Source: Anaerolineaceae bacterium (lineage in GTDB: Bacteria; Chloroflexota; Anaerolineae; Aggregatilineales; Phototrophicaceae). From it: a DNA stretch of 64,000 bases. Position numbers and translations under genes: made by a program. Below the pieces are notes generated by a model, which was not told the DNA's origin, did no database searches, and saw only the letters and a list, made by a program, of their open reading frames with translations. The stretch spans positions 124,001-188,000 of the forward strand of contig PABP01000038.1 of assembly GCA_002699585.1 (NCBI GenBank), given 5' to 3'. This document shows, piece by piece, positions 1-64,000 of this stretch; the stretch's first letter is position 1; the number at the start of each line of letters is the position of its first letter.

Positions 1-48
1 AGCTGGCGCACCCCTATTTTGCGAAGATAGAACAGTCATAATGAGCGC

Positions 49-1500
49 CTAGGCATCATACATGTCAGACGTGTAGTCTGCAGCCGGATCCCAGTTCGAG
101 AACACCCAATCATCCTGGCTGACTTCGAAGCCTTCAGCTTGTGCTTCTGAGATAGCCCGTTCGCGTTCTGCGCTGAGCTGGTCAGAATAAGCTTGCAACG
201 TGCCCGCAATGTCGGAGACTTCCCCGGCAATGGCGCCCTGAACGATTTCGCCCAGGTTCGGACGGATGTCGTTCATACGGGATAAAACTTCTGAAACAGC
301 CGGATTCTTCACAAGCGGATCTGGCGCAAGACGGACGATGTCGCGGAACAAGTCCATTGATTTGCTATAGGTCGGGTGGACATTGGCCTTGGCAACAGTA
401 TCTAGATCAAGCGGCGGTTGGTCCATGCGCTCGGCTAGTGCGATCTGGTAGGACTCCGATGTAAATTCCTGGAGAATGGCTGCTGCATGTTCCGGGTAGT
501 CAGATTGTGCAGAAATCCAGAAGTCGCCACTCTTCGGAGAAGAATACGTGTAGGCGGGTGTATCCAGATCAGGAACAGGTGCCTGAGATACGCCTACAAC
601 TTCCAGGAATTCAGGGAAGTTGCCTTGCAAAACGCCTGGGTTCCACGGCCCATCCATGAACAAGCCACCGCTACCGGTTGCCCAGCGAGAGCGTGCATTG
701 CGCGTATCAATGGTGATGCCAGTCGGGAATAGGCTGCCATCGCGTTCCATCGAGACTAGGAATTCCAGTGCGTTAACAAACGCATCCGACCCGTATGCAT
801 ATTCGCCAGTGGACCAGTCAAACTCGCCCGACGACCCTGCTAAATGAGCAAGGCGCGTTAAGGTCGCACCCATGCGGTCGATGTGGCCGATACCCTGCGT
901 CCAACCAAAGACCGTTCCGCCACCGTTTGCAGTGATCTTCTGAGCCGCATCGCGGAACTCGTCCCAGGTACGTGGACCGACTTCAGGATCGTAGCCAGCC
1001 TCTTCCAGAATCTGCTTGTCAAACCAGGTCAGGGCTTCGTGCCAGCGGAAGCTGAAAATTGGGAAGCTATAAAGCTCGCCACCAAATGTCGTGCGACCCT
1101 CAATGAAGATGGATTCTGGCAGACTATTCTTCCACTCTTCGGACACATGTGGGCCAAGGGGCGCGAACCAGCCTTCGCCTTGTAGTGCTGCAATCGGCAC
1201 ATTGATACCCGCCAATGCGTGCACATCAGGCGCTTGATCGTTAGGATAAGCAAGTTGTAAAGCCTGGCCCAGGTCCGGCGGCGAGAATACACTGTATTCA
1301 ACGCTCACATTGGGATTGGCTTCTTTGTAGGCTGCGAAGACGCTTTCGGTCAAGGGCTGCAACGGCAAGAAGTGGTCCCACCACTGCATAACGATTTCAT
1401 CTTGCGCCATCACAGGCATAAATGAAGCCAGCCCACCACTCGCGGTCGTCGCTGCGGCGATGCCGGACAATTTCAAAAAGTCGCGTCTTGAAAGTTTCAT
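49..1500 (-). CDS. Extracellular sugar ABC transporter substrate-binding protein, Tat-exported
   Basis: This 483-residue protein looks like a family 1 extracellular solute-binding protein (SBP_bac_1), which captures a sugar or oligosaccharide for an ABC importer. The N-terminus has a twin-arginine signal (SRRDFLK at residues 4-10), a hydrophobic stretch and a likely cleavage after VMA, just before QDE; there is no lipobox cysteine. An AGGAG Shine-Dalgarno lies 6-7 bases before the ATG. Permease genes would be expected downstream on the minus strand, which is beyond the left edge of the window, so the transporter is only partly visible. A perfect 14-bp palindrome identical to one in front of the adjacent LacI gene lies about 85 bases upstream, so LacI control is likely. 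The sugar cannot be read from the sequence. It is the only SBP here with a Tat rather than Sec-type signal. Confidence 0.88.
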   Translation of the reverse strand: MKLSRRDFLKLSGIAAATTASGGLASFMPVMAQDEIVMQWWDHFLPLQPLTESVFAAYKEANPNVSVEYSVFSPPDLGQALQLAYPNDQAPDVHALAGINVPIAALQGEGWFAPLGPHVSEEWKNSLPESIFIEGRTTFGGELYSFPIFSFRWHEALTWFDKQILEEAGYDPEVGPRTWDEFRDAAQKITANGGGTVFGWTQGIGHIDRMGATLTRLAHLAGSSGEFDWSTGEYAYGSDAFVNALEFLVSMERDGSLFPTGITIDTRNARSRWATGSGGLFMDGPWNPGVLQGNFPEFLEVVGVSQAPVPDLDTPAYTYSSPKSGDFWISAQSDYPEHAAAILQEFTSESYQIALAERMDQPPLDLDTVAKANVHPTYSKSMDLFRDIVRLAPDPLVKNPAVSEVLSRMNDIRPNLGEIVQGAIAGEVSDIAGTLQAYSDQLSAERERAISEAQAEGFEVSQDDWVFSNWDPAADYTSDMYDA

Positions 1501-1540
1501 TTTCTAACTCCTAATTGAACTTTTTTGACAAACATTGCGT

Positions 1541-1567
1541 GAATCAGCCAAAAATCGGCTCTGATTC
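1541..1567. repeat. Inverted repeat in the SBP leader
   Basis: Seven-base arms GAATCAG (1541-1547) and CTGATTC (1561-1567), with additional CC/GG pairing inside, lie between the LacI operator and the SBP start. It could fold in the mRNA leader or be a second protein-binding site. Only the pairing is visible; the role is inferred. Confidence 0.35.
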
Positions 1568-1584
1568 GGCATACAACGCCAATG

Positions 1585-1598
1585 TGACAGCGCTGTCA
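1585..1598. promoter_or_regulatory. LacI-family operator, copy 1
   Basis: TGACAGCGCTGTCA is a perfect 14-bp palindrome with the central CG typical of LacI/GalR operators. The identical sequence occurs at 2756-2769 in front of the LacI gene itself. Its place upstream of the SBP gene suggests repression of sugar uptake in the absence of inducer. Confidence 0.75.
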
Positions 1599-1683
1599 TA
1601 CCGACCAAAATAAAATTCTATGTCATATACACCTCCTTATTTGCCACATACTGAAAAGCTATGTTCTTAGATTGCTTGGGCTG

Positions 1684-2712
1684 CTATGTAGGTGTGCTGT
1701 CGCGTTTCACGAATTCAGGTTTAATGATGACCTCTGACGTATCAAAGGTCGCCGCAATACGCTCGAACAAGATGCGAGCAGCGGTCGCCCCCACTTCATA
1801 ACGTGGGATGCGGAACGTCGTCAGCGAGATACGCTGAAGCTGGGATAAGCTGATGTCATCAAAACCAACAATGGCGATGTCATCTGGAACCTGGATGCCC
1901 AACCGATCACAGGCTTCTATGGTCGCAAAAGCTGTCTCATCGTTATAACAGATGATCGCATCTATGTCCGGTTGGGTCCTGAGCCATGCCTCAACCTGAT
2001 CGCTGGTATCTTGAATATTTTTACCCAGGGCTTCCACCAACAGAGGTTGAGTTCCCAGTCCCAATTGCTGAAAACAACTGCGTAAACCCTCCAGGCGCTT
2101 ACGATGCGGATAACGCTCATCGATTCCCGGTTTGATATAGGCGATACGGCGGCGACCCACATCAACCAGATGCTCCACTGCCTGCGCCATAGCGGTCGAG
2201 ACATCCACATTGACCGTACCAGCTAAATCATCCAGAGGATCATGGCCGATAATCACCGCGGCTTTCTGACGTAGTAATAGCTGCCTAAGTTCAGGGACGG
2301 GGAGCGTCGGAGTGTTGTACACGAGGCCATCGACGCGATGTTCTTCTAACAACCGGAGGACATCACGTTCGCGATCACCATCACCATAGGAATTTAGCAA
2401 CAAGACGCTGTACTGATTTTCTTGAGCAACCGATTCAACCCCAGCAATCACCTGACTAAAGTAGCGATTGGTAATACTAGGAATCATCAAGCCAATAACC
2501 GTACTGCGGTCCGATGCCAGACTGCGCGCGACCAGATTGGGAAGATAGCCTAACTTGTTGACAGCAAGCTCAACCCGCTTACGAGTTGCTTCGCTGACAT
2601 ACCCATTGGCGTTAATCACGCGCGAAACAGTTTTGCGGGATACACCCGCTTCCTTCGCAACGTCATCAAGGGTGATGGTTTTGCCAAATGATTGAGCTGT
2701 CTTGGGGTCCAA
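1684..2712 (-). CDS. LacI-family transcriptional regulator
   Basis: This 342-residue protein has the standard LacI/GalR layout: an N-terminal helix-turn-helix (TLDDVAKEAGVSRKTVSRVI, about residues 14-33), a hinge helix reading KLGYLPN..ARSLAS, and a periplasmic-binding-like effector domain from about residue 62 to the end. Length is normal for the family. The start appears to be TTG: the only in-frame alternatives before an upstream TAA are non-canonical, and no ATG precedes the HTH. Two identical palindromes, one before its own gene and one before the SBP gene, are the obvious operators, implying autoregulation and control of the sugar transporter and possibly the neighbouring GH31 gene. The effector is probably the imported sugar or a derivative, which cannot be named. 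Confidence 0.9.
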   Translation of the reverse strand: MDPKTAQSFGKTITLDDVAKEAGVSRKTVSRVINANGYVSEATRKRVELAVNKLGYLPNLVARSLASDRSTVIGLMIPSITNRYFSQVIAGVESVAQENQYSVLLLNSYGDGDRERDVLRLLEEHRVDGLVYNTPTLPVPELRQLLLRQKAAVIIGHDPLDDLAGTVNVDVSTAMAQAVEHLVDVGRRRIAYIKPGIDERYPHRKRLEGLRSCFQQLGLGTQPLLVEALGKNIQDTSDQVEAWLRTQPDIDAIICYNDETAFATIEACDRLGIQVPDDIAIVGFDDISLSQLQRISLTTFRIPRYEVGATAARILFERIAATFDTSEVIIKPEFVKRDSTPT

Positions 2713-2755
2713 AATAAGTTACTCGCAATTAAAAATATATACAATAAACACGATA

Positions 2756-2769
2756 TGACAGCGCTGTCA
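2756..2769. promoter_or_regulatory. LacI-family operator, copy 2 (autoregulatory)
   Basis: A second exact copy of TGACAGCGCTGTCA, ending 44 bases upstream of the LacI start codon. It would cover the region expected for the LacI gene's own promoter. No full-strength -35/-10 pair could be fixed around it. Confidence 0.75.
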
Positions 2770-2874
2770 CAAGCGTATGCGATTAATGCTCAAAAGTCAA
2801 GAAATCCAGATAATCTGGGATTCATATTGCCATTGAAGTCTGAAATAGTCTATACGCCAAGCGTAGGACGTACA

Positions 2875-2909
2875 GAGCCTGTGTGCGCAAAGTATGCGCA
2901 CATAGGCTC
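2875..2909. terminator. Long stem-loop between GH31 and LacI genes
   Basis: GAGCCT-g-TGTGCGCA (2875-2889) pairs with TGCGCACA-t-AGGCTC (2895-2909), giving about 15 pairs with one G-T position and a 5-base loop. It follows the GH31 stop on the minus strand. There is no clear T-run on that strand, so it may be a factor-assisted terminator or an mRNA 3-prime stabiliser. Confidence 0.45.
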
Positions 2910-3002
2910 AAAATGAGTAAACATGTTGCTCGCACTATTCGCTAATTTCAGAAAACCCCTTACGAAGCGCAAAGCATGCGGTTGTGTCCTTGCTAACTCG
3001 CC

Positions 3003-5690
3003 TTATGGCGTCTGCTCGTGGTAATGCTCCGTCACCGTCGCAATGTGATGGTAGTCGATATCAAGTTGCCACTGCGTACGCCAGACATGTTCTTCCATAG
3101 CACCTTGTTTCCAGGATTTGATATTTGGGACAATCGCCTTGAAGTGCGGTGCGACACCCTCATCATGATTCGCAGTCGGCGGCATACCAAAGTAGAGATA
3201 GGCATCGCCATAACGATAGGTAATGGCCTGATCGTCACGATTGTTCCATAGGATGAGCAGCGTCGGGTCATGCGTGTCGGCAATGTGATAGATGCCTGCT
3301 TCGTAGAGCACCTCACACAGCGCACGGACATGGGATGGCTGCATCGGCACGAAATAGGGCGCGATTTTGTCTGGGTTGGCGATGAGTGCATCAATGATAT
3401 CCGCCAGTTGATTGCGAACCCCCGTATTCAGACGGAAGTGGCTGAGCATCCACAGCAGTTTTTCGCGCTTGCGGTCGCGGTGCGATAGCAGCGGCGTTTC
3501 GGTCGCTTGTAGCTGTAACGACAGTTCAGCCGTCGCCGGGAGCGAAATACCGGACAGGAGCAGCGTTTCCGTAGCCGCATCATACGAAGATGCCACTTCG
3601 ACCTGTTTACCATCAACCTGTAAGGTGATGTCATTCGCGGCGGTGACACCATGAACGTGCAGATGAATCGACCGCTCGGCGGAAATCAGGCTGATGTCAC
3701 CCTGTGCCGGTTCAATCGACAACATGAGTTGGTCATCGGCCCAACGCTGGGTGATGGTCGTTGTGCAAGCTTGATTGTCAAGATAATCGCGCGATTCGCC
3801 ATCATCTTCATATAGCGTGAAGCTATTATCTGCACCCGCAAAAACGTGTAGATGCAACTCATCAGGGTTATCGATACCACCCCACTTTGATCTAGGACCG
3901 AGGGGAAGAATCGCACCAGCTTTAGCAAATAGAGGGATGTCCTTGAGCGTACCATATAGGGCATGCCAGCGATTACCTTCGTAATGCTCACCCGTAAAGA
4001 CATGATACCAATCGCCTTCTGGTAGCCAGACGACCTGACGCGATAATCTCGTATCAGGGTCAGCGGGTTCTACGTAGGGTGCCGCGATTAGCTCCGTACC
4101 AAACATGTACTGCTGCGGGCAATGATAAGCGGCTTCTTCCTCAGGATAGTCATAGTACATGGGCGAGACGAGTGGCAGGCCATCAGCATAAGCACGCCAA
4201 GCCATCGTATAGATATATGGAATCAGGGCATGACGGAACTGCAATGCATCGCGCAGGACTTCACGGATTTCGGCAGACTCAAATGCCCAGGGGCGCTGAT
4301 CGTAGAAGTAGCCTTTGGTGGTGTGAATACGCAGAATCGGGCTAAGTGCGCCGAACTGGACCCAGCGGGCGAACAATTCAGGATCGCCAGTGCCGCTAGT
4401 ATGGCCGCCAATGTCATGGCTCCACCAGCCATAGGCAACGTTAGACGCTGTCGCCGTCATATAGGTCTGGAAAGCCAGCGTTTCCCAGGTGCGGTAGCTA
4501 TCACCAGAGAAGCCAATCGGATAGCGTTGATGGCCTTCATTGCCCCAGCGAGAGAAGATAAAGGAGCGAGAGTCACTGTTGCGGCCTAAATCCTGGAAGT
4601 GCAAATGATTAATGAGCCACAGCGGGTCGAGGTTTTCAATTTTGCAGGTGAGGCCCTGCTGCCAGTCCAGCCACCAGAAATCGACGCCCATTTCCTCATA
4701 GGGATGGTGCAGCACTTCAAAATAGGCATTCACAAATTCAGGGTCGGTGATGTCGAATTCAACGGGCTGGTCTGAGGCCGGGTCGATGCCCATGCGCTGG
4801 GCCATCTCTCGATATTGGGCTTCATGCGGATGAATGCCCTCGGCTGGATGCAGGTTCAGTGCGGTTCGTAAGCCTTTTTCGTGGAAGAAGTCCATGAGGC
4901 CCTTTGGATCCGGGAAAAGGTCTTCATTCCAGGTATAGCCTGTCCAGCCTGTGCTTTGATTACCCGTTTCGGTAATATGCCAGTCCATGTCCACGATGCA
5001 CACGGATAGGGGTATATCATGTGCCTCAAAGTCGTTGATGAGGGATACCAATTCATCCTGTGTGTAATGCCAATAGCGACTCCACCAATTGCCCAGTATC
5101 CAGCGAGGGACCAGGGGCATATTGCCACTCACAGCACAGTAATCAGCCAGCGCGGATCTATAGTCATGGCCATAGGCGAAGAAGTACCAGTCGATGGCGC
5201 TGCCCTGATGCGCCTCTAACCAGAAATCCTCATTGAAGACAAACGCTTTAGAGTCATCCAGCAGGGACCAACCCGAACGCGAGATCAGACCATCACTAAG
5301 CGGTGCATAGCCATTAACCATGTCCAGCGTGCGCGTCGTGCCTTTGAGATTTTGCGTATCGACATCGCCTGGATGCCATTCCGTATCCGTTGATTTGACC
5401 TGGATGGATAGGCTCTGGGGCGTAAATGGTTGGCCAATTTCGTAGTGTAAAACGAAGGCATCCGTTTCTATCTTCAGGCTGTCAGCATCCTGCTGTACAG
5501 TGAAGGCAGGAACAGGTTGCAGACGATACCACATGGTCTGGCTGGCACGGTCTTCAAATTGACCTTCTGGGTCATATTCCAGTCGAATGAGCCGCTCTGT
5601 CAGAATCGTGAAACGGGCCGTATCGACGCAGATAACCGCATCAGGGTTGGCTATCGGCTCAATATCCAGCTTAAAGTGATCGGGAAGCAT
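3003..5690 (-). CDS. Glycoside hydrolase family 31 protein with extra C-terminal domain
   Basis: The 895-residue protein is a GH31 retaining alpha-glycosidase (alpha-glucosidase/alpha-xylosidase type). Aspartate 342 in FWWLDWQQG is the expected nucleophile and aspartate 397 in GFSGDSYRTW the expected acid/base. An N-terminal beta-sandwich precedes the barrel, and two beta domains follow it up to about residue 730 (the second ending with LYEDDGESRDY and more). Residues about 735-895 form an additional domain I do not recognise. No signal peptide is seen, so it is probably cytoplasmic and acts on imported oligosaccharide. The chosen ATG has a GGGAGGAG Shine-Dalgarno; a longer in-frame extension upstream lacks one. 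The nearby LacI regulator and SBP suggest a shared sugar pathway. Confidence 0.9.
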   Translation of the reverse strand: MLPDHFKLDIEPIANPDAVICVDTARFTILTERLIRLEYDPEGQFEDRASQTMWYRLQPVPAFTVQQDADSLKIETDAFVLHYEIGQPFTPQSLSIQVKSTDTEWHPGDVDTQNLKGTTRTLDMVNGYAPLSDGLISRSGWSLLDDSKAFVFNEDFWLEAHQGSAIDWYFFAYGHDYRSALADYCAVSGNMPLVPRWILGNWWSRYWHYTQDELVSLINDFEAHDIPLSVCIVDMDWHITETGNQSTGWTGYTWNEDLFPDPKGLMDFFHEKGLRTALNLHPAEGIHPHEAQYREMAQRMGIDPASDQPVEFDITDPEFVNAYFEVLHHPYEEMGVDFWWLDWQQGLTCKIENLDPLWLINHLHFQDLGRNSDSRSFIFSRWGNEGHQRYPIGFSGDSYRTWETLAFQTYMTATASNVAYGWWSHDIGGHTSGTGDPELFARWVQFGALSPILRIHTTKGYFYDQRPWAFESAEIREVLRDALQFRHALIPYIYTMAWRAYADGLPLVSPMYYDYPEEEAAYHCPQQYMFGTELIAAPYVEPADPDTRLSRQVVWLPEGDWYHVFTGEHYEGNRWHALYGTLKDIPLFAKAGAILPLGPRSKWGGIDNPDELHLHVFAGADNSFTLYEDDGESRDYLDNQACTTTITQRWADDQLMLSIEPAQGDISLISAERSIHLHVHGVTAANDITLQVDGKQVEVASSYDAATETLLLSGISLPATAELSLQLQATETPLLSHRDRKREKLLWMLSHFRLNTGVRNQLADIIDALIANPDKIAPYFVPMQPSHVRALCEVLYEAGIYHIADTHDPTLLILWNNRDDQAITYRYGDAYLYFGMPPTANHDEGVAPHFKAIVPNIKSWKQGAMEEHVWRTQWQLDIDYHHIATVTEHYHEQTP

Positions 5691-5903
5691 GGTGTTGTTT
5701 CTCCTCCCTGGTCGATAGGGGTAACCAGGGTTAGCTGTGATTTTATATTGACCCAGGATAACGCAATTCCTGCGGGTCACAACCACAATCCATGTGCAGG
5801 TTTAACAAATCTAAAATCTCTGTCATGGCACCCCTACCAAATCACATCTATGACAACGGGCCAAACTACACGCAGCAACGTCTAACAGACACGATGCTAT
5901 ATC

Positions 5904-5932
5904 AAAAAGCGCAGGGTCGGATGGCCCCGCGC
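5904..5932 (-). terminator. Intrinsic terminator after the beta-propeller gene
   Basis: On the minus strand GCGCGGGG pairs with CCCTGCGC (one G-U) around an 8-base loop, followed by five T. It lies between the secreted propeller gene and the GH31 gene, which therefore probably has its own promoter in about 5691-5900. Confidence 0.7.
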
Positions 5933-5996
5933 CTTATTGATTCCTGATGTACTCGCAATGAGATTGTTAGCCTGGTAGCCCTTTAGCAATGACGAC

Positions 5997-7016
5997 TTAC
6001 GAATCGGCTTCGAAGAAATTGCCATCATAGGTTGCCAGGTATATGTCTGTGCCACCACGGACGGTTGCGACTTCGACATATAGATAAAACGTCTCTTCAT
6101 GATGCAGCAAGCTCATAAAACCAATGGCCCGAGCGCGTGGAATATCGCGAATGCCAAATACTTGCCTATCTTGAGGTTCCCAATGTAGACCATCTTCGCT
6201 GAGGGCAAGCAAGATATTGCCAGTCGGATTGTCTTTGTAGATCATCACCCAGCCGTCATCGGTTGCGACAACATTTGGCATGGTCGCATTTTCAGAATCC
6301 TCGCCAACAATAATTGGGTCACTCTCAGCGTATGGGGGTTCAGTAGTCGTTGGATCATCATATTTTACCCAGTCAATACCATCAGAACTGGTCGCCATGC
6401 CGATAGCGGTTGCGCCACTGGGCATAAAGCCAGCAAAGTACATGACGTAACCATCTTCTGTACGCAAAACTTCAGGATACGAAATTTGCTCTGCATCCCA
6501 TTCGCCTTCGCTACCCCGTGCGAGCAGGACGCTCTCGGACCTTTGCCAGGGACCTTCTGCTGAGTCTGATGTTGCACGGCTAATATCGCCGCCACCCATC
6601 GGAAAAGTGTTGCGATCTTTGGTATAGAAATAACTTAGCCATTGGCCATCATCAATCAGGACACTTGATCCAGCGACGCCTGAACCCACGTAATCTAAAT
6701 CTGCGCCCGTATATAAAGGCGCATCATGCGAGCGATTTGTCCATTCATATCCATCATGTGAGGACTTATAACCAATGCCCTTGATGTCGGTTGCACCGCT
6801 ACCATTCCAAAAAAGGTAGAATTGCTCATCATGAACCACAATGCCTGCTGGCTCGTTCCAATCGCTATACCAATCTGTGACACCACCACGTGTAGCAATA
6901 GGGCTATCACCAAAAAGCTCGAAAAGTGAGGATTCTTGGGCTTTTAGCCCACCTGTAGGCAATAAGCCAACTATGAAAAGCAAAGCTAAAGCCTGTCGCA
7001 AAGATCGTGACAACAT
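5997..7016 (-). CDS. Secreted beta-propeller glycosidase-like protein (GH43/GH32-like fold)
   Basis: The 339-residue protein begins with a Sec signal peptide (hydrophobic residues about 8-25, likely cleavage near LKA-QES). The rest has regularly spaced W/Y-G-D strand motifs, including DWNEPAGIVVHDEQFYLFWNG, GIGYKSSHDGYEW and a repeated SxDGxxW pattern (SHDGYEW, SSDGIDW, SEDGLHW), as seen in five-bladed propeller glycosidases and glycoside phosphorylases. I could not place the three catalytic acids of GH43 with certainty, so activity is unproven. It lies upstream of GH31 in the direction of transcription but is separated from it by a terminator. It could release sugars outside the cell for uptake, which is an inference from location. 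Confidence 0.65.
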   Translation of the reverse strand: MLSRSLRQALALLFIVGLLPTGGLKAQESSLFELFGDSPIATRGGVTDWYSDWNEPAGIVVHDEQFYLFWNGSGATDIKGIGYKSSHDGYEWTNRSHDAPLYTGADLDYVGSGVAGSSVLIDDGQWLSYFYTKDRNTFPMGGGDISRATSDSAEGPWQRSESVLLARGSEGEWDAEQISYPEVLRTEDGYVMYFAGFMPSGATAIGMATSSDGIDWVKYDDPTTTEPPYAESDPIIVGEDSENATMPNVVATDDGWVMIYKDNPTGNILLALSEDGLHWEPQDRQVFGIRDIPRARAIGFMSLLHHEETFYLYVEVATVRGGTDIYLATYDGNFFEADS

Positions 7017-7071
7017 ATTTCCTCCAAGATAAAATTGTTTTGATACTTCGATTTTTTGTGATAGACGCTAT

Positions 7072-7911
7072 TTACTGCGCCTTCTGAACGACGACCTGTA
7101 TTTCGGTGATACTTCCCGAATCTTCTTGACCTATACCGGGCACAATATAAATTTCACGAACAGGCATCTTCGCCTTATATTGATTTCTCTGCATCCAATT
7201 TCTTAGCTGACTATAGCTTTTGTGGATGGAAGCCCGTTGGCCCCGATGTATGAGGCTAGCGACCTGTGTTAGTTTCGGTAATTTTCGTAGTGTTCCCTCG
7301 CCACAGTGTGGGACATGAATATGTTTTGGGAAATTCCGATATGCGAGGTAGCCCATCTCAATGTCGAGCAAGGTCTTGTTTGGGTTCGCCCTATTAACAT
7401 CATGCACGACCCCAACGGCTGGCCCTGGATAATTGATCTGATAGTATGTCAATTGCTCATAGAGCTTATCGAATACAAAAGCTATTTTCTCAATTGGCAG
7501 CGTTTTTCTGATCGACAGGTAAGATTGTGAAGGTATGGCTTTGACAATAACATCATGGATATGTGTTGCCCCTTCCAGTTCAATCTGTTGTAAACGCATT
7601 TCAACATTATTGAGGCGGGCATATTCCTCTTCGATACTTTGCTCTATCTGTGATTTACGCAGCAATAGAATCCCGCGAATCTCGCTCACACTGATATTTT
7701 CATTCATGAGATTCTGAATTTGATTGAGCGGTAAGCCCAAATTTTTGAGTGCAATTATTCTATTTACATCAGACAATTGTTCCGTGCGATAGTAACGGTA
7801 GCCCGTTTCGGCATCCGTATGAGCGGGGCTGAGCAAGCCGATTTCGTCATAGTAGCGCAGGACGCTCACAGGGATTTGCGAAAATTTCGAAAACACACCG
7901 ATCTTCAACAT
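7072..7911 (-). CDS. MerR-family regulator with GyrI-like effector domain
   Basis: The 279-residue protein has an N-terminal MerR winged helix (KIGVFSKFSQIPVSVLRYYD, then GYRYYRTEQL) spanning about residues 1-70, a dimerisation helix (about 75-115), and a C-terminal GyrI/BmrR-like domain (about 120-279) that usually binds small hydrophobic or cationic ligands. The ATG at MLKIG is chosen because it begins the canonical MerR domain; an in-frame extension of 31 residues upstream has no family similarity I recognise. No metal-binding cysteine pair is seen, so a metal sensor of the MerR/CueR kind is unlikely. A BmrR-like activator of an efflux or detoxification gene is the best guess, but no target is obvious next to it. 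Confidence 0.85.
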   Translation of the reverse strand: MLKIGVFSKFSQIPVSVLRYYDEIGLLSPAHTDAETGYRYYRTEQLSDVNRIIALKNLGLPLNQIQNLMNENISVSEIRGILLLRKSQIEQSIEEEYARLNNVEMRLQQIELEGATHIHDVIVKAIPSQSYLSIRKTLPIEKIAFVFDKLYEQLTYYQINYPGPAVGVVHDVNRANPNKTLLDIEMGYLAYRNFPKHIHVPHCGEGTLRKLPKLTQVASLIHRGQRASIHKSYSQLRNWMQRNQYKAKMPVREIYIVPGIGQEDSGSITEIQVVVQKAQ

Positions 7912-8126
7912 GCGACATTCCAGATCATTCCATCGAAAATGATTATAAACTCTCAGGCCGCTTGAGAGTCTATAGGCAAATTTCGAGATAGCTATGAAGA
8001 ACATTTATCCAAAATGTGGGCAAAAGCGCGCTGGAAACTTAGAGCATGCCCATCGAGAACAACTGTGTGAGAGCATGCTCAGTGAAGTGGGAATGGTTTA
8101 GAAGATTGGAAGCAAATGCGCGGGGC

Positions 8127-8564
8127 TTACTTGCCTACAATTTCGATGACATGGGAATCAATGTAATCCATGCCCAGGAAGCGGCTCACGGAAACGCGAT
8201 GATTGCCATCAATCACGTAGTAGCAGGCGTCCAACTTGTAGACCTCAATCGGCGGCAGGTCGATGCCCATCGATTTTAAGCGCAGGATACGCCGCCACTT
8301 ATTTTCCACACTGGGGTTTATGGGCATGAAGTCGCGGTCAAATTCATTGACACGGCCTAACGAACCGACGATATCCCGCACAGGAATTGGCCTTATTCCG
8401 CGCTCGCATTGCTGACCGAATTCTATGGATTGGCGAACCTGATCAAACGAGATGAGTTCAACCGGTTGTCGCTGCAATCTGCGTAACAATCGCTGCCAAA
8501 CGCCGCGTCGCATCGCCCGGTTGAATAAGCATTCGCTTGATTTAGCGTAGGTCATGTAACTCAT
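8127..8564 (-). CDS. ParB N-terminal-like domain protein
   Basis: This 145-residue protein carries a ParB/Srx-like domain from about residue 50: IPVRDIVGSLGR, then LPPIEVYKLDACYYVIDGNHRVS with the hallmark DGNHR motif (positions near 120). There is no helix-turn-helix or centromere-binding region, so it is not a chromosome partitioning ParB. Stand-alone proteins of this type are common and are mostly uncharacterised. An AAGGAAG Shine-Dalgarno precedes the ATG. It is the last gene of a minus-strand group after a membrane hydrolase, separated from it by a hairpin. Confidence 0.75.
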   Translation of the reverse strand: MSYMTYAKSSECLFNRAMRRGVWQRLLRRLQRQPVELISFDQVRQSIEFGQQCERGIRPIPVRDIVGSLGRVNEFDRDFMPINPSVENKWRRILRLKSMGIDLPPIEVYKLDACYYVIDGNHRVSVSRFLGMDYIDSHVIEIVGK

Positions 8565-8578
8565 GGTATTTCTTCCTT

Positions 8579-8608
8579 AGTGGGGTAGCTGACGAACAGC
8601 ACCCCACT
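8579..8608. other. Stem-loop just upstream of the ParB-like gene
   Basis: AGTGGGGT-a-GCTG pairs with CAGC-ACCCCACT around ACGAA: 12 pairs with one bulged base. It sits between the alpha/beta hydrolase stop and the Shine-Dalgarno of the ParB-like gene. There is no T-run, so it may be a processing or stability element rather than an intrinsic terminator. Confidence 0.5.
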
Positions 8609-8628
8609 ATTCTCCCTTACTGTATACG

Positions 8629-9951
8629 TCATTCTGGCCAGGTTTGTGACAACACCGTGTTGACCATTACGTCAACAAAATGCGCGGGGTCATCCCAACT
8701 TGGCGTATGGGCCGATTCCTCGAAAACGATCCATTCTTTATGAGGTGCCTCAATGTAGTTGAAGTATTCCTCTGCCAAGCTATTGACAGCGTTCACATCC
8801 CAACGACCATTGATCATGTAGACAGGCACATCCAGACGTGGGTCCATTGCTCTCAAGTCGAGATCGTAGAGCTGTGGATAAACAGTCGTGAAGGTATTGG
8901 CCAAGCCCAGCACCCATGTCACTTTGTCAACCAGACCATATTCGGGGGCACGCAAGGAATCGAAAAGGAGGTTATGGTGCGTGCCCTCGCCATGTGCATG
9001 GGCTTCCATGTAGTTGTTGAGCACGACATTGGTCCCATTAAACTTGCTCAGCAGTTCCTCCGGTGCATAGGGTGGTGGCCCGACCTGACGCAGGCCATTT
9101 GCATCCTCTATCCGTCCCTGTTCTGTCAGGAGATCGAGGGCCATCTCATAGCCGATCTGGTCGTTTTCGATAGGGTCCACCATTTGCCCGGTGGTAATGA
9201 GCGCATAGAACAGGTCGGGATGCTGCTGGACCAGCAGAACACCTAAAATACTGCCCCACGACTCGCCAAAGACATAGATTTTTTCCTGACCAAATCGCTC
9301 ACGCAGGTAGAGCGACAAGGCATAGGCATCATCAACATAGCGCTCTAGCGTCAATTCATCAAATGGCACAGCGTTATAGGACTTGCCCGTTCCGGGTTGA
9401 TCCCAGTTAACGATGGTGAAGTGCGCTTCCAGTTCACCGAGGTACTTCCGCGTCATGACCAGCTCACTACCACCTGGCCCACCTGCCAGGAACAGGAGTA
9501 TGGGGTTATCGGTGTCTTCTCCGCGGATGGTGAGCCACTGCTGGCTGCCATTGAGTTCGACGGTTTCCAATGTAGCGATGCTGCCCGGTACAGGCTGCCC
9601 GTTGGCGTCCGTGATCGGTGGGGTCGCAGCAAAGTACTGTGACAGTACAACGGCCAACACAGCGACGAAGACCCAGGCAATGATGTTGCTGGTGACCAGC
9701 AAAGGCGTCCGATCAAAGTAAAAGAGTGCGACAATCAAGCCCAGATCGAATAGAGTCAGGATGCCCGCCAATATGATCGGAACAGCTGTGATGACATACA
9801 GCAAGAGAATCGGCAGGCCACTGATTATCATGGTCAGTAAGGCCAGCAGCATCAGCAAGCTGACAGCCAATCGACGTAACGGACGGCGTTGGGGACGCCT
9901 GACAACGTGTTTCGTATTTGTTTGATGTTCAAGTGACATCGTGTTCGACAT
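8629..9951 (-). CDS. Membrane-anchored alpha/beta hydrolase (proline iminopeptidase-like)
   Basis: The 440-residue protein has about three hydrophobic segments at residues 27-107 followed by an alpha/beta hydrolase domain. The oxyanion motif GGPGG (about 157-161) and nucleophile elbow GESWGS (serine 231) match the S33 proline iminopeptidase group; a late aspartate in INGRWD and a histidine in SAHTP complete a plausible triad. The ATG at MSNTM is preferred because GAGG lies 8 bases upstream. Family members cleave N-terminal proline or hydrolyse esters and amides. The N-terminal membrane block is unusual, as most relatives are soluble. Neighbours on the same strand are a PNPOx-like protein and a small membrane protein, and the spacing (23 bases) suggests co-transcription. 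Confidence 0.8.
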   Translation of the reverse strand: MSNTMSLEHQTNTKHVVRRPQRRPLRRLAVSLLMLLALLTMIISGLPILLLYVITAVPIILAGILTLFDLGLIVALFYFDRTPLLVTSNIIAWVFVAVLAVVLSQYFAATPPITDANGQPVPGSIATLETVELNGSQQWLTIRGEDTDNPILLFLAGGPGGSELVMTRKYLGELEAHFTIVNWDQPGTGKSYNAVPFDELTLERYVDDAYALSLYLRERFGQEKIYVFGESWGSILGVLLVQQHPDLFYALITTGQMVDPIENDQIGYEMALDLLTEQGRIEDANGLRQVGPPPYAPEELLSKFNGTNVVLNNYMEAHAHGEGTHHNLLFDSLRAPEYGLVDKVTWVLGLANTFTTVYPQLYDLDLRAMDPRLDVPVYMINGRWDVNAVNSLAEEYFNYIEAPHKEWIVFEESAHTPSWDDPAHFVDVMVNTVLSQTWPE

Positions 9952-9974
9952 GACTTTGTCCTCAAATTTGCTTC

Positions 9975-10328
9975 TCAAAAATCAATTGACTCGATTGTGT
10001 TCTGGCCATCATCAGCCAGCACATGGAGGCGGTTGGGCGTTACAGTTACGACTTTCTGCCACTCATAGGGGGCGCTTAAGTCCGATACGTTGGCAATAAT
10101 CGCTGTGCCTTGCAGCTTCCAACCCTGTGAGAGCAATACCACTTCCGACTGTGATTCCAGATTAAAGAGATGGTCAGCGTTGTGTGGGACAAACAGGTTC
10201 AGGAGATCGCCGTCGGGCTTGTATGCCACCTGGCTGATCTGCGGACCGGCTTGCCCACACGTCACGAGCATCACGACATCATATGCATTGAATAGATCGG
10301 CTACGCGCTGACGCAGATGCCTGTTCAT
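9975..10328 (-). CDS. PNPOx-like split-barrel protein
   Basis: The 117-residue sequence resembles the pyridoxamine 5-phosphate oxidase-like split barrel: an N-terminal helix, a strand reading VVMLVTCGQAGPQIS, a turn with KPDGDLLNLFVP, and a later helix with NLESQSEVVLL. Such small proteins bind FMN, F420 or heme, or have lost the cofactor. Short length and no clear phosphate-binding arginine/lysine set make cofactor use uncertain. It lies 9 bases downstream of a small membrane-protein gene and 23 bases before the membrane hydrolase, so the three are probably one transcript. Confidence 0.6.
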   Translation of the reverse strand: MNRHLRQRVADLFNAYDVVMLVTCGQAGPQISQVAYKPDGDLLNLFVPHNADHLFNLESQSEVVLLSQGWKLQGTAIIANVSDLSAPYEWQKVVTVTPNRLHVLADDGQNTIESIDF

Positions 10329-10337
10329 GGGGCCACC

Positions 10338-10865
10338 TCACCGGATAGAGGCGATGAAGGCATCAATCATTGCAGCGTCCCAAAGGGCCAGCGGTTGGTT
10401 AACCACCAACAAGACCGTGCCATTTTCGCCTTCAAAGACCATATTCAGGCTGCGATACGGTTCGCCATTGCCATTGATGCGATCACTGATGGTGAGATTG
10501 GCGGGCTGGCCGCGTACGATACGCTGTTCATGACTGACCAGAGTGGATGACTCCCAGGCCATGGTCTCTTGATCGTTGTTGGCAACATAGCCCTGCATCA
10601 CCTGTTCGCTCGGCATGATGCCCGTCGGGGCTTGTAGCCATACCAGATGGCCATCACCCTCATTCGACTTATAGGCGGCGATGGTGTAATCGAGAATGTT
10701 GACGGCATAGTCTGGCTCATAGCCCGCTGGCAGATCAAAGTGAGCGATGGAAGCGGCTACGCGATTGACGCGCGCATCATCGAATAACTGTGGCCCCAGA
10801 ACAAAAGCCATTGCGCCACCCAGAATGACCAGAATGGTTGAGCCAATGAGCAAATTCTTTAACAT
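10338..10865 (-). CDS. Hypothetical single-pass membrane protein
   Basis: The 175-residue protein has one N-terminal hydrophobic segment (about residues 4-25) and a soluble extracytoplasmic part. I do not recognise the family. The soluble part mentions no conserved cysteine or histidine cluster, and it is predicted mixed alpha/beta. It is first in the small group that continues with the PNPOx-like and hydrolase genes and follows a LuxR-type regulator gene by about 130 bases, so the regulator may control it. That link is only positional. Confidence 0.6.
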   Translation of the reverse strand: MLKNLLIGSTILVILGGAMAFVLGPQLFDDARVNRVAASIAHFDLPAGYEPDYAVNILDYTIAAYKSNEGDGHLVWLQAPTGIMPSEQVMQGYVANNDQETMAWESSTLVSHEQRIVRGQPANLTISDRINGNGEPYRSLNMVFEGENGTVLLVVNQPLALWDAAMIDAFIASIR

Positions 10866-10993
10866 GGTGTTACTCCCTGATTGATGAAGTCTCGTTTACG
10901 TACTGAACTACCCTGACGATAGTCGTAAACCACCGGGGGGTGTCATCCACCAGAAGTTAGATTTGGGGTTTATACGAGGGGTTTTTTAGGAAA

Positions 10994-13636
10994 TTAAGCG
11001 GGTAAAATATGTAAGGAACGGGCCTTGGTCACGGCTTCCGTACGATTTTGGGCATCAAGCTTGTTCATGATGTGGTGGATATGACTCTTGACCGTCCCCA
11101 GGCTGATGAACAGACCATCAGCTATATCCTGATTACTGGCCCCCTGGGCGATCAGCGCCAGAACCTCTAGCTCACGGTCCGTGAGGGTATCTGCTGGGTG
11201 CTGAATAGTGTGTGCATCGGCCATTGTATCGAGCAAGGACTGCGCATAATCAGAGTGAATACCCTGAGCGATGGCCGTCTGTAGCAGACGCTGCACAGGC
11301 TGGCCAAAGTCCAGAAAGATACGCACAACGCCCTGAGGTTGGGCCAGTTCAAGTGCCGTTGCTATGGCAGACACAGAAGCCGGGTCACCAGGGCCTGATT
11401 GCTGTTGATGGGCCATTGCCCGGACCAACTCGCCCATCATGACACTACTCATACGGCCAGCGTTCCGGGCATCATCAATCAAGTCGTTGACGATCTCCAG
11501 GGCAGTTGCTGCATCACCGCGTGCCAGATAGATACGCGTCAGGGTCAGGTTTTCCTGGTCACTATAGTAAAAAGACAGTTCACTGTCTTCGTAGGTCTGC
11601 GCCCAGGCATTAGCTGTATCGAGATCACCCATTTGCAAGGCGAGGCTGGCCTCGGCAGCACCGATGTGGATGGCCATCATGGGACTGGCAAAACTCTGGG
11701 AATCACTTTTGGCCTGTTCTATACAGGCGCGAACGTCCTCAACCTGCCCGCGCGCCCACATGACTTCCGCAAGCAAAAGATGCGCCCACCAGAGGGCATC
11801 GGGGATGTTGGCGCGGCGAGCCAGGGCGATTGCTTCCCGGAGCAGCGCTTCGGCTTGGACTATCTGATTGCGCTGATGGTAAACAAAGGCCAGCGGCAGC
11901 ATGACGATACACATAGGGCCAATTTTCGTCGTTTGCAGGGCGAGGATGGCCTCGCAGCGATCCTGCACAGATTGCAAGTCACCCGCTAACAAATCAAGCT
12001 GAGAGAGATAATATTGAGCATCGAGTGTCAAGTAATGGTGATTCATATCCTGTGCGAGTTCAAATGCCGCTTTATAGGCCTGTCGCGCCAGGTTGACATC
12101 GCCAATGAGATAGCGCAAAAAGCCTTCGGTGTTGGCAATACGGACACGATCCAGCCCGGTGACATCCTCGGCTAAATCATTCGCCTGCTCGTTCCACCTG
12201 ATACCCGATTCGACGTCACCCTGATATGCTGCCAGAGTCGCCCGATAGTTGCAGGCGATAGCGTGGAGTATGCGTTTCTCCTTATCCGGCAAATCCGACT
12301 GCTCCACAAGTTTCACGGCACGGTTGAGGAATTCCTCTGAACGTGGGAATTCGCCTATTAGATAGAAGCCGCGCGAGAAGTAGAGACACAGGCGAGGGTG
12401 CTGGTCGAGCGCGTTGTCGGGTATGCGCGGCAGCCAGTTCATGATCGTCGCGATTTCCCCACGAGCAGTCAGGGGTTGCCATGCGTTCTCTTCAATCAAC
12501 TTGGCCGCATAGTCATAATCCTGCGCATTTAGGGCATGGCCAATAGCTTCGACATACCGTTCCTGCCCCACATACCAATCCGCAGCAAGACGGTGCTGCC
12601 TATAGAAATGCTGCGGGCGCTGGATATGCAAATACTGACATAGGAACTGCTCGAACAGGTGATGGTAACGATAAATCGGTTCTGTGTTTGATAAGGGGAT
12701 GACGAATAAGCTCTGTGAAGCAAGCTGATTGAGCAGTAATGGCGCGTTGCTGTCGCCTGTCAGCACGCCGCACACCTGAGGATGCAATCGGCTCAAGACA
12801 CAGGTATCCAGCAAGAATGACTGGGTTTCGTCCGGTAGTTGTTCAAAAATCTCTTGCATCAGGTAATCAAAAATATGGCGCTGCGCCAGCGAATAGCGTG
12901 CAAGCTGATTTTCGAACTGGGTCGGGTCGGGACTTTGTCGGCTCATCATGATTAATGCCAGAGCTGCCGCCCAACCTTCTGTCAGGTCATCAAGCTGTGC
13001 CAGCAGATGCTTGGCAGGCATCCAGCCCAACGTGAGCTGGAACCATGCTGAGATTTCCTCGTCGCTAAAGCGCAGATCGCCCATTCTGACTTCATGGACC
13101 TTACCCTGGGCACGCATCCGGGCCAGTTGCAGCGGCGGATCAGCGCGGGTGCCGATGGCGAGGTGCATATTGGGCGGCATATACTCTGCAAGCAGCGTCA
13201 GCGCTTCATGAACCTGCGGCTCGGTGATGAGGTGATAATCGTCAAGGATGAACACAAAGGGTGTACCGTCTTCCGTAACACGATTGATGAGGGTGCCAAT
13301 CGCGTCCTGAAGGCCCATCTGATCTGGTAACCCATCAGCTGGCTGCCAATCCTGATAGGCAATGCGGCAGGCCGTCACCAGATAAGCCGCAAACCGCGCC
13401 GGATCGTTGTCGCCTTCATCCAGCGCGTACCATGCCACACGCGTATCATTTTGTTGGAGATGATGCGCCCATTCAATCAAGAAAGACGACTTCCCAAAGC
13501 CAGCAGGGGCAGAAACGAGGACGAGTTGCTGATCGGCAGTCAGGCGTGTCTGTAAAGCCAGGCGCTCACGGTACACATGCCGCCCAGGAATGGGTGGTAT
13601 TTCGATTTTTGTACGGAGCAAAAAAGGCATCGGCAC
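10994..13636 (-). CDS. MalT-like (LAL) ATP-dependent LuxR-family regulator
   Basis: This 880-residue protein has the layout of large ATP-binding LuxR regulators. An N-terminal STAND-type NTPase carries Walker A (SAPAGFGKSS, about residues 41-50) and the Walker B-like stretch FVFILDDYH near 140. A long central region of helical TPR-like repeats follows, and the C-terminal LuxR helix-turn-helix (TDRELEVLALIAQGASNQDI to KSHIHHIMNKL) occupies about residues 812-870. MalT is the reference member and senses maltotriose; other members sense unknown signals. It follows the iron-uptake ATPase gene by 96 bases on the same strand and could be part of that transcript or independent. Length is typical of the family. 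Confidence 0.9.
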   Translation of the reverse strand: MPMPFLLRTKIEIPPIPGRHVYRERLALQTRLTADQQLVLVSAPAGFGKSSFLIEWAHHLQQNDTRVAWYALDEGDNDPARFAAYLVTACRIAYQDWQPADGLPDQMGLQDAIGTLINRVTEDGTPFVFILDDYHLITEPQVHEALTLLAEYMPPNMHLAIGTRADPPLQLARMRAQGKVHEVRMGDLRFSDEEISAWFQLTLGWMPAKHLLAQLDDLTEGWAAALALIMMSRQSPDPTQFENQLARYSLAQRHIFDYLMQEIFEQLPDETQSFLLDTCVLSRLHPQVCGVLTGDSNAPLLLNQLASQSLFVIPLSNTEPIYRYHHLFEQFLCQYLHIQRPQHFYRQHRLAADWYVGQERYVEAIGHALNAQDYDYAAKLIEENAWQPLTARGEIATIMNWLPRIPDNALDQHPRLCLYFSRGFYLIGEFPRSEEFLNRAVKLVEQSDLPDKEKRILHAIACNYRATLAAYQGDVESGIRWNEQANDLAEDVTGLDRVRIANTEGFLRYLIGDVNLARQAYKAAFELAQDMNHHYLTLDAQYYLSQLDLLAGDLQSVQDRCEAILALQTTKIGPMCIVMLPLAFVYHQRNQIVQAEALLREAIALARRANIPDALWWAHLLLAEVMWARGQVEDVRACIEQAKSDSQSFASPMMAIHIGAAEASLALQMGDLDTANAWAQTYEDSELSFYYSDQENLTLTRIYLARGDAATALEIVNDLIDDARNAGRMSSVMMGELVRAMAHQQQSGPGDPASVSAIATALELAQPQGVVRIFLDFGQPVQRLLQTAIAQGIHSDYAQSLLDTMADAHTIQHPADTLTDRELEVLALIAQGASNQDIADGLFISLGTVKSHIHHIMNKLDAQNRTEAVTKARSLHILPA

Positions 13637-13732
13637 TCCTCCCCCAGCAGTATTGTATCAAGTGTGATCGACTGCCAGCACATGATAGATACCACTAGTT
13701 GTAGCGCCTAAACTCATTCCTTGATGGGCAGA

Positions 13733-14602
13733 CTAAGATAAGATAGACATCTTTACCCGGCCATTTTGCCCCATATCCTGGCTTGCGTCCGGGTTTTCGG
13801 CTTGGCTTGCCGTTTTGGGTGCGCGGCGTCTACGACCAATGGGAATACACATCGGCGTGTTGGTCACAGGGTCGGTGACGACTTCCGCCTTGAGGCCAAA
13901 TACCTGAAGGATGTTTTCTGGTGTCATGACCTGCTGCGGATCGCCCTGGGCAACGATCTGACCGCCGCGCAAGGCGACAATCGTATCGGCATAACGGGCA
14001 GCCTGGTTGAGGTCGTGCAAGACCATGATAATCGTGCGGCCCTGCTCGTTAAGTTCGTCGAGTAGATCAAGCACATCCATCTGATAAGCCATGTCGAGGT
14101 AAGTGGTTGGCTCATCGAGCAGCAGGACATCGGTTTGCTGGGCCAGGGCCATCGCAATCCAGGCGCGTTGACGCTGGCCACCACTGAGCGTATCCACCGG
14201 ACGATCAGCGAACATGGTCAGGTTGGTCGTTCGCAGGGCCTCGCTGACAATTTCCTCGTCTTCCTGGCTCCACTGCTGGAACCAGCTTTGATGCGGGTAA
14301 CGACCCTGAGCGACCAGTTCATGCACTGTCAGACCTTCCGGCGCGACTGGTGATTGTGGCAGGATTCCCAACTTGCGCGCGAGATCCCTGGCCTTCATCG
14401 AATGGACATTCTGCCCTTCCAAGAGCACTGCCCCATCAAGGGGCTTTAGCAAGCGAGATATGCCCCGCAGTAGCGTGGACTTCCCACAGCCATTGGACCC
14501 GACCAATGCGGTGATGCTGCCCGCCTCAAGGTGCAGGTCCAGTTCATGAACGATGATGGTCTTGTTGTCGTACGTCAGCGAGAGGTTGTTGATGTCAATC
14601 AT
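13733..14602 (-). CDS. Iron/siderophore ABC transporter ATP-binding protein (FepC/FhuC type)
   Basis: The 289-residue protein powers ferric-siderophore, heme or cobalamin uptake with the two FecCD permeases encoded upstream. Walker A is GSNGCGKST (residues 35-43), the signature [15 protein letters not shown] and Walker [14 protein letters not shown] are intact, and an H-loop LHDLN follows; the sequence context is FepC-like. The ATG at MIDIN has AGGAG 5 bases upstream. A tail of about 30 polar residues ([11 protein letters not shown] onward) extends beyond the usual end. It is the last gene of the iron operon, 137 bases after the DUF2218 gene. Confidence 0.92.
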
Positions 14603-14728
14603 GTATGCTCCTGACAAAAGCGCCCACCCTGGCAGTTGAACCAGGGCAAGCACTCTTTTTTACATAGGGTGTTGCATAGGGCTGGCTAGCTGATGCTATT
14701 CGCAGATGCTATCCAGCGAAGGGGCTAC

Positions 14729-14750
14729 ACGAAGCTATATCAGGCTTCGT
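14729..14750. other. Hairpin overlapping the DUF2218 stop codon
   Basis: ACGAAGC (14729-14735) pairs with GCTTCGT (14744-14750) with an 8-base loop. It overlaps the end of the DUF2218 reading frame and precedes the ATPase gene. It may reduce read-through or protect the upstream mRNA end. Confidence 0.35.
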
Positions 14751-15030
14751 CTACCCAATCCACACCGGGCACATCTTCGCCACTAAAGCGCACCAGATGA
14801 TCGCCAACGACATGCTTCACACGTCCGAAATTCTCATCCGTGTCAGCTTGAATGCTGATTACAAGGGTACCGTTGGTCGCCTGCATCTGGCAATCTCCAA
14901 AGCCAAATTGCACCGTACCCTGATTATCATCGTATTGCGCTGTGACCTTGCGGTCAAAGTGATTGCAAAGGGCTTTTAGATAGCGCGATGCTTTTTCCGT
15001 TTCTACGAATGCCTGGGCTTTGTACATCAT
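14740..15030 (-). CDS. DUF2218 domain protein
   Basis: The 96-residue protein matches the DUF2218 pattern: an N-terminal ASRYLKALCNHF helix, a central FGFGDCQMQA strand and the C-terminal VVGDHLVRF..VDW motif. Members of this family are often encoded with siderophore or iron uptake genes, but no biochemical role is established that I know of. Its ATG shares one base with the stop codon of the double SBP gene (TAATG), so translation is probably coupled. A second ATG follows immediately (M26-M27 of a longer frame). Its place inside the iron operon supports a role in iron release, storage or reduction. Confidence 0.82.
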   Translation of the reverse strand: MMYKAQAFVETEKASRYLKALCNHFDRKVTAQYDDNQGTVQFGFGDCQMQATNGTLVISIQADTDENFGRVKHVVGDHLVRFSGEDVPGVDWVDEA

Positions 15031-16877
15031 TATTCCCCGGTTAGGGCTACTTCGACTGTGTCCAGCACCAGCATCGAAGCCAGAGGACCACCGCTGCTCG
15101 TCCATAGGGAACCATCAACGACGACAACGTGGTCGTTCTGGACGACTTCCAAGGCCTGGAACAAGGGTGATTCCAGCGCTTCGTCTAGCGCATCCACAGC
15201 ATCGCCTTCTGCTTGGAGAGTGCCGATAAAGGCCCAGTCAACATCAATAACGCCGAGTACTTCCAAGCTGAGTGGTGCCGAGTGCGCATGGCCGGATTCC
15301 AGTTCCGGGATGTCTTCAGGGGAGGACATGCCCAGGTGGAACAGGACATCGCTAACGAAGGTAATCGGTGCCATGACCTGCGGACCATCAGCGGCCCAGC
15401 GAGCGACAATAAATTCGCTGTTAACGGCATCACCGAGTTCTTCTTGCAAAGCCGTAATACGGGCTTCGTATTCAGCCAGGAAATCATTGGCTTCCGGGAT
15501 CATATTCATGACATCGGCAACGCTCAGGAAGTGGGTTTGCCAGTCACTGCCATAGACATAGGTATTGACTGTCGGTGCGATGGCATTCAACTGCGCCAAC
15601 ACATCCGGGTCAGACAGGCCAGCCGCCAGAATCACGTCCGGCTCCAAGCCCAACAGGATCTCCAGATTGGGGGTGAAGAAGTCACCCGCGACGGTCACAT
15701 CTTCCGGCAGGAGATCAGCCAGATAACGCGGCGGCATGGTTTGGCCACGGCCATTGGTGATACCAATCGGCTCGACTTCCAGTGCCAGCAGCGCATCCAG
15801 GTCGGAATCTGTCACGGTTACGACACGCTCCGGGTTTTCAGGAATGCAGGTATCAGCGAAGGCACGCATGCCCTCTTCGCAGACGACGGCTTCCTCAGCC
15901 GATGCCACACTCTCTTCAGGCGGGAACATTTCTACGAGCTGGGGCAGCGCGGCATCCAGCGCATAGGTCAGGCTCAAGGGCGAGCTAAAACCGAGCGCGT
16001 TTTCTGCTGTTTCGTTGAAGTACAGGACGTGCCCCTCTTGCACGGCAGTCAACTGGCTGAACAAAGGCTGCGATTCCAGAGCTTCCTGGCCGCCTTCGAT
16101 GAACTGCAGGTTGAGGATAGCGATCAAATCCCGGTCGATGAGATCCATACGCTCTTCACTGATATAAGCGTAAAAGGAATCGCCAGCCACTTCCATGAGT
16201 TCTTCTGGCATCTGGAAACCTAAGTCAACGAAGAAACGACCTCGGCTGTCTTCATCGGTGTAGAAACCGTACGTGCCATCTGACCAGAAAGCAACGGCAA
16301 CGGTATGGTCGGCGAACTGCGGATTGCTTTCTTTGGCTTCGGTATACAAGCCTTCGACCTCAGCAACCAGGGCTTCTGCTTCTGCGGATTTGCCAAGTGC
16401 CTGACCGATCAAGAGCGTGGTAGCCTGCCAGGGCATGCCGAAGTCGATGTACTCGTCCGTCTGGGCGATGGTCGGCGCGATCTGTGACAGATTTTCGTAT
16501 TCTTCCTGGGTGATACCGGCTGTCACCGCACTGATGAGGTCGGGTTCCAGTGCCAGGATGGCTTCGTAGTTGAGCGTACCAAAGGTCATGTTGAGGACGA
16601 CCGGGTGCTCGCCTTCAATATAGTCCTCAGCCCAGGGCATGATGGCATCTTCTTCACCATACCAGTAGCGCACAGCTACAGGTTGTTCGCCCAGTGCCAG
16701 CAAGAAGTCCTGTTCGGTGTAGCCAATAGCGACAATGCGCTGAGGAGCCTCAGTGATCGTGGTTGAGCCAAATTTGTGTTCAACGGTAATAGGGAATTCG
16801 TCTTGGGCGGCGATGGGACTGACCATCAGCAGGGCCAGGACGGCGATCATCAGGATAGTGATTGGCGTTTTTCTCAT
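15030..16877 (-). CDS. Tandem double-domain iron-siderophore substrate-binding protein
   Basis: The 615-residue protein is about twice the normal length of a FepB/BtuF-type binding protein and holds two such domains in series. Domain 1 (about 27-318) has PQRIVAIG at 45-52, NYEAILALEPDLI near 103-115 and APTI at 134. Domain 2 (about 345-615) repeats this layout with PERVVTVT at 349-356, LEILLGLEPDVILA near 405-418 and APTV at 434. A short linker has cysteines at 333 and 344 that could form a disulfide. A Sec signal peptide ends near AAQDE with no lipobox. Start: ATG with GGAG 7 bases upstream. Only one transporter is encoded, so both domains may feed the same FecCD pair. Confidence 0.88.
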   Translation of the reverse strand: MRKTPITILMIAVLALLMVSPIAAQDEFPITVEHKFGSTTITEAPQRIVAIGYTEQDFLLALGEQPVAVRYWYGEEDAIMPWAEDYIEGEHPVVLNMTFGTLNYEAILALEPDLISAVTAGITQEEYENLSQIAPTIAQTDEYIDFGMPWQATTLLIGQALGKSAEAEALVAEVEGLYTEAKESNPQFADHTVAVAFWSDGTYGFYTDEDSRGRFFVDLGFQMPEELMEVAGDSFYAYISEERMDLIDRDLIAILNLQFIEGGQEALESQPLFSQLTAVQEGHVLYFNETAENALGFSSPLSLTYALDAALPQLVEMFPPEESVASAEEAVVCEEGMRAFADTCIPENPERVVTVTDSDLDALLALEVEPIGITNGRGQTMPPRYLADLLPEDVTVAGDFFTPNLEILLGLEPDVILAAGLSDPDVLAQLNAIAPTVNTYVYGSDWQTHFLSVADVMNMIPEANDFLAEYEARITALQEELGDAVNSEFIVARWAADGPQVMAPITFVSDVLFHLGMSSPEDIPELESGHAHSAPLSLEVLGVIDVDWAFIGTLQAEGDAVDALDEALESPLFQALEVVQNDHVVVVDGSLWTSSGGPLASMLVLDTVEVALTGE

Positions 16878-16957
16878 GTGGTTACTCCATGAATTAGAAA
16901 TAAAACGGTTGATAGGTTGATACATAGGGATCGAAAAGCCGTCGATAAAGTGGCTCC

Positions 16958-18013
16958 TTATTGCAATGACGCCACAGGTGTGACGTTAAATGTACGGATA
17001 AGTTGGGTCACCCATTGGGTGATGCGACTTTGGGTTAGGTCTGGCTGATGGGTTTCATCAATGCCAAGCCCCATAAACTGGCCTGATTCCAGGCCAAGGG
17101 ATTCACTAAATTCATACCCACTGGCATCGGTGTAACCGACCAGGGTGGCGCCGCGGCGAACGAGTTCATGCCCCAGGATGCCGAGCGCGTCGAGGAAGTT
17201 ATCCGGGTAGTTGTATTGATCGCCAATGCCAAACAGAGCGATTTTGCACCCAGCCAGATTTAGATTTTGGAGTTGGGGGAACGCAATGTCCCAGTCATCT
17301 TGGAGCTGGCCAATGTTCCAGGTAGGTACACCCAGAATAAGGCAGTTGTAAGCCAACAATTCGCTCAGGTCTTTGACTGTCCCAATGTTGATGGGTTCCA
17401 GCGTTTCGCCAGTGGCTTGCTGCCAAGCGCTCTGGATGTCATAAGCGACTTTTTCAGTGACGCCGGTGCTGCTGCCATAGTACAGGCCAACACGGCTTGA
17501 TTCAGACGGTTGGGCTGTTTGGCGGGGGCTATCATCTCGTAATTCAATTGGTGGCTCATTGGTCTGGGCCTTTAGCCATTGTTTGGCTTCGTCCACATCG
17601 GTAAAGATGTTACCGCGCGTCCCGAACATATATCGTGCCCGTGAATCCGCTGTCTCTTGCCACTGCTGCCAGCGACCTTCTTCCGCTTTGGCACTGACGA
17701 CCCAGGCCGCATCCGCCGGGTAAACATTGACATACCCCATGGTCTTGAGGTGGCTCAGGTGGCGATATTCACGACGAAACGCATTGATGAGCCGATTGAT
17801 TTCTTCGTGTTCACGCTCATGTTCTTCACGCTCCTCGTCAGTCAGATGATGATGTTCGTGCGGCTCATTGACGATCAACACGCCAAAACGCGAATCTTGC
17901 TGCAAACGATCGGCCCAGTACTGGCCCAATTGACGGTAATCTTCAGGTGTGTGGTCGCTGCCTGTATAGACGATGAGCATTTGTGGATCAGTTTCATCAA
18001 AATGAAATGCCAT
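16958..18013 (-). CDS. STAS-like/His-rich domain fused to long-chain flavodoxin
   Basis: The 351-residue protein has two parts. Residues about 10-150 resemble a STAS/SpoIIAA-like fold ending in FTDVDEAKQWLKAQ, with an acidic His-rich segment at 49-70 (EPHEHHHLTDE, then EREEHEREHEE). Residues about 175-340 are a flavodoxin: the FMN phosphate loop SSTGVT (181-186), the tryptophan loop PTWNIGQLQDDW (230-241), and GDQYNYPDNFLDALG (264-278). All three are strong matches to long-chain flavodoxins. Flavodoxins replace ferredoxin in low iron and can supply electrons. In an iron-uptake operon it may reduce ferric siderophore in the cytoplasm, with the His-rich part holding metal; that is inference. 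GAGGA precedes the ATG. Confidence 0.88.
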   Translation of the reverse strand: MAFHFDETDPQMLIVYTGSDHTPEDYRQLGQYWADRLQQDSRFGVLIVNEPHEHHHLTDEEREEHEREHEEINRLINAFRREYRHLSHLKTMGYVNVYPADAAWVVSAKAEEGRWQQWQETADSRARYMFGTRGNIFTDVDEAKQWLKAQTNEPPIELRDDSPRQTAQPSESSRVGLYYGSSTGVTEKVAYDIQSAWQQATGETLEPINIGTVKDLSELLAYNCLILGVPTWNIGQLQDDWDIAFPQLQNLNLAGCKIALFGIGDQYNYPDNFLDALGILGHELVRRGATLVGYTDASGYEFSESLGLESGQFMGLGIDETHQPDLTQSRITQWVTQLIRTFNVTPVASLQ

Positions 18014-18055
18014 TTTGCATGTCCTCTTATATCGGGGCCAATGAACGAACACCCG

Positions 18056-19105
18056 TTACTTATTCCGTGTTTGATAGAGCAAATAGGCGAAGTAGGGTGC
18101 GCCGATCATGGCGGCGACGACACCTACGGGCAGTTCCGATGGTGAGATCACCCAGCGACCAATCAGATCCGCCAGCATAAGCAGCACCCCACCCAGCAAA
18201 GCCGCCGTTGGGATCAGCCCTTCATGCGATGGCCCCACCAGGCGACGGGCAATATGCGGTGCAACCAACCCCACAAAGCCAATCGTCCCAGCAACCGCCA
18301 CAGCGACAGCGGCCAAGGCCACACTCACAGCCAACAACAGAACGCGCTGAAGCTCCACCCGCAGGCCAAGCCCCCTGGCGGTGTCATCCCCTAAACCGAG
18401 GGTATTCAGTTGACGGGCCATCAGGATCGAAATCGTCAACAGCACAATTAGCCAAACTACCAGCGTCTGAACATGCTGCCAATTGCTGCCATAGACGCTA
18501 CCTGCTAACCAGACTGTGGCTTCCTGCACGGCGTTGATTTCCCCAAATACGAGCATGAGGTTAGTTAGTGCTGTAGCGACTGCACCCAGGCCAACACCTA
18601 CTAGAATCAGGCGAACGGGGGCACTGCCGCCCTTCCAGGCAACGGCGAAAATAGTCAAAGCCATTAGCAAAGCGCCACCGAATGCCACAAAAGGCAGCCA
18701 TTCAATGGGCACGTCAAACCAGACGATGGTTGCGACTGCGGCCAATGATGCACCCGCAGTCACACCGAGGATACCGGGATCGGCCAGAGGATTGCGGGTA
18801 ATGCCCTGCAAAATCGTGCCGGATACGCTCAGAGCGGAGCCGACCAGGAAAGCGACCAAAATGCGCGGCAAGCGGAATGTGAACACCACCAGTTCATGAC
18901 GTGAGTTACCCGTATCCATGCCGAGGATGGTTTTGAGCACATCCAGCGGTGAAATATCAAAATCACCATAGCTGACGCTGGTCACGAGGATCGCAATGCC
19001 AAGAAGCAGCAATACTCCAAATACGGGCAGCATACGACGATCTTGCTTGAAGGAGAAGCGACCAACGCGGAGTGTGTGCCAGATAGGTTTCGTCGTCTTT
19101 TGCAT
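18056..19105 (-). CDS. FecCD-family iron-siderophore ABC permease (second)
   Basis: The 349-residue protein has about nine to ten hydrophobic segments and the FecCD hallmarks GITRNPLADPGILGV (about 104-118) and GLVAPHIARRLVGPSH (near 270-285). It transports ferric-siderophore, heme or cobalamin across the membrane as a heterodimer with the preceding permease. Its start overlaps the stop of that gene by one base, showing coupling. It is followed by the flavodoxin fusion gene 42 bases on. Confidence 0.93.
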   Translation of the reverse strand: MQKTTKPIWHTLRVGRFSFKQDRRMLPVFGVLLLLGIAILVTSVSYGDFDISPLDVLKTILGMDTGNSRHELVVFTFRLPRILVAFLVGSALSVSGTILQGITRNPLADPGILGVTAGASLAAVATIVWFDVPIEWLPFVAFGGALLMALTIFAVAWKGGSAPVRLILVGVGLGAVATALTNLMLVFGEINAVQEATVWLAGSVYGSNWQHVQTLVVWLIVLLTISILMARQLNTLGLGDDTARGLGLRVELQRVLLLAVSVALAAVAVAVAGTIGFVGLVAPHIARRLVGPSHEGLIPTAALLGGVLLMLADLIGRWVISPSELPVGVVAAMIGAPYFAYLLYQTRNK

Positions 19106-20166
19106 TAGCTTTTCACCCGCCAGCGCGCCAGATACACAAAGAAGGGTGCCCCAATCAGGGCCATCATCACACCAACGGGCAGTTCCAGCGGTCGGATGAT
19201 GATACGTGCCACCAAATCACCGCCTATGACCAGCAACGCGCCAGTCAGGGCGCTGTAGGGCAAAATCCAGCGATAATCAACGCCGACGAGAAAGCGCACC
19301 AGATGCGGCGCAACCAATCCTACGAAGCCAATCGGGCCAGCCAAGGCAACCGCCCCACCCGCCAGACACACGACCATCAACGCGGCCAGAGCCTTAACGA
19401 TAATCGTATTTTGTCCCAGGCCAGCGGCAATGTCATCGCCCAGACTGATAGTCGTAATCTGACGCGCCAGGAGCAGCGCGCCGATCATGCCGACGATCAT
19501 CCAGGGTGCTGTTTGCGTCAACAGCGGAAAGTCACGCCCGGCCAGTGAACCAACCGTCCAGAAGCGAATCTGATCGAGTGTGTCACGGTCGCTAATCAAG
19601 ATAGCGGTGGTGAAAGATGAGGTGAAGCTGGTCATGATGACACCAGCCAACGTCAAACGCAGCGGGGTTGCCCCACTGCGCCCCATAGACCCCAGGCCAT
19701 AAACAACGGCTGCGGCCACAGTTGCGCCAATCATGGCAAAACCGGCATAGGCCGATAGCGGAATATTTCCCAGCACATAGACAGCTACGACGACGGCAAA
19801 GGCAGCCCCGGCATTTACACCAAGGATGCCCGGTGATGCCAGTGGGTTGCGCGTCACACCCTGCATGATAGCCCCTGCAACAGCCAGTGAGGCACCGACT
19901 ATCGCCCCAGCCAGCACCCGCGGGAGGCGCACTGTCTGGATGATGAGATGCTCAAACACGTTTTCATCGTAATTGAACAGCGCATCAAAGACTGTTTGCG
20001 GTGAAATTTCCGCAGCGCCCAACATGATGCCAGCGACTAACATGACCAGCAGCAAGACAACGCCTACGATCAGTCCACCGACCAGCCAGAAGCGTTTGCC
20101 ATAGCGTTTTTTGCCCAGGCTAGGCTGAGGCGGCGTAGCTATATTATTACGACTTCCTATTTCCAT
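19105..20166 (-). CDS. FecCD-family iron-siderophore ABC permease (first)
   Basis: This 353-residue permease begins the iron operon. A cytoplasmic N-terminus of about 25 residues is followed by roughly ten hydrophobic segments. The motifs GVTRNPLASPGILGVNAGA and GLVAPHLVRFLVG are diagnostic for FecCD. It pairs with the next permease (one-base overlap). Upstream is a 546-base divergent intergenic region; no Fur or DtxR consensus box was recognised there, though a TGTAA-GGT-TTACA inverted repeat is present at 20290-20302. Confidence 0.93.
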   Translation of the reverse strand: MEIGSRNNIATPPQPSLGKKRYGKRFWLVGGLIVGVVLLLVMLVAGIMLGAAEISPQTVFDALFNYDENVFEHLIIQTVRLPRVLAGAIVGASLAVAGAIMQGVTRNPLASPGILGVNAGAAFAVVVAVYVLGNIPLSAYAGFAMIGATVAAAVVYGLGSMGRSGATPLRLTLAGVIMTSFTSSFTTAILISDRDTLDQIRFWTVGSLAGRDFPLLTQTAPWMIVGMIGALLLARQITTISLGDDIAAGLGQNTIIVKALAALMVVCLAGGAVALAGPIGFVGLVAPHLVRFLVGVDYRWILPYSALTGALLVIGGDLVARIIIRPLELPVGVMMALIGAPFFVYLARWRVKS

Positions 20167-20713
20167 GCGTTACCAACGACTTGCGAAGATATGTCAAGTA
20201 ATGATGGAAATGCTACAGAAAGTTAGGGGGGATTTCCACGCAGCGGGTTAAGGCGGGATTTTCTATGAAAAGAAACATGTATTTTCGGATGTAAGGTTTA
20301 CACCACAGGCCACTTAAACGTTCGTACACCCTATCGAAATACAGAATTAACCCCTTGTTAAACCTATTTTTGATATAAGACATGGCCCTCCTACTAAGCA
20401 TTATTTAAGGGTAACGACAGGTCAAAATAGCCTACCCACTTTGCCATCTTTGAGCATGATCGCCCTGCCTCTGGTGGCCTAACGAGCTAGACATATCTCC
20501 TCAATTATTTCATTTTGCCTCACAATTTCTTCAGATATGTGAAGAACCCATTCAATCCTATGAAATTCCCATCAGGTTCGTTGACACTCAATTTTCGCAA
20601 ATGTTACGGTCAAATTTGAGAACCAGATATGAGGTTTCTTCCCCAGAAGCAACCTACTGGAACCACCGTCTTTATCTAACCAACCACATAGTCTGTGTCA
20701 GAAAGGTGATTGT
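20167..20713. other. Divergent intergenic region between iron and peptide operons
   Basis: No supportable gene is seen here. A 62-codon open frame on the minus strand (20213-20401) lacks a Shine-Dalgarno and recognisable sequence. The region is richer in A+T than its neighbours and must hold both divergent promoters. Two candidates stand out: TTGACA at 20581 for the plus-strand peptide operon, and a perfect TGTAA-GGT-TTACA repeat at 20290-20302, about 125 bases before the first iron permease, which could be a regulator site. Confidence 0.6.
20581..20610 (+). promoter_or_regulatory. Candidate sigma-70 promoter of the peptide operon
   Basis: A perfect -35 TTGACA (20581-20586) and an 18-base spacer lead to a weak -10 TACGGT (20605-20610). 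It is about 105 bases before the SBP start codon. The -10 matches only three of six consensus bases. Confidence 0.4.
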
Positions 20714-22450
20714 ATGAAACCGTTTTATCGACTTGCTATGGTCGCATGCCTGTGTCTGTTGATGGGCGTCACCGTATGGGGTCAGGATGCACCACTTGGA
20801 TTCGCAGAGGGCGACCCAGTCATCGAACCCAATTTTGGCGATGATATTAAAACCCTGAACCCGATTATCGTGGCAGATGGCCCATCACAGGATGTGATTA
20901 ACCGTCTGTTCCCCGTGCTTATTCAATACAACCCCTTTACTTTGGCATGGAATCCTGGCGAACCGCGTGGCCTAGCGGAAAGCTGGACGATCTCCGATGA
21001 TGGGCGCGTTTACACGTTCCAACTGAGCGATGAATACTACTGGAACGATGGCACACCCGTCACCACCGCGGACATCATGTGGTTTTGGAATGCAACCATC
21101 AACGAAGATACCAACTCCAACAACCAGTTGCTCATCGACCAGGTTGAAAGCATGGTCGCCGTTGATGACTACACACTAGAAGTCACCTTCAAGGTTGCCA
21201 GTTGTACAGCGCTCGACACACTCAACCCGGTGACAGCCGTCCCGGCACACGCCTTTGAAGAATGGTTTGGCTCCGACCTGGCTGGCATGGAAGACAGTGA
21301 GTTTAACCTGGATATGCCGGTGACTGGCCTGGACTTCACCTTTGATAACTTCCGCCCAGGTGAACAGGTCACGCTGCGAGCTTATGAAAACTATCCTGAC
21401 CCGGTTGAAGGCAGCGTCATCCCGGCTGGCTACATCTACAAGACCGTGACAGATCAGGTCGTCCAGATGGAGCAATTCTATGCGGGCGAACTAACCTGGC
21501 TAGAGTCAGTGCCTCAATCGTCTATGGAAGAAGTCCGCACCCGCAGCGATGCTGGCGAATTCCAGATTTTTGAAGCTCCCGCCAATACGATCCGCTTCCT
21601 ATCTTTCAACCTGGCTGACCCGGAAAATCCGCAAGATGCCGTCGACGAAGATGGCAACCCGCTGGATCAGGGCGTCCACCCCATCCTGGGCGACAAGCGC
21701 GTTCGTCAGGCATTGGCATTGGCCATGAACTACGACGAAATCAACGAAGGGGCCTTCTTCGGTAATGGCATCCCGGTAGCATCACACGTTCTGCCAACAT
21801 CGTGGGCCTACCCTGAAGACCTAGCACCGTATCCGTTTGATCCTGATGCAGCAGGTGCCCTACTGGACGAAGCTGGCTGGACCGATGAAGATGGCGATGG
21901 CATCCGTGAGTGCAACGGCTGCGAAACCACCGAAGACGGGACACCGTTGAGCTTCAAGGTCGAGACAAACGCCGGTAACGTATCGCAAGAAGCGCTATAC
22001 ACCATCCTACAAGATCAGTGGAGCCAAATCGGCGTGGATGCGCAGGTGTCTTTCCTCGACTTCAACATCCTGGTGGATAGCCTGCTAGCCCAAAACTATG
22101 ACGCTATCGGCTTGTTCTGGAACTTCAGCATTCCGGCAAACCCGGATGACGCGACGGATGTCTTCACCCCCAGTGCGGATGTCATTGGCTCCGGCTTCAA
22201 CACCGGCTCCTATAACAACCCGCGCGTGACCGAACTGCTGGAAGAAGCCCGTCTGCTGCCCGGTTGCGACCAGGCCGAACGCGCCGCCATTTATGGAGAA
22301 ATGTACGAAATCCTGGCGGATGAACTGCCGTGGCTGTGGCTGAGCACCAGCACGGTGATGTCGGCTGCCCAAGGAAACCTCGAAAACTGGGACCCGCAAG
22401 CTGGCTTTGCGCGTTGGAACATCGACGCCTGGACGAGTCAATCTCGTTAA
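20714..22450 (+). CDS. Oligopeptide-type ABC transporter substrate-binding protein (family 5)
   Basis: The 578-residue protein is an OppA/DppA-like SBP_bac_5. It has a Sec signal (hydrophobic residues about 5-22, cleavage near WGQDA, no lipobox), then the typical YTFQLSDEYYWNDGTPVTTADIMWFWN segment shared by the family. A DEAGWTDEDGDGIREC loop near residue 395 is common in these proteins. Ligands are oligopeptides, nickel complexes or oligosaccharides; the choice cannot be made here. AAAGGTG precedes the ATG. A 12-bp perfect hairpin follows its stop, before the permease genes. Confidence 0.9.
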   Translation: MKPFYRLAMVACLCLLMGVTVWGQDAPLGFAEGDPVIEPNFGDDIKTLNPIIVADGPSQDVINRLFPVLIQYNPFTLAWNPGEPRGLAESWTISDDGRVYTFQLSDEYYWNDGTPVTTADIMWFWNATINEDTNSNNQLLIDQVESMVAVDDYTLEVTFKVASCTALDTLNPVTAVPAHAFEEWFGSDLAGMEDSEFNLDMPVTGLDFTFDNFRPGEQVTLRAYENYPDPVEGSVIPAGYIYKTVTDQVVQMEQFYAGELTWLESVPQSSMEEVRTRSDAGEFQIFEAPANTIRFLSFNLADPENPQDAVDEDGNPLDQGVHPILGDKRVRQALALAMNYDEINEGAFFGNGIPVASHVLPTSWAYPEDLAPYPFDPDAAGALLDEAGWTDEDGDGIRECNGCETTEDGTPLSFKVETNAGNVSQEALYTILQDQWSQIGVDAQVSFLDFNILVDSLLAQNYDAIGLFWNFSIPANPDDATDVFTPSADVIGSGFNTGSYNNPRVTELLEEARLLPGCDQAERAAIYGEMYEILADELPWLWLSTSTVMSAAQGNLENWDPQAGFARWNIDAWTSQSR

Positions 22451-22469
22451 GCCCTAGCGTTATCCAGTA

Positions 22470-22496
22470 CCAGGTAGCAGGCCACCTGCTACCTGG
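22470..22496 (+). other. 12-bp perfect hairpin between SBP and permease genes
   Basis: CCAGGTAGCAGG (22470-22481) and CCTGCTACCTGG (22485-22496) are fully complementary around CCA. It lies 20 bases after the SBP stop and about 80 bases before the permease start. There is no T-run, so it probably stabilises the SBP end of the mRNA or partly attenuates transcription. Confidence 0.75.
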
Positions 22497-22574
22497 CTTC
22501 TCTATCATCATCTGGTTACGAACCTGCTGTTTACGAGCAGCAATTGGATTTTGAACTACGGGTGGAGCGACTCA

Positions 22575-23654
22575 ATGACCCAATATGTCATACGCCGATT
22601 GATACAGGCGATACCAACCTTCTTTGGCATCACGATTATCTCCTATGCCCTCATGCTGGGGACACCGGGCGGTCCCATCAAAGCGATGTTTTTTGGTCAA
22701 CGCATCCCACCTGAAGAAATCGAGCGCCGTGAGTTGGCATTGGGCGTCAATGACCCGCTACCCATACAGTATTTACGTTGGCTTGTAGGCGATGACTGGA
22801 TGCGGCGCGATACAGATGGCGATGGCATCGCAGATACCGCGTTCCTGATTCCGCTGGACGTCAATGGCGATGGCGAACCCGAACCACCAGGGGATCGTTA
22901 TGGCATCCTGCGTGGTGACTTCGGACGTTCATTTTTCCATAAGCGACCCGCCATCGACGTGCTTGTGGAACGATTGCCGGCCACACTGGAACTCGGCTTC
23001 TCAGGGCTAATCGTTGGGCTGGTGCTGGGGCTACCGATTGGGGTACTGGCGGCGATCAATCAAGGGCGCTGGTTTGACCAGGTGAGTCGCGTGGGCGCAG
23101 TGGTTGTCAATGCGCTGCCGAACTTTTGGTTAGCGCTGCTTTTGTTGCTGCTGTTTGGGTCCACACTGGGATGGCTGCCCCTGGGCAACCGCTGTCGAAC
23201 GACCCTCGACGATACCTGCCCGCCGATTACAGAACGTCTGGAATATCTCATTTTGCCGACTGTTGTTCTGGCAGCCGGTGCTGTCGCAACCTATTCACGC
23301 TATATGCGAGCTTCCATGCTAGATGTTGTCAATCAGGATTTTATCCGCACGGCCTATTCTAAGGGCTTATCCTCGCGGGTTGTGTGGCTGCGACATGGCC
23401 TACGAAATGCTATGCTGCCGATTGCGACGCTCCTGGGACCATCGATCACATTTTTGCTAGGCGGCGCAGTCATCACGGAAACAGTCTTTTCCTGGCCGGG
23501 GGTCGGACGGCTAGCTGTCAATGCTGTCGGCCAACGCGATTTCCCAGTGGTCATGATCGTCGTGATCTATGCCGCGATGGCCACGATCCTGGGCTACCTT
23601 TTGTCTGACCTGATGTATGCCATTCTTGATCCACGTATCCGCTATGAAAAATAG
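22575..23654 (+). CDS. DppB/OppB-type ABC permease with Ca-loop-like insertion
   Basis: The 359-residue protein is the first permease of the peptide transporter, with an N-terminal TQYVIRRLIQAIPTFFGIT membrane segment and the EAA-type loop RTAYSKGLSSRVVWLRHGLRNAMLP (coupling to the ATPase). Between WLVGDDW and RGDFGRSF (about residues 73-112) there is an extra stretch containing DTDGDGIAD and DVNGDGEPE, which look like calcium-binding loops; in standard DppB this segment is much shorter. It would lie outside the cell in the first loop. The ATG at MTQYV is preferred: GGTGGAG lies about 8 bases before it. No ATPase gene is adjacent to this operon. Confidence 0.9.
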   Translation: MTQYVIRRLIQAIPTFFGITIISYALMLGTPGGPIKAMFFGQRIPPEEIERRELALGVNDPLPIQYLRWLVGDDWMRRDTDGDGIADTAFLIPLDVNGDGEPEPPGDRYGILRGDFGRSFFHKRPAIDVLVERLPATLELGFSGLIVGLVLGLPIGVLAAINQGRWFDQVSRVGAVVVNALPNFWLALLLLLLFGSTLGWLPLGNRCRTTLDDTCPPITERLEYLILPTVVLAAGAVATYSRYMRASMLDVVNQDFIRTAYSKGLSSRVVWLRHGLRNAMLPIATLLGPSITFLLGGAVITETVFSWPGVGRLAVNAVGQRDFPVVMIVVIYAAMATILGYLLSDLMYAILDPRIRYEK

Positions 23655-23677
23655 CCTGACCAAAGAGGATACCTTCT

Positions 23678-24601
23678 ATGAGTGCCCATAACAGTGTCGC
23701 GCATCTGGACTCTGAAACCAAGGTCGATCAATACGTAAAAAGCCGCTCGTATTGGGAAACCGCTTTGCTACGGATCCGACAAGATCGGCTGACGATGGTC
23801 GCTTTGACCATCCTGCTGTGCATTACGATGATGTCGGCTTTGGCCCCATTCATCACAAGCAACATCCTGCATCTGGACCCCAACCAGACCAACCCGACGC
23901 AGAACTTTTTGCCGCCGGGGACGGGACCGTATATCCTGGGGACAGATGATATTGGTCGAGACCAACTCGCTCGCTTGCTACATGCAGGTGGTGTTTCCAT
24001 GCGGATTGGCATTTTCGGCGCGGCCTTTAGCCTGTCGATTGGCGTCAGTATGGGGGTCATCAGCGGCTACTTCGGCGGTATGGTCGATGACGTGATGAAC
24101 TGGCTCATCACGACGATTGATTCGATCCCGTCACTGTATTTGCTGATCCTGTTCGCTGCGATTTTTTCACCCTCCGCGGAAACGCTCATTCTGGTAATTT
24201 CACTCATCAGTTGGACGTCATCCATGCGCCTGATCCGGGGGCAGACATTGGCCTTACGTGAGCAGGAATACGTCATCGCCGCACGGGCGCTGGGAGCGAA
24301 TGCGTGGCGCATTATGTTCGTGCATATCGTGCCGAATCTGATTTCGATCACCATTATCTCGATGACGCTGACGATTGCTGGCCTCATCTTGACGGAATCC
24401 GCATTGAGCTATTTGGGATTAGGCGTGCAACCACCGCAAGCGACTTGGGGTAACATGCTGTCGAAGTCGCAGCAATTCTTCCGGCAGGGGCCACATCTGG
24501 TCATCTTCCCTGGCCTGATGATTTTTATCACGGTGCTATGTGCTTACGTCATCGGTGATGGCCTGCGCGATGCCTTCGACCCCACCATTCGCAATCGGTA
24601 A
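23678..24601 (+). CDS. DppC/OppC-type ABC permease
   Basis: This 307-residue protein is the second permease, with the OppC-type N-terminal helix (LLRIRQDRLTMVALTILL), the GTDDIGRDQLARLLHAGG motif (about 88-103) and the EAA loop ARALGANAWRIMFVHIVPN. It starts 23 bases after DppB with an AGAGGA Shine-Dalgarno. No ATPase gene follows; a bidirectional terminator and a convergent deacetylase gene come next, so the ATPase must be encoded elsewhere. Confidence 0.93.
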   Translation: MSAHNSVAHLDSETKVDQYVKSRSYWETALLRIRQDRLTMVALTILLCITMMSALAPFITSNILHLDPNQTNPTQNFLPPGTGPYILGTDDIGRDQLARLLHAGGVSMRIGIFGAAFSLSIGVSMGVISGYFGGMVDDVMNWLITTIDSIPSLYLLILFAAIFSPSAETLILVISLISWTSSMRLIRGQTLALREQEYVIAARALGANAWRIMFVHIVPNLISITIISMTLTIAGLILTESALSYLGLGVQPPQATWGNMLSKSQQFFRQGPHLVIFPGLMIFITVLCAYVIGDGLRDAFDPTIRNR

Positions 24602-24604
24602 ATA

Positions 24605-24638
24605 AAAAGACCGGGCGCACGGCTGCACTCGGTCTTTT
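24605..24638. terminator. Bidirectional intrinsic terminator
   Basis: AAAAGACCG pairs with CGGTCTTTT around a 16-base loop, giving a stem with A- and T-runs at its ends on both strands. It separates the plus-strand peptide operon from the minus-strand deacetylase gene. Confidence 0.7.
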
Positions 24639-24664
24639 GAGATTGTCTATGTGGCTGATGCCGA

Positions 24665-25390
24665 CTATGGCAGAATGCGACGTGGCACCACGCGATTGAA
24701 GGATTTCCAGTAGATGAAGGCCTCAGCATAGGCGACACCACACTGCAGACCACGATAGGCACTTTGGAGCTTGAGCATCTTCATCATGCCGTTATCATCC
24801 ATAGGTGGGACTTCAAAATTGGGATCGTAGTAATCCGGCATGAACTGGCTAACATGCTTACTGAGCATCTCGGCTTTGGTATCAAAGTGTTCGGTGATGT
24901 CCACCCACTCTTCTGGAATGAAGCTCAGGCCAAGCACACCATCCATAAAGGCGATGGGGCACGGCTGGCGATAGGGTTCCAAATCCGAGTGGGGATAGTT
25001 ACGGACACGGGCAAGCTGGGCCGCATCCAAGACCATCTCGTGGGTATAGCGATGGTCGGGATGGTAGTCATCTTTGGGGTGCGTGATGATGATGTCGGGC
25101 TTGGCCTGACGAATCACGTTGACGAACTTAGCGACGTATTCATCGGTTGGCTTGAGGCCCCCATCCGGGATGCCCAACCAGAACAACTCCGCGCCAATGA
25201 CAGCGGCTGATGCCTGCGACTCTTTGTGGCGAACCGCCGCGATTTCATCGGGATTGCCGCGTGGGCGTCCTCGTCCATCGGTGACGACACACATAAACGT
25301 GTTATCGCCACGGGCTGCTGCTTTGGCCAATGTGCCACCACACTGGACTTCGATGTCATCGCCATGTGCGCCAATTGCTAGAATATTCAT
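24665..25390 (-). CDS. PIG-L family deacetylase
   Basis: The 241-residue protein has the zinc-binding PIG-L/LmbE motifs: AHGDD at residues 8-12 and HPDHR about residue 111. The family removes acetyl groups from N-acetylglucosamine-containing compounds (MshB, BshB, PIG-L). The usual HPDDE is here HGDDI, with His and the second Asp kept. AGAGGG precedes the ATG, and the gene begins 9 bases after the ArgH-like gene. It closes a minus-strand operon with a sugar ABC transporter and an ArgH-family lyase, so a deacetylation step on the imported compound is plausible but unproven. Confidence 0.85.
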   Translation of the reverse strand: MNILAIGAHGDDIEVQCGGTLAKAAARGDNTFMCVVTDGRGRPRGNPDEIAAVRHKESQASAAVIGAELFWLGIPDGGLKPTDEYVAKFVNVIRQAKPDIIITHPKDDYHPDHRYTHEMVLDAAQLARVRNYPHSDLEPYRQPCPIAFMDGVLGLSFIPEEWVDITEHFDTKAEMLSKHVSQFMPDYYDPNFEVPPMDDNGMMKMLKLQSAYRGLQCGVAYAEAFIYWKSFNRVVPRRILP

Positions 25391-25399
25391 GATACCCTC

Positions 25400-26887
25400 T
25401 TACGAAATGATCTCGTCCACTTTTGTTTTGAGTTGTGCGTCTGATTGACTGAGTTTATCGAGCATACTGCTCATCTGGGCTTCATCGCGCTGTAGCTGTG
25501 CTTCGATTTCATCGAGCACCTCGGCGGTTGCTGAAGGTGCAACACCCCCATAGACCACGCGCTTGGCCACAAACGCTACAGGGTCAATGGCTTGCTGCAA
25601 AACAGCTTCGGACAGCTCCACAGATTGACCAATTTTGTCCTGAGCGACTTGCTTCAGAATGTCCACATTGAGGTCTGCCGGATCGATTTTGTTCTCCAGC
25701 GCATACGTCACCATACCAGAGACGATACTGTGCGCCTGCCGGAACGGCAAATTCGCTTCTCGTACCAGCGTATCCGCCAGTTCCGTGACCGTCGTAAACC
25801 CAGCCATCGCCCGTTCACGCAGGTGTTCCACATTCACATGCAAGGAAGATACAACCGCTTCATAAAGGTCCAGCACATCATGCGATGTATGCAAACCGCC
25901 AAAGATAAGAGGGAAAATTTCGTCTTCAATGTCCTGTGTATCACCAAAGGGGATGCTGTGGCATTGCAAGGCAATACCCTGCGCCTGAGCCATCATACGG
26001 CTGATACGCGCCCGTAGATGCTCCAGAACAACCGGGTTGCGCTTCTGCGGCATGATTGAGCTAATTTGGATGAAGCTATCATGGATACGGACAGCACCAC
26101 TCTCTTGGGTCGCCCAGAAGAGCATGTCATGCACCACACGCGACATGTTCACGCCCAGGCTGGTCAACGCATTGCCAACATCTGTCAGATTGTCGGAGCT
26201 ACCGATGCTATCGTAGCTGCTGGCCATGATGGCATCGAAGCCTAGCAGGTCCGCGCTTGTCTGGCGATTGATCGGGAAGCCTGTACCCGTTAAGGCAGCG
26301 GCCCCCAGAGGACTCTGGTTGTTTGTGTCATAGGCGAATTGGAAACGGGCGGCGTCACGCTGCAAGAAGGAGAGCACACCCGCGATGTAATGGGCCATTG
26401 TCGAGGGCTGTGCCGGCTGTGTATGCGTATAACCGGGCATCAACGTTTCTAAATGCTCCCGCGCAAATGCCAGCAGGGTCCGCCGGAAGGCCAGTAAATA
26501 CTGCTGCGATTCCAAAATCAGGGGGCGCAGAGCGAGGCGCGTCAGGGCGTAACCGAGGTCGTTGCGGCTGCGGGCAAGCTGCAAATTGCCACCATAGGCC
26601 GGCCCGACCAACTCAATCAAGCGGCGCTCAATCGCAAAGAAGAGATCTTCCACACCGGACTGATAACTGAGCTTGTCCAGGCCATCGGCTTCTACCTGTT
26701 TGAGGGCACTTAGCAGCGCGCTGGCATTTTCCTGGGTAATAATGCCACTCTCGTACAGCATGACGGTGTGGGCTTTGTTGGCGGCAAGCATCGGCTCATA
26801 GTAGTACGTTTTCGCATCATCATAAAAGGGCTTGAGGACATACTTCTCATAGAGCGGATGCGGGAATGATTTGGGCATGTCAGACAT
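25400..26887 (-). CDS. argH: Argininosuccinate lyase family protein (ArgH-like)
   Basis: The 495-residue protein belongs to the aspartase/fumarase superfamily with argininosuccinate lyase features: GYTHTQPAQPSTMAHYIAG (about 144-162) and the catalytic loop SSIMPQKRNP (about 275-284). The early motif reads ARSRNDLGYALTRL; in ordinary ArgH this is SRNDQ, so a glutamine is replaced by leucine. It is about 30 residues longer than typical ArgH. There is no argG or other arginine gene nearby; instead it sits between sugar permeases and a deacetylase. Either it is genuine ArgH or a related C-N lyase of the same family (EDDS lyase is one known relative) that acts on an imported compound. The gene overlaps neither neighbour: spacing is 8-9 bases on both sides. 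Confidence 0.75.
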   Translation of the reverse strand: MSDMPKSFPHPLYEKYVLKPFYDDAKTYYYEPMLAANKAHTVMLYESGIITQENASALLSALKQVEADGLDKLSYQSGVEDLFFAIERRLIELVGPAYGGNLQLARSRNDLGYALTRLALRPLILESQQYLLAFRRTLLAFAREHLETLMPGYTHTQPAQPSTMAHYIAGVLSFLQRDAARFQFAYDTNNQSPLGAAALTGTGFPINRQTSADLLGFDAIMASSYDSIGSSDNLTDVGNALTSLGVNMSRVVHDMLFWATQESGAVRIHDSFIQISSIMPQKRNPVVLEHLRARISRMMAQAQGIALQCHSIPFGDTQDIEDEIFPLIFGGLHTSHDVLDLYEAVVSSLHVNVEHLRERAMAGFTTVTELADTLVREANLPFRQAHSIVSGMVTYALENKIDPADLNVDILKQVAQDKIGQSVELSEAVLQQAIDPVAFVAKRVVYGGVAPSATAEVLDEIEAQLQRDEAQMSSMLDKLSQSDAQLKTKVDEIIS

Positions 26888-26895
26888 GCGGGTGT

Positions 26896-27783
26896 TTAGC
26901 CTTTCAAGCCTGTGAGGGCAATACCTTCAATAATGTAGCGCTGGAAGATGATGACCACGATCAGCAGCGGCACCACTGACAGCGACGCCCCTGTCATAAT
27001 CAGGTGCCAATCCGAACCCGATTCGGTTGAGAAGAACTGCAAGCCCACAGGCAGGGTCATCATTTCGCGCTGGGAAGTGATAATCAAGGGCCAGATAAAG
27101 GCGTTCCAGTTGCCCAGGAAGTTGAAGATACAGAGCGCCCCAATAGCGGGCAAACTCAGGGGAACAGCCACGCGCCAGAACAAGCCAAACTCGTTCACCC
27201 CATCAATGCGAGCTGCATCTAAGAGTTCATCAGGGACGCCCTGCATGAATTGGCGCATCAAGAAGATGCCAGCGGCAGTAATCACACCGGGGAAAGCAAT
27301 GCCCCAATAGGTATCGATCCAGGTTCCGCCGACAACCGGATTGGCGGACATGATAAACCAGGGAATGATGAGCATCTCAGTGGGGACCATCAGCGAACTG
27401 AGGAACACAACAAAAATGATGCGCTTACCTGGAAATCGGTATTTCGCAAAGACATAGCCCGCCAGTGAATCGAAGAAGGCCACGCTAATGGTGCTGATTA
27501 ACGCCACGATGATGGAGTTAAGATACCAGCGTGGCAGCTCGGTTTCAGTCAGCACATACCTGTAATTATCCAGCGTCGGTTCTATCGGCATAAAACGCGG
27601 GATAAGAATTTCGCTAAGCGGCTTAAACGACGTCGAAATCATCCATAGGAAGGGAATCAACATTGTGAGGCCCAGGATCGTCAGGACCGCATAGGACAGC
27701 GCCCTGTAGCCCCATCCCCGACGCGAACGAACCGTTTGACGGGAAGGTTCTTTAAAAACGCTACTACGTTGTAAGGTCGCCAT
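26896..27783 (-). CDS. MalG-type sugar ABC permease
   Basis: This 295-residue protein is the second permease of a carbohydrate ABC transporter. Five to six hydrophobic segments and the EAA loop ELLDAARIDGVNEFGLFWRVAVPLS mark the MalG/UgpE group. The ATG is preceded by GGGAGG 7 bases upstream; an alternative TTG start 21 bases earlier would lie inside the MalF stop region. Gene order SBP-MalF-MalG is standard. The ArgH-like gene follows after 8 bases. Confidence 0.93.
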   Translation of the reverse strand: MATLQRSSVFKEPSRQTVRSRRGWGYRALSYAVLTILGLTMLIPFLWMISTSFKPLSEILIPRFMPIEPTLDNYRYVLTETELPRWYLNSIIVALISTISVAFFDSLAGYVFAKYRFPGKRIIFVVFLSSLMVPTEMLIIPWFIMSANPVVGGTWIDTYWGIAFPGVITAAGIFLMRQFMQGVPDELLDAARIDGVNEFGLFWRVAVPLSLPAIGALCIFNFLGNWNAFIWPLIITSQREMMTLPVGLQFFSTESGSDWHLIMTGASLSVVPLLIVVIIFQRYIIEGIALTGLKG

Positions 27784-27796
27784 AGATGAACCTCCC

Positions 27797-28699
27797 TCAA
27801 TCAATCTGACGGCTGGTAAGCCGCAACTGTAGAACGGTAATGACCAGAATGATCACGAATAGCACAACCGTCAGGGTTGCCGCATAGCCGTAATTGTTGC
27901 TATCGAAAGCCTCTCTGACGACGCGCAAAACCACAGTGGTTGTCGAGTTGAGTGGACCACCACTACCCTGTACTGTCATGGCATACACTGGGGCGAACAT
28001 CCGCAAGAAAGAGATGGATTGCAGAACCACAAGGTAGACAATACTCGGGTTCAACAGCGGGAACGTGATACGCCAGAAAGATTGCCAGCGCGTGGCACCG
28101 TCAATTTCCGCGGCTTCGTAATAGATGCGCGGAATCTGTTTAAGCCCTGCCAGGAAGATGATGACAGCAAAACCCAAACCCTGCCAGACAACCATCGCCG
28201 TGATCGAAAAGAGCGCCTGGTTGGGGCTTAACAAGAATGGCTGCGTTGGGAGCGAAAAGGCTTCTAGCATAGTGTTGATAAAGCCCTGTCGCTCGTAAAG
28301 TATTCGGAATACCCAGGCGATGGCAATCGTCGATGTGACAAACGGCAAGAAGAACAACACGCGGTAGAACGAACTTAAGAAGCGAATTTCATTGAGCATC
28401 AGCGCGATGGCAAGCGCCAACAGGAGCTGCGCTGGCATGCCAATAATGATATACAGCGCTGTGTTCTCAAAGGCCTTCCGCGTAGCAGATCGTTCTTTGC
28501 CCAGGTCTTCAAAGAGTTCTTCGTAGTTGCCCGTGCCGACGAACTCCTGCTCTTCCGCAAGCGGATTCCAGTCGTATAAGCTCATCTGGAAGGCAAAGAT
28601 CGTCGGGTAGATACGAAAATATGCGAAGAAAACAATCGGTATGGCCAGGAAAATGTATGCCCAGATTACCTTCTTGCGCGCAAGCGTCAGATTGAACAT
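27797..28699 (-). CDS. MalF-type sugar ABC permease
   Basis: The 300-residue protein is the first permease of the carbohydrate transporter. It has the expected hydrophobic segments starting at LARKKVIWAYIFLAIPIVFF, and the EAA loop IPRIYYEAAEIDGATRWQSFWRITFPLL. It follows the SBP gene after a hairpin-containing 166-base gap, and its end is 13 bases from the MalG start. Confidence 0.93.
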   Translation of the reverse strand: MFNLTLARKKVIWAYIFLAIPIVFFAYFRIYPTIFAFQMSLYDWNPLAEEQEFVGTGNYEELFEDLGKERSATRKAFENTALYIIIGMPAQLLLALAIALMLNEIRFLSSFYRVLFFLPFVTSTIAIAWVFRILYERQGFINTMLEAFSLPTQPFLLSPNQALFSITAMVVWQGLGFAVIIFLAGLKQIPRIYYEAAEIDGATRWQSFWRITFPLLNPSIVYLVVLQSISFLRMFAPVYAMTVQGSGGPLNSTTTVVLRVVREAFDSNNYGYAATLTVVLFVIILVITVLQLRLTSRQID

Positions 28700-28810
28700 A
28701 TGTCACCATCTAAAACAAGGACTTGGGTGAGTGCGCTAAAAAACTGTACGACTACATTCCGCATGACAATGAAGTGGCGCTACAGATAAAGCGCTACAAC
28801 GGCGTCACTA

Positions 28811-28840
28811 TAAATAAAGGGCACAGCAGATGCCGTACCC
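28811..28840 (-). terminator. Partial terminator/hairpin between SBP and MalF
   Basis: On the minus strand GGGTACGGCA pairs with TGCTGTGCCC (two G-U pairs), followed by TTTATTT. It lies 26 bases after the SBP stop and before MalF, so it probably lets most transcripts end after the SBP gene while some continue into the permeases. Confidence 0.7.
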
Positions 28841-28865
28841 TCTATTAAAAAGAGCTACGTTGCGA

Positions 28866-30164
28866 TTAGTCTTCGCGCGATTCCCAGAATTCATCGAGCA
28901 AGTCTTGTTCCATTGCAGCAGCTTCCTGCAAGGCATCACACGGAGAAACGCCGGAGAGACGAACAAGATCAAAAGCATCGATCAGGTTCTGACGCTGCTG
29001 GCTTTCATCAATAAAGAATGTGGCGTGTGAGTAAGCCAAACCCGTGATGAATGGGCCAAAGATCGGATCTGAAGTGAGTTCTTCATTTTCCAGGGCGGCA
29101 GTTTGTGCCGGCAGTTCACCAACTTCGTTAACCCACAGGGTACCTGCATCTGCGGTGGTGATGAACTCAAGGAACTTGGTTGCAGCTTCCATACGAGCCG
29201 GGTCTGAGGCGGCGCGGCGGGTGATACCATGCGTCCAGTAGGAGCCATAGGTTTCACGTTCGCCATCTGCATTCGCGGGCAGTTCGGCGATGCCGAAGTT
29301 CAGGTCTTCGCTTGAGTTGGCAGCGGCCAAACGGAAGGAGCCGTCAATGTGCAAGGCGGCCAAGCCAGCAAGGAAAGCTGTATTGGCATCAGCCGTGCCA
29401 CCAATACCTTCGCTCGTGCCCGTCATGAGGTTGGTTTCAAAGTCGGTTAACCAAGCAAATGCTTCACAACCTGCTTCGCTATTCCACAGGACTTCGGTGT
29501 AGTCATCATTGTAGGGGACGCCACCAAACTGACGGACCAGTGCTTCGCGGAACCAATGGTGCGCCTGTCCGTTCATTTCAATAGCATAGCCTTCGGTCAC
29601 GATGTTATCGAGGCTCGGTTCGCCATCGTAAACGGTTGCAGCAACGGCCATCTCTTTGAACTCTTCCAGAGTTTCTGGCGGGCCATCAAAGCCGGCAGCT
29701 TCTAGCAAGTCAATGTTATAGAACAAGGCCAGCGAACGCACAGCCGTGGGGACCGCGTAGTATTCGCCTTCAAAGGCGGCAGAACCGGAAACCATCGGTA
29801 CGAAATTCTCGTTGATGTATTCCTCAGTGAATGGTTCAGGTAGCGGCACCAGGTAGCCAGCATCCACAAATGAGGGGATCCAGCCATAGAAAAGGGTTAC
29901 AACATCGGGACCAACCCCACCAGCAACCGATGTACTCAGTTCTGTACGGAAATTGTCATAAGCAATATCGCTATTATGGATGACGTGAATGCCAGGGTTT
30001 TCTGCTTCGAACTGCTCAATGAGCATATTCATCGCATCCACACGCGCGCCAAAATTGTATTGCCAATATTCGATTTCGATGATGTCGTCTTGGGCCACAG
30101 CTTGGAAGCCAAGTAACAAGACCAACATCGCAACAACGACGATCAGGTATTTTGAGCGAAACAT
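28866..30164 (-). CDS. Sugar ABC transporter substrate-binding protein (family 1)
   Basis: This 432-residue SBP_bac_1 has a Sec signal (hydrophobic residues about 7-24, cleavage near AVAQDD, no lipobox cysteine) and the typical IEYWQYNFGARVDAMNMLIEQFE opening. The DVVTLFYGWIPSFVDAGYLVPL segment and the rest match extracellular sugar-binding proteins. It is transcribed with MalF, MalG, an ArgH-like lyase and a PIG-L deacetylase. The ligand is unknown; downstream enzymes suggest an amino- or acetyl-bearing sugar or conjugate. Confidence 0.9.
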   Translation of the reverse strand: MFRSKYLIVVVAMLVLLLGFQAVAQDDIIEIEYWQYNFGARVDAMNMLIEQFEAENPGIHVIHNSDIAYDNFRTELSTSVAGGVGPDVVTLFYGWIPSFVDAGYLVPLPEPFTEEYINENFVPMVSGSAAFEGEYYAVPTAVRSLALFYNIDLLEAAGFDGPPETLEEFKEMAVAATVYDGEPSLDNIVTEGYAIEMNGQAHHWFREALVRQFGGVPYNDDYTEVLWNSEAGCEAFAWLTDFETNLMTGTSEGIGGTADANTAFLAGLAALHIDGSFRLAAANSSEDLNFGIAELPANADGERETYGSYWTHGITRRAASDPARMEAATKFLEFITTADAGTLWVNEVGELPAQTAALENEELTSDPIFGPFITGLAYSHATFFIDESQQRQNLIDAFDLVRLSGVSPCDALQEAAAMEQDLLDEFWESRED

Positions 30165-30211
30165 AGGGAACTCCTAGATGGTTATGAACACAACCTGTAC
30201 CAGATAATGTA

Positions 30212-30275
30212 AAATTATCTTTAAATAATTTACCGTATCCGGTGACGAAACCAAAACAATTGGTTTAAATGTCAC
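30212..30275. promoter_or_regulatory. Two inverted repeats upstream of the SBP gene
   Basis: IR1: AAATTAT (30212-30218) and ATAATTT (30225-30231). IR2: AAACCAA (30248-30254) and TTGGTTT (30260-30266), nested inside GTGAC (30242-30246) and GTCAC (30271-30275). These lie in the promoter region of the sugar operon and are likely operator or attenuator elements. No local LacI-type regulator of this operon is encoded in the window. Confidence 0.45.
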
Positions 30276-30282
30276 AATGAAT

Positions 30283-31248
30283 CTACGTTGATGGCTCCAA
30301 GTCGATTTTGAACAAGCGGGCCGCGTTGCCGCCGAAAATCTGCTGCACCTGGGTTTCAGTCATGTTGAGGTCATAGCAGTCGCGTAGTTGGTCACGCAAA
30401 TAAGGCTCGGCAAATCCACGTGGGAAATAGCTCGAATCGGAGCCGAAAATGATCCGGTCAGAACCTATCGTTTCCATATACTTGCGGAACAGTTTTTTGG
30501 TCGACCAATCGCCATCGACCCAACGCACCCACTGATTGGAGCCTGAGGTATCAATCGAGACATTGGCGCAGGCCCAGCACAATTGCAGCGCCTCCCGGAT
30601 CCAGGCGCAGCCAAAATGCGGAACGACAAAATTCACATCAGGGAAATCGCGTGCGATGTTGTGTAATTTGAGTGGGTTGATGTTCTCGTGCCATGCGATA
30701 CCGCCGCCACCGCCCTGGATGCCGAAGTGAATCAGCACCGGGATATCCAGTTCGGCGCACATTTCCCAAACTGGGTAAGCGGCTTCATCTTCAATCGGAC
30801 GGTCGATCATCGGAGCCAACAACTTATACCCCTTGAAGCCATACTCCGTCACAGCCCGCTTGAGTTCGTCAGCGGCGTTTTCTGCAAAGGGATGATGATG
30901 GGCAAAGCCGATAAACTTATCCGGGTAGTTGCTGATGATCTCCCCCAGGTTATCGTTGCCACCGCCGGTCACAAAGCCGACAGCGCGTAACCCATACTTG
31001 TCAATCTCCTCAGCCCAACGCTCAGCCTGGGTTTCATCGTCGAGACGATCTGACTCCGGTGGCTCAAAGCCCCACATTTTGCGCCAGTGAGCGCTGTAGT
31101 TACGGGCATACTCGCCCATTTTATCAGCACGTTTATCGCCACGCCGCGCTCGATATTCCGCGCGGACATCGGTCCCCATATCTTTGAACCACGGTTTGGC
31201 TGTGGGGAAATGGGTGTGAAAGTCAATGATGTGCAACCCTTGATACAT
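30283..31248 (-). CDS. Amidohydrolase family 2 (ACMSD-like) metal-dependent hydrolase
   Basis: The 321-residue protein is a TIM-barrel amidohydrolase of the amidohydrolase_2 (ACMSD) group. It has DFHTHFP (metal ligands, residues about 9-15), HFG motifs around residues 175 and 207, and GSDSSY near residue 273 carrying the conserved Asp. Members decarboxylate or hydrolyse cyclic and aromatic acids, or act as lactonases. The ATG at MYQGL is chosen over a TTG 15 bases upstream. It precedes the sugar SBP gene by 118 bases containing operator-like repeats, so it may or may not be co-transcribed. Confidence 0.85.
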   Translation of the reverse strand: MYQGLHIIDFHTHFPTAKPWFKDMGTDVRAEYRARRGDKRADKMGEYARNYSAHWRKMWGFEPPESDRLDDETQAERWAEEIDKYGLRAVGFVTGGGNDNLGEIISNYPDKFIGFAHHHPFAENAADELKRAVTEYGFKGYKLLAPMIDRPIEDEAAYPVWEMCAELDIPVLIHFGIQGGGGGIAWHENINPLKLHNIARDFPDVNFVVPHFGCAWIREALQLCWACANVSIDTSGSNQWVRWVDGDWSTKKLFRKYMETIGSDRIIFGSDSSYFPRGFAEPYLRDQLRDCYDLNMTETQVQQIFGGNAARLFKIDLEPST

Positions 31249-31391
31249 AAGAGGCCCTTTCAAACGCTGTGCATAATCGTTGTCTCTGTGGACGTTACCC
31301 TCCGACTATAACATTCTCCCTTTCTATTATTCGATCCATTGGTAAGGCCAAATGTTCAGGAGACGTCTACGTGGGTCGTCGTTATAACCCA

Positions 31392-31425
31392 AAAAGCCGC
31401 TATCCTTTCTTGGATAACGGCTTTT
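31392..31425 (-). terminator. Intrinsic terminator of the osmoprotectant operon
   Basis: AAAAGCCG-C-TATCC pairs with GGATA-A-CGGCTTTT around a 6-base loop, with one C-A mismatch and a run of five T on the minus strand. It follows the last permease gene of the operon. Confidence 0.8.
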
Positions 31426-31466
31426 CTTATATAGATTGGATACCTGATGGCTGTTGCAGTCTCAGA

Positions 31467-33122
31467 TTAGTTTTCGATCTGCAAACCTCTTGGCGTCAGC
31501 ACAAACTCGATCCGACCCAGAACGTAGTCAATCAGGATAGCTAGCAACGCCGCCGGGATCGCACCCAACAGGATGAAGGAATCGACTGTCATGGCAAGGC
31601 CACTGGCAATCGGCGTACCCAAACCACCTGACCCGACAAACGCGCCGAGCGTGGCTGTACCCACATTGATAATCATGCTGGTACGGATACCCGCCATAAT
31701 CACGCTACTGGCGATAGGCAGTTCAATCTGGAAGAGAATCTGCGACGGGGTCAACCCCATGCCGCGTGCCGAATCAATGATGAATGGATCGACTGCTTCA
31801 AGGCCAGCGATGGTATTACGCACCACCGGCAGCAAACCATAAGCCACCAGGGCGATGATCGCAGGCCAGAAACCAAACCCAATAATGGGTGCCATAAAGG
31901 CCACGATAGCAATTGTCGGCACAGTCTGACCACTGTTGACCAGATTGTTAACCAGCGGCAGCAATTCCCGGAATTCGTCGCGCGTTACAATGATACCGAA
32001 AAGCAACCCGGCAGGGATCGTAATCAGTGATGAGACAAAGACCAATTCCAGATGCTGCGCGGTGAACTCGATCACAGTAGCATTGGGATGGACCAACTGC
32101 GTGCTGGATGGGAAGATCAGGCCGAGCGTGAAATCCCACAGCGGTTCATGGCCGTAGATCGACCAGAAAAACAGGAACACCGCTACCACACGCAACAGCG
32201 GGCGAATAAGCTTGTCGTCAGAGTTCCGCAGAGAGAAAAAGGCAGCAAACTCAATGCCTGCCAGGACGAGCGTATATAGGAATAGTGGAATACCTGTATT
32301 GATCGGAATGATGTCCATGATGCGTTCCGAACTGGCAGCGATTGTGAACACCCACAGGTCCGGTTGTAGAGAAGCACGCGGATGGAATTCATTAAGAGCT
32401 TCCTGCAATCGGCTGATGACCTGATTTTCAACCGCACCTTCACGGTACGTGACGATGAGGCTATCACGGTTAATGGTCAACGCTTGCAAACTATTGATGC
32501 GCTCAAATATGAACTGCGCCATTTCCGAGCCATTTTCGCCCGCTTCGCGCGTTTCATAGACTTCCTGCTGCCCTTCCGGGATGAGCGCTGGCACATAGCT
32601 GCCATAGCGCCATTCGTCATCGGAGGTCATGAATACGAGCGTCTTCTCGGCATCACTCGCCACACGGCTGGTGATGGTCGCCCCATCATTGAGCACCGCG
32701 TTGATGACAGGCCGCTGCGCTCGACGAATATACATGTCAGGCTCTACATCGTTATCGTAGGTGATGGTAATCGTCTGAGGCTCGATAGTAACCTGCGTGA
32801 TATCGGGGATATTCTCAAACAAATTGGCCGCCACCGGGTTATCGGTCGTTTCATCGAACGTCCCTGTTTCTACCGAGTTCGATAGTTCCGGCACCACATT
32901 ATATTCAAAGGTACCCGCCACAATATCGGCTTTTACTGTATTCTCGCTGTCAGTCGGTTCTGTCGACAGTTCAAAATCCCCAGGGAAACGCTCGACATCG
33001 CGCAGAGTAACAACATACCCACCGATAACAAAAACGAAGGCGCTGATAATTAACCAGACAACAGCTGCCCAGGGAATTTGTAATGTTTTTTGCTCAGAAC
33101 GTTTAACTTTATCAACCGACAT
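31467..33122 (-). CDS. Osmoprotectant ABC permease (OpuBB-like) with large extracytoplasmic domain
   Basis: The 551-residue protein has a first membrane segment at about 18-40, then about 230 residues of soluble sequence (about 42-272) with no obvious family, then five or more membrane segments and the OpuBB/ProW-type loop reading DPFIIDSARGMGLTPSQILFQIE near residue 435-460. Typical OpuBB proteins are about 210-280 residues, so the soluble domain is an addition. It may bind or present substrate outside the cell. Start: ATG with GGAGG 9 bases upstream, overlapping the ATPase stop by 11 bases. Transport of glycine betaine, choline or carnitine is the family role. Confidence 0.85.
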   Translation of the reverse strand: MSVDKVKRSEQKTLQIPWAAVVWLIISAFVFVIGGYVVTLRDVERFPGDFELSTEPTDSENTVKADIVAGTFEYNVVPELSNSVETGTFDETTDNPVAANLFENIPDITQVTIEPQTITITYDNDVEPDMYIRRAQRPVINAVLNDGATITSRVASDAEKTLVFMTSDDEWRYGSYVPALIPEGQQEVYETREAGENGSEMAQFIFERINSLQALTINRDSLIVTYREGAVENQVISRLQEALNEFHPRASLQPDLWVFTIAASSERIMDIIPINTGIPLFLYTLVLAGIEFAAFFSLRNSDDKLIRPLLRVVAVFLFFWSIYGHEPLWDFTLGLIFPSSTQLVHPNATVIEFTAQHLELVFVSSLITIPAGLLFGIIVTRDEFRELLPLVNNLVNSGQTVPTIAIVAFMAPIIGFGFWPAIIALVAYGLLPVVRNTIAGLEAVDPFIIDSARGMGLTPSQILFQIELPIASSVIMAGIRTSMIINVGTATLGAFVGSGGLGTPIASGLAMTVDSFILLGAIPAALLAILIDYVLGRIEFVLTPRGLQIEN

Positions 33123-34260
33123 TCGAAACGGCCTCCGTCGTCGCTGTGGAAGTCGGATCATATGAGACCAAGTCTTGCAGAGCCTTCAAAGTAATCGTAC
33201 CAACGAGCTTGCCATGTCGATCGACGACAGGCGTAACACGGAATCCTCGTGCTACCATTGCGCTCAAGGCTTCGCGAGCAGTAGCATCTTGGCGGACAGC
33301 AATGTCGACCCAGTGAGCTTCATACATGGCATCCAATAAGGAGGTGTTCGTTTTGAGTTCCTCCTTGTCTACCCAACCTTTGAGCGTGCCATCATCTTTA
33401 TCGACGATGAAAACTGATTTGGCACCATAGTCTACGAAGCATTGCTTTGCTTCTTCTACTGTTGAATCCAAAGTACACGTTGGGGGCGACGCATCCATCA
33501 GATTCTTGATACGGATCAAACCCAGTCGCTTGAGGGTGCGATCTGTGCCCACGAAGTCGCGGACAAAGCGATTGTTTGGATGGGCCAGAATGGTATCCGG
33601 CGTATCATATTGCACCAGATGGCCATCGCGCATGATAGCAATACGGTCACCCATCTTGATGGCTTCATCAATATCATGCGTCACAAAGATGATGGTCTTG
33701 CCAACACGTTCCTGAATTTGCAGGAACTCAGCTTGCAAAACTTCACGCGTGATAGGATCGACTGCACCAAAGGGTTCGTCCATCAGCATAATTGGCGGAT
33801 CAGCTCCGAGAGCACGGGCCACACCGACGCGCTGCTGCTGGCCACCAGACAGTTGACGTGGGAACTTGTCGCGCGAGATATCCGGGTCCAAACCGACGAG
33901 ATCTAACAACTCATCCACACGCGTGCGGATGCGATCTTCATCCCACTTAAGAAGCCGGGGCACAATGGCAATATTGTCGGAAATTGTCATATGGGGCAGC
34001 AAACCAATTTGCTGAATGGCGTACCCAATTTGACGACGCAATTCCTCGGCTGGCAATTCCGTGTTGGGCTGGCCGTTAATCAGGATTTCCCCACTGGAAA
34101 TGTCAATCAGGCGATTAATCATGCGCATGGACGTGGTTTTGCCACAACCAGACGGCCCGATCAGGACACAGATTTCGCCCTCATGTACAAGCAGATTCAA
34201 GTTATCCACAGCCCGGAAGCCATTTGGATACTGCTTGACGACGTTTTTGAATTCAATCAT
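33112..34260 (-). CDS. Osmoprotectant ABC ATPase with two CBS domains
   Basis: This 382-residue ATPase has Walker A GPSGCGKTTS (about 36-45), signature LSGGQQQRVGVARAL and Walker B IMLMDEPFGAVDP. Residues about 255-370 hold two CBS domains (IKNLMDASPPTCTL onward and VDIAVRQDATAREAL onward), which in OpuA-type ATPases sense ionic strength or adenine nucleotides. It energises the two permeases and SBP encoded in the same operon, so osmotic-stress uptake of a compatible solute is likely. Confidence 0.93.
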   Translation of the reverse strand: MIEFKNVVKQYPNGFRAVDNLNLLVHEGEICVLIGPSGCGKTTSMRMINRLIDISSGEILINGQPNTELPAEELRRQIGYAIQQIGLLPHMTISDNIAIVPRLLKWDEDRIRTRVDELLDLVGLDPDISRDKFPRQLSGGQQQRVGVARALGADPPIMLMDEPFGAVDPITREVLQAEFLQIQERVGKTIIFVTHDIDEAIKMGDRIAIMRDGHLVQYDTPDTILAHPNNRFVRDFVGTDRTLKRLGLIRIKNLMDASPPTCTLDSTVEEAKQCFVDYGAKSVFIVDKDDGTLKGWVDKEELKTNTSLLDAMYEAHWVDIAVRQDATAREALSAMVARGFRVTPVVDRHGKLVGTITLKALQDLVSYDPTSTATTEAVSNVG

Positions 34261-34288
34261 CTAGTTACTCCATCGAGATTAGGCAAGA

Positions 34289-35878
34289 TTAGGCTTCGCG
34301 GCGGATGCCGGGTGATGTAAAGAGACGCTCCAGCATTTGCAGGATGGCATCCAGCATAACAGCGAGAACAATGGCCGGAATCGCCCCCAGCAGAATCAGA
34401 TCGACCGAGGTGGTATTAACGCCCAGCAGGATGAAATCACCCAGGGCACCGGCACCAATAATCGAGGCGACCGCAGCAATACCCACCAGTGAGATACCCG
34501 CATTGCGAATACCTGCCATGATGATCGGGACGGCCAATGGCAGCTCGATTTCAAAGAAGATCTGAGCAGGCGTCATGCCCATGCCACGCCCGGAATCAAT
34601 GATAGCCGGGTCGACATTCTTCAAACCTGCATAGGTGTTACGCACAAGTGGCAACAGCGAATAAAGCGTTAAAGCGATGATAGCCGGGGCTGTACCAATA
34701 CCGGACACACCCAGGTTACGCACACTGATGTCAGCCAGTTGGCGCGAGCCAATGATCTGAGAGGCGCCGCTGAATAGCAAGCCAATGAAACCGACTGTCG
34801 CCAGTGCAGTCAGCCCATAACGTACGTAGCGCAGCCGTCGAATCGAGCGCTTCTCATCCAATCTGCGGTCTAGCCAGAAAACGAGAACAGCCAGGACATA
34901 CCCAGCGAATACTAGCGTTAGGGTCTGGCTGAGTGCAGGATCAAGGAATACATTCAGCACAGTCTTGAAGCCAAAGGTAATGGCGAGAATCGTAAACAGT
35001 GCGACCGGGATAAACAACATGACGAAGGCGATAATGATGGCCCAGGGACGTAAGCTTTCCGGTAATGTTCCCTGAATACGGCTGACAAAGAACAAAACCA
35101 CCAGGCCAATAATCAACGTGACTATGAAAAATTGAAACACATTCACAAAAGATTGGTCACCTAGGCGTGCCAGCGGAACTAGCAATACGCCGAAGAGTGC
35201 CAAGCTTGGTATGGTCTGGATGATGCCGACTGCATACAGAATGATATCTTCCATGCGTTCATCACGAGCGGCCCACAGCCCAAGCGCAATGCCGATGATC
35301 AGACCCGCTGCCAGTGAAACCAGTACGAAAACAAAGTGCTCAATGAAGCGCTGGCCTAAGGTTTCACCACGTTGGCTGAACTCTACCAGAATGGAATAGA
35401 TGTCAAAGCTGCCGTTGAATAATGCTATCAAGACGAAAATAACGCCGATAGCACTAGCAAAAAGGCGCACACCTGAGTTGACTTTTTCAGCAACCAGGTC
35501 ACGCAAGCCGCCAAATAAGACGATATAGCCACCTAGCAGCCCAAACGCAATCGCGCTGGACGTAAAAATACGCGGATTACTAAAGCGCGTACCTTCTTCA
35601 AATAAACTGGCGGCTCCATCAAGCAAGTCGGTGGCGGCATTGGCTGGCAACAACAAAGTGAGGAATATCAGCAAATTGCCCAGTGCAACCAATGTCCATC
35701 CACGCTGAAGTCGCTTTTCCTGGAAGGAAATCGCCAGGGCAATCAATGCCAGCAGGAATAATGCGATATATCTTAAATCACCCTCAATTTCAAATAGATT
35801 GACGGTGATACCGGATGCAAGTCTGTTGGGTTTGATTTCCAGCAAAGGCAAAAAGAAAAAGCCAAATGCTGCCGTCAA
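34289..35878 (-). CDS. Osmoprotectant ABC permease with extra N-terminal membrane block
   Basis: The 529-residue permease carries several extra hydrophobic segments before the OpuBB-like core. The core coupling loop reads DPAIIDSGRGMGMTPAQIFFEIELP (about 420-445) and ends with GAGALGDFILLG. Typical relatives have about 210-280 residues, so about 250 residues are additional and mostly membrane-spanning. It forms the channel with the second permease. It lies 28 bases before the ATPase gene and follows the SBP gene after a hairpin-rich gap. Confidence 0.85.
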   Translation of the reverse strand: MTAAFGFFFLPLLEIKPNRLASGITVNLFEIEGDLRYIALFLLALIALAISFQEKRLQRGWTLVALGNLLIFLTLLLPANAATDLLDGAASLFEEGTRFSNPRIFTSSAIAFGLLGGYIVLFGGLRDLVAEKVNSGVRLFASAIGVIFVLIALFNGSFDIYSILVEFSQRGETLGQRFIEHFVFVLVSLAAGLIIGIALGLWAARDERMEDIILYAVGIIQTIPSLALFGVLLVPLARLGDQSFVNVFQFFIVTLIIGLVVLFFVSRIQGTLPESLRPWAIIIAFVMLFIPVALFTILAITFGFKTVLNVFLDPALSQTLTLVFAGYVLAVLVFWLDRRLDEKRSIRRLRYVRYGLTALATVGFIGLLFSGASQIIGSRQLADISVRNLGVSGIGTAPAIIALTLYSLLPLVRNTYAGLKNVDPAIIDSGRGMGMTPAQIFFEIELPLAVPIIMAGIRNAGISLVGIAAVASIIGAGALGDFILLGVNTTSVDLILLGAIPAIVLAVMLDAILQMLERLFTSPGIRREA

Positions 35879-35962
35879 ACCACCTAAAATGGATATGCGG
35901 TTACTAATGGCACTACCTCCATATCACCGAAAACGATATATAATTCTCGTGGATAAACTTGC

Positions 35963-35988
35963 AGAAGGCCGGGGCCATCCGGCCTTCT
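35963..35988 (-). other. 10-bp hairpin between osmoprotectant SBP and permease (distal)
   Basis: AGAAGGCCGG (35963-35972) and CCGGCCTTCT (35979-35988) pair perfectly around a 6-base loop. No clear T-run follows on the minus strand. With the next hairpin it lies between the SBP and permease genes. Confidence 0.75.
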
Positions 35989-36011
35989 ACATATTGCAAG
36001 TTGTCTATGCC

Positions 36012-36038
36012 GGTGTCCGGCAGTGTCTGTCGGACACC
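36012..36038 (-). other. 8-bp hairpin after the osmoprotectant SBP (proximal)
   Basis: GGTGTCCG (36012-36019) and CGGACACC (36031-36038) pair around an 11-base loop, 40 bases after the SBP stop codon. Second of two tandem stem-loops in this junction. Confidence 0.65.
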
Positions 36039-36050
36039 TTCTCGTTTAAA

Positions 36051-36088
36051 CTAGCTTTCACGAACTAGCCTTCACGAACTAGCCTTCG
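36051..36088. repeat. 14-bp tandem repeat covering the SBP stop codon
   Basis: Units CTAGCTTTCACGAA (36051-36064), CTAGCCTTCACGAA (36065-36078) and partial CTAGCCTTCG (36079-36088) run end to end. The third holds the stop codon of the SBP gene, so the 3-prime end was duplicated downstream, giving repeated TAG triplets. Confidence 0.75.
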
Positions 36089-37023
36089 ATAAAGCCGTTT
36101 TCTGTCAGCCAGGATTGCGCAACATCTGCCGGGTTTTCACCATCAACCTCAACGCGGGCGTTGAGCGTCTGCAGCGTCACGTTATCCAGTGAACGGAAAA
36201 TCGGGTTCAGGATACCAGCGATTTCGGGATTAGCACGGAGGACTTCACCACGGAAGACAGGGGTCGGTGCGTAGATCGGCTGAGCACCAAAGGGATCTTC
36301 CAGCACGACGAAGTTATAAGCCTGGAGCGCACCATCGGTGGCATAGGCCATCGCCATATTGACGTTGTTCGCGCCTTCGTTTAGCGCCTGCTCGGTCTGT
36401 GCTGGTGTACCACCGGCGATGATGAGCAGTTGGTCTTCTGTCAGGTCGAAGCCATAAGCTTCTTCGAATGCGGCAATACCATCAGGACGTTGGGCAAATT
36501 CATCGCCCGTCGCCATGTAGACTTCGCCACCTGAGTTGACATAGTCAGCCAGGTCAAGCGCACTATAGATGTTATTTTCTTCAGCAAAAGCTGCGGTCAC
36601 AGCAAAAGCATAGGTATTGTTGGCTGGGGTCGGCTCTAGCCAGATAAGGTCATTGGCGGCTGCATCATAAGAGCTAACCAGCGCATAACCCAGTTCACGT
36701 TCGCCATAGGCGTTTGTCGGGATGTCAGCCCACTCTACATCGTTGAAGTAGTTGTAGAGAGCCGTGCCGGTGTATTCGGCATAGACATCAATTTCGCCAT
36801 TGACGAGTGCATCACGATTAACCTGCGTGCTACCCAGATTTGTGCGGTCTTCTACCTGATAACCAGCATCTTCCAGAGCGGTCAGGATCAACTGGCCGAG
36901 GACGATTTGCTCAGTAAACTGCTTGGAACCAACCCGGATAGCTTCATCCTGTGCAGAAACAGTTGTGCCCAAAACACCGAACATCAACCCTAAAACGACC
37001 ATAATTGATAAGGTCTTACGCAT
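36079..37023 (-). CDS. Osmoprotectant (glycine betaine/choline type) ABC substrate-binding protein
   Basis: The 314-residue protein matches OpuAC/ProX-type binders: the VGSKQFTEQIVLGQLI opening, TNLGSTQVNRDALVNGEIDV, and YAEYTGTALYNYF. A Sec signal is present (cleavage near VSAQDE, no lipobox). AAGGAG precedes the ATG. It is the first gene of the operon and is followed by two hairpins before the permease. An inverted repeat 51-68 bases upstream of the ATG may bind a regulator. Confidence 0.9.
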   Translation of the reverse strand: MRKTLSIMVVLGLMFGVLGTTVSAQDEAIRVGSKQFTEQIVLGQLILTALEDAGYQVEDRTNLGSTQVNRDALVNGEIDVYAEYTGTALYNYFNDVEWADIPTNAYGERELGYALVSSYDAAANDLIWLEPTPANNTYAFAVTAAFAEENNIYSALDLADYVNSGGEVYMATGDEFAQRPDGIAAFEEAYGFDLTEDQLLIIAGGTPAQTEQALNEGANNVNMAMAYATDGALQAYNFVVLEDPFGAQPIYAPTPVFRGEVLRANPEIAGILNPIFRSLDNVTLQTLNARVEVDGENPADVAQSWLTENGFIEG

Positions 37024-37467
37024 TGCATACTCCTTCTATGTGAAAACAAGATTTGATGTTAAATCCGATGGTCTTTGACAAAAACGTCAAAAGAATCGGT
37101 TACATCCAACGTTAAGGCAAGCGATGATTTCTTGTTAGAAACTCGACTTGCACGGTCTATACGTAAACGCAGATGGCTCACGCCGGGGGTATTGCTAAAA
37201 AGGAAATTGTGTGGCCATTATTGCTACCCCGTTCCACACAATGGATGCTATCTATGGTAGTACATAGAAACTGCACGTTTGGACGTGCCATAGCAACTAC
37301 GAGTATAACGAATGGGGCCACAAACACAAGGCTCTATAGTTAAAGTCTGTTTAAAGCGTGACTTTAAATGAAGACATATAATCGTTTCTATCTGATAGTC
37401 TCATGTATCACGCCAAGACAGCCCTACAAAAGCCATCGACAGAGAAATTACGAGATTAGAGGAACAT
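37024..37467. other. Intergenic region between osmoprotectant operon and stressosome
   Basis: No supportable gene is seen. Contents, from left: the osmoprotectant promoter region with TTTGAC-AAAAAC-GTCAAA at 37074-37091; a longer inverted repeat ATTGTGTGG/CCACACAAT (37206-37242, 19-base spacer); and a weak hairpin GCACGT/ACGTGC at 37273-37288 that could end transcripts from the stressosome genes. Confidence 0.6.
37074..37091. promoter_or_regulatory. Inverted repeat upstream of the osmoprotectant operon
   Basis: TTTGAC and GTCAAA arms are perfect with a 6-base spacer. On the minus strand the repeat contains TTGACG, a possible -35 element, so a protein bound here would compete with RNA polymerase. 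No -10 partner at ideal spacing was fixed. Confidence 0.4.
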
Positions 37468-38070
37468 TTATGCGGGGACAAAGCGCAAAACAACCACGAG
37501 TGAATCGTCCGTGCCGCGCTTGAAATTCGTATGAATGTAATCTGCGATCACCTGGGGCGACTGGCGTAGAGGCGCATCCTGCAAAAAACCACTACGAATG
37601 CCGTCGGTCGCCATGACGAGCGTATCGTAAGGATATATGCTCACTTTTGATGGACGGATCGTTGGCAGGCGAAAGCCCACAACGCCACCCCTTGAGAGCA
37701 AGGATTCGCGTTTGAGGGTATCCTGGCTACGAACAACCCCGGCATAGACGTTGCCCACCCCCGCCCATTCGAGTTGGGCATTGGCTGCATCGAATTGGGC
37801 GATGCTCACCGCCGCACCGCGTGTCACCCGTATGGCTCGACTACAATGCTCTAACTGCACCTTCACCGGACGATTCACATCCTGCTGGAAGGCATCGACC
37901 GCAGCCAGGGCGGCTGTTGCCGCCTTTTCACCGTGTCCTAACCCATCAATCACAGCGACAAGGACGCCACGCCGCGTCGCTTGCACCAGAAACCGATCAC
38001 CGGCTTGTTCTGGCGAATTGCCAGGATAAGCGGCCTGAGCGTACGCACACTGATAGCTGAGTTGCGTCAT
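37468..38070 (-). CDS. rsbX: SpoIIE/RsbX-type PP2C phosphatase
   Basis: This 200-residue protein is a single PP2C domain like RsbX: GDRFLVQ near residue 25, DGLGHG with its metal-binding aspartate near 44, and the late MATDGI near 157. RsbX dephosphorylates stressosome proteins to reset it. Start is taken at MTQLS because its ATG overlaps the preceding stop by 4 bases (ATGA). It is the last gene of the module; there is no RsbU or sigma factor next to it, so the output is not visible. The symbol is by analogy. Confidence 0.82.
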   Translation of the reverse strand: MTQLSYQCAYAQAAYPGNSPEQAGDRFLVQATRRGVLVAVIDGLGHGEKAATAALAAVDAFQQDVNRPVKVQLEHCSRAIRVTRGAAVSIAQFDAANAQLEWAGVGNVYAGVVRSQDTLKRESLLSRGGVVGFRLPTIRPSKVSIYPYDTLVMATDGIRSGFLQDAPLRQSPQVIADYIHTNFKRGTDDSLVVVLRFVPA

Positions 38071-38474
38071 AGTTTCCATTTCCGCATCGTAATGCTCGTG
38101 CCCTTATCCATGTCGGACGTGATCTCAAAATCATCCATCAGGCGCTTGGCACCGGGCAACCCCTTACCCAGTCCCTTTCCTGTAGAAAAGCCATCTTGTA
38201 GTACTGCCTCTAAATCAGGGATGCCAGGGCCGTTATCGATAGCCTGTATTTCTATCCCGAGTTGGATGCCCAGGACATCTTGCCGTTCAACCTGTTCAAA
38301 CAGGACTTGACCGTGCCCCGCGTATTCCAAGATATTGCGCGTAACTTCTAACGTGGCGATATGAATTGCCGTACACTCCCCCAGTGGGAAGCCTATCTGC
38401 TGTGCGAGCCGATGCGCAGTGCGGCCTGCGATGACCGCATGAATTTCGTTAAACACACGGATTATTTCAGCCAT
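38067..38474 (-). CDS. rsbT: RsbT-like serine kinase / anti-sigma ATPase, second copy
   Basis: The 135-residue protein is a GHKL ATPase. Motifs are HIATLEVTRNIL (N box), IDNGPGIPD (G1) and GLGKGLPGAKRLMDD (G2), each in order. RsbT-type proteins phosphorylate RsbS and RsbR to release the stressosome signal. The start overlaps the previous gene by 13 bases. A second paralogue directly upstream is unusual and implies distinct roles. Confidence 0.85.
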   Translation of the reverse strand: MAEIIRVFNEIHAVIAGRTAHRLAQQIGFPLGECTAIHIATLEVTRNILEYAGHGQVLFEQVERQDVLGIQLGIEIQAIDNGPGIPDLEAVLQDGFSTGKGLGKGLPGAKRLMDDFEITSDMDKGTSITMRKWKL

Positions 38475-38875
38475 TTCGTTACGGTGATGGTCGTGCCCCG
38501 CCCGACCTCGGTCTCTATATTGAAGTCATCCATCAGGCGACGCGACCCGGACAACCCTAAGCCCAGGCCCCGTGACGAAGTCCAATGATCTGTCATAGCC
38601 AAGTCCACATCGTCTATACCGGGGCCATTGTCAGAGGCAATCACCTGGATATAGGGTGGCTCGGCATTATGATCGCTGGTGATTCTTATCATGCCCTGAT
38701 TAGCATAAACAACAATGTTGCGCGCTAGCTCGGAGATAGCGACTGCAATACGCGTTGCATCGGCACGATCAAAGCCCATTTCAAGGGCAATGGTCATGCC
38801 CCGGCGACGGGCGGCAGAGACATCATTAACGGTCTCAATGGCTGTTATCTCATCGACGCTAAGCTCTGAAGACAT
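38462..38875 (-). CDS. rsbT: RsbT-like serine kinase / anti-sigma ATPase, first copy
   Basis: This 137-residue GHKL ATPase has the N box AVAISELARNIVVYA, G1 SDNGPGIDD and G2 GLGLGLSGSRRLMDD, as in RsbT. The ATG at MSSEL is chosen because GGAG is 10 bases upstream. It overlaps RsbS by 17 bases, so translation is coupled. The upper copy is closer to canonical RsbT than the second by the SGSRRLMDDF tail. Its expected substrates are the STAS proteins encoded just before it. Confidence 0.87.
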   Translation of the reverse strand: MSSELSVDEITAIETVNDVSAARRRGMTIALEMGFDRADATRIAVAISELARNIVVYANQGMIRITSDHNAEPPYIQVIASDNGPGIDDVDLAMTDHWTSSRGLGLGLSGSRRLMDDFNIETEVGRGTTITVTKWLK

Positions 38876-39296
38876 TGTCATCAAACTCCAGGCTCAATGC
38901 GTTTGCCATCTCATCTATCTTCGTAATCACATCCGTGGAAGTGCCATTGGCCCGTTTGCGCGTCAAACGCATGGCTTCGTCTAAGTCAATGACCACATCG
39001 ACTTCTGGCAGCGTCATGCCCAATTCAACCATCGTTTCGATCACCGCATCTTGCAAGCCAGCAATGATGATTCTGGCTCCCATCAACTCAACGGTCTTGG
39101 ATGTGCTGTAGATGAAGCGGCCAAAGAAGCTATCACATATATCAACCAGATGGAAATCGAGCACTACAATGTCAGAATCATACTCACGGATCGCACGCAA
39201 AATATCGCGGCGCATGCGGATGACATCGTCATCGAGCAAATCGCTGGGCACAGAGACCAGCAACATTTTTTCAAGTTTTTGGATCCCAGTAAACAT
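38859..39296 (-). CDS. rsbS: STAS-domain stressosome protein RsbS
   Basis: The 145-residue single-domain STAS protein fits RsbS. The phosphorylation-type region reads DICDSFFGRF with serine 56, followed by MGARIIIAGLQDAVIETMVELG, both typical. RsbS is the minor core of the stressosome and is phosphorylated by RsbT on one serine. Adjacent genes supply the RsbR partner upstream and the kinase downstream. Confidence 0.88.
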   Translation of the reverse strand: MFTGIQKLEKMLLVSVPSDLLDDDVIRMRRDILRAIREYDSDIVVLDFHLVDICDSFFGRFIYSTSKTVELMGARIIIAGLQDAVIETMVELGMTLPEVDVVIDLDEAMRLTRKRANGTSTDVITKIDEMANALSLEFDDNVFRA

Positions 39297-39301
39297 ATCG
39301 A

Positions 39302-40228
39302 CTACTCGTCGCTCAGGCGATCGCGCAAGCGACGCAACGCAATTTTGAGGCCGCTTTGCAAGTCATGAACCGTATCCAGATTGGACCAATCGATACCCAG
39401 GTCTACGATTGTTTCCGCAACCGCATCAGAGATACCCGTCACAATCGTTTCAGACCCTTTGAGGCGGGCAGCCTGAATCGTCCGGTTGAGATGATCGGCA
39501 ACGCCGGTATCAACCAGGGGCACGCCCGTAATGTCGAGGATAATCACTTTGGCATTGTGCTGGGTGATGCCTGCCAACAACGAACGCATGATGTTGCGCG
39601 CACGCGCGGTGTCAATAGCACCTATAAGCGGCATGACGATAATATGGTCCGTTATTGGGATAATGGGCGTCGATAACTCCTCGAGCACTTCCCGCTGAGA
39701 CTGATTGAGTTCGAGCTGCTCCTTGAGAGCTTCCTGGGCACGCTTTAGCTCAGTAATGTCACGACCAATGCCAATCAGGCCAGCGACTTCGCCATCTTCG
39801 TCACGGAAGATCATCTTGCTGGTCAAGATGGTGCCTTTTTCACCCGTGACTGTATCAAGGCGATCTTGTTCCAATGTCAGGGATTGCTTACCCGATTTGA
39901 GAAATTTTTGTTCGTCTTCGTAATATTTTTGTGCCAATTCTTGTGGATAAAAATCAAAATCAGACTTGCCAATAGCGGATTCTGGGCCTGATATCCCCAT
40001 TGATTTAGCAATGGACTCATTAGCAACGATGAATTCACTACTCAGGTCCTTGGCGTAAACAAAATCCGGGAGCGTATTCATTACGGTTCTAAGCAACCGG
40101 ACTTCGTTTTCTAATTCCTGGGCATATTGACGCAGTTCCTCAATTGTTTGCATGTCTTGAATGTTCGAAATACGCATAAGGATGTCTGCTTTTCTTATAT
40201 ATGGTAAACATAAGTACATCGTACTCAT
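39302..40228 (-). CDS. rsbR: RsbR-like sensor: PAS plus STAS
   Basis: The protein (308 residues from the upstream ATG, 291 if the start is at 40177) has a helical N-terminus, a PAS domain (about 45-165, with DFVYAKDLSSEFIVANESIAKS and GLIGIGRDITELKRAQ) and a C-terminal STAS domain (about 190-300) with the RsbR motif DITGVPLVDTGVADHL. In RsbR the threonine of VDT is a phosphorylation site. The PAS domain replaces the globin of Bacillus RsbR and could sense a small ligand, redox or light. Neither start has a Shine-Dalgarno; TAAAAT lies 7 bases before the first ATG, so a leaderless message is possible. Confidence 0.85.
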   Translation of the reverse strand: MSTMYLCLPYIRKADILMRISNIQDMQTIEELRQYAQELENEVRLLRTVMNTLPDFVYAKDLSSEFIVANESIAKSMGISGPESAIGKSDFDFYPQELAQKYYEDEQKFLKSGKQSLTLEQDRLDTVTGEKGTILTSKMIFRDEDGEVAGLIGIGRDITELKRAQEALKEQLELNQSQREVLEELSTPIIPITDHIIVMPLIGAIDTARARNIMRSLLAGITQHNAKVIILDITGVPLVDTGVADHLNRTIQAARLKGSETIVTGISDAVAETIVDLGIDWSNLDTVHDLQSGLKIALRRLRDRLSDE

Positions 40229-40363
40229 TCGTACAATTTTATTATGCAGGAAAGTTTAAGTCTTATGCATTGAGAGATAAGGGTTGCCTATCAACAAGGG
40301 CGCAAGTATGGATTTTGGCAAAGAAACAAGCTGCGTTCGGTAGATAGGAAGAATTGCTGAGGT

Positions 40364-40384
40364 GACCATCAGCGGCTGATGGTC
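40364..40384 (-). other. 9-bp hairpin over the FG-GAP gene stop codon
   Basis: GACCATCAG (40364-40372) and CTGATGGTC (40376-40384) pair perfectly around 3 bases and include the stop codon of the gene. There is no T-run. It may stabilise the 3-prime end of the sugar-transporter operon mRNA. Confidence 0.5.
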
Positions 40385-41997
40385 AAAAGTGCCTCATGAC
40401 CTGTCAGTTCGATTTCTGATTGACCACCATCCGGCCATATGATCTTTAATGCAAGCAGATTTGTTGAAGCAGGATAGCCAAAGTGTAGCCGAGAAGGATC
40501 ACCAGAGAGATAGCCACTAGAGGAGCGTATTGTGCGCTGTAGATCGCCCATATCTGTGACCAGGGTAACGAGGCTACCTATTGCGCTGGGATTTGCACTT
40601 TCTGGCCAGTGTAAATCGACTTGCAGGCTACGGCCACTACATAGCTGATTCTCAAAGAGTTGGGCTGGACCGCGCAGATTGTTGACGACAATATCCAGGT
40701 CACCATCGCCGTCCAAATCGGCCATGCTCATGGCGCGGCCACTGTAGGTCGATGCCAAATCCCATTCCGGCATCACCAGGAAACCCTGGCCATTCCGATT
40801 GCGAAAAGCCTGATTTTCTTCTACCAGTTCGTGATCTGGTAAATGAGCGAACATAGTCTGCTCGATAAATCCGTTGACCACATACAGATCAACAAAGCCA
40901 TCTTGATCGAGGTCACCAAATTTGCTCGACCAACTCCAGCCGGTGGCATCAATGCCCCACCCCGCAGCCCGGTTCAGGAATCCTTCCGTACCCGTCACTT
41001 GCAGCACGTTGGCCATCACCTGTGGGTCGCCAATCGGATGGGGATCATCCATCATGTCGTCCATCAAGGGCTGCCAAGCCTCCGTTGTTTCGTCGTCAGT
41101 GGCATAGGGCTTCATATCCGTTGAAAAGAACTCAGTTGTGCCATCATTGTTGACATCGGCGAAGTCATAGCTCATGGTGCTGTAGGTGGTATTTTCAAAA
41201 TAGTCATCAGCTACCCAGCCATCGGCCGTATTGAGCCAGATATAGTCGCGCACGGCAAAATCATTGCCGACGATGATGTCCAAACGGCCATCGTCGTTGG
41301 TATCAGCCAGGATAAGGGCCAAGGCCTGCGCTTCCGGTGCCAGCCGCTGAGGACGAAAAATACCCTCGTCATTTTCGTAATAATAGACACCACCCCGCCC
41401 TGTCAGTAAGAAATCCGGGCCAAGCGCGTTGAGCAATTCGGCATCATACGTTCCGCCGACCAGGTCCAGGTCACCATCATCATCCAAATCGGCCCAACTG
41501 GTCGAGTAAAGTGGTTCGGCAATGTACGAGAGAATTTCTTGCTCAAAAGTCCCATCGCCCAGGTTGCGCCAATAGTTGGGCGCACTGGCAATGCGCGTAA
41601 AAAACAGATCATTCCAGCCATCGCCATCAATATCAACGATATTCACAGCGCGGGACATGCCCTGCCCCAAACGTTCCGTTCGGAATTGGAAATCGCCTTC
41701 GTTCCAGAGGATGGTATTCGCGCCAGCGTGATTGGCCAGCACAACGTCCAGATCACCATCATTATCGAGGTCGTTAATCGCAAGGCCGCTACCGTTGGCT
41801 TCAAACTGGCGGACATCATCCCCACCCGGAACGGTGGTTACATGGTCGAGGTCATACGTAACAAAGCGCCCTGAACAGTGCAAAGGCGTTGTCGCGCGAG
41901 GGTGGCGTTCAACAGTGACAGGCACGGTATCCTGAGCCTGAACGCCTACAGCACACAACAGGATCAATGCGAGGGAGAGCCATCGACGCAAAATCAT
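40369..41997 (-). CDS. Secreted FG-GAP/VCBS protein with ASPIC/UnbV C-terminus
   Basis: The 542-residue protein has a Sec signal (about 1-22, cleavage near VQAQD) and at least seven calcium-loop-type repeats, such as DLDNDGDLD (76), DIDGDGWND (122), DLDDDGDLD (170), DTNDDGRLD (232) and DVNNDGTTE (281). They are spaced 46-62 residues apart, as in beta-propeller FG-GAP proteins. The last 90 residues (about 450-542) match ASPIC/UnbV (CRTAC1 group). The biological role of this family is unclear; binding to glycans or surface attachment is plausible. It follows the MalG gene by 9 bases, so it is expressed with a sugar transporter. Confidence 0.85.
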   Translation of the reverse strand: MILRRWLSLALILLCAVGVQAQDTVPVTVERHPRATTPLHCSGRFVTYDLDHVTTVPGGDDVRQFEANGSGLAINDLDNDGDLDVVLANHAGANTILWNEGDFQFRTERLGQGMSRAVNIVDIDGDGWNDLFFTRIASAPNYWRNLGDGTFEQEILSYIAEPLYSTSWADLDDDGDLDLVGGTYDAELLNALGPDFLLTGRGGVYYYENDEGIFRPQRLAPEAQALALILADTNDDGRLDIIVGNDFAVRDYIWLNTADGWVADDYFENTTYSTMSYDFADVNNDGTTEFFSTDMKPYATDDETTEAWQPLMDDMMDDPHPIGDPQVMANVLQVTGTEGFLNRAAGWGIDATGWSWSSKFGDLDQDGFVDLYVVNGFIEQTMFAHLPDHELVEENQAFRNRNGQGFLVMPEWDLASTYSGRAMSMADLDGDGDLDIVVNNLRGPAQLFENQLCSGRSLQVDLHWPESANPSAIGSLVTLVTDMGDLQRTIRSSSGYLSGDPSRLHFGYPASTNLLALKIIWPDGGQSEIELTGHEALLTISR

Positions 41998-42006
41998 AAC
42001 AGTTGG

Positions 42007-42858
42007 CTAACGTCCGCCCATACCACTGATAGCAATGCCGCGAATAAACCACTTTTGGGCGAAGGCATATACGATTAGCACAGGCATCATAGCAACAACT
42101 GCTGCTGCCATAAGGAGGTTCCAGCGCACGTTATACTGCCCCTGGAACGAATTCAACCCGACCGGGACGGTACGCATTTCTTCAGAATTGGTGACGACCA
42201 ACGGCCACAGGAAATCGTTCCATGTGTTGAGGAAGATAAAAATACTGACCGCAGCGATAGCCGTCTTGCTCATCGGCATGATGATGTTCCACCAAATGCG
42301 CAGCGATGAGGCCCCATCCATGCGGGCGGCTTCATCAAGGTCCATCGGCAGGGTTAAAAAGTGCTGGCGCAACAAAAAGGTACTAAATGCTGAAAATGCC
42401 GGGGGCACAATCAAGGCCCAATACGTATTGTACCAATCGAGATTGATGACGATGATGAAGTTGGGGATGAGCAAGACCGGGAACGGAATCATCAAGGCAG
42501 CGAGATAGATCATAAAGATCGTATCACGACCCTTGAAGCGCAAACGAGCGAAAGCAAATGCTGCTAATGACGACGTAAACACCTGGATAATCATCACAGA
42601 TGCGGCCACAAAGAGGCTGTTGAAATAGAAGCGATCAAAGGGCATGGCCGACAGGGCATCTTCGTAGTTCTTCCAGGCGAAGTTTTCAGGAATCCAGGTC
42701 GGGGGATAGGTGAAAAGCTCACTGGGCTGCTTGAGCGATGTACTCAGCATCCAGAAGAACGGCAGCAGCATAATCAGGCTGCCAATAATGAGGCCGACAT
42801 GCAGCAGGACATGCCGCCATCTAAAGGGTCTGGGTGGCGTATGGCGTTCAAGCGTCAT
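42007..42858 (-). CDS. MalG-type sugar ABC permease
   Basis: The 283-residue second permease of this carbohydrate transporter shows five to six hydrophobic segments and the EAA loop DLDEAARMDGASSLRIWWNIIMPMSKT. It starts in a 4-base ATGA overlap with MalF and ends nine bases before the FG-GAP gene. GAGGTGG is 7 bases before the ATG. Confidence 0.93.
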   Translation of the reverse strand: MTLERHTPPRPFRWRHVLLHVGLIIGSLIMLLPFFWMLSTSLKQPSELFTYPPTWIPENFAWKNYEDALSAMPFDRFYFNSLFVAASVMIIQVFTSSLAAFAFARLRFKGRDTIFMIYLAALMIPFPVLLIPNFIIVINLDWYNTYWALIVPPAFSAFSTFLLRQHFLTLPMDLDEAARMDGASSLRIWWNIIMPMSKTAIAAVSIFIFLNTWNDFLWPLVVTNSEEMRTVPVGLNSFQGQYNVRWNLLMAAAVVAMMPVLIVYAFAQKWFIRGIAISGMGGR

Positions 42859-43841
42859 GATTCATCCACCTCGTAATGCACCCAACGCCGTTGCATACGC
42901 AGTTGGAATACGGTGATGACGAAAATAATGCCAAACAGCACCCAGGAAATCGCCGCCGCCGACCCCATCTTTTGGTAGTTGAAGGCATTCTGGTAGATGT
43001 AGTACACAATCGACAAGGTCGCCTGCAAAGGTTCACCACCACCGACGCGCGTCATGACGAAAGGCTCGGCGAAGAGTTGGAAGGCACCAATCATCTGGAT
43101 AATCAGCAGGAAGAAGGTCGTCGGGCTGACCAGCGGAACGGTAATGCTACGGAAGCGATTCCAGGCATTGGCGCCATCCACACGCGCTGCTTCGTAGAGT
43201 TCCTCCGGGATGCCCTGCAAACCCGCTAAATAGATGACCATCGTAAAACCGACATTCTTCCAAATGGTCAACACTGCCACCGTTGGCTTCGACCAGAACG
43301 GATCAGCCAACCAGTTAGGGGGCTGTATGTTCCAGCCAGTGGCATCGGCAAGCTGCCATATCCAGGAACTAATGAGGCCAAAGTCCTGGTTAAACAACCA
43401 CTGGAAGACCATCGCCGCCGCGACGACATTGGTCACTACCGGCATAAAGTAGATCACACGGTAGATACCCAAACCGCGCACACCCGTATTGAGGGCAACG
43501 GCCATCACCAGGCCGATGATGAGCTGCAAGGGAACGATGGCAAACACATAGAAAACCGTATTGCCCAATACGATGGGGAAAATAGCATCATTCGTCAGCA
43601 GTTCAACGTAATTTTCCAGGCCAACGAATGAGGGCGTGTTGGTCAGCTTCCACTCAAAGAAGCTGAGAGCCAAAGACCCAACAGCAGGCAAAATGACAAA
43701 TACCAAGAATCCGAGCAAGCTGGGCAATAAGAAAAGATAGGCCACAGACTGCTGCTGAGGATTCCAGGTGCCTAGGCCAAGCCAGCGCTTAATACTTGAT
43801 TGTCTAGCGGTGTTGGTTTGGTGCTGCGTTTGTGTACTCAC
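42855..43841 (-). CDS. MalF-type sugar ABC permease
   Basis: The 328-residue first permease has a cytoplasmic N-terminus of about 25 polar residues, then the SVAYLFLLPSLLGFLVFVI membrane segment and others, and the EAA loop PEELYEAARVDGANAWNRFRSITVPLV. It follows the SBP gene after a 109-base gap with a strong hairpin. Confidence 0.93.
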   Translation of the reverse strand: MSTQTQHQTNTARQSSIKRWLGLGTWNPQQQSVAYLFLLPSLLGFLVFVILPAVGSLALSFFEWKLTNTPSFVGLENYVELLTNDAIFPIVLGNTVFYVFAIVPLQLIIGLVMAVALNTGVRGLGIYRVIYFMPVVTNVVAAAMVFQWLFNQDFGLISSWIWQLADATGWNIQPPNWLADPFWSKPTVAVLTIWKNVGFTMVIYLAGLQGIPEELYEAARVDGANAWNRFRSITVPLVSPTTFFLLIIQMIGAFQLFAEPFVMTRVGGGEPLQATLSIVYYIYQNAFNYQKMGSAAAISWVLFGIIFVITVFQLRMQRRWVHYEVDES

Positions 43842-43900
43842 ACAAATCGTCTCGCCAACTGGTCAACAAGTGGGAATTTCAATATTTCACGAAATAGATA

Positions 43901-43923
43901 TGGGGTGGATGTGATCCACCCCA
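43901..43923 (-). other. 10-bp hairpin between SBP and MalF
   Basis: TGGGGTGGAT (43901-43910) and ATCCACCCCA (43914-43923) pair perfectly around GTG. It lies 27 bases after the SBP stop. No strong T-run follows. Confidence 0.75.
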
Positions 43924-43950
43924 CACAACTAGCAAAAGCTAACGAACGCA

Positions 43951-45246
43951 TTACCCTTCGTGCGGGTAACCATTCTCTTCAAGGAAGGTATCCGCAACTT
44001 CGCAGATACGGTCCAGCGCATCCTGAACTTCAACCTCACCGGCCCAGATCGTCTGCATGCCTGGGCTGATGATCGTGCCATTCAGTTCGTTCCATTCCGG
44101 GAACATACCCGCACGACCGACCTTGGCATTTTCACCTTCGATGATGAAGGCTTGACGATTCTCTGGCTGGTCCATGTTGCCGAGGAAGGCATCCGACATA
44201 GCGGTTGAACGCAGCGCTGGGAGGATTTCGCCAGATTGAGTGTAGATGGCCTGGCCACCGTCGGTGCTTTGCAGCCAGCTCAGGAAGGTCCAGGCGGCTT
44301 CTTTGTTGTCACTGAATGAACTCATGGTCCAGGCAGCACCCGCAGCCGACGCTGAACGCTGACCATCTTCAGGAATCGGCACAACGGCAACATCGTAATC
44401 CAGTTCTGCTGCATTGAAGACAGGAATACGGCTTGCGTTCTGGATAATCATTGCAACCTGACCGCTCTGGAAGACAGCAGCATCGCCACCGGCTTGGCTG
44501 AGGTTGGCATCCGGCATGGCGTAGTTGTTTTCCATCATATCGGCGAAGAACTGGACAGCTTCCACGGATTCCGGTGCGTCCAAGGTACATTCGGTGGGAT
44601 TATACATATCATCGAGGATGCTGCCACCGTTCTGGCCAATCCACAGTTGATACTTGCCACCCTCCATGCCGAGCGCATAGCGGCTAACGCGGCCATTGTC
44701 AGCGACGACCGTCAACTGCTCAGCAGCAGCCAGCAGATCGTCCCAGGTCCAGGTTTCATCAGGATAGTCGAGGCCGACTTCATCGAAGATGCTCTTGTTG
44801 TAGTAAAGCACTTCCAGGCCGATATCACGCGGGAAGCCATACACTTCGCCATTATACATAGCGAACTCTAGCAGACCTGGCCAGAAGTCTTCACGGTCAA
44901 AGCCGGATGCATCAATGAATGGATCCAGCGGCTCCAGCACGCCATCAGCGGCGTAGTTGGATACGGGCGACAGGAAGGCGATGTCCGGGATTTCAGCAGA
45001 ATCGCCAGAGGCCCACAATGTCTGAATCTTGGTAAAGTAATCTGCCCACGGTTCGTGCCAGATTTCGATCTCAATATCAGGATTTTCTTCCATAAAAGCT
45101 GCCGCGACTTGCTCATGGGTTGCCAACTCTTCCGGGCTGCCCCAGAACGCCCATGTCACGACGGTTTTTTCCTGGGCTGCAACTGCACCACTGATCAGCA
45201 CAGCCACCAACAGACTTGCCAGGAATAATGGTATAGAACGTCGCAT
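43951..45246 (-). CDS. Sugar ABC transporter substrate-binding protein (family 1)
   Basis: This 431-residue SBP_bac_1 has a Sec signal (cleavage near VAAQEK, no lipobox) and the family sequence VTWAFWGSPEELATHEQVAAAFMEENPDIEIE. The late YGFPRDIGLEVLYYNKSIFDEVGL stretch is also typical. It starts the operon SBP-MalF-MalG-FG-GAP. AAGGAG lies 6 bases before the ATG. The sugar is not identifiable. Confidence 0.9.
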   Translation of the reverse strand: MRRSIPLFLASLLVAVLISGAVAAQEKTVVTWAFWGSPEELATHEQVAAAFMEENPDIEIEIWHEPWADYFTKIQTLWASGDSAEIPDIAFLSPVSNYAADGVLEPLDPFIDASGFDREDFWPGLLEFAMYNGEVYGFPRDIGLEVLYYNKSIFDEVGLDYPDETWTWDDLLAAAEQLTVVADNGRVSRYALGMEGGKYQLWIGQNGGSILDDMYNPTECTLDAPESVEAVQFFADMMENNYAMPDANLSQAGGDAAVFQSGQVAMIIQNASRIPVFNAAELDYDVAVVPIPEDGQRSASAAGAAWTMSSFSDNKEAAWTFLSWLQSTDGGQAIYTQSGEILPALRSTAMSDAFLGNMDQPENRQAFIIEGENAKVGRAGMFPEWNELNGTIISPGMQTIWAGEVEVQDALDRICEVADTFLEENGYPHEG

Positions 45247-45349
45247 CTCTTACTCCTTAACCCTCTTGATTGTAATATTTATTGCTCACTACATTACATA
45301 TGACAAACACTATTTTACCGTCAATTATCACATTTTTCATGACATTGGG

Positions 45350-46687
45350 CTAAACTGGTCCGCCACCTGCATGAATCGAAAAGCTGTTGTTCTCAGCAGC
45401 TACTGCTGACTCCGGCTTGCTCTTGAGCAATTCATCGAAAAATGGCAATGTTCCGGTTTGGACGGCATGCTCAGCATAGAGATACATAGCTGCTGACCAT
45501 GCTTGCCGATCAAAACCCATCGGATGGCCCGTTTGGCCATGAATCCACTCGTTAAATCCCCATTTTTGGGCCGCACCCAATTTATCCGCCCGGGCGAGCT
45601 TCTCCAACAAGCGCAGGGCTTCATCTTGCCAGTTATGACGCACAAGCGCGGCCACATGGAAACCACCGACCATCGGCCAGATGCCACCGTTGTGATACTG
45701 ATGTGGCAAATTGAGGTTGCGGCTGCGGTAATAATCGCGCCAATCGTTCTCACCAGGGTTGATTGGCGGGTAGATAGCTTTGGCCGGGTACGGTTCGCTA
45801 ATGCCGACCTGATACATATAGCGCAGGATATGCTCGGTACGGTGACCATCGGCAACACCGGTGACAATCGCAAGGCAGTTACCGAGCGTATCGCACCAAT
45901 CGCCGTACTCCCGGAAAGCGACCCAAGGCAAATAAAATGGCCGGCTGGAGATGGTGCCGATATTGTGATAAAGCATGAACCACTCTAAGCGTATCGCTTT
46001 GAGCTTCTCCAGATGTTCAGCGAAGTGGTCGGCAATCCAACAGCGGTCAATCCACATGAGCAAATTAATACGCTCATGGATGTCGGCTGGTGTGTTGAGC
46101 ATGTCATGGCCATCGGTTGGCTGCAAGGCCAAGGCCTGGAACATCTCGCTGTAGGCCAGGGATGCCGCGTAGTACAGAACGTTATCGTAAAGCGTGTTAT
46201 AGCGGACAGAAATCAGGTCCATCCAATTGGCGGCTTCGGGAATTTCCAGAAGGCCACATTCGTTCATATCCTGGTATTCTAACCAGGCCAGGGCTTTGGT
46301 GATGATTTCCCAGTGGGCCTGTAAAAAGGCCGTGTCTTTGGTGGTGAGATAGTACATATAGTGGCCGATGATGTACCACAGGTTGGCATCGGACGCACCT
46401 GCATTCTCCGTGCTGATGTAGCCCGTATCAGGATTGACGTTTAAGGGAATCAGGCCCAGCTTCGATTGATACTGACCCAGCAGGTCCAGGCTGGCACGGG
46501 TGCAGTTCAAAAAGGTCTGGTCGCCTGTGACCAGCGCACCCAAGGAGGTGATGACGCTGTCACGGGTCCATATTTGAGGATAACCAGCCGGCAACCCCGA
46601 CGCCCGGAAGCCATGCGGCGTCACACAATCTTGTAGGACAGCAAGAGCTTCTTCATGAGCTGCAGCCAAGCGCTTTTCAGTCTTCAT
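45350..46687 (-). CDS. Six-hairpin (alpha/alpha)6 glycoside hydrolase, GH63/GH100-like
   Basis: The 445-residue protein is a six-hairpin glycosidase of the amylo-alpha-1,6-glucosidase/GH63/GH100 kind. It has YPQIWTRDSVITSLGAL (about 36-52), EAANWMDLISVRYNTLYDNVLYYA (about 150-173) and, late, FNEWIHGQTGHPMGFDRQAWSAAMYLYA with a likely catalytic glutamate. The aspartate in TRDS and glutamate in NEWIHG are the probable acid/base pair. No signal peptide is seen, so it is cytoplasmic and acts on imported oligosaccharide. It follows PIG-L after 72 bases. The exact substrate is unclear. Confidence 0.75.
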   Translation of the reverse strand: MKTEKRLAAAHEEALAVLQDCVTPHGFRASGLPAGYPQIWTRDSVITSLGALVTGDQTFLNCTRASLDLLGQYQSKLGLIPLNVNPDTGYISTENAGASDANLWYIIGHYMYYLTTKDTAFLQAHWEIITKALAWLEYQDMNECGLLEIPEAANWMDLISVRYNTLYDNVLYYAASLAYSEMFQALALQPTDGHDMLNTPADIHERINLLMWIDRCWIADHFAEHLEKLKAIRLEWFMLYHNIGTISSRPFYLPWVAFREYGDWCDTLGNCLAIVTGVADGHRTEHILRYMYQVGISEPYPAKAIYPPINPGENDWRDYYRSRNLNLPHQYHNGGIWPMVGGFHVAALVRHNWQDEALRLLEKLARADKLGAAQKWGFNEWIHGQTGHPMGFDRQAWSAAMYLYAEHAVQTGTLPFFDELLKSKPESAVAAENNSFSIHAGGGPV

Positions 46688-46759
46688 AAGTATTCGCCTA
46701 AAACATTCAGGACCACTTTTTAAGTGACTTACTAATCATTGCACACAGTTTACTACAAA

Positions 46760-47647
46760 TTAGCGTGCACCCACGAAAATGTCATTTTCATCAATGCGGT
46801 CGTGATCAGGCTGTGGATGAATGCGGGTCAGGCCATATTTGCCAGAGACCAAACGCCGAATGGGCTTGGGCAAGCTCGCCAGATAGCCGCGTGTTCCGCT
46901 GCCGCGCCCGCGCCCCTGGCTGACATGACAATCCGCGGCACGATCCCAGGTATCGAAGTGTGCGCCCACATCAATCATGGTATGAATCGGTTCCAGATGA
47001 TCGATAACGGCTTGATAGTCGAGGTCTTTATTGACACCCATATGGCGAATATCATGGCCACGCAGGGTCATCCAGCGCAAGTAAAGCTTGAGCATGCGCC
47101 CCGGTATGGAGGCATAGTAAAGCTTTTGCGGTGCATATGGCTGCGTGCCCTCTACCAGATAGCTGGCATCCCCTGCCAAAGCAAACGCCTCGGTCGTCGC
47201 TTGCTGGATAGCGATATGATCGGGATGCCCATAACCGCCATAGCGATTGAATGTGACGACCACCTGGGGCTTAAAGTCGCGGATGACGTCTACCACACGC
47301 TTGAGGAGCGTTTCCGGGTGGTTTTGCCATCCATACCACAAGCTGTCCGGGTCTTGATTGGAAGCGCTATTCATCATGCCGCTATCTTTGTAGCCAAAGC
47401 GATAGACCGGATCGAGGCCGAGGACTTGAGCCGCACAGTCGAGTTCTGCCAGACGGACCTCGGACACCTCGCTGTACTGCTCACGCATGGCTAACGGAAT
47501 CGTACCCATATCGCCGTTAGTCGCACAGATATAACCGACTTGCGCCCCCTCAGCGACGTATTTGGCGATCAAACCACCACTGCCAAAGCTCTCGTCATCG
47601 GGATGGGCGTAAGCAATTAAGAGTCGTTTGCCCATTAAATCACTCAC
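46760..47647 (-). CDS. PIG-L family deacetylase (MshB/BshB-like)
   Basis: This 295-residue protein has the complete zinc motif AHPDDESFGSGG (about 14-25) and GHPDH (about 149) of PIG-L enzymes, such as MshB, which deacetylates GlcNAc-inositol. A GTG start at 47647 has AAGG 8 bases upstream; an ATG 12 bases on is the alternative. It follows a peptide-type ABC transporter (49 bases) and precedes the six-hairpin glycosidase, so it may process an imported acetylated sugar. It is the second PIG-L gene in the window, again in a transport operon. Confidence 0.87.
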   Translation of the reverse strand: MSDLMGKRLLIAYAHPDDESFGSGGLIAKYVAEGAQVGYICATNGDMGTIPLAMREQYSEVSEVRLAELDCAAQVLGLDPVYRFGYKDSGMMNSASNQDPDSLWYGWQNHPETLLKRVVDVIRDFKPQVVVTFNRYGGYGHPDHIAIQQATTEAFALAGDASYLVEGTQPYAPQKLYYASIPGRMLKLYLRWMTLRGHDIRHMGVNKDLDYQAVIDHLEPIHTMIDVGAHFDTWDRAADCHVSQGRGRGSGTRGYLASLPKPIRRLVSGKYGLTRIHPQPDHDRIDENDIFVGAR

Positions 47648-47696
47648 AGGGAAGACCTTATCTGACTGGTTTACATAATTGGAAAGGCGAAATTAG

Positions 47697-48629
47697 CTAG
47701 CCATTACGGGTGCGAGGATCAGACACATCGCGCAAGCCATCACCAATGAAGTTAAAGGCCATCACCAGCGAGGCAATCGCCAAACCGGGATAAAGCCACA
47801 TCCACCATTGGTCGAAGAAGTCGATGCCAATCGCGACCATCCGGCCCCACTCCGGTGATGAAGGTTCCGCCCCCAACCCCAGGAAGCTGAGGCCAGCAAA
47901 GGTCAAAATCGCATTACCGATGTCGAGCGTTGCCAGGACAATTGCCGGAGCAATCGCGTTCGGAAGAATGGTGCGGAACACGATATAGCGACCGGGTGCG
48001 CCGATACTACGAGCAGCTTCCACAAATTCCTGTGATTTGATCTCCAAGACGAGGCTGCGCACCAGACGGGCATACGTCGGCCACCAGACGACGACCAGCG
48101 CCAAAATGGCATTATTGAGATCAGGACCAAGGGCAGCCGTCACCGCCAGCGCCAGAATAATCGTTGGGAATGCCAGGAATAGCTCGGAAATGCGCATGAG
48201 CAATTCGTCCCAGAGGCCACCCGCATAACCCGCTATCGCGCCGACGACGGTCCCCAGGATGCTGCCGATAATAATCACAGCCAACCCTGCCGGGATGGTA
48301 ATGCGTCCCCCATAGACCACGCGCGTAAAAATATCACGGCCCAGTTCATCGGTGCCCATATGATATGTAAATGTGCTGCCATCTGATAGTTCGACAGTTG
48401 TTCCAGGGGTCAGCAGGCGATTGGTCACATTCTGAGCTAGTGGTTCAGTGGTTGCGAGCAAGGGCGCGAATATTGAGACAAGAAACCAGCCAACAACGAT
48501 CAGTAGGCCTATCGTAATCAGGGGATTTTTGCGCAATTGGAAGAAAATCGCGCGCAACAATGACTGAAAGCGCGAAGGCGGGAGTTCCGCAGGCATTGTC
48601 GCTACATTGGAGTTTGATGTTTGGGTCAT
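47697..48629 (-). CDS. DppC/OppC-type ABC permease
   Basis: The 310-residue permease has the OppC_N helix, GTDELGRDIFTRVVYGGR and the EAA loop AARSIGAPGRYIVFRTILPNA. Its ATG overlaps the DppB stop by 4 bases, with GGAGAAGG before it. No ATPase gene follows; the next gene is a deacetylase. Confidence 0.93.
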   Translation of the reverse strand: MTQTSNSNVATMPAELPPSRFQSLLRAIFFQLRKNPLITIGLLIVVGWFLVSIFAPLLATTEPLAQNVTNRLLTPGTTVELSDGSTFTYHMGTDELGRDIFTRVVYGGRITIPAGLAVIIIGSILGTVVGAIAGYAGGLWDELLMRISELFLAFPTIILALAVTAALGPDLNNAILALVVVWWPTYARLVRSLVLEIKSQEFVEAARSIGAPGRYIVFRTILPNAIAPAIVLATLDIGNAILTFAGLSFLGLGAEPSSPEWGRMVAIGIDFFDQWWMWLYPGLAIASLVMAFNFIGDGLRDVSDPRTRNG

Positions 48630-49648
48630 CGGCCTTCTCCCCGTATGCGTGGATCAAGGAAGAAGTAGAGCATATCCACGACGAAATTGACAATAATGTA
48701 GATGAGGGCAATCAACATGCTGACGCCCATAATAGCCGGGAAATCCTGCGAGGTTGACGCGCGGAACATATAGCGACCAATACCGGGCCAAGCAAAAATC
48801 GACTCGGTGAGGACGGTACCCGCCAACAAATTACCATAACTGAGGCCAATAATGGTCACAACGGGGATAAGCGCGTTACGCACGCCGTGCCACAAAACGC
48901 GACGTTCTCCCAGGCCTTTAGCACGGGCGGTCCGCATGTAATCCATGCCCAAGACTTCCAGCAGAGAAGAGCGCGTCACACGGGCGATGGTCCCGGCAAC
49001 ATACGCCCCCAAAATGAAGGCTGGCAGAATGATGTGCGAAAAGGCTTCCTGAAATGTATCCAGATCGCCAGCGAGCAAGGAATCCACCAGAAAGAAACCC
49101 GTTGCATGTGGTGGGTCAGCCGTACGAAAGCCCAGGCGACCCGGTCCGGCGACGATGCCCAATTGACCATACAGAACCGCCAGCCCGATCAACGCCAATA
49201 CAAACACAGGGAAGCTAACGCCAATCAGCGAGAACATACGCGATACGTAATCGATAAGAGAGTTTCGGTATATCGCTGAAATGATGCCAACGCCAACGCC
49301 TAACACCAATCCGATAAAAATCGAGAGCGTGGCTAACTCCATTGTGGCAGGCAGAAACTGTTGAATATCTTCAATTACAGGACGCCCGGTCTTAATCGAA
49401 CGGCCCATATCCCCCTGGAGCAGATTGCCGATGTAGGCGAAGTATTGCTCGTGTAAGGGCTTATCCAGACCCCACTTTTCCCGGAAGGCTTGCACGAGGT
49501 CTTCATCATTGAGAGCATTTTGGGGTAGATTGGCCGTTACCGGGTCAGCAGGCACGGCGTTAGCAATCAAAAACGCCATGATCGTTATGCCAAACAGCAG
49601 CGGCACAACAAACAACAGTCGTCGAAGGAAGTAGGTATAGAAGTTCAT
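48626..49648 (-). CDS. DppB/OppB-type ABC permease
   Basis: The 340-residue permease starts with FYTYFLRRLLFVVPLLFGIT and has the EAA loop RTARAKGLGERRVLWHGVRNALIP. Unlike the DppB at 22575 it has no calcium-loop insertion in the first extracytoplasmic loop; here the segment reads YFAYIGNLLQGDMGRSIKTG. It follows the SBP gene after an 87-base gap with a hairpin. Confidence 0.93.
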   Translation of the reverse strand: MNFYTYFLRRLLFVVPLLFGITIMAFLIANAVPADPVTANLPQNALNDEDLVQAFREKWGLDKPLHEQYFAYIGNLLQGDMGRSIKTGRPVIEDIQQFLPATMELATLSIFIGLVLGVGVGIISAIYRNSLIDYVSRMFSLIGVSFPVFVLALIGLAVLYGQLGIVAGPGRLGFRTADPPHATGFFLVDSLLAGDLDTFQEAFSHIILPAFILGAYVAGTIARVTRSSLLEVLGMDYMRTARAKGLGERRVLWHGVRNALIPVVTIIGLSYGNLLAGTVLTESIFAWPGIGRYMFRASTSQDFPAIMGVSMLIALIYIIVNFVVDMLYFFLDPRIRGEGR

Positions 49649-49686
49649 GGCATCATATCGCGGTCATACTCGTGGTAGATAGCAGA

Positions 49687-49710
49687 CCGGGTGAGCCTAC
49701 GCCCACCCGG
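49687..49710 (-). other. Hairpin between peptide-type SBP and DppB
   Basis: CCGGGTG-a-GC (49687-49696) pairs with GC-c-CACCCGG (49701-49710) around CTAC, giving nine pairs and one mismatch. No T-run follows. It lies about 25 bases after the SBP stop. Confidence 0.65.
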
Positions 49711-49735
49711 CCAATCAATCGAGAACAAATGAACC

Positions 49736-51316
49736 TTACTCAGGCAAACTCAAGACGGCAACGTCAAGCGTCCACTGCGGATGATAGACGAAACCTTGCA
49801 GATCCGAGCGATAGGCCGCTTGAACAGCCGGGTTGATGAACGGTGCGAAGGGACCGCTCTCCTGCAGGTAGTCCTGCAACTGAGCGAACAGCTCAATACG
49901 GGCCTCCTGATCGACCTCGGATGACGCCTCAGCAATCAGTGCGTTGACATCATCGGAGACGTTCTCTGATAACCAGTTAGCACGTTCTGCACCGACCTTA
50001 CCACCGGGCAAGAAGGAGATGACATCAATCGGATCAAGAATGTCCGGCCCCCAGAACCAGTAGCCAAAGCCCTGAATACCGGTACGGTATTCTTCCAAGG
50101 AAACCTGCAGTTCACCGGGGTTGAGGCTGACGTTGATGCCGACCTCAGCCAGGTCTGACTGAATCTTCTGCGCATTGGTGTTCATATTAACACCCTGCCA
50201 GGTGAAGTCCGGGTAGCTAAGCGTGATGTCGAATCCATCAGCATAACCGGCTTCCGCCAGCAGTTCACGAGCACGGTCAAGATCACGGGTGAAGGCTTTG
50301 TCTTCGCCGTAAGCAGCCACCAGACCAACGGTCAGGTTGGTTGGCGGTGTCACACCACCCCACAGCACTTTGTAGCCATCGTAGTCGAGAGCATAGCGGA
50401 TAGCCAACTGCACAGTCGGGTCGGAAACCGGGCCACCGTATTCCTCATCCTGGTTCATGAGCAGGAAGTGTGTGTAAACCGAGGGGCCACTGTAAACGGT
50501 CAGGTTTTCGTTGCCTTCCAGGGTTGCAACCTGGTCACGGGTCAAGTCCAGCGCGAGATCAATATCGCCAGCTTCCAGAGCTACTTTTTGGGTGGCAGCT
50601 TCTGCAATGTTGGTGATGATCACGCGGTCATAGTAAGGTTCTTCGCCCCAGTAGTTGGGGTTCTTCACCAGGACAGTTTCGACCTGAGGTTCCCAGCTTT
50701 CCAGGATATAGGGGCCTGTACCCGCCGAGGTGCCGTTCAGGTACATTTCTGCGCCATCAGTTTCAGCAGCATCATCAGCATCCGTACCGCCGTTTTCCAT
50801 AATGGTCGCGGAATCCGTAACGGAGAAAGCATAGTTGGTCAATTCTGCGAGGAAAGCCGGACGCGCTGTCGCCAGGGTGAAGGTCACAGTACCATCTTCG
50901 TTGGCGGCGACGCTTTCGATGTTATCCGCCAGGAAAGCCGGATTACCCTGAACACTTTGCAGACGCTGGATCGAGAAAACGACATCTTCAGCGGTCAGCG
51001 GGTTGCCACTGACGAAGGTGACGTCATCACGCAGCGTAAAGGTGTATTCGGTACCATCTTCGCTGATGGTCCAGTCGGTTGCCAGCCACGGTAAAATTTC
51101 GCTAGCATCTTCATCCGGGAACGTCACTAGCGTATCGTATGCGACACGGTTAATGATGCCGGTTGTCTGGGTAAAGCCCCGCGCCGGATCGAGTGAATCG
51201 GTGCTTTCCGCATGACCGATCACGAGTACAGCCTCATCTTGCGCGGCCACAATAGCAACGCTCAACGCCAAGACTGCAATCATGATGAGTAGGCGTAATC
51301 TACTTGCCAATTTCAT
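49736..51316 (-). CDS. Peptide-type ABC transporter substrate-binding protein (family 5)
   Basis: The 526-residue SBP_bac_5 has a Sec signal (hydrophobic residues about 7-24, likely cleavage near AIVAAQDE, no lipobox) and the SLDPARGFTQTTGIINRVAYDTL and YTFTLRDDVTFVSGNPLTAEDVVFS segments. The ATG at MKLAS is chosen since AAGGAG is 8 bases upstream. It leads an operon of SBP, DppB, DppC, PIG-L and glycosidase. In such a context the ligand may be a sugar rather than a peptide. Confidence 0.9.
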   Translation of the reverse strand: MKLASRLRLLIMIAVLALSVAIVAAQDEAVLVIGHAESTDSLDPARGFTQTTGIINRVAYDTLVTFPDEDASEILPWLATDWTISEDGTEYTFTLRDDVTFVSGNPLTAEDVVFSIQRLQSVQGNPAFLADNIESVAANEDGTVTFTLATARPAFLAELTNYAFSVTDSATIMENGGTDADDAAETDGAEMYLNGTSAGTGPYILESWEPQVETVLVKNPNYWGEEPYYDRVIITNIAEAATQKVALEAGDIDLALDLTRDQVATLEGNENLTVYSGPSVYTHFLLMNQDEEYGGPVSDPTVQLAIRYALDYDGYKVLWGGVTPPTNLTVGLVAAYGEDKAFTRDLDRARELLAEAGYADGFDITLSYPDFTWQGVNMNTNAQKIQSDLAEVGINVSLNPGELQVSLEEYRTGIQGFGYWFWGPDILDPIDVISFLPGGKVGAERANWLSENVSDDVNALIAEASSEVDQEARIELFAQLQDYLQESGPFAPFINPAVQAAYRSDLQGFVYHPQWTLDVAVLSLPE

Positions 51317-51511
51317 GACCAACACTCCTTAAATTACGAGAACATACTTGGGTACAACTAAAGTTGGGACGCAAGACATTGTAACGTGTATGTACAGAAT
51401 TCAAAATAATTTGTTAGTTGATAAGTCCAATTCTTATCTAAGCATCATCTAAAGCAGCTTCGTGTCAACACGTTGGTATTCGTTGTAATAGATCAAGTTC
51501 AAGGCGTCATT

Positions 51512-51540
51512 GTGAACAGGTCTATCAAATCGCATATAAT
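51512..51540 (+). promoter_or_regulatory. Candidate promoter of the WbuC-type gene
   Basis: GTGAAC (51512-51517), a 17-base spacer and a perfect TATAAT (51535-51540). The start codon is about 73 bases downstream. The -35 matches three of six bases. Confidence 0.45.
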
Positions 51541-51613
51541 TGACTTTAAGTAGCCAATAAACGGGACACGCTCAAGCAGTTGTCGGCATACAATATACCC
51601 TATAGGAAAGCGC

Positions 51614-52084
51614 ATGCTCCGCACAATTACCACATTCGACATCGATAACCTGATACGCATGGCGAAGAAATCCACTCGTAAACGGACGATTCTGCGATTG
51701 CACGAACACGAAGAACCCGTACAGCGCATGATTAATGCCATGATTCCAGGCACATATATCACGCCGCATAAACACGAAGACCCGGATAAAGTGGAATTGT
51801 TCAATATCCTTGAAGGGAGTTGTGCCGTCCTGCACTTTGACTATCGAGGTGAAGTCGCGGAACTGGTGACGTTAAGCGCAACAGGCCCAACGAAAGTTGT
51901 TGACATCCCGCCACGTACATACCATACCATTGTGCCACTGAAGCCGTGCGCACTATTAGAGATCATCCAGGGGCCGTATGACGTGGAAACGCATAAATCC
52001 CTGGCCCCCTGGGCACCCGCAGAGGATAATCCAAAGGCAGAAGACTATCGCCTGTATTTAGAGTCCATCATCCATAACTGGTGA
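51614..52084 (+). CDS. WbuC-type cupin-fold metalloprotein
   Basis: The 156-residue protein resembles the WbuC family of small cupins: RTILRLHEHEEPVQRMINAMIPGTYITPHKHEDPDKVELFNIL contains the metal-type motif His-x-His with a glutamate, and HTIVPL supplies a late histidine. WbuC proteins are encoded in some O-antigen clusters, but the function is not established. Here it is alone, with its own promoter and terminator, facing a small minus-strand gene. AGGAAAG precedes the ATG. Confidence 0.82.
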   Translation: MLRTITTFDIDNLIRMAKKSTRKRTILRLHEHEEPVQRMINAMIPGTYITPHKHEDPDKVELFNILEGSCAVLHFDYRGEVAELVTLSATGPTKVVDIPPRTYHTIVPLKPCALLEIIQGPYDVETHKSLAPWAPAEDNPKAEDYRLYLESIIHNW

Positions 52085-52112
52085 ATGCCACCAGCAAACC
52101 TGATATAGCAAA

Positions 52113-52135
52113 AAGCCCCGGTGATGCCGGGGCTT
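52113..52135. terminator. Intrinsic terminator between convergent genes
   Basis: AAGCCCCGG pairs with CCGGGGCTT around TGATG, nine pairs, with a T-run on the minus strand (five A at 52110-52114) and a weaker one on the plus strand. It ends the small basic protein gene on the minus strand and the WbuC-type gene on the plus strand. Confidence 0.85.
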
Positions 52136-52180
52136 GTTTCATCATTATGGATTGTGTGTTACGAATTTCGCTTTAGCGAC

Positions 52181-52333
52181 TTAGCTATTGTTGATGCGCA
52201 CAATACGACGTGCGCGTCTGACAAACTGGGCCTTAATCGCTCTCAGACGAAATTCATTGGCCCGTTCGACCAATTCTTTTTCACGCTGCTTGTGCAGCGT
52301 AAGAGCGGTGTAATGGTTCAAGCCGTCGATCAA
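52181..52333 (-). CDS. Small basic protein of unknown function (50 residues, TTG start)
   Basis: This small gene reads from TTG at 52333 to TAA at 52181. AGGAG lies 7 bases before the TTG, a promoter with TATAAT and 17-base spacing lies about 50 bases upstream, and a strong terminator follows 45 bases after the stop. The product has 12 Lys/Arg against 5 Asp/Glu, and it is predicted helical: KQREKELVERANEFRLRA (15-32) could form an amphipathic helix, then AQFVRRARRIVRINNS. It is too short to belong to any family I recognise. A nucleic-acid- or membrane-binding role is possible but unproven; a small RNA is the alternative. Confidence 0.65.
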   Translation of the reverse strand: MIDGLNHYTALTLHKQREKELVERANEFRLRAIKAQFVRRARRIVRINNS

Positions 52334-52635
52334 GTGCAAGCTCCTATCACATAGCAGAAACTACAATACCTAGCGATGCAATCATTATACGCAAATTATG
52401 CAGGGCATACAATAAAGATTGATGAGTGTTTATACAAAATATACATATCGATGTCGCTTTGTTGACAGATAGCGCATTTTAGGCAGCCTGAGGCCCATTC
52501 TTCCTTCTCATGTGTCCAAGTGTTTGGGTTGTATACGAGGGCAAGTCCAAGTACGTGGGAGCAAGCCGCAGATGTGGGTATAATGCGCCGTCATATTGCC
52601 TGACTTGAATTGCCTGTCTTAAATGGAGAGACTGC
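52334..52635. other. Divergent intergenic region
   Basis: This 302-base region holds the promoter of the small minus-strand gene (52384-52412) and, on the plus strand, a TATAAT at 52579-52584 about 52 bases before the alpha/beta hydrolase start, with a weak -35. Between them is A+T-rich sequence without recognised genes. Confidence 0.6.
52384..52412 (-). promoter_or_regulatory. Promoter of the small basic protein gene
   Basis: On the minus strand TTGTAT (52407-52412), a 17-base spacer and a perfect TATAAT (52384-52389). The expected transcription start is about 45 bases before the TTG start codon. Confidence 0.55.
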
Positions 52636-53400
52636 ATGCCATTTGTCGAAACATCAACGGGTGCTCGCTTGCATTATGTAGAGCGCAACCCGGCAAATCC
52701 TCATCCGATACCCGTCATTGCGGTGCATGGCATGCTCGGCACCGCAGAAACGCACCTGGGCCATGTCATGAACTGGCTGGAGGCACAAGGCTATCGGGTG
52801 ATTGGGCCGACCATGCGCGGCTACGGGCAGTCCGAGCCAAAACCGCGGGATTTCCCACTACGTTTTTATGATCGTGATGCTGCTGATGTCCTGGCAATGA
52901 TGGACGCGCTCAATATAGACCGAGCACATATTATCGGTTACAGCGACGGTGGCGAAATTGCGCTGATGTGCGCTGGCTTGCAGCCGGAACGCTTCGCCAG
53001 TTCCGCCAGTTGGGGAGCTGTGGGGTACTTCGGGCCCGATATGCGCCCGGTAGCCCAGCGCATGATCCCAGGATCGGCCTGGATGACGGACGAGGACGTC
53101 GAACAGCATCAACTGGGTGACAAAGACAACTTTGCCCAGCAATGGGTCCGGGCGACCGTGCATATGATTGACAGCGGCGGCGATGTCAGCGTCAGTTTAG
53201 CCTCGGACATCACCTGCCCGGTGCTGGTCATGCTGGGAACGCAGGACACCCTGAACCCGGCCAGTTATGCGCAGGTGTTTTTGGAAAAAGTTAAAAACGG
53301 CAAGCTGGCGATGTTCGATTGCGGCCATCCCGTGCATGACGAACAAACAGAAGCCTTTTATGCAGCGCTCAAAGCGCATCTGGAGAATGCGCCTAGCTAA
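52636..53400 (+). CDS. Alpha/beta hydrolase
   Basis: The 254-residue protein is a soluble alpha/beta hydrolase. The oxyanion region is AVHGML (29-34), the nucleophile elbow GYSDGG has serine 103, and aspartate and histidine occur in GTQDTLNP (about 203) and DCGHPVHDEQ (about 233). The substrate is unknown; esterase, lactonase or similar activities occur in this group. GGAGAGA precedes the ATG. It overlaps the convergent membrane-protein gene by 4 bases at its end. Confidence 0.85.
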   Translation: MPFVETSTGARLHYVERNPANPHPIPVIAVHGMLGTAETHLGHVMNWLEAQGYRVIGPTMRGYGQSEPKPRDFPLRFYDRDAADVLAMMDALNIDRAHIIGYSDGGEIALMCAGLQPERFASSASWGAVGYFGPDMRPVAQRMIPGSAWMTDEDVEQHQLGDKDNFAQQWVRATVHMIDSGGDVSVSLASDITCPVLVMLGTQDTLNPASYAQVFLEKVKNGKLAMFDCGHPVHDEQTEAFYAALKAHLENAPS

Positions 53401-53978
53401 TCCGGCCAGGACCAGATGAGATCGCTATCGATGGTGACGCCTGCGGAAGTCAATTGAATCGGGGCATTCTGGCCCATACATGCGGGACCATAAGGCCAGT
53501 CTTGCTCATACTGGCATTGCAGACCGAAGGTATCGCAGCGCACAAGGATATAGGCGCAATCGTCGCTGAGGATGCCCTCCGACTGGTAAAAAAGATGATA
53601 CATCGCGTCATCATGGGATTGGCTCTGCATATGGACCGCGGTGTGCGTCAGCGTTGTCAGGGGAATGATCAGGGAGAACAGCACACAAGCAAAGGCCAAC
53701 ACCAGTACAGCAGGCAAGGTCACATGCTTGAGTGTGCTAAATACCCGGCGCAGGAATCCCCAGAAGGCGACTAAAGCAAGGCCGACCAGGGCAAAGTATG
53801 GCCGAAGGTGCTGGTTGACATACCCCCAATACCAGAATGGCTGCCCTTCGCGGATCATAGTGGGCGATGCCTGTGTCATGAGATCGACCAGGGCCAGCGC
53901 TAAAAAAGCCAACGCAATGATCAGGATGAGCCGCGTCGGCCATTTAGAGGATGATGATTCAGGGGTTTCGGTCGGCAT
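53397..53978 (-). CDS. Hypothetical membrane protein, probably leaderless
   Basis: The 193-residue protein has about three hydrophobic segments (about 13-33, 52-70, 82-105) and a cysteine-bearing extracytoplasmic C-terminal part (SDDCAYILVRCDTFGLQC near 145-162). I do not recognise the family. The ATG at 53978 is favoured because a strong promoter ends 6 bases before it; the mRNA would start at or next to the ATG. A start 24 bases upstream lies inside the promoter spacer. It is convergent with and overlaps the alpha/beta hydrolase gene. Confidence 0.65.
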   Translation of the reverse strand: MPTETPESSSSKWPTRLILIIALAFLALALVDLMTQASPTMIREGQPFWYWGYVNQHLRPYFALVGLALVAFWGFLRRVFSTLKHVTLPAVLVLAFACVLFSLIIPLTTLTHTAVHMQSQSHDDAMYHLFYQSEGILSDDCAYILVRCDTFGLQCQYEQDWPYGPACMGQNAPIQLTSAGVTIDSDLIWSWPD

Positions 53979-53984
53979 GAATGC

Positions 53985-54013
53985 AGTATAAGAGGTTCTC
54001 ATCCCGGTGGCAA
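53985..54013 (-). promoter_or_regulatory. Strong sigma-70-type promoter, leaderless transcript
   Basis: On the minus strand TTGCCA (54008-54013), a 17-base spacer and TATACT (53985-53990), each matching five of six consensus bases. The ATG at 53978 lies only 6 bases after the -10, so transcription would begin at the start codon. Confidence 0.65.
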
Positions 54014-54052
54014 AATGCGGTATAGTCCAGGCGTGTTTTTCAGGAGGCTGAT

Positions 54053-54832
54053 ATGCCCAAATTTAAGGATATTTTATTGGTTACTGGTGGCTTGATGGCG
54101 GGATGGTGGCTGGCCAACCAACAGAAGCCTACCCCATCAATAGATGCCGAGACACTCATCGAAGAGATGAACAGCCGCCACAATGAGCCATTCCAAAATT
54201 ACCGTCAGCTTGAATCGCTGACGGCACTGTACCAGCAGTTGAACCCGGTCGCGCCACTACCGCCCATGCGCCGTTGGGCTATCTCGCCGGATTTCGGCGT
54301 CGTGATTATGCGGCATATTCGCACACAAAAGCCCCAGTTGGTTGTAGAAGCCAGCGCGGGGGCATCCACGATCATTACGGCCTATACGCTGCGGGAAAAT
54401 GGCAGCGGGCGTGTCATCGCCATAGAGCATGATGCGCACTTCGCCCAGGCGGCCCGCGAACGCATCGCTGAGCATGGCCTTGACGACATCGCAACCGTTA
54501 TCCATGCACCACTCAAGCCGCTAACTCTGGCTGACAGCCGTTGGCCCTGGTACGACACTGATTTACTGGCCGACCTGCAGGATATCGATATGCTCACGGT
54601 CGATGGGCCACCGCAATGGGGCAATCCAGCGCCCATGGCACGTTACCCAGCTCTGCCCTTCTTCTATGACAGGCTGAAAGACGACGCGACGATCCTGGTC
54701 GATGACACCAACCGCAGCAACGAGAACAAGATGGTCGCGCGTTGGCTGCATGAATACACTGTGCACAAGATCGCTGAACCGGAAACAGAAAAAGGTACGA
54801 TCATCCTGCAAAAAGGCCCAGCCGGGTCATAA
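54053..54832 (+). CDS. Class I SAM-dependent methyltransferase, membrane-anchored
   Basis: The 259-residue protein has an N-terminal hydrophobic segment (about 6-22) and a Rossmann methyltransferase core: motif I LVVEASAGASTIITAY (about 97-112), the acidic end of strand 2 VIAIEHDAHFAQAA (about 121-134), and LTVDGPPQ (about 182). The substrate is unknown; the general pattern resembles Methyltransf_24 proteins. AGGAGG lies 5 bases before the ATG. A TATAGT at 54021-54026 may be its -10. Its end overlaps the convergent EEP gene by 6 bases. Confidence 0.8.
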   Translation: MPKFKDILLVTGGLMAGWWLANQQKPTPSIDAETLIEEMNSRHNEPFQNYRQLESLTALYQQLNPVAPLPPMRRWAISPDFGVVIMRHIRTQKPQLVVEASAGASTIITAYTLRENGSGRVIAIEHDAHFAQAARERIAEHGLDDIATVIHAPLKPLTLADSRWPWYDTDLLADLQDIDMLTVDGPPQWGNPAPMARYPALPFFYDRLKDDATILVDDTNRSNENKMVARWLHEYTVHKIAEPETEKGTIILQKGPAGS

Positions 54833-55576
54833 ATCCAGTTCCAGCAGCACCGGGAAATGATCCGAAGCCTGGTGAATCGCCGCCGGATGCCGTAGAGCTT
54901 GGCAGTCAACCAGATGCGGCAGCAGTTGTTTGGACAAAAAGGCATAGTCCAGGCGCGTGTTGGGGATGGGCGCGAGCAGTTGCGTCGGCATGGTGTAGCC
55001 CGGTTCATCGGAATAGAGATGGCGAAAGGCATCGGTATAGCCTGATTTCAGCAAGCCAGCGATGGCGCCGCGACGGGCATCGCCACAATTGATGCGCATG
55101 ATAAGCTTCATCTCTATGGGGAATTCAGCTTGGATCATGGGGTCATCAGGCGCAATCGTGTTGAAATCGCCCAGAATAGCATGGGGCACGTCGGCTGGCA
55201 GATAACCGCGTAAGGCATTTAACTCCCCTTGCCGCAGCCACTCCGCGAAGAATAGCAAACTCGGCAACAAATGCACCCCATATAAATGTAAGGCATGGTC
55301 GCGCAAGATCAGGCGCAAAAAGGCGGATCGCCCAAACGTCTGGGGCAGCCAATCGGCGATGACCGGCACGCGGCTGAGATAAGCCGTTGAATGCCTCTGA
55401 CAGCCAAAATACGGATAGTCTGCCCGTTGGGCCAATTCCGCGACAGAATCGCTATTGCTAGCTTCATCCAGCATGACGATGTCAGCATCGGTGCTGCGGA
55501 TAACCTCCGCCAGATGCGGCAGACGACCATCACGGCCACTATAGAGAATGTTATAGGTCAGAATTTTCATCAACAT
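54827..55576 (-). CDS. Endonuclease/exonuclease/phosphatase family protein
   Basis: The 249-residue protein has the EEP fold. It opens with MKILTYNIL, has DIVMLDEAS (about 36-44, the metal-binding glutamate), GDFNTIAPDD (about 145-154), LDYAFLS (near 216) and the terminal SDHFPVLL (catalytic histidine). The family includes nucleases, sphingomyelinases and inositol phosphatases; a specific substrate cannot be assigned. No signal peptide is present. It is convergent with the methyltransferase gene. Confidence 0.83.
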   Translation of the reverse strand: MLMKILTYNILYSGRDGRLPHLAEVIRSTDADIVMLDEASNSDSVAELAQRADYPYFGCQRHSTAYLSRVPVIADWLPQTFGRSAFLRLILRDHALHLYGVHLLPSLLFFAEWLRQGELNALRGYLPADVPHAILGDFNTIAPDDPMIQAEFPIEMKLIMRINCGDARRGAIAGLLKSGYTDAFRHLYSDEPGYTMPTQLLAPIPNTRLDYAFLSKQLLPHLVDCQALRHPAAIHQASDHFPVLLELDL

Positions 55577-55648
55577 AAGGGACTACACACGGATCACAGC
55601 CACCCGCCTGCTTGTGTTCAAAGTCCGTATGGTAACGCAACTAACCTG

Positions 55649-56563
55649 CTAGACAAAGAGCAAAGCCGTCCCCGCAAAAGCGACCAATGTACCCAGGCTG
55701 GTCCGCCAGGATACCTTTTCTTTGAAGATGACAAAGCCTAGGGGAATCAAGAAGATGGGTGTCAGCGACATCAACGTTGACGCGATACCCACCGGCGCAC
55801 GCTGTACAGCGACCTGTGACAACGTCACGCCAATAACCGGGCCAAAGATTGTTGCAAGCAGCAAGAAGCCTATTGCACGCGGATATATGCGTAGTTCACG
55901 CACGCTGGATGCAACCTGCCTACGTCCTACGGCAATCGTCCAGACCCAAAACATCGCAACTAGCATCCGAATGAGGGTCGCGGATAAGGGTTCGACGCCT
56001 TCGTTGAGGGCAAACTTGGACAAGATCAAGCCACCTGCCTGACCGAGCGCCCCGCCCAGCCCAAACAGCAAGCCGAGCAGATAGGTCCGCGTTGGTAAAT
56101 CCGAGGTGGTTTTCTGCTTTTTGCGACCTTGGCGCTCAGAAACAACCCAGAAAATACCCGCTACAGTCAGGCCAATTCCGAGCAAGCTCTGGAAAGAGAG
56201 CACTTCGCCCAGGAATAACCAGGCCAGAATGACGCTGACGACAGGCGCGAGAGCCATCATCAACATAGAAAGTCGGGGGCCAATCATGATAAAAGCCTGG
56301 AAAAGAGACGCATCACCCAGGGCCAAACCCACAATACCGGAGGCTGCTAACCAGAAAAACGATTCAGGTGTTATCTGTGAGGGCAACAATTCGTGATAGA
56401 GGAACAGATGAATCGCCATCAGAATGACGACGGACATCAACAGGCGCGTCCGGTTGACCAATGCTGAACCAAAATGACGTCCTGCAAAGGTGAATAAGGT
56501 CGAACCAAAAGCAAATGATAGCGCTGTGCCAAGTGCGGCCAGTTCCCCGGTAAAATCAGTCAT
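55649..56563 (-). CDS. EamA-type DMT-family transporter
   Basis: This 304-residue protein has ten hydrophobic segments arranged as two EamA repeats, as in RhaT/RarD-type drug and metabolite exporters. The repeat motif RLSMLMMALAPVVSVILAWLFLGE (about 110) is mirrored by PVGIASTLMSLTPIFLIPLGFVIFKE near the end. The ATG at MTDFT has AAGGGG 5-7 bases upstream. Substrate unknown, often amino acids or sugars. Confidence 0.87.
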   Translation of the reverse strand: MTDFTGELAALGTALSFAFGSTLFTFAGRHFGSALVNRTRLLMSVVILMAIHLFLYHELLPSQITPESFFWLAASGIVGLALGDASLFQAFIMIGPRLSMLMMALAPVVSVILAWLFLGEVLSFQSLLGIGLTVAGIFWVVSERQGRKKQKTTSDLPTRTYLLGLLFGLGGALGQAGGLILSKFALNEGVEPLSATLIRMLVAMFWVWTIAVGRRQVASSVRELRIYPRAIGFLLLATIFGPVIGVTLSQVAVQRAPVGIASTLMSLTPIFLIPLGFVIFKEKVSWRTSLGTLVAFAGTALLFV

Positions 56564-56583
56564 CAATACCCCTTCCCAAAAAG

Positions 56584-56608
56584 ATAGGGCGCACAAACTG
56601 CGCCCTAT
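56584..56608 (-). terminator. Terminator of the M20 peptidase gene
   Basis: ATAGGGCGCA (56584-56593) pairs perfectly with TGCGCCCTAT (56599-56608) around CAAAC, followed on the minus strand by TCTTTTT. It also lies just upstream of the DMT transporter Shine-Dalgarno. Confidence 0.85.
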
Positions 56609-56692
56609 TCATCATATTGAAAAGGATATGCCAAATGGCGTACCAATACAGTCCGATTCTTGCGGTCTTTAATGGGCCACAAGCAGACGTTG

Positions 56693-57883
56693 TTAGGCTT
56701 TGGCCTCAGCTTCTGTCAGGACGCGGTACAGGGTCGCTGTCAGCAATTCCACGCGGCGAATCATCATCGGCAGGTGGATGGTCTCCGTCGGGCTGTGCAG
56801 GCCGACGCAGGGCGCACCCATCCCGCAGATTGACGGGGTTCCGCCCGCGCTGACGTAGTTGGCATCGCTACCGCCACCACGCGCAATCGGCACGACATTG
56901 TGCCCCAGTCGCTTGGCTTCTTCCAGTACTGTATCCACTAGATACTGGTTGCGCTCGTTGCGCTCCATCGGTGGGATAAAAATATTGACGTCAAACTCGC
57001 CACGATCCCAAATATCCAGATGCGGATTATGACCCGTCGGCGTGGTGATGATTTCTTCGATAGCAGCTTTGGTGGCTTCGCCATCGGCCATGGTTTCATA
57101 ACGGAAGGTAATGAGAGCTTTGGCGACACCCGCTAAAGTATTACCAGCCGTTCCGCCGCTGATGGTGCCAATATTGGTGCTGATGCCATTTTCCGGGTCG
57201 TTGAGCGCGTTGATCTTCAGGATGCGCTGTGCAAGGCCATCAATGGCGCTGAGGCCTTCATGCGGAACACCCGAATGCGCTTCGTGGCCATAAATCGTTG
57301 CATTGATAGCGCAGTAACCCCGGCGCTGGTAAACCACACCCAGGGGCACATCGGCACTTAACTCGCCCTGCGGGAAGCCCGGTTCCAGGCCAATGGCAAA
57401 ATCAGCGTCGATATTCTCGCCCATATACCAGTCACGGATCGTCGGTGAGCCAATTTCTTCGTTGGCGCTGACGACCATCTGCACATCACAATCAGGCAGC
57501 ATTTCGGAAATCGCTTTCATGGCGTAGAGGCCAATCAAAAGGCCGCCCTTAATGTCACCTGTCCCTGGGCCAGTGACGAACTCATCATCAATACGGCGAT
57601 ATTCGAGAAAATCACCATCAGGTGGGAACACCGTATCCATGTGGCTGATGAGCAAAATACGCGGTCCCTGGGTGGCGTTGCCTGCTTTAACCAGACGATG
57701 GCGCGCATTGACAGCTTCTACAGTGAAGCCCAGACTATCTGCCAGTTCATACATTTTGTCCATACCCGCGTCGACGCCAGCGGTGTTCGCGGTGAAGGTG
57801 TTCATGTTGACGAGGGTTTCTAACCAATTTTCGATTTCCGTTGCGCGTTCATCGACCCACGCGCCCAACTGCTCTAACTGCAT
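56693..57883 (-). CDS. M20-family metallopeptidase (carboxypeptidase G2-like)
   Basis: The 396-residue protein has the M20 zinc site: SHMDTVFP (His 81, Asp 83), GPGTGDIKGG (Asp 110), and NEEIG (catalytic Glu 142, ligand Glu 143); a histidine near the end (VGLHSPTETIHL) completes it. The CPG2-like dimer-type domain lies around residues 190-300. Such enzymes remove glutamate from folates, or deacylate amino acids and dipeptides. AAGGAT precedes the ATG. It ends with a strong terminator. Confidence 0.88.
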   Translation of the reverse strand: MQLEQLGAWVDERATEIENWLETLVNMNTFTANTAGVDAGMDKMYELADSLGFTVEAVNARHRLVKAGNATQGPRILLISHMDTVFPPDGDFLEYRRIDDEFVTGPGTGDIKGGLLIGLYAMKAISEMLPDCDVQMVVSANEEIGSPTIRDWYMGENIDADFAIGLEPGFPQGELSADVPLGVVYQRRGYCAINATIYGHEAHSGVPHEGLSAIDGLAQRILKINALNDPENGISTNIGTISGGTAGNTLAGVAKALITFRYETMADGEATKAAIEEIITTPTGHNPHLDIWDRGEFDVNIFIPPMERNERNQYLVDTVLEEAKRLGHNVVPIARGGGSDANYVSAGGTPSICGMGAPCVGLHSPTETIHLPMMIRRVELLTATLYRVLTEAEAKA

Positions 57884-58074
57884 GATTGATCCTTACCAAA
57901 TAGAAACTATTAAGACTCCGCTGCACACTATACATCCGTGCGGAAAGAGATGCGATAGTTAGTGGATGAAGGCTGATATTTTTGGCTAGTTTGGCTCTGT
58001 AGACCGCCGCAAGACTGTATGAGATGCCCAATTGCTAACAACGTCAGGCAGCATGGCCTGGGGGATATATGAAA

Positions 58075-58102
58075 AAAGGCCCTGCTAATCAGCAGAGCCT
58101 TT
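58075..58102 (-). terminator. Terminator of the tRNA-Pro gene
   Basis: Twelve pairs (AAAGGCTCTGCT with AGCAGGGCCTTT, one G-U) around a 4-base loop, followed by a run of six T on the minus strand. It begins 8 bases after the end of the tRNA. Confidence 0.88.
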
Positions 58103-58110
58103 ACCAATTG

Positions 58111-58185
58111 TCGGGGCGGCGGGATTCGAACCCACGACCTCACCGACCCGAACGGTGCGCGCTAGCCGGGCTGCGCCACGCCCCG
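58111..58185 (-). tRNA. tRNA-Pro (anticodon CGG)
   Basis: The minus strand folds into a cloverleaf. Acceptor arms CGGGGCG and CGCCCCG pair fully; the D arm is GCGC...GCGC; the anticodon stem CACCG/CGGTG encloses TTCGGGT, anticodon CGG; the T arm is GTGGG-TTCGAAT-CCCGC. The discriminator is A and CCA is not encoded. It reads codon CCG. A promoter upstream and a terminator downstream frame it. Confidence 0.96.
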
Positions 58186-58199
58186 AACAAGGTCGCAAC

Positions 58200-58228
58200 A
58201 GTGTAGTGGAGGTGGGGTTGATTTGCAA
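58200..58228 (-). promoter_or_regulatory. Promoter of tRNA-Pro
   Basis: On the minus strand TTGCAA (58223-58228), a 17-base spacer and TACACT (58200-58205). The tRNA starts 14 bases after the -10. Confidence 0.65.
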
Positions 58229-58257
58229 GAGTTAACATCGAAAAATTGGATGTTTCC

Positions 58258-58286
58258 TTTTCAGTTATGCTGCTTTGCGCTATGCT
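58258..58286 (+). promoter_or_regulatory. Candidate promoter of the phosphatidyltransferase-lgt pair
   Basis: TTTTCA (58258-58263), 17-base spacer, TATGCT (58281-58286), each four of six consensus bases. The start codon at 58322 is about 30 bases beyond the likely start site. Confidence 0.4.
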
Positions 58287-58321
58287 TTGGCACACTGGTT
58301 AGGGGATTCCATCGAAACACT

Positions 58322-58945
58322 ATGACCGACGAAAAAACACAAGCAAAGCCTGTCGTCCTTACGGACCGCGTGCGTGGCATCACCAAAGCGGTATTAGACC
58401 CAGCGGGTATGTTCTTACATCGATTAGGGATACACCCGGATGTTATCACGACGGCGGGGCTAATCGTGGTAGCGATTGCCGCCGTGGTCATCGCCCAGGG
58501 ACGGCTACAACTCGGCGGCATCATCTTGCTGCTGGGTTTGCCGTTTGATGCCCTGGATGGAGCCGTCGCACGGGCCATGCAGCGCACAGGCAAGTTCGGC
58601 GCGGTGCTGGATTCCGTGCTGGATCGTTATGCTGACGGTTTCATTTTTGCTGGATTGAGCTATTATTTTGCGGTGCTAGATCAGTTTGAGATGATGCTGC
58701 TGGCGATGGCCGCATTGCTCGGCAGTTTGCTCGTCAGCTATGTGCGAGCACGGGCCGATGGCGTCCAGGTCGAAACAAAGATTGGCCTGTTCACACGGTT
58801 GGAACGTATCGTCGTCATATTGATTATGCTGCTGGTCCCTGACTTGCTGACAGTCGGCCTGATTGTGCTGGCAGTCGGCACAAATTTTACAGCACTACAA
58901 CGAATCTGGTTTGTCTACAGAACACTCAAAAACAGAGGCGGTTAG
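58322..58945 (+). CDS. CDP-alcohol phosphatidyltransferase
   Basis: This 207-residue integral membrane enzyme has the family signature in full: FDALDGAVARAMQRTGKFGA and DSVLDR, with aspartates at 76, 79, 97 and 101. It transfers a phosphatidyl group from CDP-diacylglycerol to an alcohol (glycerol-phosphate, serine, inositol-phosphate or similar), which cannot be chosen from the sequence. The ATG at MTDEK is the first plausible start with a hydrophilic N-terminus; longer frames exist upstream, and no clear Shine-Dalgarno is present. Its gene is followed 3 bases later by lgt, also a membrane-lipid enzyme. Confidence 0.88.
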   Translation: MTDEKTQAKPVVLTDRVRGITKAVLDPAGMFLHRLGIHPDVITTAGLIVVAIAAVVIAQGRLQLGGIILLLGLPFDALDGAVARAMQRTGKFGAVLDSVLDRYADGFIFAGLSYYFAVLDQFEMMLLAMAALLGSLLVSYVRARADGVQVETKIGLFTRLERIVVILIMLLVPDLLTVGLIVLAVGTNFTALQRIWFVYRTLKNRGG

Positions 58946-58948
58946 ACT

Positions 58949-60049
58949 ATGAGCTTTGAAGCGGAGCATATTTTATTACAAAACACTTTCCTGGGCGATT
59001 TGCAAATCCGTTATTACGGCATCATCATCGTTTTTGCAATGATTGTGGCTGCTTATGTCGCGTCCAGGCTGGCATCTAGCCGCAGAATGAACCCGGATCA
59101 TGTCTGGGGTGGCCTGACCTGGGCCATCTTCCCCGGCATCATTGGCGCGCGCCTGTGGTTCATCCTGTTCCCGCCGATTGGCCTGACTGCAGGCTGCGGC
59201 GACCCCAACAGCACGGCTGTCTGTATGGACACAGCCTGGTTCTTCCAGAATTTCTTCAATACCACCAACGGCGCGATTGCCGTCTGGAATGGCGGCCTGC
59301 ACCTGTTTGGGGCGGTCATCGGTGGTGGTTTGGGCGCATGGTTGTATACCAGCCGCTTCCACAACCCGATTTCGCGCGTGTTCCATTACATCTTCCTGCC
59401 GATTGCCATCCCGCTGACGTTCATCGGTTGGGTGATTGAAGCAGCATACAATCGTGTGCGTGGTGAAGAGGTCGAACCCTACAGCATCCCGAAATTCGAG
59501 CCAGAATTCCCGGATGAAGGCATCCCCATGCTGCCCTGGTTGGACATCGCAGGCGTTGTGCTGCCCTTGGCACAGGCCATCGGCCGTTGGGCAAATTATA
59601 TCAATCAGGAATTGTACGGCGTGCCAACGGGTTCTACTTTCTGGGGCATTTCCATTGATGCCAGTAAGCGCGTTGGCGAGTATTCCAGCCTGGTCGAATA
59701 CCCGGCAGATACCCTATTCCACCCGATCTTCCTGTATGAATCGCTGTGGAATGCGGCTGCGTTCGTCGTGCTATATATTCTCTATACACGTCACAAGAAC
59801 CGCTTCCTGCCCGGTGATATTTTCCTGATCTATGTGATGCAGTACTCGGTCGTGCGCTTCTTGCTAGAGTTCCTGCGCATCGAGATTGCCTATATCCCTG
59901 GTACGATGATTAATAGTTCACAGGTTGGGACAGTCATTGCATTCGTAGTTGCCCTGGGTGTTTACATCTGGCGCGGTCGTGACGGTCGCAGGGCCAATGC
60001 AGCCGCCGAACACCAAAAACTGGAACCTACCCCCGTACAAGAGCATTAA
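58949..60049 (+). CDS. lgt: Prolipoprotein diacylglyceryl transferase Lgt
   Basis: This 366-residue protein is Lgt, which attaches diacylglycerol to the lipobox cysteine. It has about seven membrane segments and the signature GRWANYINQELYG (residues 212-224), in place of the usual G-R-x-G-N-F-x-N-x-E. The region around RYYGIII and GGLTWAIFPGIIGARL is also typical. Compared with ordinary Lgt (about 260-300 residues) it has an extra loop at about 137-197 and a C-terminal tail. It shares a short spacing with the preceding phosphatidyltransferase. No lipobox was found in the secreted proteins of this window. Confidence 0.9.
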   Translation: MSFEAEHILLQNTFLGDLQIRYYGIIIVFAMIVAAYVASRLASSRRMNPDHVWGGLTWAIFPGIIGARLWFILFPPIGLTAGCGDPNSTAVCMDTAWFFQNFFNTTNGAIAVWNGGLHLFGAVIGGGLGAWLYTSRFHNPISRVFHYIFLPIAIPLTFIGWVIEAAYNRVRGEEVEPYSIPKFEPEFPDEGIPMLPWLDIAGVVLPLAQAIGRWANYINQELYGVPTGSTFWGISIDASKRVGEYSSLVEYPADTLFHPIFLYESLWNAAAFVVLYILYTRHKNRFLPGDIFLIYVMQYSVVRFLLEFLRIEIAYIPGTMINSSQVGTVIAFVVALGVYIWRGRDGRRANAAAEHQKLEPTPVQEH

Positions 60050-60071
60050 AGATAAGCTCACTTTGAGGATA

Positions 60072-60097
60072 AAAAAGCCCCGGTGTCGGGGCTTTTT
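60072..60097. terminator. Bidirectional intrinsic terminator after lgt
   Basis: AAAAAGCCCCG pairs perfectly with CGGGGCTTTTT around GTGT (11 pairs). T-runs follow on both strands, so it ends both lgt and the convergent response regulator gene. The stem shares its GCCCCGG core with the terminator at 52113. Confidence 0.9.
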
Positions 60098-60129
60098 GAA
60101 TTAGGTAAATATCCACTATCAAGAAACAA

Positions 60130-60492
60130 TTAAACGTAACGTCTAACGCACTCGATCACTTCCCTGTTGGTCACAGGCTTGACGATGACCTCGTTAAAGC
60201 CAGCTTCCATGCAGCGCTTGCGCATGGTGACATTGCCCAGGGCTGTCAAAGCCACAATCGGTAGTGTCTGGTCATCATGTGTTTCTCGCACTTCGCGTGC
60301 AATATCGATGCCGTTGATGTCCGGCAGCATGAGGTCCAATAGAACCATATCTGGCATACTGGTCTCGATCATCTCAAGAGCCACATTGCCACGCATAGCC
60401 ACATCAACATCAAAATCGGAGCGCTCAAGCACTTCCGCTATAAGTTGGGAATTCCAGGGATTATCTTCAACAATCAAAATGCGCTTTTTCAT
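60130..60492 (-). CDS. Single-domain response regulator (CheY/DivK-like)
   Basis: The 120-residue protein is only a receiver domain. It has the acidic pocket ED at 9-10, the phosphorylation-site aspartate 53 in MVLLDLMLP, threonine 83 in ALTA and lysine 105 in VKPV. The VEDNPWN opening is DivK-like. With no output domain it acts by binding partners. No histidine kinase gene lies nearby. The start region has a short direct repeat of TTAATGCGCT and no clear Shine-Dalgarno. Confidence 0.88.
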   Translation of the reverse strand: MKKRILIVEDNPWNSQLIAEVLERSDFDVDVAMRGNVALEMIETSMPDMVLLDLMLPDINGIDIAREVRETHDDQTLPIVALTALGNVTMRKRCMEAGFNEVIVKPVTNREVIECVRRYV

Positions 60493-60771
60493 CTTAATGC
60501 GCTTTAATGCGCTACTCCAATAGATCGAACATAGTTCAATTGTAGTTCATGTTATACAAGACAATCATATAACTTCGCTTTTTACGGGAGCCAAAGCGCG
60601 TTTGTTTATAACGATTAACAAATCAAGTCAACATCAGCGCGATCAGCCCAACAGATGACATGTGATCTCAACTGCCACCGAACAATTAAGCTTCGCTATG
60701 CCAAATCTCAGTTTCGCAGGGTCGATGGTGTGCCATAATAAACGAGTAGATGATAAAACTAGCTGAGTCCT

Positions 60772-61722
60772 ATGATCGAAACTGAAAACCTCACCAAAGA
60801 CTTTGGACAATTCCGAGCAGTAGACAATGTGACCCTTAAGGTCGAACCGGGCGAAGTGCTGGCTATGCTCGGCCCAAATGGCGCTGGCAAAACCACGACG
60901 GTGCGCATGATGACCTCGATCCTGGCGCCGACCAGCGGCCATGCCCGTATCGCCGGGTACGATATTTTGACTGAGCCAGAATATGTTCGTGAGCATGTCG
61001 GCGTGCTGACGGAACAGCACGGGCTTTATGAGCGTATGAACGGCCTCGACTACCTGGATTTTTTCGGCGAGATCTATCATCTGCCGCGGCAGATTCGACG
61101 GGAACGCGCGACCAAACTCATGACACAGTTCGGGTTGGAAGCAGCCCTTAAGAAGCGCGTCGGCGAGTACAGCAAAGGCATGAAGCAGAAGCTGGCCCTG
61201 GTACGAGCGATGATCCATGATCCGCGTGTGCTGCTGCTAGATGAGCCAACCTCGGCAATGGACCCACAAAGCGCCAAGCAAGTGCGCGATGCCATCATTG
61301 ACCTGCGCAAAAGTGAGCGAACCTTCCTGATTACGACGCACAACCTGACTGAGGCGCAACTGCTGGCCGACCGCATTGCGATCATCCGGCATGGGCGCAT
61401 CATCGCCAATGGCACCTTGGACGAATTGGCCCAGCATTTTGTCGAACAGCCGATTATGGAACTGCGCGTCAATGGCGCCCTAAACGGGCTGGTTGCTGAT
61501 TTGGATGGCCTGGTCACCGTCACGAAGCACGGTCCCAACTGGTTGCAGTACCAGACCTGCGACCCGTATACGGTCAATCCGCAGGTCTTGCAGCGCTGTA
61601 CTGGCCTGGGCGTGGCAGTCGTCACACTCTCGCCCATTACGCGCACACTGGAAGATATCTACCTACAGGTCGTTGCCGAAGATGAAGCCATCGCCCAGAA
61701 CACCAACGGGATTGCACAATGA
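60772..61722 (+). CDS. ABC transporter ATP-binding protein (NatA/DrrA-like)
   Basis: The 316-residue ATPase has Walker A GPNGAGKTTT (about 34-43), signature YSKGMKQKLALVRAM and Walker [14 protein letters not shown] with the H-loop TTHN. It resembles exporter-type ATPases of the NatA/DrrA group, which work with ABC-2 permeases. A C-terminal domain of about 90 residues follows (residues 225-316). Its stop overlaps the permease start by 4 bases. Confidence 0.9.
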   Translation: MIETENLTKDFGQFRAVDNVTLKVEPGEVLAMLGPNGAGKTTTVRMMTSILAPTSGHARIAGYDILTEPEYVREHVGVLTEQHGLYERMNGLDYLDFFGEIYHLPRQIRRERATKLMTQFGLEAALKKRVGEYSKGMKQKLALVRAMIHDPRVLLLDEPTSAMDPQSAKQVRDAIIDLRKSERTFLITTHNLTEAQLLADRIAIIRHGRIIANGTLDELAQHFVEQPIMELRVNGALNGLVADLDGLVTVTKHGPNWLQYQTCDPYTVNPQVLQRCTGLGVAVVTLSPITRTLEDIYLQVVAEDEAIAQNTNGIAQ

Positions 61723-63236
61723 CAACGACAACATCACCAACAAAAAATCCATCTGGCAACTATATTGAACGCACAAGGCGCTCCACGCTCAGCAATGCCT
61801 TGATTGTCACACGACGCGAGGTACGCGATAGCTTTAGAGACTGGCGCATTGTCGCCCCGATCATCATCCTGACATTGGTTTTCCCAGGGCTGGCACAATA
61901 TTTGGCGCAGCAGTTTGCAGGCTTTTTAGAAGGCTATGGCGCAACCATCATTGGCGAGCGCACGATCCCATTTTTGCTGATGATTGTTGGGTTCTTCCCG
62001 ATTTCAATTTCGCTGGTCATCGCGCTGGAAACATTCGTCGGGGAAAAAGAACGTCGCAGCCTGGAACCCTTATTGAGCACGCCGCTGACCAATACGGAGC
62101 TGTATATCGGCAAGACGCTGTCAGCGATGATCCCGCCGCTGATTGCCAGCTTCGGTGGGATGATGTTGTATCTGCTGACAGCCTTGACTGGCGAACTGGC
62201 TTGGCGACCCCAGCCGATGCTGCTGGTGCAGATCATTCTGCTGACAATCGTGCAAGCCCTGGTGATGATTAGCGGCGCAGTCGTCGTCAGCAGCCAAACA
62301 ACCAGCACCCGCGCCGCTAACCTGCTGGCCAGCTTCATCATCATCCCGATGACGCTCATCATCAACGGCGAGAGCGTCATCATGTTCATCGCGCCGGATG
62401 CGACCTCACCCAGTGGCATCGGCGCATTATGGGCCATCATTGTCGCCATGATTGTGGTGGCGATCTTGTTGCTGCGGGTTGGCAGCACGTTGTTCAACCG
62501 CGAGGAACTGCTCGGACGGACGATTGACAGCATCAATCTGGGAGGCATGTTCAAACGCATTTTGAAGTGGACTATCGCCATAAATGACGAATGTTCCCCC
62601 GCTCGTAACCCGCTCGACTGGTATCGACGGGCGATTCCTTATTCACTACGTAAGCTCAAAACACCTATCGCACTAACGATAGCTGTGTTTGTCACAGCGT
62701 TCGCGCTCGGCTTCATGGTGAGCCAGGACCCGGCGTGGCGTATCTCTCTACCGGAAGCTCCCAGTTATGATTCAGTCAGTGATACCTTTGCCTTATTCTC
62801 GCAACAGTCCTTGCAGCAAGAAGCGTTGGGACTGGTTATGTGGCAGAATGCGCGCGTGCTGCTGTTGACACTTATACTGTCGATATTTTCACTGGGCGTG
62901 GCCGCGTTTGTTATTCCGCCCATTGTGTACGCCATACTCGGATTCCTGTTGGGACAACTGCTACTGGCTGGGTATGATCTATCACTGTTTTTGGCGGCGA
63001 TTTTGCCACATGGCATCGTAGAAATCCCCATGATTGTTATCGCGACGGCGGCCATGTTCCGTCTAGGTGCGATCCCAACCCGACCGCCCAAACGGATGAC
63101 CGTCGGACAGGCATGGACAATGGCATTGGGCGACACTATCAAGATCGCGTTGGGCGTCATCCTGCCGATGCTAATCGTCGCCGCCCTACTCGAAGCTTAT
63201 GTAACACCGATGGTCATCGGCCAGTTTATGTCCTGA
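61719..63236 (+). CDS. ABC-2 permease with C-terminal SpoIIM/DUF95-like domain
   Basis: The 505-residue protein has two halves. Residues about 25-265 are a NatB-like ABC-2 permease, with the motif FVGEKERRSLEPLLSTPLTN (about 106-125). Residues about 300-505 resemble SpoIIM/DUF95: a soluble loop, then hydrophobic segments and the diagnostic ILPHGIVEIPMIV (428-440). In the usual exporter the two are separate proteins or the second is absent. The ATPase is encoded just before in overlap. The role of the SpoIIM part outside sporulation is unknown. Confidence 0.85.
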   Translation: MTTTTSPTKNPSGNYIERTRRSTLSNALIVTRREVRDSFRDWRIVAPIIILTLVFPGLAQYLAQQFAGFLEGYGATIIGERTIPFLLMIVGFFPISISLVIALETFVGEKERRSLEPLLSTPLTNTELYIGKTLSAMIPPLIASFGGMMLYLLTALTGELAWRPQPMLLVQIILLTIVQALVMISGAVVVSSQTTSTRAANLLASFIIIPMTLIINGESVIMFIAPDATSPSGIGALWAIIVAMIVVAILLLRVGSTLFNREELLGRTIDSINLGGMFKRILKWTIAINDECSPARNPLDWYRRAIPYSLRKLKTPIALTIAVFVTAFALGFMVSQDPAWRISLPEAPSYDSVSDTFALFSQQSLQQEALGLVMWQNARVLLLTLILSIFSLGVAAFVIPPIVYAILGFLLGQLLLAGYDLSLFLAAILPHGIVEIPMIVIATAAMFRLGAIPTRPPKRMTVGQAWTMALGDTIKIALGVILPMLIVAALLEAYVTPMVIGQFMS

Positions 63237-63372
63237 CAATATCAGATAGAAATATCCAGTGAGCCTAACAAATCACACCTGATTTGGTCTGCACAAGCCG
63301 AATTATGTCGATACAATAAGCGCATTGTTGACATACATCGGGCAAGCATCTCGCCCTAGCACGGGACGATCT

Positions 63373-64000
63373 ATGGCCAAAATCGTCATATTGGGTTCGG
63401 CAGCCGCCGTCAATGACGCGACACATGACTATACACACTTCTTATTGATCGGCGACCAGGGTAGCCCGATCCTGGTGGATGCCGGGTCCAACCCGCTGGG
63501 CAAGCTCAAAAACCTGGGATTGGACTACACTTCGCTGCAAGATGTGATCCTGACGCACTTCCATCCAGACCATGTGGGCGGCGTCCCGAATATGTTGATG
63601 AGCATGTGGTTGATTGGTCGGCAGGCACCGATGCGCGTATTTGGGCTGCATCACTGCATCAACCGCATTGAAGACACGATGGAAGCCTATAGCTGGCAGG
63701 ACTGGCCCGACTTTTTCCCGATTGCCTTCCACCGCTTGAGCGAACGTGACGGCATCACCGTAGTGGATAATGTCGATTTCCATATCACAGCCTACCCGGT
63801 GAAACATTTCGTGCCGACAATTGGCCTGCGGATTGTGAATAAGCACAATGGTCGCGTGCTGGGGTATAGCTGCGATACGGAACCGTGTGAGTCGGTGTAT
63901 AAGATTGCTGACAATGTGGACATGCTTATCCATGAAGCCGCCGGACCACCACCCGGCCATAGTACGGCGCAACAAGCGGCTCAAATCGCCAGGGATGCCA
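63373..64000 (+). CDS. MBL-fold metallo-hydrolase (partial, runs off the window)
   Basis: An open frame from ATG 63373 continues to the last base with no stop, giving about 209 residues so far. It has the MBL zinc motif THFHPDHVGG (residues about 57-66), a late H in VKHFVPT and the metal-bridging aspartate in SCDTEP. A late HE in LIHEAAG is also expected, and the overall pattern is RNase Z/lactamase-like. GGGACGA precedes the ATG. The substrate cannot be deduced. Confidence 0.85.
   Translation, partial: MAKIVILGSAAAVNDATHDYTHFLLIGDQGSPILVDAGSNPLGKLKNLGLDYTSLQDVILTHFHPDHVGGVPNMLMSMWLIGRQAPMRVFGLHHCINRIEDTMEAYSWQDWPDFFPIAFHRLSERDGITVVDNVDFHITAYPVKHFVPTIGLRIVNKHNGRVLGYSCDTEPCESVYKIADNVDMLIHEAAGPPPGHSTAQQAAQIARDA

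Follow-up and report, generated by a model that had tools for sequence, protein, structure and literature searches.

What might be the function of a flavodoxin that carries a second domain of 150 residues in front of it and is encoded in the midst of genes for iron import? The question is raised by a gene on the minus strand of a 64,000-nucleotide stretch of an Anaerolineaceae genome (hereafter, the window), at positions 16958..18013. A preliminary description had proposed that its product is a STAS-like domain with an acidic, His-rich loop fused to a long-chain flavodoxin, and had considered this combination unusual.

Gene structure and the flavodoxin half

The open reading frame of the fusion is genuine: translation from 18013 to 16958 on the minus strand, which the preliminary description does not name, yields 351 amino acids followed by a stop codon, and all strings quoted in the preliminary description (SSTGVT, PTWNIGQLQDDW, GDQYNYPDNF, EPHEHHHLTDE and EREEHEREHEE) are found in the product. 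The mechanically called frame begins upstream, with a GTG at 18052, but the ATG at 18013 is the likelier start, because AGAGGA, a likely ribosome-binding site read from the sequence (18022..18027, minus strand), lies 8 nt upstream of it and because the alignment with the homologues starts at the same position. The protein comprises an N-terminal domain (N-domain; residues 1–150, 17564..18013), a variable linker (residues 151–172, 17498..17563), in which none of the 22 positions is invariant in the seven fusion genes described below and the pLDDT is low at residues 159–172, and a long-chain flavodoxin domain (residues 173–345, 16979..17497), all on the minus strand.

Residues 175–342 exceed the curated cut-off for long-chain flavodoxins (TIGR01752; 169.3 versus 146.75 bits), the closest solved chain by sequence is a Synechococcus elongatus flavodoxin (PDB 8hgq; E = 9.8e-47), and the model of the whole protein, built from four sequences and with a pLDDT of 74.8, matches flavodoxin 1rcf at Z = 23.8. 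The flavodoxin motifs are intact, as initially described, with the FMN phosphate loop SSTGVT present. W232 and Y269, which we take to be the FMN-flanking Trp and Tyr, are invariant in all seven fusion genes and both align with the Synechococcus flavodoxin. As judged from its sequence, this half is an ordinary long-chain flavodoxin, putatively FMN-binding, which shares the FMN-site motifs and the long-chain length with the TIGR01752 proteins of Synechococcus and Anabaena. The long-chain flavodoxins met in our searches are free-standing, whereas this one has a 150-residue domain in front of it and its gene lies within a siderophore cluster. No domain that binds NAD(P)H was matched in a Pfam search of the fusion chain, and a partner reductase would therefore be needed. 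A second long-chain-like flavodoxin is encoded elsewhere in the same genome (locus L016). Among 17 flavodoxin domains placed in a tree (7 from fusions and 10 others), the fusions fall together on one side of a modestly supported branch (80/80), which fits a single origin of the seven, but does not prove it.

Fold and conserved residues of the N-domain

AlphaFold2 modelled the N-domain alone, from an alignment of two sequences, with a pLDDT of 83.2 and a pTM of 0.75. The model runs strand, strand, helix, strand, loop, long helix, strand, helix, helix, strand, helix, and its best VIA-align match after realignment is the SpoIIAA-like protein 2q3l_A (Z = 9.3 over 114 residues, rmsd 3.0), below which STAS domains, that of SLC26A11 among them, are mixed with crotonases at Z of 6–7. 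Foldseek alone returns nothing at E ≤ 0.001, placing crotonases at the top (best E = 5.7e-3, rmsd 8.9) and 2q3l at rank 48. Since 2q3l scores 2 Z units above the crotonases, which reach 7.2 in VIA-align, we take the crotonase likeness as a common arrangement and favour the SpoIIAA-like match as the more probable one on the model, with the crotonase reading as a less likely candidate.

At the sequence level, homology between the N-domain and SpoIIAA-like proteins found no support. PF11964 (SpoIIAA-like) matches one of the seven N-domains with 15.7 bits, against a gathering cut-off of 25 (12.3 bits for the whole protein). In hhalign, the N-domain reached a probability of 1.3 against SpoIIAA-like proteins and 1.6 against those of the same bacterial family, compared with 98.5 for two SpoIIAA-like groups aligned to each other, and hmmsearch with N-domain profiles against the open reading frames of SpoIIAA-like loci gave best E values of 0.52 and 0.11. 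A profile search of PDB sequences returned four ribose-5-phosphate isomerases (E = 0.73–0.92, over 42 residues), judged to be chance matches. In SpoIIAA, the loop that follows strand 3 carries a conserved Ser/Thr, which acts as a phospho-switch; no Ser/Thr column is kept at the loop in the alignment of the seven genes, and hence the switch is not kept. The N-domain resembles SpoIIAA-like/STAS proteins (PF11964, 2q3l) in its predicted strand–helix order and fold, but it falls below the cut-off in Pfam, has no profile–profile match, and carries a long acidic/His loop and a helix between strands 3 and 4. Of the earlier STAS-like assignment, the fold survives as a plausible and fair guess, for which the structure model speaks, whereas membership of the family is unproven, with the sequence tests and the Foldseek ranking of crotonases on the other side.

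The acidic/His-rich loop together with the start of the next helix (residues 50–71, EPHEHHH...HEREHEE; 17801..17866, minus strand) is placed by the model between the strand at residues 43–49 and the helix at residues 59–87. The richest 22 residues of the protein contain 6 His and 17 His, Asp and Glu combined; among 5000 shuffles of the protein, 9 reached 6 His and none reached 17 His, Asp and Glu. Invariant in all seven genes are E50, P51, H52, E70, I76, N77, F79, R80 and R81, that is, EPH, one Glu and INxFRR, and the remainder of the loop differs among the genes in both sequence and length, the loops holding 3–6 His and 7–12 Asp/Glu per gene. H52 is the only invariant His of the loop (H21, outside it, is also invariant), mean conservation across the seven genes is 0.55–0.57 for residues 48–70, compared with 0.55 for residues 88–150 and 0.65 for residues 1–47, and as many invariant residues as in 48–81 occur in 12 of 117 stretches of equal length. 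As read from this alignment, these figures would argue against a special role of the loop. Metal binding by the N-domain, proposed earlier from the His/Glu cluster, is a plausible prediction because of the iron-import context of the gene.

Occurrence and genomic neighbourhood of the fusion

A search with the single N-domain sequence covered 154 genomes of the order and found the domain in seven (G000, G819, G780, G786, G788, G791 and G849), with every match at E = 2e-22 or better. N-domain and flavodoxin are in one frame in six of the seven, the gene of G849 being split across two contig ends. The homologue of UBA6055 (locus L018) is full-length and 55% identical; it occupies the same contig and place as that of G819, so that the two are one count, and G819 belongs to the same family as the window genome. 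In partly overlapping samples, an N-domain profile matched only the window genome among 400 genomes of the phylum, and the single sequence gave four matches at E ≤ 0.01 among 396 genomes of the class, including the window genome; the three further matches were short (E = 0.007–0.009), judged to be chance and dropped. A search of plasmids with the N-domain gave no match. An artefact or a fusion restricted to this genome, either of which would have spoken against the preliminary description, is ruled out by the UBA6055 fusion and by the N-domain matches in another five genomes of this order. The fusion is real, rare but recurrent, with the same domain order found again in the order, and sited in iron-import clusters; the combination is indeed unusual. 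Judged by their listings, no paper in the open-access literature deals with a flavodoxin–STAS/SpoIIAA-like fusion or with a siderophore flavodoxin fusion in Anaerolineae, and none turned up that links Suc_Fer-like (sucrase ferredoxin) proteins to siderophores.

The genomic context, absent from the preliminary description, is the strongest lead. In the window, two FecCD permease genes (19105..20166, PF01032, 323.5 bits; 18056..19105, 335.9 bits), the second directly upstream of the fusion, are followed by the fusion and then by genes for a double periplasmic-binding protein (15030..16880, PF01497, 140.8 bits), a DUF2218 protein (14740..15030, PF09981, 101.3 bits) and an ABC transporter ATPase (13733..14653), all on the minus strand. 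The first half of the double binding protein resembles iron-compound binding proteins, and the top NCBIfam model of the ATPase, FecE, stays below its cut-off (NF008409; 333.0 versus 375 bits). The top models of the four transporter proteins, FhuB, FhuB, FecE and ferric-dicitrate binding protein, all remain below their cut-offs, and one permease scored 238.9 bits with the BtuC (B12) model versus 223.5 with the enterobactin permease model. From these sub-cut-off models we infer that the cluster encoding the fusion probably serves ferric-siderophore import.

All seven fusion copies, which are related genes and not seven independent events, lie in FecCD siderophore-type clusters, which show at least four gene orders, and six of the copies immediately adjoin FecCD. 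In UBA6055, the order is FecCD, FecCD, triple binding protein, DUF2218, fusion, ATPase, binding protein, so that the fusion adjoins the ATPase gene, three genes from FecCD, and an iron-dependent repressor gene lies beside the cluster on the opposite strand. G786 and G788 have the order binding protein, fusion, FecCD, FecCD, ATPase, Suc_Fer-like (the binding-protein matches of loci L098 and L100 come from tblastn alone). In G791 and G780, the fusion immediately precedes FecCD, followed by the contig end, and no binding-protein gene was seen before it; in G849, it is divergent from FecCD-FecCD-ATPase.

Several features of these clusters are recorded separately. Peripla_BP_2 is multiplied within one chain, with two stretches in the window (15030–16880) and three in UBA6055 (L018, 2820–5648). 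Suc_Fer-like proteins (PF06999) end siderophore-type clusters (L100, 11609–12604; L098, 252–1337; L054, 14269–15285), occur in clusters with and without the fusion, and could be further redox partners. In G791 and G788, multicopper oxidase genes lie slightly upstream of the fusion (L099, 5976–6992; L100), with multicopper oxidase and cytochrome c genes at 4035–5048 and 5214–6158 of L100.

DUF2218, which matched in 18 of 298 genomes of the class, occurs in metallophore loci, with a part in regulation or transport suggested, according to the available portion of PMC11317620. Around nine strong DUF2218 matches outside the window genome, FecCD genes are present in six regions; the fusion is absent from the fetched stretches of all nine, several of which end at contig ends. 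G522, from the same family as the window genome, has a DUF2218 region without the fusion. No iron-box-like palindrome (arms of at least 8) is common to the eight upstream regions compared, one of which comes from the fusion-free G522.

Proposed role and alternatives

The reading that we prefer, though only tentatively, is that of a cytosolic ferric-siderophore reductase whose N-domain would hold either the ferric complex or the iron set free from it. A ferric siderophore would be imported by the transporter proteins (binding protein, FecCD permeases and ATPase, recognized by their domains); a cellular reductase would reduce the FMN of the flavodoxin domain, which would hand an electron to Fe(III); and the N-domain would use its EPH/acidic-His loop and the helix segment with INxFRR to hold the ferric complex or to take up the Fe(II) that is released. 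The fusion might in this way stand in for a SIP or FhuF reductase. These two families (SIP, PF04954; FhuF, PF06276) gave no match in the window genome (96% complete), one of the seven carriers, compared with 3 and 2 of 14 genomes, respectively, in control searches, and neither is among the matches of the fusion protein at E ≤ 1. The FecCD clusters around all seven copies, the ferric-siderophore models at the top, the missing SIP and FhuF, the invariant residues, the intact flavodoxin motifs and the repressor gene beside the UBA6055 cluster all favour a reductase. Against it stand the six fetched FecCD clusters without the fusion, a chain without an NAD(P)H-binding domain, the single invariant loop His and the unremarkable conservation of the loop.

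In the available part of PMC8068687, few reductase types are known for freeing siderophore iron inside the cell: iron removal from siderophores is attributed to SIP or FSR proteins, and SIP and FhuF are described as reducing Fe(III)-siderophores in the cytosol. The fusion would resemble the latter two in its proposed reaction, but it contains neither domain, and flavodoxin is a different fold and cofactor carrier. It would likewise resemble IruO and other FNR-type reductases, whose release of iron is described in the accessible sections of PMC10294844 and PMC3200346, in the flavin-dependent electron supply; these are NAD(P)H reductases, whereas such a domain was not found in the fusion chain. 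It is conceivable, if more doubtful, that the fusion represents an additional kind of cytosolic reductase for ferric siderophores, separate from SIP and FhuF and combining a flavodoxin with an iron- or siderophore-holding STAS-like domain, so far in one order. An import-cluster flavodoxin with its own substrate-holding domain would then add one reductase type, and the way in which siderophore iron is freed in a bacterium with no detectable SIP or FhuF could be put to the test.

The main rival, rather unlikely in our estimate but strong, arises from the flavodoxin half itself. Flavodoxins are classic iron-starvation proteins, which substitute for ferredoxin when iron is short, and an ordinary long-chain flavodoxin could replace ferredoxin here, residing in the cluster only for shared regulation, with the N-domain as a docking or stability module; that most of the N-domain is conserved no better than usual would agree with this. 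Yet the genome already has another long-chain-like flavodoxin at L016, and a starvation protein leaves unexplained both why the same N-domain, with invariant EPH and INxFRR, accompanies all seven copies and why these stay in FecCD clusters despite changing gene order.

The fold list invites a further alternative, since STAS domains of known structure, including SLC26A11, appear in it: the N-domain might be a regulatory or membrane-docking module that either tethers the flavodoxin to the ATPase of the importer or acts as an iron sensor, its loop being only a charged surface. The differences of the loop in letters and length would be expected of such a surface, but invariant residues sit in the loop and the following helix, and the phospho-switch position is not kept, which makes this reading improbable. 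Least probable of all is an importer of B12 or heme, with the flavodoxin reducing cobalamin or feeding a heme-opening enzyme. FecCD permeases do serve these substrates, and BtuC and heme-ATPase models also match, BtuC outscoring the enterobactin model for the permease mentioned above; however, DUF2218 is linked to metallophore loci in the available text of PMC11317620, the first half of the binding protein matches iron-compound binders, and a ferric-siderophore model is on top for each of the four transporter proteins.

The window also contains a 175-residue open reading frame without a Pfam match at E ≤ 1 (10338–10865) and, distant from the fusion, a gene for a small SpoIIE-type phosphatase domain protein (37468–38079), a kind of phosphatase that elsewhere works with STAS proteins. 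The gene at 10994–13636, which lies downstream of the ATPase gene and shares its strand, encodes a large regulator that has MalT-like repeats and ends in a DNA-binding part of LuxR type.
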